Of a stretch of DNA of 39,306 nt, positions 1 through 39,306 are shown in pieces; position 1 is the stretch's first letter; every line of letters begins with the position of its first letter. Location: assembly GCA_017474925.1 (NCBI GenBank), contig JAFVGN010000043.1:1-39306 (forward strand), written 5' to 3'. Below the pieces are notes generated by a model. The model ran no database searches, had not been told where the DNA came from, and was given only the letters and a program-made list of their open reading frames with translations. The position numbers were made by a program, and so were the translations under genes. The DNA comes from Prevotella sp. GTDB taxonomy: Bacteria; Bacteroidota; Bacteroidia; Bacteroidales; Bacteroidaceae.

Positions 1-87
1 CCTCTCATTGATCTGCTCAACAGCAAAAACTCACTGGAACAGGAAGACAACAGATGTGTTCAGCTGGAGCTCAAGTTTAAGGACTAA
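1..87 (+). CDS. C-terminal end of an unidentified protein (partial)
   Basis: An open frame runs from the first base of the window to a TAA at 85-87 and gives 28 residues, mostly charged and hydrophilic, ending in LELKFKD. The 5' part lies outside the window. It is convergent with the rpsJ operon. The tail is too short to assign a family. It is not ribosomal protein L3, which would be expected next to rpsJ and would in any case lie on the other strand. Confidence 0.5.
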   Translation, partial: PLIDLLNSKNSLEQEDNRCVQLELKFKD

Positions 88-217
88 CTTACATTTTGTC
101 ACATTCTGAAATGTTAATGGTTTTTAGTGGACACTAGTGAAAGAGTTCTTTATCCATGAGATGTATAGTTTCATGGTGCAAAGGTATGCAAAAATAAATT
201 CAACAGAAAGAAAACAC

Positions 218-253
218 ATGCACTCATTTGGGACAGAGCCCAAATAAGTGCAT
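218..253. terminator. Long hairpin between the partial gene and rpsJ
   Basis: Two 15-base arms (218-232 and 239-253) pair perfectly apart from one G-U, around a 6-base loop. It lies between convergent genes. No clean U-run follows on either strand, although the minus-strand continuation is T-rich. It is probably a backup terminator for the rpsJ transcript or the terminator of the partial plus-strand gene. Confidence 0.5.
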
Positions 254-261
254 CAAAATAG

Positions 262-295
262 AAAAAAAGCGACATTCCCAATTGAAAGGAATGTC
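262..295 (-). terminator. Rho-independent terminator of the str operon
   Basis: Arms GACATTCC and GGAATGTC (271-278 and 288-295) enclose a 9-base loop. On the minus strand the hairpin is followed by GCTTTTTTTC. It lies 25 bases after the rpsJ stop, so transcription of rpsL-rpsG-fusA-rpsJ should end here. Confidence 0.85.
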
Positions 296-320
296 ACTCT
301 ATCTTGAGAATAAGATCATA

Positions 321-626
321 CTATACTTTGATCTCTACCTCAACACCGCTGGGGAGCTCGAGCTTCATCAGCGCGTCAACAGTCTTAGCTGTTGAGCTGT
401 AGATGTCGATCAGACGCTTGTAGTCTGACAACTGGAACTGCTCACGAGCCTTCTTGTTAACGAAGGTAGAGCGGTTAACGGTGTAGATACGCTTGTGTGT
501 TGGAAGGGGAATTGGACCGCTGATGATAGCACCAGTAGCCTTGACGGCCTTCACAATCTTCTCTGCTGACTTGTCCACGAGTTTGTGGTCGTAACTCTTC
601 AGCTTAATACGAATTTTCTGACTCAT
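321..626 (-). CDS. rpsJ: 30S ribosomal protein S10 (uS10)
   Basis: The 101-residue product has the usual length and sequence of bacterial uS10, with the N-terminal strand [12 protein letters not shown], the segment [14 protein letters not shown] (about residues 37-50) and a C-terminal VEVEIKV. uS10 sits in the head of the 30S subunit and, with NusB, also serves in antitermination. It is the last gene of rpsL-rpsG-fusA-rpsJ. In most bacteria rplC follows directly, but here a terminator follows and the S10 operon does not continue. The start ATG at 626 is preceded by an A-rich stretch without a Shine-Dalgarno. A hairpin lies in the 85-base spacer after fusA. Confidence 0.97.
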
Positions 627-656
627 TGTCTTTTCTTTTATAATGTTTTAAAATAT

Positions 657-693
657 GGAGGCCGCTAAAGAGTCATTTGCTCAGCAGCACTCC
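657..693 (-). promoter_or_regulatory. Stem-loop in the fusA-rpsJ spacer
   Basis: On the minus strand GGAG-T-GCTGCT pairs with AGCGGC-CTCC, giving 10 base pairs with a one-base bulge and a 16-base loop. It ends about 30 bases before the rpsJ start. No U-run follows, so it is not a terminator. It may affect translation or stability of the rpsJ message. This comes from reading the sequence only. Confidence 0.4.
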
Positions 694-711
694 GTTAATT
701 ATCAATTGTAA

Positions 712-2841
712 TTATACTAAGTCGGCGCGGCCCTTAACCTCCTCGAGCACGGCCTTGGCCAAAGCTGAAGAGAGGGGTGCGTGATGATCGTACTCCATAG
801 AGCTGGTTGCACGACCAGAGGTGATGGTACGCAGGGCAGTAACGTAGCCGAACATCTCGGACAGGGGAACCTGAGCCTTGACGACACGGGCACCGCTACG
901 AGCCTCTTCCATACCCTCTACCTGACCACGACGCTTGTTCAGATCACCGATGACGTCACCCATGTTCTCCTCGGGTGTAACAACCTCGAGCTTCATGATG
1001 GGCTCCATCAATACGGGCTTAGCCTGAGCGCAGACAGCCTTGTAAGCCATCTGGGCAGCAATTTCGAATGACAGCTGGTCAGAGTCAACGGGGTGGAACG
1101 AACCATCCACTACAACGACCTTCAGCGAGTCAACAGGATAGCCACCGAGGATACCGTTCTTCATGGCTGCCTCGAAGCCCTTCTGGATAGAGGGGATGAA
1201 TTCTTTAGGAATGTTACCACCCTTGACCTCGTTGACGAACTGCAAACCGCCGTTCTCCTTGATATCCCAGTCGTCGTCCACAGGACCAACGTTGACGATG
1301 ATGTCAGCGAACTTACCGCGACCACCAGACTGCTTCTTGTAAACCTCACGGTAACCCATAACGGTCTTAGTGATGGCTTCCTTATAGTTAACCTGGGGCT
1401 TACCCTGATTACACTCTACCTTGAACTCACGCTTCAGACGGTCGATAATGATATCGAGGTGGAGCTCACCCATACCAGAAATAATGGTCTGACCACTCTG
1501 CTCGTCGGTACGTACGGTGAAAGTGGGATCTTCCTCAGCCAACTTAGCGAGACCGTTGTCAAGCTTGGCAACGTCGGCCTGAGACTTCGGCTCAACGGCG
1601 ATAGAAATCACGGTGTCGGGGAAGGTCATAGACTCCAGCACGATGGGCTTCTCCTCGTCGCAGAGGGTATCACCCGTACGGATATCCTTGAAACCTACAC
1701 CTGCGCCAATATCACCAGCGTCGATAGACTCCATGGGGATTTCCTTGTTGGAGTTCATCTGGAACAGACGGCTGATACGCTCCTTCTTGCCCGAACGGGG
1801 GTTGAAGACGTAAGAACCTGCCTTCACGCTACCAGAGTAGACGCGGAAGAACACCAGACGGCCCATGTAGGGATCGGTGGCAATCTTAAATGCGAGAGCA
1901 GAGGTGGGCTCGTCCTCGCTGGGCTTGCGACCCTCTTCCTCCTCGGTGTTGGGATTAGTACCCATCACCATCTCCACGTCAACGGGAGCGGGCAGGAAAG
2001 CGCATACATAGTCAAGCAGAGGCTGAACACCCTTGTTTTTATAGGAAGAACCGCAAATCATCGGGGTGCAGGCCATAGAGATGGTACCCTTGCGGATAGC
2101 AGCAATAATCTCCTCCTGAGTAATAGAGTTGGGGTCATCAAAATACTTCTCCATCAAGGCCTCGTCGTACTCAGCAGCTGCCTCGAGCAGTTTGTTACGC
2201 CACTCGTCGCACTCGTCAGCAAGGTCAGCGGGAATCTCTTCGATGTCGTACTCTGCACCCATGGACTCATCATGCCACAGAATAGCCTTCATCTTAATCA
2301 GGTCTACAACACCCTTGAAGTTCTCCTCAGCACCGATGGGCACCTGAATGACAACAGGGTTGGCACCCAAGATGTCCTTCATCTGCTGAACAGTCTCAAA
2401 GAAGTCTGCACCAGAACGGTCCATCTTATTGACATAACCGATACGGGGTACATTGTACTTATCAGCCTGGCGCCATACGGTCTCAGACTGTGGCTGAACA
2501 CCGTCGGCAGCAGAGTAAGTAGCAACAGCTCCGTCAAGCACGCGCAAAGAGCGCTCCACCTCAGCGGTGAAGTCAACGTGTCCCGGAGTGTCAATCAGAT
2601 TGATCTTGAACTGCTTGCCATTGTAATTCCAGTTACAGGTGGTAGCAGCAGAGGTAATCGTGATACCACGCTCCTGCTCCTGGGCCATCCAGTCCATGGT
2701 AGCAGCGCCGTCATGCACCTCACCAATCTTGTGAGTCTTACCTGTGTAGAACAGAATACGCTCAGAAGTGGTGGTCTTACCGGCATCGATGTGGGCCATG
2801 ATACCAATATTGCGGGTCAAATGTAAATCGCGGTTTGCCAT
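712..2841 (-). CDS. fusA: Elongation factor G (EF-G)
   Basis: This 709-residue translational GTPase drives ribosomal translocation. The P-loop AHIDAGKTT is at about residues 16-24, followed by the switch element RGITITSAA, the G3 motif DTPGH and the G4 motif NKMD. The domain IV segment with [10 protein letters not shown] and the C-terminal domain V ([11 protein letters not shown], then [10 protein letters not shown]) complete a standard EF-G. Its position between rpsG and rpsJ marks it as the housekeeping copy. The start at 2841 gives the conserved N-terminus [19 protein letters not shown], and a weak AAGGA lies 8 bases upstream. It is intact. Confidence 0.98.
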
Positions 2842-2875
2842 TTTCTTTTCCTTTATCTTTTTACCTTTACACTAA

Positions 2876-3352
2876 TTAGAATCTGAAGTGAGCAAATGCA
2901 CGGTTGGCCTCAGCCATACGATGCATATCCTCCTTACGCTTGAAGGCACCGCCCTGATTGTTGAAGGCATCCATAATCTCAGCAGCCAACTTGTCAGCCA
3001 TAGACTTGCCACTGCGCTTGCGGGCGAAAGAAATCATATTCTTCATCGAGATGCTCTCCTTGCGGTCGGGACGAATCTCGGTAGGAACCTGGAACGTAGC
3101 ACCACCGATACGACGGCTCTTCACCTCAACCTGTGGGGTGATGTTGTCCAAAGCCTGCTTCCAGATTTCCAGAGCAGTCTTCTCTTCATTCTGCATCTTT
3201 GCCTTTACAGCCTCGAGTGCATTGTAGAAAATCTCGTACGAAATGGACTTCTTGCCATCATACATCAAGTGGTTCACAAACTTCGACACTTTCTTGTCGT
3301 TGAAGACTGGATCGGGAAGGATCACTCTCTTCTTAGGTTTTGCTTTTCTCAT
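2876..3352 (-). CDS. rpsG: 30S ribosomal protein S7 (uS7)
   Basis: The 158-residue protein matches bacterial uS7, which nucleates assembly of the 30S head and contacts the E-site tRNA. Typical segments are MRKAKPKKR at the start, [13 protein letters not shown], the [18 protein letters not shown] hairpin (about residues 79-96) and an FAHFRF end. It is the second gene of the str operon, 186 bases after rpsL and 34 bases before fusA. No Shine-Dalgarno precedes the ATG. Confidence 0.97.
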
Positions 3353-3481
3353 TTTTGTTCTTTAATTAATTTTGTCTGCTTGGGGCTGTTTTTGCTCGTT
3401 CTTCAACGCTCTCACATGAGCATTTACTCAACCTGTCTTTAACAATTCTCCAGCAAAACGGATTTTTCTTTTTTGTTTGGT

Positions 3482-3501
3482 AGCGGTGGTTTTCCACCGC
3501 T
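3482..3501. promoter_or_regulatory. Stem-loop in the rpsL-rpsG spacer
   Basis: A perfect 8-base-pair stem, AGCGGTGG paired with CCACCGCT, closes a 4-base loop. On the minus strand it is followed by A-rich sequence and not a U-run, so it is more likely an intercistronic processing or stability element than a terminator. A similar CCGCT/AGCGG hairpin occurs between rpsB and tsf. Confidence 0.5.
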
Positions 3502-3538
3502 TAAACGTTCCTTTCGGCTTACTAATCTTCTCCGATTA

Positions 3539-3919
3539 TTACTTCTTAGCCTTTGGACGCTTTGCACCGTACTTCGAACGACGCTGAGTACGGCTTGCCA
3601 CACCGGCGGTATCCAATGTACCGCGTACGATGTGATAACGTACACCGGGGAGGTCCTTTACACGACCACCGCGAACCAGTACGATGCTGTGCTCCTGCAG
3701 GTTGTGTCCCTCACCGGGAATGTAACTGTTGACTTCCTTCTGGTTAGTCAAACGAACACGGGCTACCTTACGCATAGCCGAATTAGGCTTCTTCGGGGTC
3801 GTTGTGTAGACACGGACACAAACGCCACGACGCTGGGGACATGCGTCCAGCGCAGGCGATTTGCTCTTGTCAACGAGCACCTTTCTGCCTTTTCTTACCA
3901 ATTGTGAAATTGTAGGCAT
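3539..3919 (-). CDS. rpsL: 30S ribosomal protein S12 (uS12)
   Basis: This is the decoding-centre protein of the 30S subunit, 126 residues. The [11 protein letters not shown] start, the [13 protein letters not shown] loop and the [10 protein letters not shown]...[13 protein letters not shown] region are all present. The lysines that mutate in streptomycin resistance (in KKPNS and GGRVKDLPG) are wild type, so sensitivity at this locus is expected. It is the first gene of the str operon, about 85 bases downstream of the -7-like element at 4012-4020, and the ATG follows an AT-rich leader. Confidence 0.97.
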
Positions 3920-4011
3920 AATAATTTTAATTTTTTAATTTTGTTATATATTATTTTGTTCAAAGTCAATCAGTTACACTTTCTGCTCTACACAGAAATG
4001 CGTTTCGGGCT

Positions 4012-4020
4012 GCAAAGGTA
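4012..4020 (-). promoter_or_regulatory. Promoter of the str operon (-7 element)
   Basis: On the minus strand the sequence is TACCTTTGC, matching the Bacteroidetes -7 consensus TAnnTTTG. It lies between the terminator at 4052-4101 and the rpsL start, giving a leader of about 85 bases. No TTG sits at the ideal 19-21 base spacing, so the -33 part is weak. Confidence 0.6.
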
Positions 4021-4051
4021 CGAACTTTTATCCAATCTACCTAATATATAT

Positions 4052-4101
4052 AGAACAAAAAAACGCCTACCTAATGTTTTTTAACATTAAATAAGCGTTT
4101 T
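4052..4101 (-). terminator. Terminator separating the rpoBC and str operons
   Basis: The arms 4060-4078 and 4083-4101 form a 19-base-pair hairpin with a few G-U pairs and a tetraloop. On the minus strand it is followed by a run of T (TTTTTTTGTT, counting the end of the stem). It lies 19 bases after the stop of the DUF3467 gene, so the long rpoBC transcript ends before the str promoter. Confidence 0.88.
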
Positions 4102-4119
4102 GAGATTTTTTAACTACGT

Positions 4120-4440
4120 TTATGCTTCACCTTTGCCTACTGGAAAGGGGGCTATTGTACGCGATTCTTGATTGGGAATCTTAATCTGACCGAACTCACG
4201 CTCATAGCGCACAATGTTTTCCTGAAGTGCTCCCAACAGACGCTTGGCATGTTCGGGAGCCAGGATGACACGACTCTTCACCTGTGCCTTGGGCACACCG
4301 GGCAGCACACGGGCAAAATCAACAACGAAGTCGCTCGAGGAGTGTGTAATTATAGCAAAGTTTGCATATTCACCCTGTGCCACGTCCTGTGGCAGCTCTA
4401 CCTGCAGCTGTCCCTGCTGCTTATTTTCTTTCTCGTTCAT
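4120..4440 (-). CDS. DUF3467 family protein, rpoC-linked
   Basis: A small soluble protein of 106 residues without a signal peptide or membrane segment. The core YANFAIITHSSSDFVVDF (about residues 25-42), followed by LPGVPKAQVKSRVILAPEHAK, is what I recognise as DUF3467. Its biochemical role is unknown. It follows rpoC by 42 bases and precedes a strong terminator, so it is the last gene of the secE-rpoC transcript. That placement, which I recall as common in Bacteroidetes, suggests a link to transcription or translation but does not prove one. Confidence 0.85.
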   Translation of the reverse strand: MNEKENKQQGQLQVELPQDVAQGEYANFAIITHSSSDFVVDFARVLPGVPKAQVKSRVILAPEHAKRLLGALQENIVRYEREFGQIKIPNQESRTIAPFPVGKGEA

Positions 4441-4482
4441 TGTCCTTAATATATTAATAGAAGTATATTAAGCGTTCTGTCT

Positions 4483-7400
4483 TTATTCTATCACAGGCTC
4501 CTCTGCGAAGTCGATGACGTTCTTACGATTAGCCTGCATGCGTTCGTACTCTTCCTTCGAGCCGACGATAATCTTCTCGAACTCGCGAAGACCAGTTCCT
4601 GCAGGAATCAAGTGTCCGGAGATAACATTCTCCTTCATACCTTCCAAATGGTCCTCCTTGCCACGGATAGCGGCCTCATTGAGCACCTTGGTGGTCTCCT
4701 GGAACGAGGCGGCAGACATGAACGACTTCGTCTGCAAAGCAGCACGGGTGATACCCTGCAGAATCTGGGTCGACGTTGCAGGAACGGCATCGCGCACCTG
4801 TACAATCTTCATATCACGGCGCTTCAGAGCAGAGTTCTCGTCGCGCAGCTTGCGGGCTGTAACAATCTGGCCCTTCTGCAGGTTCTCAGAATCACCAGCA
4901 TCGATGACCACTTTCTTACCCCAGATACGGTCGTTCTCTTCTGCGAAGTCAAGCTTGTCGACAATTTCCTGCTCAAGGAATGCCGTATCGCCCGGATCGT
5001 TAATTTGAACTTTACGCATCATCTGGCGGACAATAATCTCAAAGTGCTTGTCGTTGATCTTCACACCCTGGAGACGATAGACGTCCTGCACCTCGTTGAC
5101 GATATATTCCTGTACGGCCGTGGGACCCTTAATGGCCAGGATGTCGGCAGGTGTGATGACACCGTCAGACAGCGGTGTACCAGCGCGCACAGCATCGTGC
5201 TCCTGTACCAGGATCTGCTTCGACAGCGATACAAGATACTTGCGCTGTTCACCAGTCTTAGAGGTGACAATAATTTCACGATTACCACGCTTCACCTTAC
5301 CCATGGTCACCTCACCGTCGATTTCTGAGACGATAGCGGGGTTCGACGGGTTGCGAGCCTCGAAGAGCTCGGTAACACGAGGCAGACCACCAGTGATATC
5401 ACCACCCTTGGCAGCAGCACGCGGAATCTTAACCAGCGTTTCACCAGTCTTGACGGTCTGGCCGTCTTCGACTACTACGTGTCCACCCACAGGGAAGTTA
5501 TAAGTTCCGATAACCTCACCATTTGCTCCTATGACATCGCAAGTTGGAACCCTTGACCTATCCTTGGATTCTGTGACGATTTTCTCTGTTAAACCTGTTG
5601 TTTCATCGGTCTCGGCACGGAAGGTGATACCTTCAATGACATCATGGAACTTCAACATACCGGCATACTCGGTCACAATGACAGCATTGAAGGGATCCCA
5701 CTGGGCAATCTTAGCACCCTTCTTGACTGTATCACCGTTTTTATAATAAAGTGATGAACCATAAGGAACATTGACCGAGGAGAGAACAATCTTTGTGTTA
5801 ACATCGACGAAGCGCAGTTCACCCAAACGGCTGACCACCATCTCGCAATCGCGACCGTCCTCATCGAACGGAACAGTACGTACCTCCTCAAGTTCAATCT
5901 TCGAATCGTTCTTGGCAACAATGCTGGCATTTGCGGCAGCATTTGCAGCCACACCACCGGCGTGGAACGTACGCAGCGTCAACTGAGTACCAGGTTCACC
6001 AATAGCCTGAGCAGCTATGACACCGACAGCCTCACCTTTCTGAACCATTCGACGGGTTGCAAGGTTGCGTCCATAACACTTCATGCAGACGCCGTGACGC
6101 GACTCGCAGGTGAGCACCGAACGAATCTCGACACTCTCAATCGGAGAGTCCTCGATAGCCTGGGCAACGGGTTCTGTGATTTCTTCACCAGCACCTACTA
6201 TGAGTTCACCTGTTGAGGGGTGAATGATATCATGTACGGACACACGGCCCAAGATGCGTTCATAGAGCGTTGAGATAACCTCATCGCCATTTTTCAAAGC
6301 AGTACAGACCAGACCGCGCAGCGTGCCGCAGTCCTCTTCGTTGATAATCACATCGTGTGACACGTCAACCAGACGGCGAGTCAGATAACCTGCGTCAGCA
6401 GTCTTCATGGCAGTATCAGCCAAGCCTTTACGGGCACCGTGAGTAGAGATAAAATACTCCAGCACAGACATACCTTCCTTGAAGTTCGACAGAATCGGGT
6501 TCTCAATAATCTGAGCACCTTCTGCACCTGCCTTCTGGGGCTTAGCCATCAGACCACGCATACCAGAAAGCTGACGGATCTGATCCTTACTACCACGGGC
6601 ACCAGAGTCAAGCATCATGAATACAGCATTGAAGCCCTGATCAGCCTCTGTCATTTCCTTCATCAGCACATTACCGAGGTCATTGTTGATATGAGTCCAA
6701 GTATCGATAACCTGATTGTAACGCTCATTGTCCGTAATAAAGCCCATGTTATAGTTCTCGGTAATCTGCTGGACCTCAGCATTTCCCTTCTCCACCAGAT
6801 CTTTCTTTGACTCAGGAATGATGATATCATCAAGGTTGAAAGAAAGACCGGCTTCATAAGCCATACGGTAACCGAGGTTTTTAATACCATCCAGGAATTC
6901 GCAAGCTTCAGCAAAGCCAACGTTCTTAATCACATCGGCAATAATGTCGCGCAAGGATTTTTTAGAGATAATCTTGTTAACATAACCCACTTCCTTAGGA
7001 ATAATGCCATTCACAATGACACGACCGACAGAAGTTTCAACCATACGCTTCACACGCTTGCCGTCAACAATATCATCAACTATCACATTCACTTGGGCAT
7101 GAAGGTCACATTTTCCTTCGTTGTGGGCAATGATAGCCTCTTCCGGACCATAGAAAGTCAGTCCCTCGCCCTTAGCCCCTGGGCGGATTTTCGAAATATA
7201 GTACAAGCCGAGCACCATATCCTGTGAAGGCACAGTGATAGGAGCACCGTTAGCGGGGTTCAGGATATTATGGCTCTGAAGCATCAGAATCTGTGCCTCG
7301 AGGATAGCCTCGTTGGAAAGGGGAAGGTGAACAGCCATCTGGTCACCATCAAAGTCAGCATTGAATGCAGTACAAGCCAACGGATGGAGCTGAATAGCCT

Positions 7401-8805
7401 TACCTTCGATTAATTTGGGCTGGAAGGCCTGAATACCAAGACGGTGCAACGTTGGTGCACGGTTGAGGAGCACAGGATGGCCTTTCATGACATTCTCCAG
7501 GATATCCCAAATAACGGGTTCGCGACGGTCGACAATCTTCTTAGCGGACTTCACGGTCTTGACGATACCGCGCTCAATGAGCTTACGGATGATAAATGGC
7601 TTATAAAGTTCTGCTGCCATCAGTTTGGGCAGACCACACTCACCCATCTTCAGCTCAGGGCCGACCACGATGACCGAACGGGCTGAGTAGTCGACACGCT
7701 TACCGAGCAAGTTCTGACGGAAACGTCCCTGCTTACCCTTCAGCGAATCTGAGAGTGACTTCAGCGGGCGGTTGGAATCGCTCTTTACAGCAGAAGATTT
7801 ACGGCTGTTGTCAAACAAAGAGTCAACAGCTTCCTGCAGCATACGCTTCTCATTACGAAGGATAACCTCAGGAGCATGAATCTCAATAAGTCTCTTCAGA
7901 CGATTGTTACGAATAATGACACGACGATAGAGATCATTCAGATCAGAAGTTGCAAAGCGACCACCATCCAGAGGAACAAGAGGACGCAGTTCAGGTGGAG
8001 TGACTGGAATAATCTTCATAATCATCCATTCCGGACGGTTAATGCCCTTCTCAACACTTGAACGGAAAGCCTCAACAACCTGAAGGCGCTTCAAAGCCTC
8101 ATTTTTGCGCTGTACAGAAGAGTCGCTGTTGGCACGGTCGCGCAGTTCATAGCTCAGTGAGTCAAGGTCGAGACGCATCAGCAGGTCGTAGATAGCCTCA
8201 GCACCCATCTTGGCAATGAACTTATTGGGGTCGCTGTCTTCCAGATAATCGTTGTTCTCAGAAACATAATTGTCAAGAATCTCGTTATACTCCTCCTCAG
8301 AGAGCAGGTCAAACTTCTGTGAGCCAATGAATGGATTACCCTCGCCGTCCTTCTTACCAGCCATAACACCCGGCTGGATAACAACGTAACGCTCATAGTA
8401 AATAACTGCATCGAGCTTCTTGGTAGGCAGCCCCAACAGATAGCCAATCTTGTTTGGCAGACTACGGAAGTACCAGATGTGAGCAACGGGGACCACCAAC
8501 TCTATATGACCCGTACGCTCACGACGTACCTTCTTTTCTGTCACCTCCACACCACAACGGTCGCAGACGATGCCTTTGTATCGGATGCGCTTATACTTTC
8601 CGCAGGCACATTCATAGTCCTTTGTAGGACCGAATATGCGCTCACAGAACAAACCGTCACGTTCGGGCTTATAGGTACGATAATTAATGGTCTCAGGCTT
8701 GGTGACCTCACCAAACGAACTCTCGAGAATCTCTTCTGGTGATGCCAGTCCGATGGTAATCTTGGTGAAATTACTCTTTATCTTTGTATCTTTCTTGAAA
8801 GCCAT
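4483..8805 (-). CDS. rpoC: DNA-directed RNA polymerase subunit beta' (RpoC)
   Basis: The catalytic beta' subunit of RNA polymerase, about 1440 residues. An N-terminal zinc site (Cys at about 66, 68, 81 and 84) is followed by the active-site motif [10 protein letters not shown] (about 482-491), whose three Asp hold magnesium. The trigger-loop region ([16 protein letters not shown]) and the second zinc cluster ([15 protein letters not shown]) are intact. I start at the ATG at 8805 (MAFKKDTK). An in-frame TTG nine bases upstream is a less likely start. The 38-base spacer after rpoB carries a heptamer repeat. It ends in FAEEPVIE. Confidence 0.98.
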
Positions 8806-8838
8806 AATTTTCAATTTTCAATTTTCAATAATCAATTA
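8806..8838. repeat. Heptamer tandem repeat in the rpoB-rpoC spacer
   Basis: Three exact copies of AATTTTC (8806-8812, 8813-8819, 8820-8826) are followed by the degenerate units AATAATC and AATTACC. The period is exactly seven. It fills almost the whole spacer and provides the A-rich sequence just upstream of the rpoC ATG. Confidence 0.75.
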
Positions 8839-8843
8839 CCATT

Positions 8844-11800
8844 TTAGTCCATCTTAATGCTGAGGCCAAGGCCTTTCAACTCATGCAACAGCACATTAAG
8901 CGACTCAGGGATACCAGGTGTAGGCATAGGCTCACCCTTGACGATAGCCTCATAAGCTTTGGAACGGCCTACGACATCATCTGACTTAATAGTGAGAATC
9001 TCCTGTAGCACATGACTTGCACCGAATGCCTCAAGAGCCCAAACCTCCATTTCACCAAAACGCTGACCACCAAACTGTGCCTTACCACCAAGAGGCTGCT
9101 GCGTGATGAGTGAGTACGGACCAATAGAACGAGCGTGCATCTTGTCCTCAACCATGTGACCGAGTTTCAAGAAGTAAGTGATACCTACAGTAGCAGGCTG
9201 GTCAAAGCGCTCACCTGTCTCACCGTCATACAAATGGGTTGAACAGAGACGGGGCAAACCAGCCTTGTCCGTCCATTCTGCCAGGTCATCCAACTTGGCT
9301 CCGTCAAAAATTGGTGTTGCAAACTTGACGCCAAGACGCTTTCCAGCAGCACCGAGGATAGCCTCGAAAATCTGTCCCAAATTCATACGAGAGGGCACAC
9401 CTAAGGGGTTCAGCACCAAATCGACAGGACGGCCATCCTCGAGGAAAGGCATGTCCTCCTGACGGACTACTTTCGACACGATACCCTTGTTACCATGACG
9501 ACCAGCCAACTTGTCACCGACACCTATCTTACGCTTCTTGGCAACATAGACCTTTGCCATCTGCAGGATGCCAGAGGGCAGCTCGTCACCGATAGTGATG
9601 GCAAATTTCTTACGCTTGTTCTCTGCATCAAGCAGTTTGAACTTCTTCATATAGTTGATAATCAGCTTGGCAATGAGTTCGTTCTTATGCTCATCATTGG
9701 TCCAGTTGCTGATTTGAATGTCACCATATTCAAGATTGCGAAGTGCAGTTATGGTGAACTTAGCACCCTTAGAAATAATCTCTGCGCCAGTATAATCTTT
9801 CACACCGTTTGATGTCTTACCCTTGGTGAGAACTACCAGTTTCTCAATAAGAATATCCTTTAGGTCGGCAAGCTTAGCCTCATGCTCCTCGTCAATCTTG
9901 GCAAGGGTAATCTTATCCTGCTGCTTATTCTGGCGTGTCTTAACAGCACGTGTGAAAAGCTTCTTGTCGATAATAACACCTGTCAGCGATGGATTTGCCT
10001 TCAGTGAAGAATCCTTCACGTCACCAGCCTTGTCTCCAAAGATGGCACGAAGCAGTTTTTCTTCGGGCGAGGGATCGCTCTCTCCCTTAGGTGAAATCTT
10101 ACCTATCAGGATGTCACCAGGTTCTACGCGGGCACCAACACGGATGACTCCATTGTCGTCAAGGTCCTTGGTTGCCTCCTCGCTAACATTGGGAATATCA
10201 GAGGTGAACTCCTCTGCTCCACGTTTTGTCTCACGGACATCGAGAGAATATTCATCGACGTGAACGGAGGTCAGGATATCCTCACGAACAATACGCTCAT
10301 TGAGCACGATAGCATCCTCATAATTATAACCCTTCCAAGGCATATAAGCAACAAGCAGGTTGCGTCCCAATGCCAACTCACCATTTTCGGTAGCGTAACC
10401 CTCAGTCAGGATATCACCCTTCTTTACGCGCTGACCTTTGTCACAGATAGGACGCAGGTCGATGGTCATGTTCTGGTTGGTGCGACGGAATTTTGGAATA
10501 CGGTACTCCTTCAGAGCGGGTTCAAAGCTGACAAACTCTTCGTCCTCTGTACGGTCGTAGAGAATTCGGATGGTTGTAGCATCCACATAATCGATAACAC
10601 CATCGCCCTCGGCAGTAATCATGGTACGGGAGTCTTCGCATACCTGCTTTTCAATGCCAGTACCAACGATAGGAGCCTCATTATGCAATAGAGGAACAGC
10701 CTGACGCATCATGTTCGATCCCATCAGCGCACGGTGAGCATCATCGTGCTCCAAGAACGGAATCAGTGAAGCGGCAATTGAAGCAATCTGTTGCGGAGAA
10801 ACATCCATCAGATCTACTTGTGCGGGAGGCACAACGGGGAAGTCTGCATCTTGACGGCACTTAACAACCTTACGAATAAAGGTTCCGTCATCGTTCAACG
10901 GGGCATTGCCCTGACCAATAACATGATCTTCTTCCTCCTCGGCTGTCAGATAAACTATGTCATCATTGTTCAGATTTGCGATGCCATTTTCAACCTTACG
11001 ATAAGGTGTTTCTATGAAACCGAGTTCATTAATCTTGGCATAGACACACAATGACGAAATAAGACCGATGTTCGGGCCTTCAGGACTCTCAATAGGACAA
11101 AGGCGACCATAGTGAGTATAGTGTACGTCACGGACCTCAAAGCCAGCACGCTCACGCGACAAACCACCAGGGCCAAGGGCAGAAAGACGACGCTTGTGAG
11201 TCACCTCAGCCAGCGGGTTCGTCTGATCCATGAACTGCGAAAGGGGATTGGTACCGAAGAACGAGTTGATAACGCTTGAAATAGTCTTGGCGTTAATCAA
11301 GTCTGTTGGCGTAAAGACCTCATTATCGCGAACGTTCATGCGTTCACGGATGGTGCGGCTCATACGTGCCAGACCTATCGAGAACTGATTAGACAACTGC
11401 TCACCCACAGTACGGACGCGACGGTTCGACAAGTGGTCGATATCGTCGACGGTAGCTTTTGAGTTAATGAGCTGGATGAGATATTTGATAATCTCGATGA
11501 TATCTTCTTTGGTCAGCACACGGACATCCATTTCCGTGTTGAGACCTAATTTCTTATTAATACGATAGCGGCCTACATCGCCAAGATCGTAGCGTTTGTC
11601 AGAGAAGAACAGATTCTGTATAACCTCACGGGCACTGGCATCATCTGCAGGGTCGGCATTACGCAACTGACGATAGATGTAGAGCACGGCTTCCTTCTCA
11701 GAGTTTGACGGGTCTTTGGCCAAAGTATTGAAAATGATAGAATAGTCCTGAGCGATGCTCTCATCCTTATGTACGAGGATAGTTGACGCACCACTCTCCA

Positions 11801-12656
11801 AAATATCTATCATGTTATCTTCGGTTATCTCCGTCTCGCGCTCCATGATAACCTCATTACGCTCAATGGAGACTACTTCACCAGTATCCTCATCAACGAA
11901 GTCTTCGTTCCAACTTTTCAACACACGAGCCGCCAATTTGGAACCTATTACTTCTTTCAAGGCCTTCTTGTTGACCTTCACCTCTTCTGCGAGGTCGAAA
12001 ATCTGCAAGATGTCTTTATCCGTTTCAAAACCAATGGCACGAAGCAGTGTGGTAACAGGTAACTTCTTTTTACGATCAATGTAAGCGTACATCACGTTGT
12101 TAATATCGGTAGCAAACTCTATCCAGCTACCTTTGAACGGAATGATACGGGCACTGTAGAGCAAGGTACCATTAGCATGTACGTTTTGACCGAAGAATAC
12201 GCCAGGCGAACGATGCAACTGAGAAACGACAACACGCTCAGCACCGTTGATGACGAAAGTTCCATTGGCAGTCATATAAGGAATAGGGCCAAGGAACACG
12301 TCCTGAATAGCCATATCGAAATCCTCATGGTCAGGATCCGTACAATAGAGCTTCAACTTAGCCTTCAAAGGTACGCTATAAGTCAGCCCACGCTCCAAAC
12401 ACTCATCAATAGTGTAGCGAGGCGGATCAATATAGTAATCCAGGAACTCAAGGACGAAATTATTACGCGTATCGGTAATAGGGAAATTCTCTGCGAACAC
12501 CTTATATAAACCGTCATTCTTGCGTTCCTCAGGCGGAGTGTCCAACTGTAGGAAGTCTCTGAAAGACTTTAACTGCACATCGAGGAAATCCGGAAACGGC
12601 ATCGGATTCTTGACGCTGCCAAAGCTTACTCTGTTTTCTGCTTTCTTAATTGCCAT
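8844..12656 (-). CDS. rpoB: DNA-directed RNA polymerase subunit beta (RpoB)
   Basis: The 1270-residue beta subunit. The rifampicin-binding cluster reads [19 protein letters not shown] then LSALGPGGL, so the usual resistance positions (the Asp of FMDQ, the His of THKRR, the Ser of LSALG) are wild type. Other landmarks are [29 protein letters not shown] and, near the end, [21 protein letters not shown]. It follows rplL with a 90-base spacer that contains an attenuator-like hairpin. The start ATG at 12656 gives [13 protein letters not shown]. No frameshift is seen. Confidence 0.98.
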
Positions 12657-12677
12657 TATGATACTTTGTTTGTTGTT

Positions 12678-12723
12678 AAGACAAAGAAAAGGTTAAGAAC
12701 CTCCTACTGGGAAGTTCTTAACC
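12678..12723 (-). terminator. Attenuator-like hairpin between rplL and rpoB
   Basis: GGTTAAGAAC (12691-12700) pairs perfectly with GTTCTTAACC (12714-12723), with further partial pairing inside. On the minus strand the hairpin is followed by TTTTCTTTG. It looks like a Rho-independent terminator in mid-operon, so it is probably a partial terminator that lowers rpoB relative to rplL, comparable to the known rplL-rpoB attenuation in E. coli. Confidence 0.75.
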
Positions 12724-12746
12724 ATTTATTATACAATGTAAACTGA

Positions 12747-13127
12747 TTACTTCAGTTCAACAACTGCACCAGCCTCTTCGATAGCCTTCTTCAAGTTCTC
12801 AGCCTCGTCCTTAGACAGGCCTTCCTTCAGAGTAGAAGGAGCACCGTCTACGAGATCCTTAGCTTCCTTCAGACCCAGACCGCAAGCTTCCTTAACGGCC
12901 TTTACTACCTGCAGTTTAGCAGCACCTACTTCCTTCAGAACAACGTCGAAAGAGGTCTTCTCCTCAGCAGCGGCAGCTTCGCCACCGGCTGCAGGACCAG
13001 CAGCAACAGCAACAGCTGCAGCGGCGGGCTCAATTCCATACTCGTCCTTCAGGACAGTTGCCAACTCTTGTACTTCTTTAACTGTGAGGTTAACCAACTC
13101 CTCAGCAATAGCTTTAATATCTGCCAT
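12747..13127 (-). CDS. rplL: 50S ribosomal protein L7/L12 (bL12)
   Basis: The 126-residue stalk protein binds translation GTPases and is present as several copies on L10. It has an N-terminal dimerisation helix region (about 1-35), an Ala/Gly/Glu-rich hinge (about 36-55) and the C-terminal domain with [27 protein letters not shown] and a VELK end. It follows rplJ by 53 bases. The spacer after it carries a terminator-like hairpin, so this message should be more abundant than rpoB. Confidence 0.97.
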
Positions 13128-13180
13128 TTTATTATAAATTTTTAATTGTTTTTTAATGTTAATGTGTATTATCTCTTCGC

Positions 13181-13696
13181 TTATTTGTTACGCTCAGCGA
13201 TAGCGTCAAGCAGTCCATGAATCTTACCACCGGCATTCAGACCAGAAACAACGTTCTTGAGCGGAGACTGCAGCAGAGCCACAACGTCGGCAATAAGTTC
13301 GTTCTTACTCTTGATAGCAACAAGCTCATCAAGCTTATCAGCACCAACAAAGAAGCCCTCTTCTGCATAAGCAGCCTTCAGAGCGGGGATACCCTCCTTC
13401 TTGTATTCTTTGAGCAACTTTGCGGGAACATTAGCAGTCTGTGTGAACATCACTGCTGTATTTCCCTTCAGACTACCATAGAGTTCAGAGAAATCTATCT
13501 CAGAAGCCTCAAAAGCCTTGCGTAGAAGAGTATTCTTTACAACGACCATCTTAATCTCACTCTTAAAGCACTTGCGACGAAGATCACTTGTCTGTTCAGC
13601 ATTCAGACCAGCAATGTCAACAAGATAGAAGTGAGGATATTCTTGGAGCTTCTGACCAAGTTCTACAACAATAGTATCTTTTAATTCCTTTTTCAT
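13181..13696 (-). CDS. rplJ: 50S ribosomal protein L10 (uL10)
   Basis: At 171 residues this is the stalk base that anchors L12 dimers on 23S rRNA. The N-terminal rRNA-binding half contains [19 protein letters not shown] and the segment [11 protein letters not shown]. The C-terminal helical part holds the L12-binding region. Only 19 bases separate it from rplA, which leaves no room for the long L10-binding leader found in the E. coli rplJL operon. The ATG at 13696 has no Shine-Dalgarno. Confidence 0.96.
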
Positions 13697-13715
13697 TTTA
13701 CTAAACTTTTACGAG

Positions 13716-14408
13716 TTATTCAACTGATTTAGGATCCACCTTGATACCAGCGCTCATGGTGCTGGAGATATAGATACTCTTCATGTATGTACCCTTGGCA
13801 GCAGCCGGCTTCAGCTTGATAATTGTCTGCAGGAACTCCTTGGCATTTCCGTAAATCTGCTCGGGAGTGAAGGTAATCTTACCTATTGAGGCATGTACAA
13901 TACCTGCCTTGTCTACCTTGAAGTCTATCTTACCCTGCTTTACTTCCTTGACTGCCTTAGCAACGTCCATAGTTACAGTACCGCTCTTGGGATTTGGCAT
14001 TAAGCCACGGGGACCAAGGATACGTCCTAAGGGACCCAGCTTACCCATACAAGAGGGCATAGTAATAATTACATCAACATCAGTCCAACCCTGCTTGATC
14101 TTATCGATATACTCGTCCAGACCAACATAGTCGGCACCTGCTTCCTTAGCAGCTTCTTCCTGATCAGGTGTACAAAGAGCCAATACGCGTGTCACCTTAC
14201 CAGTTCCGTTCGGCAGCGAAACAACGCCACGAACCATCTGGTTAGCCTTACGTGGATCAACTCCCAAGCGTACGTCGATATCTACAGAAGCTTCAAACTT
14301 GGTGGTGGTTATTTCCTTCACCAGTGCTGCAGCTTCCTGTAAAGAGTATGCTTTCCCTGCTTCAACCTTATCAGCTACTAACTTTTGATTTTTTGTCAGT
14401 TTACTCAT
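13716..14408 (-). CDS. rplA: 50S ribosomal protein L1 (uL1)
   Basis: This 230-residue L1-stalk protein helps release E-site tRNA. The family signature is the [10 protein letters not shown] region after [10 protein letters not shown] (about residues 128-145). [20 protein letters not shown] near residues 42-61 is also typical. In many bacteria L1 represses its own operon by binding the rplK leader, and the 95-base spacer between nusG and rplK is the place to look for that here. It follows rplK by 21 bases. Confidence 0.97.
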
Positions 14409-14429
14409 TTTTCTAATTGAAGTTATTTA

Positions 14430-14870
14430 TTATTTACCAGGGAAGTCCCCTTTAACAGTGATACCCATGCTACGTGCAGTACCTGCAATCAGTTTCATAG
14501 CCGACTCAACTGTGAAGCAATTCAAATCGCTCATCTTATCCTCAGCGATAACACGAACCTGATCCCAGGTTACACTGGCCACCTTCTTACGATTAGGCTG
14601 AGCAGATCCACTCTTTACCTTAGCTGCCTCCAACAACTGTACTGCTGCAGGAGGAGTCTTGATAATGAAGCTGAATGACTTGTCTGCATAGTAGGTAATA
14701 ACGACAGGAAGAATCTTACCTGCCTTATCCTGGGTTCTGGCGTTGAACTCTTTGCAGAATCCCATAATGTTAATACCCTTAGAACCCAACGCAGGTCCTA
14801 CTGGGGGTGAGGGATTCGCAGCGCCACCTTTAATCTGCAATTTGATTAATCCAGCAACTTCTTTAGCCAT
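14430..14870 (-). CDS. rplK: 50S ribosomal protein L11 (uL11)
   Basis: The 146-residue protein of the GTPase-associated centre. It has the proline-rich N-terminal domain ([18 protein letters not shown], about residues 15-32) and the C-terminal rRNA-binding domain ([11 protein letters not shown] at the end). It is needed for stringent-response signalling and is the target region of thiostrepton. It follows nusG by 95 bases, a spacer that includes a small GGGAG/CTCCC hairpin (14909-14925). Confidence 0.97.
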
Positions 14871-14965
14871 TTCTGTTTATTATTATTATTGATTGTTATA
14901 TAAGTCATGGGAGTGGAAGCCTCCCTCAACCGTATATAGAATGGACATACCGTAACAATTACGTC

Positions 14966-15511
14966 CTATTCTTTCTCTACTTGTGTAAATGCAAGTTCCA
15001 ATGGAGTTTTACGACCGAAAATCTTAACCATTACCTTTAATTTGCGCTTCTCAGAATTAACTTCCTCTATAATTCCCTGGAATCCGCTGAACGGTCCATC
15101 TATGACTTTTACTGTTTCGTCAACACTATAGGGAATATTCAATTCTGCGCTCTCAATCACAGTTTCTTCAGCTGTACCTAAAATGCGGTTGATTTCCGAC
15201 TGTCGTACAACCTGAGGATTATCCATTCCTCCCAGGAAACCCATCACATTAGGGATGAAACGCAGCATGTGCGCAACTTCACCTTGGAGAGTTGCTTGTA
15301 CCAGCACATAGCCCGGAAGGAAAAGCTTCTCCTTGACGACGCGCTTACCATTTTGAAGTGTGGCATATTTCTCGGTAGGAAGTAAAACCTCACCTACATG
15401 AGTAGCAAGTACATCGTTCAGCTTCTTTGCTGCATCGATATACTCCTTGACCTTACCTTCTTTTCCACTAACGGCACGCAAGACGTACCACTTCATTCCT
15501 GTATCCGACAT
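14966..15511 (-). CDS. nusG: Transcription termination/antitermination protein NusG
   Basis: A 181-residue NusG. The N-terminal NGN domain begins MKWYVLRAVSGKEGKVKEYI and includes the FLPGYVLVQ strand. The C-terminal KOW domain (about 125-175) holds VKVIDGPFSGFQGIIEEVN. NusG binds RNA polymerase and couples it to Rho or to the ribosome. It follows secE by 14 bases, as in most bacteria. I keep the ATG at 15511 (MSDTGMKWYV); the next Met, five codons in, is also possible. Confidence 0.95.
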   Translation of the reverse strand: MSDTGMKWYVLRAVSGKEGKVKEYIDAAKKLNDVLATHVGEVLLPTEKYATLQNGKRVVKEKLFLPGYVLVQATLQGEVAHMLRFIPNVMGFLGGMDNPQVVRQSEINRILGTAEETVIESAELNIPYSVDETVKVIDGPFSGFQGIIEEVNSEKRKLKVMVKIFGRKTPLELAFTQVEKE

Positions 15512-15525
15512 CGTCCGAACTTGTC

Positions 15526-15723
15526 TTAATTAGGATAAATTGAACTCATTACAGCCTTGAACACAACGTCCATCAGCCATACCACAACTGCAATAATCAA
15601 TGAAGCAGAAAGTACCACCACGGCACTTTGAGTCAACTCCTTGCGTGAAGGCCATGTTACCTTATGGGCCAACTCATCGTAGCATGCCTTGCAATAATTG
15701 ATAAATGTCTTGATAATCTTCAT
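15526..15723 (-). CDS. secE: Preprotein translocase subunit SecE
   Basis: A 65-residue membrane protein of the SecYEG channel. The amphipathic segment YDELAHKVTWPSRKELTQS (about 15-33) is the SecE signature, followed by one membrane helix (AVVVLSASLIIAVVVWLM). Single-helix SecE is usual outside the gamma-proteobacteria. I start at the ATG at 15723; a GTG further upstream in frame would lie inside tRNA-Trp. It sits between tRNA-Trp and nusG. Confidence 0.93.
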   Translation of the reverse strand: MKIIKTFINYCKACYDELAHKVTWPSRKELTQSAVVVLSASLIIAVVVWLMDVVFKAVMSSIYPN

Positions 15724-15741
15724 ACTATCTTTGTTTTCTAG

Positions 15742-15814
15742 CACGGGAAGGAGGACTCGAACCCACGACCCTCGGTTTTGGAGACCGATGCTCTACCAAC
15801 TGAGCTATTCCCGT
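15742..15814 (-). tRNA. tRNA-Trp (anticodon CCA)
   Basis: A 73-base cloverleaf. The acceptor arms ACGGGAA and TTCCCGT pair fully. The D-arm is GCTC/GAGC, the anticodon stem is TCGGT/ACCGA with loop CTCCAAA (anticodon CCA), and the T-loop is TTCGAGT. The T-stem has one mismatch. The CCA tail is not encoded. It lies between tuf and secE and starts 18 bases upstream of the secE ATG, so release of the tRNA must cut the operon transcript. Confidence 0.95.
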
Positions 15815-15820
15815 ATGAAA

Positions 15821-15846
15821 GCCCCCGCCCGATCTAGCGCGGGGGC
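15821..15846 (-). terminator. GC-rich hairpin between tuf and tRNA-Trp
   Basis: GCCCCCGC pairs with GCGGGGGC around a 10-base loop. On the minus strand it is followed by TTTC only. It may be a partial terminator downstream of tuf or a processing site that separates the tuf message from the tRNA-secE-nusG part. Confidence 0.6.
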
Positions 15847-15899
15847 TTAATTTATCTAGTATTTCTAGATGTTCTTGATTGTCTAGAGGCTCTAGAGGA

Positions 15900-17084
15900 T
15901 TAGTCCTCGAATACCTCAGTAATCTGACCAGAACCAACGGTGCGGCCACCTTCGCGGATAGCGAAACGCAGACCCTGGTTCAGAGCAACAGCGTAGATCA
16001 GTTCAACAGTAATCTCTACGTTATCACCAGGCATTACCATCTCAACACCTGCGGGAAGAGTAATCTCACCTGTGCAATCCATAGTGCGGAGGTAGAACTG
16101 GGGACGATACTTGTTGCCGAATGGAGTGTGACGACCACCCTCTTCCTTCTTCAGAACGTAGATAGAAGCCTTGAACTTCTTGAATGGCTTGATCTGACCT
16201 GGATGACAGAGTACCATACCGCGCTTGATCTCATTCTTATCGATACCGCGGAGCAGCAGACCTACGTTATCACCAGCCTGACCCTCGTCGAGAATCTTAC
16301 GGAACATCTCAACACCAGTCACAACAGACTTCTTGTCCTCACCGAGACCGAGCAGCTCAACTTCGTCACCAACATGGATAACACCAGTCTCGATACGGCC
16401 GGTAGCAACAGTACCACGTCCAGTGATTGAGAATACGTCCTCAACAGGCATCAAGAAAGGTTTGTCGGTAGCACGAGGAGGCTCCTGAATCCAAGTATCG
16501 CAGGTATTCATCAACTCCATAACCTTCTCTTCCCACTTAGCAACACCATTCAGTGCACCGAGTGCAGAACCACGGATAATAGGAGTATCATCCTCGAATT
16601 CGTACTGAGCGAGAATCTCCTGAACCTCCATCTCAACGAGCTCCAGCATCTCCTCATCCTCAACCATATCACACTTATTCAGGAACACAACCAAACGGGG
16701 AACGTTTACCTGACGGGCGAGCAGAACGTGCTCACGTGTCTGAGGCATAGGACCGTCAGTTGCAGCAACAACGAGGATAGCACCATCCATCTGGGCAGCA
16801 CCAGTTACCATGTTCTTCACATAGTCAGCGTGTCCCGGGCAGTCGACGTGAGCATAGTGACGAATAGCAGTCTCATACTCAACGTGAGCGGTGTTAATGG
16901 TGATACCGCGCTCCTTCTCTTCGGGAGCATTGTCAATCTGGTCAAAAGACTTAACCTCAGAGAGGCCCTGCTTAGCCAGCACAGTAGTGATAGCAGCCGT
17001 CAGAGTAGTCTTACCATGGTCAACGTGACCAATCGTACCAATGTTTACGTGCGGTTTAGTGCGCACAAATTGTTCTTTAGCCAT
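15900..17084 (-). CDS. tuf: Elongation factor Tu (EF-Tu)
   Basis: A 394-residue GTPase that delivers aminoacyl-tRNA to the ribosome. The P-loop GHVDHGKTT is at about residues 18-26, the switch element [14 protein letters not shown] follows, then the G3 motif DCPGHADYV and the G4 motif NKCDMV. Domains II and III follow, with the [11 protein letters not shown] and [13 protein letters not shown] signatures. It is cotranscribed with four upstream tRNAs and tRNA-Trp downstream. The ATG at 17084 follows an A-rich stretch. No second copy is in the window. Confidence 0.98.
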
Positions 17085-17146
17085 AGCTTTTTTTTGTTTA
17101 TTGTTTTATAAATGAATGTCCGATTTAAATCGTTTTCTCTTTTTTG

Positions 17147-17218
<72 letters not shown>

Positions 17219-17226
17219 GAGCTATG

Positions 17227-17299
17227 AGCGGAAAACGGGGCTCAAACCCGCGACCCCCAGCTTGGAAGGCTAGTGCTCTATCAACTGAGCTATTTCCGC
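17227..17299 (-). tRNA. tRNA-Gly (anticodon TCC)
   Basis: A 73-base cloverleaf. The acceptor is GCGGAAA/TTTCCGC. The anticodon loop CTTCCAA gives anticodon TCC. The T-stem GCGGG/CCCGT encloses TTTGAGC. It is third in the tRNA-tuf operon, the position of glyT in E. coli. Confidence 0.95.
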
Positions 17300-17323
17300 A
17301 ACATTGACCTCCTTTTCCGGAAG

Positions 17324-17406
17324 TGGGTGGTGATGGATTCGAACCACCGAAGTCGAAAGACAACAGATTTACAGTCTGCCCCATTTGGCCGCTCTGGAAA
17401 CCACCC
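17324..17406 (-). tRNA. tRNA-Tyr (anticodon GTA)
   Basis: A class II tRNA of 83 bases with a long variable arm. The acceptor is GGGTGGT/ACCACCC with discriminator A. The anticodon stem is CAGAC/GTCTG-like and the loop gives GTA. The T-arm is GGTGG TTCGAAT CCATC. It is second in the operon, the position of tyrU in E. coli. Confidence 0.95.
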
Positions 17407-17455
17407 TCAATGTTTTCATTCTTCCTCAGTCTTAAATCGACTTTCGCCGTACCAG

Positions 17456-17529
17456 AGCCTCTTGTCGGATTCGAACCAACGACCCCGAGATTACAAATCA
17501 CGTGCTCTGGCCAACTGAGCTAAAGAGGC
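17456..17529 (-). tRNA. tRNA-Thr (anticodon TGT)
   Basis: A 74-base cloverleaf. The acceptor is GCCTCTT/AAGAGGC. The anticodon stem CGTGA/TCTCG encloses TTTGTAA, giving anticodon TGT. The T-arm GTTGG/CCGAC encloses TTCGAAT. It is the first gene behind the operon promoter, the position of thrU in E. coli. Confidence 0.95.
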
Positions 17530-17538
17530 TTGCTCTAA

Positions 17539-17583
17539 GCATCCGCTCACCGATTTGGAGTCTTACTATCGGAAAGCGGATGC
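17539..17583 (-). promoter_or_regulatory. Inverted repeat at the 5' end of the tRNA-tuf transcript
   Basis: The 9-base arms GCATCCGCT (17539-17547) and AGCGGATGC (17575-17583) are supported by an inner CCGAT/ATCGG pair (17550-17554 and 17568-17572). The outer arm touches the -7 element, so the hairpin forms right at the start of the transcript, just before the first tRNA. It may guide tRNA 5' processing or control initiation. Confidence 0.6.
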
Positions 17584-17612
17584 AAAGGTAGGCATTATTT
17601 TTGAATTACCAA
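17583..17612 (-). promoter_or_regulatory. Promoter of the tRNA-tuf-secE-rpoBC operon
   Basis: On the minus strand the order is TTG, 19 bases, TACCTTTG, an excellent match to the Bacteroidetes vegetative promoter (TTG at -33, TAnnTTTG at -7). It starts 19 bases after the hpf stop, and no terminator separates it from hpf, so read-through from the rpsU operon is also possible. Confidence 0.82.
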
Positions 17613-17630
17613 AACTTTTCGAGCTTTTTT

Positions 17631-17930
17631 TTATCTATTTCTCAATTTTTCCTTAAATTTCTGCAGCTGAACCCGCATCGAGTCCACACAAAGGTCGGTA
17701 CTTTCCTCAAAAGTGTCACTCACTTTCTCAACGAAAAGCGTTGAGCCTGGTACTGTGACCGTCAGGCTAACCTCTTTGTTTTGCGCCGTTGCAGGCTTTA
17801 CCACCTTGCATTGCACCTCTACTTTCTGAATATCTTCAAATGTTTTTTCCAACTTGGCGACCTTCTTGTCGATGAACGCCTGTAATTTCTCGGTAGCGTC
17901 GAAGTGAATCGACTGAATCTTAATTTCCAT
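17631..17930 (-). CDS. hpf: Ribosome hibernation-promoting factor (short HPF/RaiA family)
   Basis: A 99-residue protein of the short HPF/YfiA family, which binds the decoding region of idle 30S subunits and protects resting ribosomes. Typical features are MEIKIQSIHFDATEKLQAFIDK, the following lysine-rich helix, and the DLCVDSMRVQLQKFK helix. No dimerising C-terminal domain is present. It is the third gene of rpsU-xerC-hpf. A perfect AGGAGGT lies 4 bases before the ATG, the only such site I found in the window, so its translation is probably controlled differently from its neighbours. Confidence 0.9.
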   Translation of the reverse strand: MEIKIQSIHFDATEKLQAFIDKKVAKLEKTFEDIQKVEVQCKVVKPATAQNKEVSLTVTVPGSTLFVEKVSDTFEESTDLCVDSMRVQLQKFKEKLRNR

Positions 17931-17934
17931 AGTT

Positions 17935-17941
17935 ACCTCCT
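17935..17941 (-). promoter_or_regulatory. Perfect Shine-Dalgarno of hpf
   Basis: On the minus strand AGGAGGT is followed by AACT and the ATG at 17930. The spacing is optimal for pairing with the 3' end of 16S rRNA. Upstream regions of the other genes here are A-rich with at most AAGGA. In Bacteroidetes the anti-Shine-Dalgarno is normally hidden on the ribosome, so this site stands out. Confidence 0.85.
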
Positions 17942-17969
17942 ATTTTTATTAAAGGGTAAATAATTAGGG

Positions 17970-18854
17970 TCAGGCCCTAGGGTGGGCTTTCCCATATACT
18001 CGTTTCAACTGTTCAAACGTCGTATGCGTATAGATTTCCGTAGTTGCTACACTCTCATGTCCCAAAAGCTTGCGCACGCTCTCCAATCCTGCGCCATTAT
18101 TCAACATAGCCGTAGCAAACGTATGACGAAGCACATGTGGCGATCGTTTTTTCAGGGTTGTTACCTTCGAGAGGTAGGCAACGACAATTTTTTCAACCTG
18201 GTAACGCGAAATACGACATCCTTTGTCATTCAGCAGCAAGGCGGATTCTATTTTTAGGGATTGCTCGTCGCGCAGCCGGATATACTCTTTGAGCACACGC
18301 TCGAGTTCATCTCCAAAAGGAATGATGCGCTGTTTGTTTCTCTTACCTGTCACCTTGAGATGATGCTGGACGAAATCCACGTCGTTGTCATCCAAGCCAA
18401 CCAATTCTGCCAAACGGATTCCTGTCTCATAGAATATAATAATAATGGTACGCGCGCGCAAAGCATCATAGCCATCTCCCCACATCTGCTCACCGTCTAT
18501 CAGCCTATCCATATCCGCTTCACGCAAATACATCGGCAACGGCTTTTGCTTTTTCGGTCCTTTCACCGTGTGGGCAGGATCTTTACATACCAACCCACGA
18601 CTAAGTGCAAAACGGAAAAAAGAACGCACGGCACTCAACGAGTTATTCACTGTTGATGCCATGTCGCCTTTATCCATCATGCTCTCCATCCAATCACGGA
18701 TTAAGTCCGAGTCTACCGACTCCCATGAGAGATGATTTTCTCGATTTTTGAAATACGACTCAAAGTCTTTCAGACTCTTCTCGTAATTGCGTACAGTCAA
18801 TTCGGATCGATTCCGCTCGTAACGCAAGTAGTTCAAAAAATCTTCTATCACCAT
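17970..18854 (-). CDS. xerC: Tyrosine recombinase of the XerC/XerD type
   Basis: A 294-residue site-specific recombinase. The N-terminal SAM-like core-binding domain covers about 1-90. The catalytic domain has all expected residues: Arg147 (ETGIRLAE), Lys171 (GKRNKQR), His240 and Arg243 (HVLRHTFAT), His266 (LLGHESV) and the nucleophile Tyr275 (IYTHT). The length and its housekeeping position between rpsU and hpf fit a chromosome-dimer resolvase that acts at dif, rather than an integrase. XerC versus XerD cannot be settled from this sequence alone. The ATG at 18854 has no Shine-Dalgarno. Confidence 0.85.
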   Translation of the reverse strand: MVIEDFLNYLRYERNRSELTVRNYEKSLKDFESYFKNRENHLSWESVDSDLIRDWMESMMDKGDMASTVNNSLSAVRSFFRFALSRGLVCKDPAHTVKGPKKQKPLPMYLREADMDRLIDGEQMWGDGYDALRARTIIIIFYETGIRLAELVGLDDNDVDFVQHHLKVTGKRNKQRIIPFGDELERVLKEYIRLRDEQSLKIESALLLNDKGCRISRYQVEKIVVAYLSKVTTLKKRSPHVLRHTFATAMLNNGAGLESVRKLLGHESVATTEIYTHTTFEQLKRVYGKAHPRA

Positions 18855-18998
18855 AATCGCTGCTTCTTGTTTTCGGCAACGAATTTACGGAAATTTCTTG
18901 AAACTACCAAATTTTGGAGCAGCAAATGCAAAAAAACAATGTATTTTTCTTGTCAAGCCACAACAAAACCGGCCCTTAGGTCTAAATTTGCCTAGCAA

Positions 18999-19190
18999 TT
19001 ACTCCTCTGTGGCACGAAGCTTCTGTACGTAGATGGCATGCTCCATCTTCAGGCGCTTCAGTACAGAGGGCTTGTCGAACTGCTGACGAGCACGAAGCTC
19101 CTTGATAACACCAGTCTTTTCGAACTTTCTCTTAAACTTCTTGAGGGCCTTCTCGATGTTCTCGCCTTCTTTTACGGGTACAATAATCAT
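18999..19190 (-). CDS. rpsU: 30S ribosomal protein S21 (bS21)
   Basis: A 63-residue, very basic protein beginning MIIVPVKEGENIEKALKKFK, typical of bS21. The frame stays open upstream, but the ATG at 19190 gives the family start, and the extension is low-complexity leader sequence. In Bacteroidetes bS21 helps cover the anti-Shine-Dalgarno of 16S rRNA. Unlike what is reported for Flavobacterium, I see no Shine-Dalgarno here (AAAAAGCAA precedes the ATG). It leads the rpsU-xerC-hpf operon behind a leader of about 160 bases. Confidence 0.93.
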   Translation of the reverse strand: MIIVPVKEGENIEKALKKFKRKFEKTGVIKELRARQQFDKPSVLKRLKMEHAIYVQKLRATEE

Positions 19191-19338
19191 TTGCTTTTTG
19201 GTTTTAATTTTTAAATTGTTATTACGATGTTTCAATGATTCCAGGCACAAGTGCCACGAAAATCTTTTTTCTAAAACAATGCTGGCCAAAAGCAGCAAAA
19301 ACTTGTTTTTATGCCGAGGCAAAGCCTGTTTTCTAAGA

Positions 19339-19355
19339 CGCATTTTCAAAATGCG
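19339..19355 (-). promoter_or_regulatory. Palindrome at the start of the rpsU leader
   Basis: CGCATTTT and AAAATGCG surround a single C. The element lies immediately downstream of the -7 element at 19360-19367, at the expected transcription start. It could form a 5'-terminal hairpin or bind a dimeric regulator. Confidence 0.45.
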
Positions 19356-19359
19356 GGTG

Positions 19360-19390
19360 CAAAGTTACAACATTTTAACCAAACAGCCAA
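19360..19390 (-). promoter_or_regulatory. Promoter of rpsU-xerC-hpf
   Basis: On the minus strand the order is TTG (19388-19390), 20 bases, TAACTTTG (19360-19367), a good match to the Bacteroidetes consensus. The transcript would carry a leader of about 160 bases before rpsU. Confidence 0.75.
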
Positions 19391-19656
19391 GTTTTTTTGT
19401 GACTTTTTGCATCCTCAGCAATCGATTTTATTCTTTCTTCTCCGAACAGGGTCTTGGTTTCCCGTGTTTCTCCCAATCATAATAGCCAAGAATTGTCACC
19501 AAAGACTTAAGAATCACCGCACAAACACTATTCACAGAACAACCAATTACGATGAAAACAAGAGGCAACTACCCTACACGAGAGATTGTTTAGTTAAAAT
19601 ATCATAAATATAGAGTTCCAAACTTTCTTAACGCGCTTTTTTAGAAAGAAAAGTAG
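19391..19656. other. Divergent intergenic region between rpsU and rplM
   Basis: About 265 AT-rich bases separate the minus-strand rpsU promoter from the plus-strand rplM promoter. I see no credible gene in it on either strand. It may hold binding sites for factors that control both divergent operons, but no clear repeat or operator is visible. Confidence 0.5.
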
Positions 19657-19664
19657 TACCTTTG
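19657..19664 (+). promoter_or_regulatory. Promoter of rplM-rpsI-rpsB-tsf (-7 element)
   Basis: TACCTTTG followed by C matches the -7 consensus. A TTG at the correct distance is missing. The predicted transcript starts just before the structured leader. Confidence 0.6.
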
Positions 19665-19670
19665 CAGTCC

Positions 19671-19851
19671 GATTTGGGGAGAGGCTTAGAATCCCCATAG
19701 AATCAGGGTGTGAATAGCGGCGTCTTTGGCCGGACGTGGTGGTTCGTGAATCGCTGGTTCAAAAATCCCGAAAGGGGCTACAACCTCCAAGGGAGCGTAC
19801 GTTAGACTAACAGCCGGGAGTTAGACCTCGGATGGGGTTATATGTGCGTAC
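19671..19851 (+). ncRNA. Structured 5' leader of rplM (candidate cis-regulatory RNA)
   Basis: About 180 bases that are much more GC-rich than the flanking intergenic DNA. Visible pairings are GATT-TGGGGA (19671-19680) with TCCCCA (19692-19697) and AATC (19701-19704); CGTC/GACG (19721-19724, 19733-19736); CCC-GAAA-GGG, a GNRA tetraloop hairpin (19767-19776); CTAAC/GTTAG (19807-19811, 19820-19824) nested in GTACG/CGTAC (19797-19801, 19847-19851). It lies between the -7 element and the rplM ATG. I infer autoregulation by a ribosomal protein of the operon. I cannot check whether a described RNA family covers it. Confidence 0.65.
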
Positions 19852-19900
19852 ATTAATAATAATAAGTAAAACTGTTTTTTAGTAGTAAATTTTAAACGAA

Positions 19901-20368
19901 ATGAACACTTTAAGTTACAAGACCGTTTCCGTATCGAAGGAAGCTGCCCGCGAACAGAAGGAATGGCTGGTCATTGACGCTACCGATCAGGTAGTTGGCC
20001 GCTTGGCCTCAAAGGTCGCCAAAATCATCCGCGGAAAGTACAAGCCCACCTTCACTCCTAATCAGGACTGTGGCGACAATGTTATCATCATCAACGCTGA
20101 CAAGGTGGTTTTCACTGGTAAGAAAGAGACTGACAAGGTTTACACCCGCTACACTGGCTATCCTGGCGGTCAGCGTTTCAACACGCCTGCCGAACTGCGC
20201 AAGAAGCCGTTTGGCGTTGAGCGTATCTTGAAGCACGCCGTTAAGGGCATGCTGCCCAAAGGTCCCCTCGGACGTGCGTTGTTGAACAACCTCTATGTCT
20301 ACAACGGCACAGAGCATCCGCATGAAGCCCAGAAGCCCAAGGCAATTGATATTAACCAGTACAAGTAA
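19901..20368 (+). CDS. rplM: 50S ribosomal protein L13 (uL13)
   Basis: A 155-residue early-assembly protein of the 50S subunit. WLVIDATDQVVGRLASKVAKIIRGK (in sections, about residues 22-46) and the KHAVKGMLPKGPLGR segment (about 111-125) are hallmarks. It is the first gene of rplM-rpsI-rpsB-tsf, behind a structured leader of about 235 bases, and lies 27 bases before rpsI. The ATG at 19901 follows TTTTAAACGAA, without a Shine-Dalgarno. Confidence 0.97.
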   Translation: MNTLSYKTVSVSKEAAREQKEWLVIDATDQVVGRLASKVAKIIRGKYKPTFTPNQDCGDNVIIINADKVVFTGKKETDKVYTRYTGYPGGQRFNTPAELRKKPFGVERILKHAVKGMLPKGPLGRALLNNLYVYNGTEHPHEAQKPKAIDINQYK

Positions 20369-20395
20369 AGTGTAAAATTATTAAAGAATTAAAAG

Positions 20396-20782
20396 ATGGA
20401 ATACATCAATGCAATAGGTCGTCGTAAGAGCTCGGTAGCTCGCGTTTATCTGTCAGAGGGTACTGGCAAGATTACGATCAACAAGAAAGACTTGGAAGTA
20501 TATTTCCCCTCAGCCATTCTGCAGTACGTGGTGAAGCAGCCACTGAACCTGTTGGAGGTTGCTGAGAAATACGACATCAAGGTAAACCTCGACGGTGGTG
20601 GTTTCACTGGCCAGAGCCAGGCACTCCGCTTGGCCATCGCACGTGCGCTGGTTAAGGTTAATGCCGAAGACAAGAAGAACCTGAAAGACCACGGTTTCCT
20701 GACCCGCGACTCTCGTGAGGTTGAGCGTAAGAAGCCCGGTCAGCCCAAGGCACGTCGTCGCTTCCAGTTCAGTAAGCGTTAA
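20396..20782 (+). CDS. rpsI: 30S ribosomal protein S9 (uS9)
   Basis: A 128-residue protein whose basic C-terminal tail (RRRFQFSKR) reaches the P-site tRNA. The start YINAIGRRKSSVARVYL and the segment GGGFTGQSQALRLAIARAL are characteristic. It is paired with rplM, as in nearly all bacteria. It is followed by a 183-base spacer before rpsB, long enough to hold regulatory structure. Confidence 0.97.
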   Translation: MEYINAIGRRKSSVARVYLSEGTGKITINKKDLEVYFPSAILQYVVKQPLNLLEVAEKYDIKVNLDGGGFTGQSQALRLAIARALVKVNAEDKKNLKDHGFLTRDSREVERKKPGQPKARRRFQFSKR

Positions 20783-20965
20783 TCCTGAGGTAACTGAACA
20801 ACGTTTAGCATCTAAACTAATTGGATTCGAAGGACTTGGTCTAAGAAACGGGATTACCGTGAATTCCCACATCCTGTTTGCTGATTCCTTAACCTCGACT
20901 ACCAGTTGGCTGATTCTGGACAGAATTAAAAAGAAAGTAAACAACAAAAAAAACAAAAAACAAAA
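20783..20965 (+). promoter_or_regulatory. rpsI-rpsB spacer, possible rpsB leader
   Basis: The 183-base spacer holds a GTTTAG/CTAAAC hairpin with a 3-base loop (20803-20817), a weaker GGGATT/AATTCCC pairing around 20850-20868, and a purine-rich A-rich tract just before the rpsB ATG. No TAnnTTTG promoter element is apparent. In E. coli the rpsB leader is a target of feedback by S2; a comparable role here is only inferred. Confidence 0.35.
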
Positions 20966-21817
20966 ATGGCAAGAACAAATTTTGACCAATTGCTGCAGGC
21001 AGGCTGTCATTTCGGCCACCTGAAGCGCAAATGGAATCCCGCAATGGCTCAGTATATCTATACCGAGCGCAACGGCATCCACATTATCGACCTCCACAAG
21101 ACGGTTGCCAAGATTGACGAGGCAGCAGACGCACTGAAACAGATTGCCAAGAGTGGTAAGAGAGTGCTGTTCGTCGCTACTAAAAAACAAACCAAGGAAA
21201 TCATCGCCGAGAAAGCTCAGAGCGTTGGTATGCCTTATGTAACAGAGCGCTGGCCAGGTGGTATGTTAACCAACTTCCCGACCATCCGCAAAGCCGTTAA
21301 GAAGATGGCCAATATCGACAAGCTGATGCAGGATGGAACTTATGCCAACCTGTCAAAACGTGAGCTGCTGCAGGTTACACGCCAGCGCGCCAAGCTGGAG
21401 AAGAACCTCGGTTCTATCGCTGACCTGAACCGTCTGCCCTCTGCCCTTTTCGTCGTTGACGTGCTGAAGGAGCAGATTGCCGTTCATGAGGCTAACCGTC
21501 TGGGTATCCCCGTATTCGGTATCGTAGACACCAACTCTGACCCCAAGAACATCGACTTTGTGATTCCCGCAAACGACGATGCAAAGGATTCTGTAGAGGT
21601 TATCCTCTCTGCTTGCTGTGCCGCTATCAACGAAGGTATTGAGGAGCGCAAGGTTGAGAAGGCTGACGAGAAGGCCGCTGATGCCCAGGCTGAAGCCGAC
21701 GAAGAAGAGGCAAAGCCCAAGCGTCAAGCACGCAAGCCCCGTAAGGCTGCCGAAGAGGCTGCTCCTGCCGTAGAAGCTGCCGCTGAGGAAGCTCCTGCTG
21801 AGGAAGCAAAAAAATGA
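20966..21817 (+). CDS. rpsB: 30S ribosomal protein S2 (uS2)
   Basis: A 283-residue S2. The core begins NFDQLLQAGCHFGHLKRKWNP and includes FVATKKQTKEIIAEKA, the YVTERWPGGMLTNF segment and IPVFGIVDTNSDP. After about residue 235 it carries an extra tail rich in Ala, Glu and Lys, ending in EEAPAEEAKK, which is longer than the E. coli form and probably disordered. It is followed after 82 bases, including a strong hairpin, by tsf. Confidence 0.96.
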   Translation: MARTNFDQLLQAGCHFGHLKRKWNPAMAQYIYTERNGIHIIDLHKTVAKIDEAADALKQIAKSGKRVLFVATKKQTKEIIAEKAQSVGMPYVTERWPGGMLTNFPTIRKAVKKMANIDKLMQDGTYANLSKRELLQVTRQRAKLEKNLGSIADLNRLPSALFVVDVLKEQIAVHEANRLGIPVFGIVDTNSDPKNIDFVIPANDDAKDSVEVILSACCAAINEGIEERKVEKADEKAADAQAEADEEEAKPKRQARKPRKAAEEAAPAVEAAAEEAPAEEAKK

Positions 21818-21832
21818 AGAGTAAATAAAAGA

Positions 21833-21863
21833 ATTGCTACCGCTCCAACAAAGCGGTAGCAAT
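21833..21863 (+). promoter_or_regulatory. Hairpin between rpsB and tsf
   Basis: ATTGCTACCGCT pairs perfectly with AGCGGTAGCAAT (12 base pairs, 7-base loop). It is followed by A-rich sequence, not a U-run. It is likely an intercistronic stabiliser or processing site that sets the S2 to EF-Ts ratio. Confidence 0.6.
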
Positions 21864-21899
21864 AAATAATCCAAAAAAGTAAATCGAAAGAATAACATT

Positions 21900-22895
21900 A
21901 TGGCAATTTCAATTGATGATATCAAGAAGCTTCGCGCTATGACTGGCGCTGGTCTGGCTGACGTTAAGAAAGCCCTGACCGAGGCCGAGGGCGACTTCGA
22001 CAAGGCAAAGGAACTGCTCCGTGAACGCGGACTTGCCATCGCTGCCAAGCGTAGCGACCGTGAGACTTCAAATGGTTGTGTACTCGTAAAGGCTGTCGAC
22101 GGCTTTGCCGCTATGATTGCTCTGAAGTGCGAAACCGACTTTGTTGCTAATGGTGCAGACTTCATTGCCCTGACTCAGAGCATTCTCGATGCAGCCATCG
22201 CCAACAAGTGCAAGGACATCGAGGCTGTCAAGGCTCTCAACATCAATGGTCAGACTGCTCAGGAGGCTGTCACACAGCGTTCTGGTATCACTGGTGAGAA
22301 GATGGAGCTTGATGGCTATCTCGTACTCGAGGGTGACAACATTGAGGTATACAACCACATGGGCAAGAACACTCTGTGCACTATGGTTCAGCTGAACAAG
22401 AATGCAGCAGAGATTGGCCACAAACTGGCCATGCAGGTCGCTGCCATGAAGCCCGTTGCACTGAACGCAGAGAGCGTTGACCAGAAGATTCTGGACGAGG
22501 AATACAAGACCGCTGTCGAGAAGTCAAAGCTGGAGCAGGTTCAGAAGTATGTTGACAACAAGCTGAAGAAGGCAGGCATCAACCCCAACCTTGTTGATTC
22601 TGAAGATCACATCGAGAGCAACATGACCAAGGGCTGGCTCACACAGGAGCAGGCTGACGAGGCTCGCAAACTGATTGCCGAGGGTAAGGCAGAGGGCGAA
22701 GCTCAGCTCAAGATGCCTATGATTGAGGGTATTGCCAAGGGCCGTGTCCAAAAGTTCCTGAAAGAGAGCTGTCTGGTTGACCAGGAGTTCCAGTTCGGCG
22801 ATGGCGACAAGGCTACCGTTTCTCAGTGGCTTGCCCAGCAAGACAAGGAGCTGAAGATTGTTGACTTCAAGCGTTTCACGCTCGTTGCAGAATAA
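21900..22895 (+). CDS. tsf: Elongation factor Ts (EF-Ts)
   Basis: A 331-residue guanine nucleotide exchange factor for EF-Tu. The N-terminal UBA-like domain (IDDIKKLRAMTGAGLADVKKAL, in two parts, residues 4-25) contains the TGAGL signature. The core holds CETDFVAN (about 79-86) and LAMQVAAMKP. The C-terminal part resembles the long EF-Ts of Bacteroidetes. It is the last gene of the operon and is followed 22 bases later by a strong terminator. Confidence 0.96.
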   Translation: MAISIDDIKKLRAMTGAGLADVKKALTEAEGDFDKAKELLRERGLAIAAKRSDRETSNGCVLVKAVDGFAAMIALKCETDFVANGADFIALTQSILDAAIANKCKDIEAVKALNINGQTAQEAVTQRSGITGEKMELDGYLVLEGDNIEVYNHMGKNTLCTMVQLNKNAAEIGHKLAMQVAAMKPVALNAESVDQKILDEEYKTAVEKSKLEQVQKYVDNKLKKAGINPNLVDSEDHIESNMTKGWLTQEQADEARKLIAEGKAEGEAQLKMPMIEGIAKGRVQKFLKESCLVDQEFQFGDGDKATVSQWLAQQDKELKIVDFKRFTLVAE

Positions 22896-22917
22896 AATTG
22901 ACCAGTCAAAACATAAA

Positions 22918-22955
22918 AGAATCGGTGTTAGAAACAACACCGATTCTTTCTTTTT
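22918..22955 (+). terminator. Terminator after tsf
   Basis: AGAATCGGTGTT pairs perfectly with AACACCGATTCT (12 base pairs, 6-base loop) and is followed by TTCTTTTT. It is a clear Rho-independent terminator. Confidence 0.92.
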
Positions 22956-23095
22956 CAACATATCAGGAAAATAGTTGAGACGTTTAAGACGCTTGGGGCC
23001 CAACCCGCGCGAATACCTAGCAGGCAACCATACTCGTTTACAAATTTTAGCAAAAAGATAAAGACAGAAAACTAGGATGCGCCATGATTATTTCG

Positions 23096-23103
23096 TACCT
23101 TTG
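23096..23103 (+). promoter_or_regulatory. Promoter of the phosphatase pseudogene (-7 element)
   Basis: TACCTTTG followed by C matches the consensus; no good -33 TTG is seen. It leaves a leader of about 165 bases. The stretch 22956-23095 upstream of it shows nothing I can support. Confidence 0.5.
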
Positions 23104-23131
23104 CATTGTCAACAGAAAAGACGGAATGAAC

Positions 23132-23191
23132 GCGCAGGGCAGCAAAAATTAGTTCTCAGGCCTGACAAAATTTCCTCCCTGCCCAGAGCGC
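23132..23191 (+). promoter_or_regulatory. Structured leader of the phosphatase pseudogene
   Basis: The outer arms GCGC-GGGCAG (23132-23135, 23137-23142) pair with CTGCCC-GCGC (23179-23184, 23188-23191). Inside, AAATT/AATTT and the perfect palindrome TCAGGCCTGA (23156-23165) add further stems. Together they would make one long hairpin in the 5' leader. Function unknown. Confidence 0.4.
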
Positions 23192-23274
23192 AAAAATGAA
23201 GTCGCGAATGGAGGCAAGAAACTAACTAACCAACAAAACCTAAAAACAAAAATAAAACAAACAAGCCACGTATT

Positions 23275-24049
23275 ATGAAAAGGAATCTGTTAATTGCTAT
23301 AGCCACCGTCATAGCTATTAGTGTGTATTCACAGTCGAAGCATCCCAAACCGTTCGTCACAAAAGCTGAAAGACCCGCTCCTTATAGCTGGATACCCCAT
23401 TTCCCAGAAGTGACAAAGGGAGAATTTTCAACGATTTCTATTACTACCAGTTAAGCATGGAATGTCGTCAGGACGAATCGAATGTCCAAAATGCCGTCTG
23501 GGATGATGGCGCTGAGTTGTATGAGGTCTTTGACAGCATTCTTGGACTTGGTCATCGCTTGGATTACGAGACAACACCAGAGATTCTTTATTTGTGTGAG
23601 CGTGCAGTCAGTGATGTGGATGCTGCCAACAAGGTGGTTAAGAACAAGTACAAGCGCATGCGTCCGTATGTCACTTTCAAGGAAGAGTCGCTCACCCCGG
23701 AAAATGATGCAAAGAAGGCTGGCCCTTCAGTTATCCATCAGGCCACGCCAGCCGAGGTTATATGTTCGCACTGGTGCTTTGTACGATTATGCCCGAAAGA
23801 ACCAATGAGATCTTGGTCCGTGCTGAGAAGTATGCCCAGAATCGTGTCGTCTGCGGCCATCACTGGAAGAGCGACATCGATGCCTCGCTTCTGCTGGCTG
23901 CGGGTATGTTTGCCAACGTTGTACGCACTGAGGCCTTTCAGGAGCAACTCAAAAAGGCACGCGCTGAGTATCTTGCTATCATCGGCGGCAGTACTGATGT
24001 GACTCCAGAGACTAATGCTGAACCTCGTACGGCTGCCGTCTACCCCTAA
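23275..24049 (+). pseudogene. Class A acid phosphatase (PAP2 superfamily), broken by two frameshifts
   Basis: Reading starts with a signal peptide (MKRNLLIAIATVIAISVYSQ) and hits TAA at 23452. If one T is restored in the T-run at 23425-23428, the frame continues as GEFFNDFYYYQLSMECRQD. A second single-base loss near 23717-23719 breaks the frame again before WPFSYPSGHASRG. The repaired protein of about 258 residues has all three PAP2 motifs: K-x6-RP (KNKYKRMRP), PSGH, and NR-x5-H-x3-D (NRVVCGHHWKSD), with Asn in place of the usual Ser. It would be a periplasmic non-specific phosphatase. It ends 4 bases inside the convergent neighbour. Sequencing error in homopolymers is an alternative. Confidence 0.8.
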
Positions 24050-24879
24050 CGATAGGCATATTGCATTTTCATGGCGATATAGCCCTTAGGCCACTTGGCT
24101 TTGTCGAGATAGAATTTCGCAGTTCCATGGCTAAGTAGGAAAAGGCCAGGTCTTATCTCCTTGAACTCATAATACATACTGTTCTGGTCCTCCTGATAGC
24201 TGAGGCGCGATATCTGCCAGCAGTCATCGGCAATGTGGACCTTCATGTTGTCGAGCTTTACGACGTAAAAAGTCCTGTTGCCCGACGTGTAGCTGCCACT
24301 ATACTCCAGACCCGTGTCTTGCTTCTTCCTGCGTTTCTTCTGCAGTTCCTTCACTTTCTGGCGCACTTTCTTGTAGAACCTGTCGTACACGTTGTCGCTC
24401 ATCATGCCGTCGTGCTTCAAGAACGAGGCTTTCTGCTTCTCGGTGAGAGGCTGCTTCATCTCCACCATGCGCACATTGGAAGTCGTTATCTTACCCTTTT
24501 TGAAGTAGACATCCTCTGCCATCGTAATGCCAAAGTGCTTGTGCTCCCTGAGGGCATCGACAATGGGGCCATAGCCCGCCAGGCGGGCAGCAAAGGTGAT
24601 GGTACGGCGGTGCGGGAACTTGGTCAGATCGATGTCCTTCTCGAGTTGGCAGGTGACGGAATATCGCAGTGTGGCGATGCGTTCCTTCAGTGGTTTAGCA
24701 TTGGCAAGGACCTGTTTCAGCAGGTATTCCTCAAAGGTCATACCGTCAGCCAGCACCGTCACCTCGTCGAGACGAAGCGAATAGGCAATAGTATCGCCCT
24801 CGTCCTGCGCATGTATATCCAGCGCTAAGACGACGGCGAGTAAAATAGTGGCGAAAAACCGTTGACCTAAAAGGCTCAT
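24046..24879 (-). CDS. Secreted protein of unknown function
   Basis: About 277 residues with an N-terminal signal peptide (hydrophobic FFATILLAVVLAL, then HAQ before the mature part). The mature protein begins YSLRLDEVTVLADGMTFEEYL and contains a very basic stretch (QKVKELQKKRRKKQDTG, about residues 185-201). I do not recognise a family with certainty; the arrangement recalls large secreted Bacteroidetes proteins that follow carboxypeptidase-regulatory domains. The ATG at 24879 overlaps the stop of the upstream lipoprotein gene (TGATG), so it is translationally coupled and last in the ompA-lipoprotein operon. A GTG one codon upstream is possible. Confidence 0.75.
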   Translation of the reverse strand: MSLLGQRFFATILLAVVLALDIHAQDEGDTIAYSLRLDEVTVLADGMTFEEYLLKQVLANAKPLKERIATLRYSVTCQLEKDIDLTKFPHRRTITFAARLAGYGPIVDALREHKHFGITMAEDVYFKKGKITTSNVRMVEMKQPLTEKQKASFLKHDGMMSDNVYDRFYKKVRQKVKELQKKRRKKQDTGLEYSGSYTSGNRTFYVVKLDNMKVHIADDCWQISRLSYQEDQNSMYYEFKEIRPGLFLLSHGTAKFYLDKAKWPKGYIAMKMQYAYR

Positions 24880-25622
24880 CACTTGGTAATGGGTACCGTG
24901 AAGGTGCGTCCGTCGCGCAGCACGAAGGTGATGGAACTGCCATCTACAGCAGGGATAATCTCCAGGAACATGTCATCCTGACCGTTCTTACCATTTGTGC
25001 CGTTGTGGCCATCTTCTCCATCAGTACCGTCTTTGCCAGCAGCACAGAAGCCCGTATCGGTCCAAGTATTGCCACCGTCAGTAGAGATTTCCCAGTTGAG
25101 GGTGTCGGGATTGATGCGCACCTGAGGGACAAAGACATTGCTTTCGGAAGAACTCTTTCCGTCCTTTCCGTCCTTACCGTCAGTAGCCCCTGCCCTTACC
25201 TTGTCGCCATTGTTGTCAAGCAGCCACTGACCATTGACGGTCCAATACCATATCCCGTCATTCGGGTCCTGCTCTGCACTTATCTGGAAGATAGCATCCT
25301 TCCCATCCTTACCGTCAGCTCCATTGCGACCATTATGTATAGTATAGGTTTTCCCCGTATTGAACTTAATAGTATAGGAGCCGTCGGCATTCTTCACCAC
25401 GTCAGTAATATATCCCCTTGTCTCAATGGCATGGATGACTTCGTTCAGCAGCGCGATATTGATATTGGCCTCTAATACCATCGCCTCAAGTGTCTCTACA
25501 CGCGCGCCTAACTTCTGCAGTTTGTCGGTGTAGTTATACTTGTCGCAGGATGTCAAGATCAATGCCACCATTATTAACAGGCTGAAGCATATGGTAATTT
25601 TTCTGATAGTCTTCATGGGCAT
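24879..25622 (-). CDS. Lipoprotein with collagen-like repeats (DUF4988-like), copy 2
   Basis: A 247-residue lipoprotein: signal and lipobox (LILTSC) are followed by a short coiled coil (KLQKLGARVETLEAMVLEAN). Then comes a beta segment YITDVVKNADGSYTIKFNTGKTY. Collagen-like GADGKDGKD, DGKDGKDGK and GKDGTDGEDGHNGTNGKNG blocks separate a module with WYWTVNGQWLL and the STDGGNTWTDTG motif. It ends in a strand, DGRTFTVPITK. The N-terminal part fits what is annotated as DUF4988 (PL29 lyase N-terminal domain), but no lyase domain is present. It is a paralogue of the upstream gene, 6 bases away. The start may be the second Met at 25616. Confidence 0.85.
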   Translation of the reverse strand: MPMKTIRKITICFSLLIMVALILTSCDKYNYTDKLQKLGARVETLEAMVLEANINIALLNEVIHAIETRGYITDVVKNADGSYTIKFNTGKTYTIHNGRNGADGKDGKDAIFQISAEQDPNDGIWYWTVNGQWLLDNNGDKVRAGATDGKDGKDGKSSSESNVFVPQVRINPDTLNWEISTDGGNTWTDTGFCAAGKDGTDGEDGHNGTNGKNGQDDMFLEIIPAVDGSSITFVLRDGRTFTVPITK

Positions 25623-25628
25623 GAATAA

Positions 25629-26336
25629 TTAGTTTCTGTATAGTGGAATTCTAAAAGTCTGGCCGGACTTGGTAGTGATTACCATATACTCTCTATCGCC
25701 GTCCGATTCGTAACTGACATAGGTAAAGAACTGGTTTCCGTCCTTACCGTCCTTACCGTCTACACCATCTTTACCATCCTTACCGTCCTTGCCATCGCGT
25801 CCCTTGGCCGAGGTGCCTGTGGATATCCAGCTGACACCACCGTCAGTAGAGATTTCCCAAATACCCGTTTCAGGATTGATACGTAACTGTGGAGACACAG
25901 CGTCCTTGCCATCCTTGCCGTCCTTGCCGTTGACTCGGACTTTCTCACCGTTCACCAGCAGCCATACGTTATTGATCTTCCAGTACAGGTTGCCGTCTAC
26001 GGGGTCTTTCTCAACGGTAATGTCGGGCATCTCGGCATCCTTGCCGTCCTTGCCGTCTGCACCGTGGAAGATTATGATAGGACCTGCGTTTGCAAAATTG
26101 ATGAGGTATCCGTCTGTCGTCTCGCGGACATTGGTAATATAGTCGCCCGACTCCATAGCCATCGCAATGATCTCCAAAGCCTCGATATCGGAATTCATCC
26201 GTTTAACCAGATCCTCCAAGTAGCTGACACGAAAGTCGAGTGCATCGATCTCGTCCTGATAATCCGTACAAGAGGTATTCAGTAGACCACCACTCACCAG
26301 CAGAACTACCAATAATATTGTTTTTAGACTTTTCAT
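25629..26336 (-). CDS. Lipoprotein with collagen-like repeats (DUF4988-like), copy 1
   Basis: A 235-residue lipoprotein with signal and lipobox (LLNTSC), a coiled coil (RVSYLEDLVKRMNSDIEALE) and the strand YITNVRETTDGYLINF. GADGKDGKD, NGKDGKDGKD and a longer Gly-Lys-Asp run (about residues 183-205) flank the WKINNVWLLVNGEKV module and the motif STDGGVSWISTG. The end is SGQTFRIPLYRN. It shares domain order and motifs with the next gene, so the pair arose by duplication. Such Gly-x-y stretches could form trimeric stalks on the outer surface. This is inference; no function is known. Confidence 0.85.
   Translation of the reverse strand: MKSLKTILLVVLLVSGGLLNTSCTDYQDEIDALDFRVSYLEDLVKRMNSDIEALEIIAMAMESGDYITNVRETTDGYLINFANAGPIIIFHGADGKDGKDAEMPDITVEKDPVDGNLYWKINNVWLLVNGEKVRVNGKDGKDGKDAVSPQLRINPETGIWEISTDGGVSWISTGTSAKGRDGKDGKDGKDGVDGKDGKDGNQFFTYVSYESDGDREYMVITTKSGQTFRIPLYRN
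25737..25797. repeat. Nine-base repeats encoding Gly-Lys-Asp in lipoprotein copy 1
   Basis: Near-identical 9-base units (CCGTCCTTA and variants on the plus strand) repeat about six to seven times and encode the Gly-Lys-Asp run. Shorter blocks of the same unit occur at about 25910-25930 and 26040-26060, and in copy 2 at about 25160-25185 and 25295-25315. Such DNA repeats can change in number by slippage. Confidence 0.7.
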
Positions 26337-26392
26337 ATTTTCAGTTTTTTATGTTTGACAAATTCAATAATTCACTTATTTCGCTGTATGAC

Positions 26393-27631
26393 TTACCAGT
26401 TGTCCTGCATGGGAACTGGGTTGTCTGGGTCATAGACGAAGCAGATGCATACACGGTTGTCGGCAGGGATGTCGAAGGGTTGTACACGGTCGCCCTTAGC
26501 AAAACGACGGATGCGCCACTCCTCGATGCCAGCATCCTGTAAGTACTGTGATACTGCCTCGGAGCGCTCACGCGAGAGTCGCAGGTTAATCTCGGGTGTA
26601 CCAGTATCCTTATCAGCATAACCCGACAGGCGGACAAATGCCCTCGGATGTGCATCGAGATAGCGCAGCAGGCGAGTCAGCTTGGATATCTGATTGCTGC
26701 GAATGATGCTTTGGTTGATGACAAAATGGATGTTGACGTTAAACGAGATCTTCTCGACAGGTACATCGACGAACTTAGGTTCCTCTTTGGGTTCCTCCTT
26801 GGGCTTGTCCGGTTTGTGGATGATGGTTTGTGTAACGACCTCATTATAGCGTGCTTCGGTACGTCCATAGCGGGAGCCAAGGGCAAACTTGACACCCACC
26901 AAAGCATTGAAATGCCAGTCGCGGTTATTGCCACGTCCACGCTTGGAATTGAAATGGTCGGGCAGCATCTGGGCATTCACCTCTGCACCAACAGCAATCT
27001 GGTCAGTCACATAGTAGTCGTACCCGAGTCCGAACTTGACTACCGGATTCCAGCGGCTCTTTTTCCACAGCTTCTGGAAATCAATGCCATAACGTTTGTC
27101 AGCTTCCACTGCATCGTCGTTATTGAAGGCATAGCTAGCACCCACGCCTGCAAAAACATAAGCATAGTTGTTGCGTGAAGGTTTGCTGCCCAGGAATAAG
27201 GCTGTCAGATTCAACTCGGCATCGATAGTGCCCTGCACAAAATTCCAACTATACTTTGCCTCGGGATAAGCATAGCGGTTGCGGGCCCACAGGCCATTCA
27301 CGCTGGCCCGAAGGCCAAAAAACTCGCTCAGCTGATAGCCTGCAGACAACTGGAGGGCAGGAGACAGCAGCTGGGAGAATTCTGCTTCGCCCACATCGAA
27401 GGCTAAGCCGCCTTGGGCTTTCAGATACCAGTGAGGCACATGAAAAAAGGTGCCCTCTGACAAGAGTTCTTTTGACGTCTCAATAATGGTGTCGTTCTCC
27501 TGAATATGCATATCAGGGGAAGCAAAATCCCCTTTTTCAGCAAAGACAGGAAGAGAAAGACACATGGTTAGCAACGTCAAAACACAACTTGATAAAAAAG
27601 ATTTCATTAGCTTGTTTTGAATAGTTCTCAT
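26393..27631 (-). CDS. OmpA-like outer membrane protein (beta-barrel plus peptidoglycan-binding domain)
   Basis: About 412 residues. After the signal peptide (MKSFLSSCVLTLLTMCLSLP, VFA) comes a barrel-like domain (about 60-270) with repeated aromatic beta-strands. A short Pro/Lys/Glu-rich linker (HKPDKPKEEPKEEPKFVDVP) follows, then an OmpA C-terminal domain with FVINQSIIRSNQISKLTRLL, the SGYADKDTGTPEINLRLSRERSEAV core (Asp and Arg for diaminopimelate binding) and YLQDAGIEEWRI. It should tie the outer membrane to peptidoglycan. It is the first gene of a four-gene operon. I start at the ATG at 27631; MKSFL at 27607 is equally possible. Confidence 0.88.
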   Translation of the reverse strand: MRTIQNKLMKSFLSSCVLTLLTMCLSLPVFAEKGDFASPDMHIQENDTIIETSKELLSEGTFFHVPHWYLKAQGGLAFDVGEAEFSQLLSPALQLSAGYQLSEFFGLRASVNGLWARNRYAYPEAKYSWNFVQGTIDAELNLTALFLGSKPSRNNYAYVFAGVGASYAFNNDDAVEADKRYGIDFQKLWKKSRWNPVVKFGLGYDYYVTDQIAVGAEVNAQMLPDHFNSKRGRGNNRDWHFNALVGVKFALGSRYGRTEARYNEVVTQTIIHKPDKPKEEPKEEPKFVDVPVEKISFNVNIHFVINQSIIRSNQISKLTRLLRYLDAHPRAFVRLSGYADKDTGTPEINLRLSRERSEAVSQYLQDAGIEEWRIRRFAKGDRVQPFDIPADNRVCICFVYDPDNPVPMQDNW

Positions 27632-27665
27632 AAGCAATCAAGTACATTTTTATGATTGGTTTCAG

Positions 27666-27696
27666 CAAATTTATAAAATATTTTGCCACTTTGCAA
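27666..27696 (-). promoter_or_regulatory. Promoter of the ompA-lipoprotein operon
   Basis: On the minus strand the order is TTG (27694-27696), 20 bases, TAAATTTG (27666-27673). It gives a short leader of about 30-50 bases before the start. The 140 bases beyond it, up to the esterase stop at 27840, hold nothing else I can support. Confidence 0.75.
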
Positions 27697-27839
27697 ATTT
27701 TTACGCAAAAAAAAATTAAAAAAAAGTCATAATTATTGTTTTATACAAAAAACATGCAAGACGCTCGCAGAATTGCAGAATAGCAAGCAGTATCATACAC
27801 ATAATAAGGAACGGAAGTCCTAACGCCGTAGCACGCCCT

Positions 27840-29186
27840 TCACTTCTTCAGTTTTCCCTTCATCCACTCCATCTGCTGGCGGTCGGTGGCGTCGCTGGTC
27901 CAGTGTTCGTTGATGGGGGTCAGCAGACTTTCTTTCTCGCACTTCAGCACATTCCAGACGGCATAGCTCGTAGTTGGAGGGCACGTGTTGTCGTTGTAGC
28001 CCCACGTCATATAGACGGGAACACTGATGTGACGGGCAAAGTTTACCACATCGTAGTAAGGCAGCGTCTTCATGCATGCCTCGCCATAGGCTCCGCTCTC
28101 CTTCGTGAAGTGCGGATAGCCGCTTGTCAGGCCAGCCGAACCTGCCGCCATGTCGCTGAGTGCCGGATGGTTGGCCACACAGAGCGTCACACGCGGGTCG
28201 AGTGCTGTAGCAATGAGTGCCAGCGCACCGCCCTGACTGCCTCCCTGCACGATGACATTGCGGCCGTCCCACTCGGGTAACTGTGTCAGCAGGTCGATAC
28301 AGCGAACCAGTCCTAAATAGACGTGCTTCATGTAGTAAGTGTTGCGGTCTTCCAGCCCCTGGCGCAGATATGCGTTGTGCTTGTTGTCGAAGGCGGCACG
28401 GATGTCGGCGAACACCTGCTCGCTAAGCGTGGGGTCGAGACCATGAATGTCGAGGGCCATGCGGATGAAGCCGTTCTCAGGATAGAAGCGACGGGTAGTA
28501 GCGTCGCGTATGGGCTTCACGCCTGCTCCCGGAGGTGTCAGCACCACAGGACATGAACCCGGTTTCGCGCCCTTTGGCATCAACAGGTAGGCATAGAATG
28601 AGTGATGGTCGCGGTCGAGGTCGATTTTGAGCAGCCAGGCGTCAACTTTCGCGTTCGACATTTCTTTCGCATATTCCTTGGTAAAGCTCAGAGGGAAAGT
28701 CTTGGCCGAGGCAAGTTCCTGTTGCCAGAATGCCCAGAAGTCCTGAGGTTCCTGCGTAAAAGGCTGAATGCGGTCGACAGAAAAGCCCACCTTGATATGG
28801 TGTTCGTACGTCGAACCGTCCAACTTCATCTTCAGGCGCAGGTCGCGGAAGCAGGGTTTCCGGGCTGTACCCATCTGGATCTTGCCATGTCCGTTCTTCA
28901 ACACCACACTGCCCTTGCTGTCGGCGGGTAACAGGTCGGTACCCACCTCCCACTCTACAACACCATCGCGAGGAATACCATACTTGTAGAACTGTACCTC
29001 GACGGTGGCTTTCTCGCCCACCGCATAGAGCCAGTCAGCATGGTCGGGTACCGTCACCCAAAGATAGTCACTACGATAGGGATAGTTCTCCACAGCCTGC
29101 AACGGCAAGGTTAAAAGGGCAACAAGACAGGAAAGTATCCATGCCCTGCGCCACGTGTTGCTCGTAAAATTCATTTTTTCATTCAT
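27840..29186 (-). CDS. Acetyl xylan esterase, CE7 (AXE1) family, secreted
   Basis: A 448-residue alpha/beta-hydrolase of the acetyl xylan esterase/cephalosporin-C deacetylase type. A signal peptide (WILSCLVALLTLPLQA) precedes an N-terminal beta domain (about 35-135), which CE7 enzymes usually lack. In the catalytic part, Ser317 (GGSQGG), Asp399 (WGYNDNTCPP) and His428 (NEHWTS) form the triad. It would remove acetyl groups from xylo-oligosaccharides in the periplasm or outside. It follows the BASS-type transporter by 41 bases, so the two are probably cotranscribed. The Met at 29174 is an alternative start. Confidence 0.88.
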   Translation of the reverse strand: MNEKMNFTSNTWRRAWILSCLVALLTLPLQAVENYPYRSDYLWVTVPDHADWLYAVGEKATVEVQFYKYGIPRDGVVEWEVGTDLLPADSKGSVVLKNGHGKIQMGTARKPCFRDLRLKMKLDGSTYEHHIKVGFSVDRIQPFTQEPQDFWAFWQQELASAKTFPLSFTKEYAKEMSNAKVDAWLLKIDLDRDHHSFYAYLLMPKGAKPGSCPVVLTPPGAGVKPIRDATTRRFYPENGFIRMALDIHGLDPTLSEQVFADIRAAFDNKHNAYLRQGLEDRNTYYMKHVYLGLVRCIDLLTQLPEWDGRNVIVQGGSQGGALALIATALDPRVTLCVANHPALSDMAAGSAGLTSGYPHFTKESGAYGEACMKTLPYYDVVNFARHISVPVYMTWGYNDNTCPPTTSYAVWNVLKCEKESLLTPINEHWTSDATDRQQMEWMKGKLKK

Positions 29187-29227
29187 GTTTCAGTATTCTT
29201 TAATAGTTTGTTATTGATGACTCTTCT

Positions 29228-30190
29228 TCAACTTCTTCCCCACTTCGTCTTCCTGTACTGCCAGAGCTCCAGTGAATTGATGATGTTCTGCCAGAGCACA
29301 TAACAGCCTGCCCCGATGGACGCCACAGGGTTCAGGTACATATACGCCACCCAGATGCTTAGAGCCGTATTCTTCTGGAACAGCGCCTGTCCGGCATTGA
29401 TTTCCTCACCCAGATGTCGGCCCACAAAGCGTCCTATGCCGAACTGGACAAAGCAAAGCACAAAGGTATAGAGGGCTATCAGCAGCAATAAAGCCAGCGA
29501 GGCTGAGCTGTTGACAATGTTCTTCACGGTAATACCGGTCGTAATGCTCAGCGAGATGGCCCAGCAGTAAAAGCTCAGATCGGGCTGGGCGGCAATTCTA
29601 CTGCAAAGACGCTTCACATAGTGTTGCATCAGCCATCCTAACACCAAGGGCAGCAGCAGCACGATTGCCACTTTTTCCAATATGACAAGGAAGGCCGCAA
29701 GGAATGAGACACCCGCCTCGGGTTCCAGTATGGGGAACACCAAGGGAATCATCAGTGCCGATGCTAACGACGAGATAAGCGTATAGGTAGTCATGGTCGA
29801 AATGTTTCCTCCCAACTTGCCCACCACCACGGGAGCTGCCGAGGCTGACGGACCGATGATACAGGTCAGGACTGCTTCCCACAGCAGGACCTGTTCTGTG
29901 TAGCCTTCCAGGCAGAATATGATGCCCATATTGACTGCGACCAACAACAACTGTGCCACCAATATGCCGGTATGCCAGCGATGGGGCAGCATCTGGTGGA
30001 AATCGACTTTGCAGAACGTGATGAACAACGTTAGGAATACGAATAAGGGAAAAATGACATCGAAAACGGGACTAAGCATATTGCCCAGCGCATCGAGCTG
30101 GGGGACATAGCGGAAGGTGAGATAGCTTATAGTGCCCACGGCAATGGCCACGGGTAGCGTCCAGTCTTTCAAAAATCTGATTATTTCCAT
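29228..30190 (-). CDS. Bile acid:sodium symporter (BASS)-type membrane transporter
   Basis: About 320 residues with nine to ten hydrophobic helices. GPSASAAPVVVGKLGGNISTMT (about residues 115-136, in pieces) and the LALLLLIALYTFVLCFVQFGIGRFVG region, with QKNTALSIWVAYMYLNP near the end, fit the BASS superfamily (arsenite, pantothenate, bile acid and organic anion carriers). The substrate cannot be told. I start at the ATG at 30190 (MEIIRFLKDW); a longer frame upstream would run through the promoter. It heads a probable operon with the CE7 esterase. Confidence 0.8.
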   Translation of the reverse strand: MEIIRFLKDWTLPVAIAVGTISYLTFRYVPQLDALGNMLSPVFDVIFPLFVFLTLFITFCKVDFHQMLPHRWHTGILVAQLLLVAVNMGIIFCLEGYTEQVLLWEAVLTCIIGPSASAAPVVVGKLGGNISTMTTYTLISSLASALMIPLVFPILEPEAGVSFLAAFLVILEKVAIVLLLPLVLGWLMQHYVKRLCSRIAAQPDLSFYCWAISLSITTGITVKNIVNSSASLALLLLIALYTFVLCFVQFGIGRFVGRHLGEEINAGQALFQKNTALSIWVAYMYLNPVASIGAGCYVLWQNIINSLELWQYRKTKWGRS

Positions 30191-30200
30191 ATTTGCGTGG

Positions 30201-30208
30201 CAAAGGTA
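30201..30208 (-). promoter_or_regulatory. Promoter of the BASS transporter-CE7 operon (-7 element)
   Basis: On the minus strand TACCTTTG ends 10 bases before the ATG at 30190. The transcript would have almost no leader. No TTG sits at -33. Confidence 0.5.
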
Positions 30209-30210
30209 CA

Positions 30211-30316
30211 AAATAAATTTGGCATTTCGCTCACTTATTCGCATTTTTGAGCTTGACTCGAAGATACTCACGTTCGGAAATGCTCAAATAAATTTGGCAT
30301 TTCGCTCACTTATTCG
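30211..30316. repeat. 31-base direct repeat in the divergent promoter region
   Basis: Two exact 31-base copies lie at 30211-30241 and 30286-30316. Each contains TTTGGCATTTCGCTCACTT. The second copy supplies the -33 TTG of the scpB promoter. The first is followed by CATTTTTG instead of TATCTTTG, so it is a degenerate promoter. Between them TTTGAGC/GCTCAAA forms an inverted repeat, and the minus strand shows a similar TTTGAGCATTTC...TATCTTCG pattern. Confidence 0.85.
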
Positions 30317-30324
30317 TATCTTTG
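30294..30324 (+). promoter_or_regulatory. Promoter of scpB
   Basis: TTG (30294-30296), 20 bases, TATCTTTG (30317-30324), an excellent consensus match. The leader to the ATG at 30355 is about 25 bases. Confidence 0.78.
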
Positions 30325-30354
30325 CACTAAAATTGCGACCAATTATTTGAAAAT

Positions 30355-31158
30355 ATGTTAGTCAATACTGTCATCAACAATCGTATCTGCTATGTAGAGA
30401 TGCAAAACGCTGAGCACTTAAACTGTCTCAGCGAGGCCATGTGTGAAGAACTGTGTAATGCCATCCTAGCGGGCTATGAACAGGAGTGCGTCGCCATCGT
30501 TATCAAGGCACAATGCAAGAAAGGAGTATGGAGTGCAGGGCACGACATCCGTGAGTTGCCCCAGAACGGCGAAGACCCGCTGGCATTCGACGTACCGATG
30601 GAACGTCTGCTGCGACTTGTTCAGGAGGTTGCCATCCCCGTCATAGCCTGTGTCAACGGAACGGTATGGGGAGGAGCCTGCGACCTGTGTCTGTCGTGCG
30701 ACATGATTGTAAGCTCGGACGAAGCAACATTTGCCATCACACCCGCCAAGATCGGCATACCCTACAATGCCTCGGGCATCATGCATTTCATCAACCAGCT
30801 GGGCATCAACAAGGCCCGCGAGATGTTCTTCCTGGCAACGCCCATCACTGCACGCGACGCCCTGAACGTAGGACTCATCAACCGCGTCACCCCACCCGAC
30901 GAACTGGACCGTGTGCTGGAGGAACACTTCCTGAATCCACTGCGCCGCAACAGCATCATGTCCGTCAGTGCCATCAAGCGCCAGTTCCGCATCCTCAGCA
31001 AGGGGGCTATGGTGGTACCCTCCGAAAGTTTCGAACTCATCAACGCTTACCGCAAGAAGGTCTACCAGGGTGAGGACTATCTTGAAGGCATCCGCTCGTT
31101 CCTTGAGAAGCGCAGTCCGCAGTTCAAGGGCAAAGCATCTGATTTGGACACCTATTAA
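30355..31158 (+). CDS. scpB: Methylmalonyl-CoA decarboxylase (enoyl-CoA hydratase family)
   Basis: A 267-residue crotonase-fold enzyme that matches E. coli YgfG/ScpB, which converts methylmalonyl-CoA to propionyl-CoA and CO2. Shared features are SAGHDIRELP (residues 60-69), VWGGA (104-108), the TPAKIGIPYN segment with Tyr137, and the C-terminal EDYLEGIRSFLEKRSP. His63, Gly107 and Tyr137 align with residues described as catalytic in YgfG. It could serve propionate production from succinate, a main end product in Prevotella and Bacteroides. Mutase and epimerase genes are not in the window. A related crotonase activity is the alternative. Confidence 0.85.
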   Translation: MLVNTVINNRICYVEMQNAEHLNCLSEAMCEELCNAILAGYEQECVAIVIKAQCKKGVWSAGHDIRELPQNGEDPLAFDVPMERLLRLVQEVAIPVIACVNGTVWGGACDLCLSCDMIVSSDEATFAITPAKIGIPYNASGIMHFINQLGINKAREMFFLATPITARDALNVGLINRVTPPDELDRVLEEHFLNPLRRNSIMSVSAIKRQFRILSKGAMVVPSESFELINAYRKKVYQGEDYLEGIRSFLEKRSPQFKGKASDLDTY

Positions 31159-31175
31159 TATAAATAGTATCTTTG
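31144..31175 (+). promoter_or_regulatory. Promoter of yifB within the end of scpB
   Basis: TTG (31144-31146), 21 bases, TATCTTTG (31168-31175). The -33 part lies inside the last codons of scpB, so yifB can be expressed independently. Confidence 0.65.
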
Positions 31176-31206
31176 CTGGGGAAAACCGACAAAAGAGAAA
31201 AGATAT

Positions 31207-32778
31207 ATGCTCGTAAAAACATATTGTGCTGCTGTCAACGGCCTGGAAGTGACAATTGTCACCTGCGAGGTCAGCATGTCACGCGGTGTACAGTTCCATC
31301 TGACGGGACTGGCCGATACGGCTGTCAAGGAAAGCTACGACCGCATCAAGGCTGCACTCCTGAACAACGGGTTCAAGATGCCTACGATGGATATCACGGT
31401 GAACCTGTCACCTGCAGACATCAAGAAAGAGGGTTCCGGCTACGATCTGCCCCTGGCCATTGGCATTCTGGCTGCCAACGGAAAAGTCAACAACGAACTA
31501 CTGGAAAAATTCATGCTAGTAGGTGAACTGAGCCTTGACGGACACCTACAACCCATCCGCGGTGCGCTGCCCATTGCCATCCGCGCCCGCAAAGAGAAGT
31601 TCAAGGGGCTCATCGTGCCGCAACAAAACATCCGTGAAGCGGCCGTAGTCAACCAATTGGAAGTCTACGGTATGGATTCGCTGATGGATGTTGTCAATTT
31701 CCTGAACGGCAATACCAGCTATGAACCCACCATCATCGACACCCGCCGTGAGTTCTATGAGCAACAAAACCACTACGAGCTCGACTTTTCGGATGTCAAA
31801 GGACAGGAGAGCGTCAAGCGTGCCCTGGAAGTTGCAGCAGCAGGCGGCCACAATCTCATGATGATCGGTCCGCCGGGAAGCGGCAAATCCATGCTGGCCA
31901 AGCGTTTGCCCAGCATCCTGCCACCCTTGTCGCTGGCCGAGAGCCTGGAGACCACACAGATTCATAGCGTCGCCGGTAAGCTAAACCGCGACACCAGCCT
32001 CATCAGTCAGCGCCCTTTCCGCGCACCCCACCACACCATATCACAAGTGGCCCTCGTCGGTGGAGGCAACAACCCGCAGCCCGGGGAAATCTCGTTGGCG
32101 CACAATGGTGTGCTCTTTCTCGACGAGATGCCTGAGCTGAGTCGTGCAGTCCTTGAAGTCCTACGCCAGCCTTTAGAAGACCGTAAAATCAGTATTGCAC
32201 GTGCTAAGTACAGTGTAGAGTATCCCTGTTCCTTCATGCTCGTCGCCTCGATGAATCCCTGCCCCTGTGGATATTATGGCGACCCCACCCACAACTGTGT
32301 CTGCACCCCGGGGCAGATCATGCGCTACATGAACAAAATCAGTGGTCCCCTACTCGACCGCATCGACATCCATTGCGAGATTCAAGCCGTACCGTTTGCG
32401 CAACTTAGTCAGATGCAACCAGGAGAACCGAGCGAGAAAATCCGCGAGCGTGTCATCCGTGCCCGCAATATCCAGACTGAGCGTTTCAGTTCCCTCCCTG
32501 TGGGGGAGGGCGGAGGAAGAGGCCGCATCCATTGCAATGCCATGATGACGGAACGCATGCTCCACCAGTTTGCCGAACCCGATGCAGCATCGATGGATAT
32601 GCTCCGTATGGCCATGGAGCGTCTGAAGCTCTCCGCCCGTGCCTACAGCCGCATCCTGAAGGTCGCCCGAACGATTGCCGACTTGGAGGGTTCTGAGAAA
32701 GTACAAAGCTATCATATTGCCGAAGCTATCGGGTACAGGAACCTTGATAGAGGCGATTGGGCAGAGAGAGGGATATAG
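31207..32778 (+). CDS. YifB/ComM family Mg-chelatase-like AAA+ ATPase
   Basis: A 523-residue protein. The N-terminal ChlI-like domain (about 20-145) has GLADTAVKESYDRIKAAL and NLSPADIKKEGSGYDLP. The AAA+ module has Walker A GPPGSGKS (221-228), Walker B VLFLDEMPE and the zinc-like Cys cluster MNPCPCGYYGDPTHNCVC. The C-terminal domain ends AEAIGYRNLDR. ComM, the characterised member, is a helicase that aids branch migration during natural transformation. Residues about 428-440 (SLPVGEGGGRG) are foreign to the family and come from an inserted palindrome. It has its own promoter and is convergent with GH8. Confidence 0.93.
   Translation: MLVKTYCAAVNGLEVTIVTCEVSMSRGVQFHLTGLADTAVKESYDRIKAALLNNGFKMPTMDITVNLSPADIKKEGSGYDLPLAIGILAANGKVNNELLEKFMLVGELSLDGHLQPIRGALPIAIRARKEKFKGLIVPQQNIREAAVVNQLEVYGMDSLMDVVNFLNGNTSYEPTIIDTRREFYEQQNHYELDFSDVKGQESVKRALEVAAAGGHNLMMIGPPGSGKSMLAKRLPSILPPLSLAESLETTQIHSVAGKLNRDTSLISQRPFRAPHHTISQVALVGGGNNPQPGEISLAHNGVLFLDEMPELSRAVLEVLRQPLEDRKISIARAKYSVEYPCSFMLVASMNPCPCGYYGDPTHNCVCTPGQIMRYMNKISGPLLDRIDIHCEIQAVPFAQLSQMQPGEPSEKIRERVIRARNIQTERFSSLPVGEGGGRGRIHCNAMMTERMLHQFAEPDAASMDMLRMAMERLKLSARAYSRILKVARTIADLEGSEKVQSYHIAEAIGYRNLDRGDWAERGI
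32492..32510. repeat. Palindromic insertion inside yifB
   Basis: CCCTCCC and GGGAGGG (7 base pairs) flank TGTGG, followed by CGGAGGAAGAGG. It encodes LPVGEGGG in frame, where relatives carry a short KD-PGI-like segment before HCNA. It looks like a small dispersed palindromic repeat. Confidence 0.65.
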
Positions 32779-32827
32779 TATAGTGCATTATATTTTTTAC
32801 TAAAGGATCAGACGTCTTTTCTTTCCA

Positions 32828-34084
32828 TCATAAACCAAAATTACCAGAGACATGCAGCATGGAGAGGAAATAAACCATGCCGACATAGTAGCGCCATTTG
32901 CCTGTTGGTGGCTGTACATCCCAGAGCCGCTGAACATATTCGCGGGCCAAAGCCCGATCTTCTTCATTGTCACTCTCGGCCAGCGCAAAGGCTCCCACGG
33001 CATTGGCTCCAGCCATGCCCTCGGTGTAGTTGCCTGTAGGCTCGGTGCCATCGAGGTTGAACTGTCCGCCATTGAATCCCTCGTTCTTGAAGAATGTCAG
33101 CAGTCGGTGCATCATCGTGCGCTGTGCATCCTTAGCACGCCCCGTGAGATAATAATCCATACCGATATTCATTGGACAACGGATGGCATCATATTGATAG
33201 CGGTCGGTATTGTAGTCGAAGTTCGGACGGCGATAGGGCTTTCCGTCGAAAAGACAATAGTCGGGATAAAGTCCTGTTACTGAGTCTTGGGAAGCCTCCA
33301 GCAGCCAACGAGCCTTATCGGCAGCCTCGCGCCAGAATTCGTTCTTCGCATCAGCCTTCTCTGCCCAGAGGTCGAGGAAGGCTGGCAGACAATAGGACGG
33401 ATCGCTGTACCAGTGAACTTCCTCATTAGGAACGAATGTCACAAGACGCGTCGAGTCGTCAAAGAGGTTATAGATACCCGATACCTTACCGTCTTTCGAT
33501 GTCACCTTATGAAGAATATCGTTGGCATCGGCTGCATACTGCGATTCACCCCATTTCTCTGCAGCGAGGAAAAGGGCTGTGACGAAATAGATTTCACCGT
33601 CGGAGGCGTTGCTCTGTCCTATCTGCTTTCCGTCGAGAGCACATTGCCAGCAAAAATAGCCGTCCCATGGACTGTCAGCGGGATATGCCATATAGGTCTT
33701 GGCCCATCGCCAGAGTTTGTCGAACACTTCGCGCTTGTCAAGTTGCACGCTGATCATCATGCCGTATGACATACCTTCGGTACGCACGTCGTTACTACCA
33801 GTATCTACGATGATGCCCATCGAGTCGCCCACTTCATAATAGACGCATTTTTCACCGTCGGCATCATACTTGCTGATATCGCCTGGTGTAAAAAAGTGTG
33901 TCCAGATGCTGTCGATACGAGCCTGCACCTCTGCCTCGCTCTTGCCTAACAGTGTAGAGAAGAGGTTATTCGATGTTGCCTCCTCAGTCTGCTGCTTATT
34001 TCCACAGCCAGCGAGCAGTACGCCTGTCACCACAAGGACTGAAATCTTCATATACTTCTTCATAATCGCGCAATTGTACTTCAT
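32828..34084 (-). CDS. GH8 glycoside hydrolase, lipoprotein (probable reducing-end exo-oligoxylanase)
   Basis: A lipoprotein of about 418 residues: signal with lipobox (VLLAGC, Cys27), then an (alpha/alpha)6-barrel GH8. Glu103 in RTEGMSYGM is the general acid. Asp162 (SDGEIYF) and Asp299 (YQYDAIRCPMN) are the other conserved acids. GH8 members in xylan loci are often reducing-end xylose-releasing exo-oligoxylanases, which I favour given GH43 and esterases nearby; an endoxylanase or chitosanase is possible. The ATG at 34084 follows AAGGA; MKKYMKIS at 34063 is an alternative. It follows the PheC-like gene by 13 bases, so they form an operon. Confidence 0.88.
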   Translation of the reverse strand: MKYNCAIMKKYMKISVLVVTGVLLAGCGNKQQTEEATSNNLFSTLLGKSEAEVQARIDSIWTHFFTPGDISKYDADGEKCVYYEVGDSMGIIVDTGSNDVRTEGMSYGMMISVQLDKREVFDKLWRWAKTYMAYPADSPWDGYFCWQCALDGKQIGQSNASDGEIYFVTALFLAAEKWGESQYAADANDILHKVTSKDGKVSGIYNLFDDSTRLVTFVPNEEVHWYSDPSYCLPAFLDLWAEKADAKNEFWREAADKARWLLEASQDSVTGLYPDYCLFDGKPYRRPNFDYNTDRYQYDAIRCPMNIGMDYYLTGRAKDAQRTMMHRLLTFFKNEGFNGGQFNLDGTEPTGNYTEGMAGANAVGAFALAESDNEEDRALAREYVQRLWDVQPPTGKWRYYVGMVYFLSMLHVSGNFGL

Positions 34085-34097
34085 ATTTTTCCTTATC

Positions 34098-35027
34098 TTA
34101 TTCGTAGTCATATACCAATCCGTATTTCTCATGCAGTTGGCGGAGTGTGCCATCGGACTTCATCTTCCTAATGACATCATTCACCAGCTGAAGCAAGTCC
34201 TCCTGTCCCTTACGCATTAGCACGCCGATCTCACCGTGGGTGAAAGGTTTGTCCAACAGTGGTGCGGCAAGTCGGGTGTCGGTCTGCACGTAGTAGGGAG
34301 CCTCAGTTATCTCCGTTATCATCACGTCGGCATCGCCCTCTGCAATAAGCGACGGTATTTCTTCGTTCTTGTTGTGGACGATGATGGTGGCATGAGTCAG
34401 GTTCTCGTTGGCAAACTTCTCGTTCAGCCCACCGGGATTCACCATCACGCGGACTTCCGGCTTGTCGATGTCGGCCAACGACATGTAACGGTCGGCTTCC
34501 GAAGCCCTGCAAAGAATGGTCTTTCCGTTTGCCAGATAGCCCTCGCTCATGAGCATCGTCTCGCGCCGGGCATCGGTGATGGTGATACCGCCAATGGCGA
34601 GGTCGAAGGTCTGCGGGTCTGTCAGGACATCTGCTGTCAGCGTAGGCCAAGAGGTTGGTACGTACTGGATGCCGACACCCAAATGCCCGGCAATCTCCCC
34701 AGCCATTTCGATGCCGAAGCCCCAGTAGCGTCCGTCATCCTCACGGAAGGATAGCGGACGATAGTCTCCTGTCGTTCCCACCTGCAACATGCCGCGTTCC
34801 TGAATGCGGGTAACGGTTGGCTGGTGTAGCTTCCGCCAGTTCACGGGGTTGATGCAGATGTCAGAGGCAGAGATGACGGGGATGACGTACTGCGTCATAT
34901 CGCCCTTGGTTACCTTGTAGCCCAGCACGTATGCAAACGAGGCTGTACTGCCAAGCAGGGCTATTGCCACTACCACCACAAATGCCTTGCTGTGTTCAAT
35001 CATCTGGTCTAACATATCATAAAACAT
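34098..35027 (-). CDS. Periplasmic solute-binding family 3 protein, PheC (cyclohexadienyl dehydratase)-like
   Basis: A 309-residue protein anchored by one N-terminal helix (AFVVVVAIALLGSTASFAYVLG). The rest is a type II periplasmic binding fold. VGTTGDYRPLSFREDDG (about 83-99), VPTSWPTL, DLAIGGITIT, VNPGGLNEKFA and GDADVMITEITEA resemble cyclohexadienyl dehydratase PheC much more than ordinary amino-acid binding proteins. Glu242 aligns with the Glu I recall as the proton donor in PheC. It would make phenylpyruvate from prephenate or phenylalanine from arogenate in the periplasm; a sugar or amino acid sensor is the alternative. It lies upstream of GH8 in the same operon, which is unexpected. 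Confidence 0.75.
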   Translation of the reverse strand: MFYDMLDQMIEHSKAFVVVVAIALLGSTASFAYVLGYKVTKGDMTQYVIPVISASDICINPVNWRKLHQPTVTRIQERGMLQVGTTGDYRPLSFREDDGRYWGFGIEMAGEIAGHLGVGIQYVPTSWPTLTADVLTDPQTFDLAIGGITITDARRETMLMSEGYLANGKTILCRASEADRYMSLADIDKPEVRVMVNPGGLNEKFANENLTHATIIVHNKNEEIPSLIAEGDADVMITEITEAPYYVQTDTRLAAPLLDKPFTHGEIGVLMRKGQEDLLQLVNDVIRKMKSDGTLRQLHEKYGLVYDYE

Positions 35028-35040
35028 ATTAATTCAGCGT

Positions 35041-35049
35041 GTAAAGGTA
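35041..35049 (-). promoter_or_regulatory. Possible promoter of the PheC-like-GH8 operon
   Basis: On the minus strand TACCTTTAC resembles the -7 element but has A in place of the final G, and there is no -33 TTG. It is 14 bases before the start. Confidence 0.3.
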
Positions 35050-35070
35050 CGAAAAACGGAGAATATTTGC

Positions 35071-35078
35071 TACCTTTG
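35071..35078 (+). promoter_or_regulatory. Upstream promoter-like element before the CE1-like esterase
   Basis: TACCTTTG matches the -7 consensus without a -33 TTG. It lies 200 bases before the esterase start; with the element at 35220 it would give two transcripts. The frame between them (GTG at 35078) is not a convincing gene. Confidence 0.35.
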
Positions 35079-35219
35079 TGTCCAATTATTACGATACTTT
35101 AAGAAGAATGGATAGAAATAGGTCTGGCGTACAGACAAATACACCGAATCACATAAAGACTGATACGTTTCGTGGTATTTATGCAACAAAAACCTATATG
35201 GATTTTGTTTCATTTTTCG

Positions 35220-35227
35220 TATCTTTG
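35220..35227 (+). promoter_or_regulatory. Promoter of the CE1-like esterase-GH43 operon (-7 element)
   Basis: TATCTTTG followed by C, about 50 bases before the ATG. The preceding sequence is T-rich, but a TTG at 19-21 bases is missing. Confidence 0.5.
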
Positions 35228-35277
35228 CACCCACGATTCAATTCAGCGACGAAAAGCAATAAAAAAACAATAAAACT

Positions 35278-37077
35278 ATGAAGATGAAACATTTAATTCT
35301 TTTCCTCCTGCTCGCGGCAGGACTACTACCTGCCAAGGCAGACAACATCACCGTTGACGGCACCAGCCGCTCGTACATTGCCTACGCACCCCAGGACCTG
35401 GGCGAGAACCGCCCACTGTTTATCTTCTGTCACGGTTCAGGCCAAGACGCCAACTATATGCTGAACGTCCAATTCAGGGACACGCAGAACCCGGAACGTA
35501 AGATCAGTATAGAAAATGTGTGCGACACCGCCAAGTTCGTCATCGTATTCCCTAACGGCATCGGCAACCAGTGGGACATCAGCGGCAACCGCGACATCAA
35601 CTTCGTCAAGGCCCTGATTGACAAGATGGTGGAGCAGTATAAGATAGACCGCAACCGCGTCTATCTTGGCGGCTTCTCCATGGGCGGCATGTTCACCTAT
35701 CACGCCATGAACAAGATTCCCGACCTCATCGCAGCCTTCGTCCCCGTTAGCGGCTATCCCATGTATGGCACTACGGCGAATGCCAACGTGCGTCCCCTGC
35801 CTATCCTGCACATCCATGGCACGTCTGACGATGTGTGCGCCTTCAGCGGAGCACAGCCGGCACTCAACGTGTGGATCAAACACAACGGCTGCCCGACAAC
35901 TGCCCAAGTAACCAACAACTACAACAGATTCAATGCCAAGATGCACACCTGGGCACCCGGCAACGAGGGTGTCGAGGTCAAGCTGCTGGAGCTTGCCGGC
36001 AAGGGACACTGGGTATGCAAGGAGCCACAGGTATATACCGGCAAGGAGATGTGGAACTTCTGTAAGAAATACTCGCTGAACAGGACAATGCCCTCCGTCC
36101 GCATCACGTCGCCGACGGCAGGTCTCAACTACATCAGCTTCGCCCCGTCCGATGCGGTCACGTTCCCTGACATTACGATCACTGCCACGGCCGACGACAC
36201 AAACGGCAACGTGGAGAAAGTCGATTTCTACGACGGTACCACACTGATTGCCACCTGCACCTCCAAGCCCTACCAGGCCGTGCTGACAGGAGCCACGAAG
36301 GGCACGCACACATTGAAGGCCGTAGCCACCGACAACGACGGTGAGACAAGCACGGCATCCGTTGAGGTGACACTACAGGCTCCGACGTCGCTCAACATCT
36401 CGTCCGACTTCAAGGAGGGTGGCGCCCTGCCTGCAGGGTGGACCACCTACGACGGCAAGGAACGGCGCTCGGGCTACAGCAACGGCTACAATTTAGGCTG
36501 CCGCGTGCTGCAGTTCACCGGTTCGCCGCGTGGCCTCAACTACGGTCTCTATTTCCGTAACATCGATGGCAAACCTCGCCAGGGCTGGGCAAAGTATGGA
36601 CTTAGTGACGGCGGCACGACGCTCAGTCTGGCTCCGGGCCACTATACGCTGAAATACAAAATCTGTAACTGGAACAAGCCCGAGTTCACGCCCGTGGAGC
36701 TGGACATCGAGAAGCGTACCAGCAGCGAGAGCATTGCCACGCAGACCTACACGCCGACCATCAACATCGGCAACGTGGTCTCCAACAGCTTCGGCCAGCT
36801 GGAGCAACAGACCTTCGAGTTCGATGTCACCGAACAGGGTGACTATGCCATAACCCTCTACACCGCCGACGTTTCGTATGGCGACTGCATCCTCGGACAG
36901 CTCATCCTGTCCGCCGATAGCTACAAGACAACGGGAATCGGCACTATACGCCATTCTTCGCAGGGCGAATCGGCACAGCCCGGCACACAACGCATGTACA
37001 ACCTACAGGGACAAAGGGTTTCAACCACCCAACACGGAGTATATATCAAGAACGGGAAAAAGGTATTTGTAAGATGA
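35278..37077 (+). CDS. Secreted CE1-like (feruloyl/polyhydroxybutyrate-type) esterase with Ig-like domain and C-terminal sorting-like tail
   Basis: A 599-residue protein. A signal peptide (LILFLLLAAGLLPAKA) is followed by an alpha/beta-hydrolase (about 23-265) with oxyanion motif FCHGSGQD, nucleophile Ser134 (GGFSMGG), Asp184 (HGTSDDVCAF) and His244 (GKGHWVC). This fits the PHB-depolymerase/CE1 group that includes feruloyl esterases. An Ig-like domain (about 272-373; VDFYDGTTLIA, HTLKAVATDNDGETS) and a beta-sandwich follow. The end, MYNLQGQRVSTTQHGVYI then KNGKKVFVR, resembles Prevotella C-terminal sorting tails. The stop overlaps the GH43 start (ATGA). Confidence 0.85.
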   Translation: MKMKHLILFLLLAAGLLPAKADNITVDGTSRSYIAYAPQDLGENRPLFIFCHGSGQDANYMLNVQFRDTQNPERKISIENVCDTAKFVIVFPNGIGNQWDISGNRDINFVKALIDKMVEQYKIDRNRVYLGGFSMGGMFTYHAMNKIPDLIAAFVPVSGYPMYGTTANANVRPLPILHIHGTSDDVCAFSGAQPALNVWIKHNGCPTTAQVTNNYNRFNAKMHTWAPGNEGVEVKLLELAGKGHWVCKEPQVYTGKEMWNFCKKYSLNRTMPSVRITSPTAGLNYISFAPSDAVTFPDITITATADDTNGNVEKVDFYDGTTLIATCTSKPYQAVLTGATKGTHTLKAVATDNDGETSTASVEVTLQAPTSLNISSDFKEGGALPAGWTTYDGKERRSGYSNGYNLGCRVLQFTGSPRGLNYGLYFRNIDGKPRQGWAKYGLSDGGTTLSLAPGHYTLKYKICNWNKPEFTPVELDIEKRTSSESIATQTYTPTINIGNVVSNSFGQLEQQTFEFDVTEQGDYAITLYTADVSYGDCILGQLILSADSYKTTGIGTIRHSSQGESAQPGTQRMYNLQGQRVSTTQHGVYIKNGKKVFVR

Positions 37078-38840
37078 ACCGATTATTGACATGTGCCCTC
37101 GTGGCACTCATGGCGCTGACGGGCAGCGCACAGTCCCAGAACAAGACAAGCGGCAAAGCCGGTTTCCAGAACCCGATGTTGTTTGCCGATGTACCCGACC
37201 ACGACATCATCCGCGTAGGCGACACCTACTACATGGTGTCCACCACGATGCACTTTGCACCGGGCTGCGGCATCATGAAGTCGAAGGACCTCACCAATTG
37301 GGAGATTGTCAACTACGCCTACGACGCGTTGGACGAGGGCGACAACTTCCGACTGCTCAGCGGCAAGAACGAGTACTCACAGGGCCAGTGGGCCACCAAC
37401 CTGCGCTACGACCCCTACGAGAAACTCTACTACATGATCATGACCTGCAACACGACCAAAACGACCTATTTCTACGTAACCGACGACATCGAGAACGGCT
37501 GCTGGCACGTCTCAAAGACGGACATGTGCTACGACCCGGGCCTGCTGTTCGACGATACGGGTACTGAGGTGAAGAAATACGTGCTACACCCCGCTACCAC
37601 CTTCGACGACCACGCCATGTACCTGCGCGAGATGAAGGTGGACAAGGACTGGAACGTAACGGTATCAGAGCGCCGCAAGGTCATCGACTACGCTAACCTG
37701 GAGAACCCCGCCCGCGGCCTCCGCGCCGAGGGCTATCACGGCTATAAGATTGGCGACTACTATTACATCTTCATGATTCAGGGCATGGACGGCCAGCGGC
37801 AGGAGATTGTCTGGCGCTCGCGCGACCTGTTTGATGGCCAGTGGGAAGGCCGTCTGGTCTTCGGCGGCGAGATGGTCGACGACAGCGGCAAGGTCGTCAT
37901 GCGTACCAACGGCATCGGACAGGGCGGCATCGTACAGGCTCGCGACGGCCTTTGGTGGTGCTTCCTGTTCAAGGACTACGGCTCGCTGGGTCGCATGCCC
38001 GTATGGCTGCCCATGACGTGGAGCGAGGACGGCTGGCCCATCGTAGGCACCGGCAAGACCTCCGACGAGCTGCTGCCCGGCAAGAACATGACCACCCCGT
38101 TCGTCGTCGACCTGCCCGCACAGAAAGGCATCGGCATCGTGCAGAGCGACGAGTTCGACACGTGGCAACCCCCAAAGAGTAAGAGCCGCTTTGGCTGGCG
38201 ATGGGCGAACACCATCCTGGGCAACCAGCATCAGGGCTGGCTGAAGCCCGTATGGCAGTGGAACCACGTGCCCGACACGAGCGGCTGGAGCCTCACCGAG
38301 CGCAAGGGTTGGCTGCGACTGAAGACCACCGCTGTGGTGAAGCACATCCGCGAGGCCCGCAACACGCTCACCCAGCGCGTCTATGGCCCTACCTGCCAGA
38401 GCGAAGTGCTCATGGACTGCTCCGGTCTGAAGGATGGCGACTATGCCGGTCTCTCCTGCTTCCAGAACCGCTACGGCTTCGTGGGCGTGAAGAAGGAAGA
38501 CGGCCAGCTCTTCGTCGTGATGCAGAAGGCAATGGATAAAGGCGATGCCGTGGGCAAAGAAATTGAAAGGAAGCCTCTTGATTCTTCACTCTTCACTCCT
38601 CAATCATCACTCAAAAAGATTTGGCTCCGCATGTCCTGTGATTTCCGCGACCTCACCGACAAGGCCACGTTCAGCTACAGCCTTGACGGCAAGCAGTGGA
38701 AAACCATCGGCGACACCCTCCAGATGTACTACGACTGGCCCGACTTCTGCGGCTACCGCTTCGCCCTCTTCCACTATGCCACGAAGCAGTCTGGCGGCAC
38801 TGCCGACTTCGACTACTTCCACGTCGGTACGGGTCAATAA
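37074..38840 (+). CDS. GH43 family glycoside hydrolase (beta-xylosidase/arabinofuranosidase type), secreted
   Basis: A 588-residue enzyme with a signal peptide (LLTCALVALMALTGSAQS). The five-bladed propeller carries the catalytic base Asp44 (VPDHDIIRVGD), the modulator Asp154 (MCYDPGL) and the acid Glu219 (GLRAEGYHG). A C-terminal beta-sandwich (about 370-588) contains YGFVGVKKEDG and TFSYSLDGKQWK. It would release xylose or arabinose from xylan oligomers. Residues about 503-515 (DSSLFTPQSSLKK) are encoded by a heptamer repeat and interrupt the sandwich domain. It overlaps the esterase stop by 4 bases, so translation is coupled, and a terminator follows. Confidence 0.9.
   Translation: MNRLLTCALVALMALTGSAQSQNKTSGKAGFQNPMLFADVPDHDIIRVGDTYYMVSTTMHFAPGCGIMKSKDLTNWEIVNYAYDALDEGDNFRLLSGKNEYSQGQWATNLRYDPYEKLYYMIMTCNTTKTTYFYVTDDIENGCWHVSKTDMCYDPGLLFDDTGTEVKKYVLHPATTFDDHAMYLREMKVDKDWNVTVSERRKVIDYANLENPARGLRAEGYHGYKIGDYYYIFMIQGMDGQRQEIVWRSRDLFDGQWEGRLVFGGEMVDDSGKVVMRTNGIGQGGIVQARDGLWWCFLFKDYGSLGRMPVWLPMTWSEDGWPIVGTGKTSDELLPGKNMTTPFVVDLPAQKGIGIVQSDEFDTWQPPKSKSRFGWRWANTILGNQHQGWLKPVWQWNHVPDTSGWSLTERKGWLRLKTTAVVKHIREARNTLTQRVYGPTCQSEVLMDCSGLKDGDYAGLSCFQNRYGFVGVKKEDGQLFVVMQKAMDKGDAVGKEIERKPLDSSLFTPQSSLKKIWLRMSCDFRDLTDKATFSYSLDGKQWKTIGDTLQMYYDWPDFCGYRFALFHYATKQSGGTADFDYFHVGTGQ
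38586..38613. repeat. Heptamer tandem repeat inside the GH43 gene
   Basis: Four units of seven bases, TCACTCT, TCACTCC, TCAATCA and TCACTCA, preceded by a partly matching TGATTCT. They keep the reading frame and encode Ser/Leu/Thr-rich residues in the C-terminal domain. Confidence 0.7.
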
Positions 38841-38882
38841 GATCCACCAAGCATCTGTACCCGAAATCATCATAAATCGTCA

Positions 38883-38916
38883 GGGGGGACACTACGGTGC
38901 CCCCCCCCTCTCTTTT
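38883..38916 (+). terminator. Terminator after GH43
   Basis: Six G and CAC pair with GTG and a run of C around TACG, followed by TCTCTTTTC. The C-run is nine bases long, so its length should be treated with care. Confidence 0.75.
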
Positions 38917-38933
38917 CGCGCAAACGCCCAGCA

Positions 38934-38956
38934 TGTTACATGTTACAATTGTTACA
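38934..38956. repeat. TGTTACA repeats downstream of GH43
   Basis: TGTTACA occurs twice in tandem (38934-38940, 38941-38947) and again at 38950-38956. It is part of an otherwise empty 170-base intergenic stretch (38917-39086), which also holds a TTTTGGA/TCCAAAA inverted repeat around 39035-39060. Confidence 0.5.
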
Positions 38957-39086
38957 CTTTTGTATTTTCGTAATATTCAGCGATTTACGCGAACGCTTCC
39001 GAAACAATCCGTTCTTCTGTCAGCATTTGGTAGGCTTTTTGGATGACTTTTGAGTCCAAAATATGACTTTTTTCGAGGAAGGAGAC

Positions 39087-39306
39087 TTATCCTTCGCCGC
39101 CTCCGCCGCCGCCAGGCAGGCCGCTGTACGGCTTCGACATCCGGACGGAGTAGCCCATGGCCACGTCGTCGCCGCCTATGCTGGCGAAGATCTGGGGCAG
39201 GGAGCCCATCGACAGCACATACTGGTTGGGGGCGAAGCCCTTGGCACCCAGCGGCAGGAAGTTGAACATGTCGTAGAACTGCACTCCTTCGGACTGCATG
39301 CGAGAG
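39087..39306 (-). CDS. C-terminal part of an unrecognised protein (partial)
   Basis: The frame enters from the right edge and ends with TAA at 39087-39089, giving 72 residues. The sequence contains FYDMFNFLPLGAKGFAPNQY and VLSMGSLPQIFASIGGDDVAM, and ends in GLPGGGGGGEG. The aromatic strands could suit an outer-membrane or beta-rich protein, but I cannot name a family. The ATG at 39297-39299 is internal to the open frame, so the true start is probably outside the window. The poly-Gly end is unusual. Confidence 0.6.
   Translation of the reverse strand, partial: SRMQSEGVQFYDMFNFLPLGAKGFAPNQYVLSMGSLPQIFASIGGDDVAMGYSVRMSKPYSGLPGGGGGGEG

Follow-up and report, generated by a model that had tools for sequence, protein, structure and literature searches.

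A conserved Shine-Dalgarno sequence before the hibernation factor gene hpf in Bacteroidales, a probable operon-internal initiation signal

Why Bacteroidia keep an anti-Shine-Dalgarno (anti-SD) sequence that is hidden is an open question, and the exceptions to their avoidance of Shine-Dalgarno (SD) sequences that are named in the available text of the closest studies (PMC9976891, PMC8710568, PMC3155529) are ribosomal protein genes. The best described case is rpsU, encoding bS21, which in Flavobacteriales and others carries an extended SD through which bS21 is autoregulated (PMC9976891). McNutt et al. (2023, PMC9976891) describe that ribosomes without bS21 favour strong SDs and, in F. johnsoniae, initiate worse on SD-less messages. 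In that species, a tuf reporter with AGGAGGU gave more than 2-fold GFP with bS21 delta-C and 70% more on bS21 depletion. Control by bS21 is tied there to extended pairing below -13 kcal/mol, and in the available text of the same paper no Bacteroidales meet the criteria for rpsU autoregulation. Closer to the organism studied here, the available text of Accetto and Avgustin (2011, PMC3155529) describes a reporter in P. bryantii that was not appreciably changed by adding or omitting an SD.

The locus that we compare with these systems lies in Prevotella sp. contig JAFVGN010000043.1 (assembly GCA_017474925.1), analysed over the 39,306 nucleotides that we call the window; its nearest named records, among the best 80 of 342 relatives, are mostly rumen Prevotella. 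On the minus strand, rpsU is followed by a gene for a XerC-like recombinase, by hpf, by four tRNA genes and by one more gene that, judged by the start of its protein, is presumably tuf. The first cistron, rpsU (18999-19190; PF01165, 3.2e-19), has no SD. Neither has the second (17970-18854; PF00589, 7.1e-37, and PF02899), a tyrosine recombinase gene that we label xerC as a name covering XerC and XerD alike. The third, hpf (17631-17930), encodes a protein of 99 aa with a single S30AE domain (PF02482, 8.4e-21, over positions 1-88) and PDB relatives named HPF or RaiA, and is thus a short ribosome hibernation promoting factor. The xerC stop is separated from the hpf ATG by 39 nt (17931-17969) in which, read directly from the minus strand, the SD AGGAGGT (17941-17935) stands 4 nt (AACT, 17934-17931) before the ATG (17930-17928) of the reading frame 17930-17631, exactly in sequence and position as the initial annotation had it. 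Two observations on the surroundings may be added. An L13-Bacteroidia ribosomal protein leader (RF03127, 67.1 bits) lies on the plus strand at 19676-19752, upstream of divergent genes, and a contig labelled Clostridiales bacterium (RGIG2767; locus L138), with an HPF 90% identical to that of the window and the same upstream layout, is probably mis-binned or mislabelled.

The site has the two attributes of an SD, complementarity to the 3' tail of the 16S rRNA and a distance of a few nucleotides from the start codon. The end of the 16S gene was not found in the source genome, whose assembly is incomplete, and pairing was computed with the Bacteroidota tail GGAACACCTCCTTTCT, present in 6 of 60 genomes of the order, one of them of the same family; the general bacterial tail GGATCACC, which is not the Bacteroidota form, matched in 0 of 198 genomes. 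With this tail AGGAGGT forms 7 bp at -11.6 kcal/mol (duplexfold energies), by far the strongest pairing among 28 window starts, a hand-picked set that leaves out some ORFs such as 4483-8814 with its TTG start. The next best start reaches -7.2 kcal/mol and rpsU -0.7, and 20 of the 28 have at least 10 A within their last 22 bases. The earlier description of the other window genes, rpsU included, as lacking an SD behind A-rich upstream regions is therefore borne out among the scored starts, with hpf as the only one that has a strong SD.

Of 198 Bacteroidales genomes searched, 175 had a match and 130 loci were fetched, 129 after one without an assignable start (L429) was dropped; the 45 matching genomes left out include the weakest and unlisted matches. 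Upstream of hpf, (A)GGAGG occurs in 104 of the 129 (81 AGGAGG and 23 GGAGG, at 3-10 nt), AGGAG only in nine and no motif in 16, and hpf pairs at -9 kcal/mol or better in 113. The same scoring finds (A)GGAGG at 0/119 xerC starts, 1/117 rpsU starts and in 0/128 mock windows taken 25 nt further upstream, although 30 of the 117 rpsU starts do pair at -9 kcal/mol or better despite the near absence of the motif. Comparison of the regions upstream of hpf and rpsU across Bacteroidales, along the lines of the check proposed with the initial annotation, shows the motif conserved at the former and next to absent at the latter. The first 30 loci were the best-scoring ones and later batches came from a weaker list, and the rates are similar (58/70 in the first 70, then 15/20 and 31/39). 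Among Prevotella-type loci, taken as the best 80 of 342 relatives, 77 carry (A)GGAGG before hpf, and GGAGG is five bases from the ATG in 76 of these 77; among the first 89 loci of the order, the spacing is 4-8 nt in the 72 that bear the motif. The gap between xerC and hpf is mostly 10-40 nt across the order, with some genes overlapping, and by eye the intergenic stretch outside the SD core visibly varies. In the wider class AGGAGG precedes 11 of the first 30 hpf loci, three of which belong to the same order, and in 55 rows with both starts, 23 hpf starts (six from the same order) reach -9 kcal/mol or better. We consider it somewhat probable, judging by these sequence comparisons, that the hpf AGGAGGT is a functional initiation signal maintained by selection across Bacteroidales; that it is instead an inherited SD without present function, kept by inertia or by an A/G-rich bias, would fit the general SD blindness of Bacteroidia ribosomes (available text of PMC9976891 and PMC3155529) but is highly improbable given a core kept in 104/129 genomes, against 0/128 in mock windows, amid a visibly variable intergenic stretch.

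From where is hpf transcribed? For 78 Prevotella-type loci (within the best 80 of 342), the 1500 nt preceding hpf were scanned with what we take to be the Bacteroidales promoter consensus, TTG followed by TAnnTTTG. Sites recurred in a single interval, 1200-1400 nt from hpf, which places them immediately ahead of rpsU; in the window the predicted promoter (TTG ... TAACTTTG) lies at 19360-19392 on the minus strand. Because the sole recurring promoter-like site precedes rpsU, the three genes are probably co-transcribed from one promoter as an rpsU-xerC-hpf operon, as the initial annotation had proposed for rpsU and hpf. Counting against co-transcription, the minus strand has three weak terminator-like matches, with 1.8 expected in shuffles, and one of them falls at the end of xerC (17979-17965). 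Between promoter and rpsU lies a leader (19191-19359) with predicted hairpins. Soon after the promoter, 43 of 71 distinct Prevotella-type rpsU leaders (within the best 80 of 342) have a GGC...GCC element, and 40 of these 43 begin with GCACCCGC. The constancy of the stem is no evidence of structure, because the 43 leaders were selected by that very pattern; when they were folded together no real covariation appeared, the outer pairs being mostly U-A versus U-G with some mismatches, and a comparison of the leader with Rfam gave no match beyond one chance-level hit. Its role might be that of a bS21 leader RNA or of a DNA site, or it might have none.

Genome-wide, hpf is not alone. The initial annotation had singled it out, which is correct within the window; in a sample of about 439 kb of the 2.28 Mb source genome, (A)GGAGG stands at a possible start in 14 of 334 genes, and the pairing energy of hpf ranks sixth among the 334. 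Many equal sites elsewhere had been named as a result that would speak against the earlier idea, and sites at other genes do exist: a small set, 30 of 990 genes in pooled samples of seven Bacteroidales genomes. In the source sample these genes include rpsR, rplI and genes for ExbD, UvrA, a glycosyltransferase, polysaccharide synthesis, BspA-like repeats, an FMN-binding protein and an Rnf-Nqr (Nqr-type) protein, roles that are unrelated to each other. The FMN-binding gene (L250:4076-4750, minus strand), presumably NqrC-like, has the strongest pairing of those listed, -17.8 kcal/mol, stronger than hpf.

What the members of this set mainly share is their position. In the seven genomes, 25 of 435 starts lying at most 60 nt from an upstream gene on the same strand have an SD, versus 2 of 397 starts that are first or more distant (p = 6e-6) and 3 of 120 at 61-150 nt; with mock motifs the bias is absent (6/435 vs 6/397). 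These gene calls are mechanical and crude (the longest ORFs were taken, with any ATG allowed as start within the first quarter and no further in than 40 codons), and start calls are possibly less exact at first genes. The source genome by itself gives 12/165 operon-internal versus 0/122 first or distant starts (p = 0.001), and another genome, G364, 6/98 versus 1/64, which is not significant (p = 0.16). The same pattern appears within a single operon when, of 77 rpsR loci, the 30 that score best are compared: the first gene, rpsF, has an SD in 0/27, the second, rpsR, in 16/29 and the third, rplI, in 22/30. From the bias and from this pattern, therefore, hpf belongs to an existing small set of SD genes whose rule is mainly operon position, and the distinctness that had been claimed for it gives way to that of operon-internal genes of unrelated roles. 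Position may not be everything. Most operon-internal genes (410/435) have no SD, including in the window those that, from operon order, we take to be rplA, rplJ, rplL and rpsI. Conversely, no SD site was found in the samples of two genomes from two other families, G133 (144 genes) and G021 (74 genes), despite which their hpf carries AAAGGAGG. Together with a gene fusion described below, these observations speak for something beyond position that may matter.

The explanation that we favour, with moderate confidence and on the strength of sequence comparison, is that the hpf SD initiates translation inside an operon and in this way sets how much HPF is made. Third on the probable rpsU-xerC-hpf transcript, hpf has an SD rightly spaced from its ATG and would be one of the small, mainly operon-internal set. 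A ribosome coming straight from translation of the preceding cistron, or a 30S subunit retained close by, would be near enough for even a mostly hidden anti-SD to pair, and because of this the HPF level could be set apart from that of the SD-less neighbours rpsU and xerC. Initiation would be mostly constitutive, with any gain in the absence of bS21 as a secondary effect, so that a response to bS21 is a possible consequence of the arrangement. The SD is rarer in the loci, only six in number, whose gap between xerC and hpf exceeds 40 nt (2/6 vs 101/121, p = 0.012).

A stronger proposal, made in the initial annotation, is that ribosomes short of bS21 expose their anti-SD and preferentially translate hpf, which would tie ribosome composition to hibernation. 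This is plausible but not required by the data, and we regard it as a tentative possibility. The bS21 of the window gives a gap-free alignment of 60 residues with that of PDB 7jil, which we take to be from F. johnsoniae, and has a tyrosine at position 54. Tyr54 is the residue mutated by McNutt et al. (PMC9976891), whose tuf'-gfp reporter led by AGGAGGU responds in F. johnsoniae when bS21 is mutated or depleted. The retention of the hpf SD in G133 and G021, with no other SD in their samples, and in a fused frame also points this way. However, the SD is not exclusive to hpf (14/334; 30/990), no SD has been swapped between rpsU and hpf in evolution, and the P. bryantii reporter is insensitive to an SD (PMC3155529). 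Pairing is also weaker than the range tied to bS21 control: with the caveat that our energies are from duplexfold and the published mark of -13 kcal/mol is from free_scan, hpf in the window (-11.6) falls in the rpsR range and short of that mark, which 47/129 genomes of the order and 1/80 Prevotella-type loci (best 80 of 342) reach, and rpsU in the window lies outside the bS21-autoregulated class both in SD location and in pairing below -13 kcal/mol. As some other operon-internal genes also keep an SD, a dedicated dormancy switch is unproven. Should HPF indeed rise when bS21 is lost, dormancy in common gut and rumen bacteria would be under the direct control of ribosome composition.

A variant with two ribosome populations, in which bS21-complete ribosomes would favour rpsU and bS21-lacking ones the SD-led hpf, is in our view doubtful. 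Because ribosomes lacking bS21 initiate worse on SD-less messages, a shortage would both lower bS21 and raise HPF. If true, the gene order of the operon would itself drive cells into hibernation through positive feedback, an arrangement conserved in much of Bacteroidales. Our literature search found no report, in these bacteria, of bS21 falling in dormancy or of HPF then rising.

Unlikely, too, is pure termination-reinitiation, in which the SD would merely recapture ribosomes ending xerC and so fix the XerC:HPF ratio. It would agree with the operon-internal bias (25/435 vs 2/397), with the gap dependence (2/6 beyond 40 nt vs 101/121) and with ten SD-bearing loci in which xerC and hpf overlap by 4-17 nt. 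Against it stands the fusion L052:607-1791 (plus strand), in which the XerC-like recombinase and HPF are one open frame of 395 aa (junction ...AHPRAEKKEDI-MDVRIQ...) with the SD encoded inside. As xerC and hpf are uninterrupted here, no stop and restart is possible, and the retained SD therefore argues against pure stop-restart coupling; it also counts against the operon-internal dosage reading. Separate HPF could come from the fused frame only via initiation inside it or via cleavage. A second XerC-HPF fusion, known from the protein alone, also tells against reinitiation: chain 14 of PDB 9i5v (9i5v_14; 401 aa, deposited as RaiA), for which our search found no paper, has the same build as L052, with Lys-Lys-Glu-Glu directly before the HPF start.

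Two further candidates were rejected. The idea that the SD had moved from rpsU to hpf finds no footing in the order, where hpf pairs at -9 kcal/mol or better in 24/29 genomes with good rpsU pairing and in 78/87 without, or in the class, where it pairs well in 7/14 with a good rpsU SD and in 16/41 without (55 rows, six from the same order); some genomes (L305, L309, L325) have an SD on both genes. As for a hairpin hiding the SD, the hpf SD of Prevotella-type loci (within the best 80 of 342) is predicted to be somewhat more paired than when the sequence upstream of it is shuffled (mean unpaired value 0.23 vs 0.33, lower than shuffles in 64/77). This was not borne out across the order (36/72), and we have not built upon it because the 77 loci are closely related. 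At 17931-17990 on the minus strand, an upstream TTACC can pair with GGTAA at the SD in a possible SD-hiding hairpin, both elements being present in 34/77 Prevotella-type loci (within the best 80 of 342) and in 1/72 order loci.

How, then, does hpf compare with the described systems? In the open literature searched by title and start of abstract, a scope outside which supplements with gene lists fall, we found no earlier description of such an SD on hpf of Bacteroidales, and the main texts of PMC9976891 and PMC8710568 do not contain the term "hpf". With its SD conserved throughout much of the order, this hibernation factor gene is a nonribosomal exception to the SD avoidance of Bacteroidia, and the concentration of SDs at operon-internal starts in the sampled genomes offers a testable rule for the use of a hidden anti-SD. 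The SD-function loss described for P. bryantii, of the same genus group, in the available text of PMC3155529 agrees with the A-rich upstream regions and missing SDs of most genes in the window; hpf goes unmentioned in that text. With the rpsU system of Flavobacteriales, as far as the available text of PMC9976891 goes, the hpf SD shares its occurrence as a strong SD amid SD avoidance and the same motif core; however, that SD is on rpsU, with 9-13 bp and -14 to -21 kcal/mol, whereas here it is on hpf, with 7 bp and -11.6 kcal/mol. As rpsU has no SD in the window, the hpf SD cannot feed back on bS21 in the Flavobacteriales manner. The closer likeness is to the SDs of rpsR and other ribosomal genes in Bacteroidales (Jha et al. 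2021, as presented in the available text of PMC9976891 and PMC8710568), which are likewise operon internal and conserved across the order. Median pairing is similar in sets of unequal size (rpsR -9.6, rplI -10.7 and hpf -12.2, for 29, 30 and 89 starts), being somewhat stronger for hpf, and the main difference is that hpf encodes no ribosomal protein.
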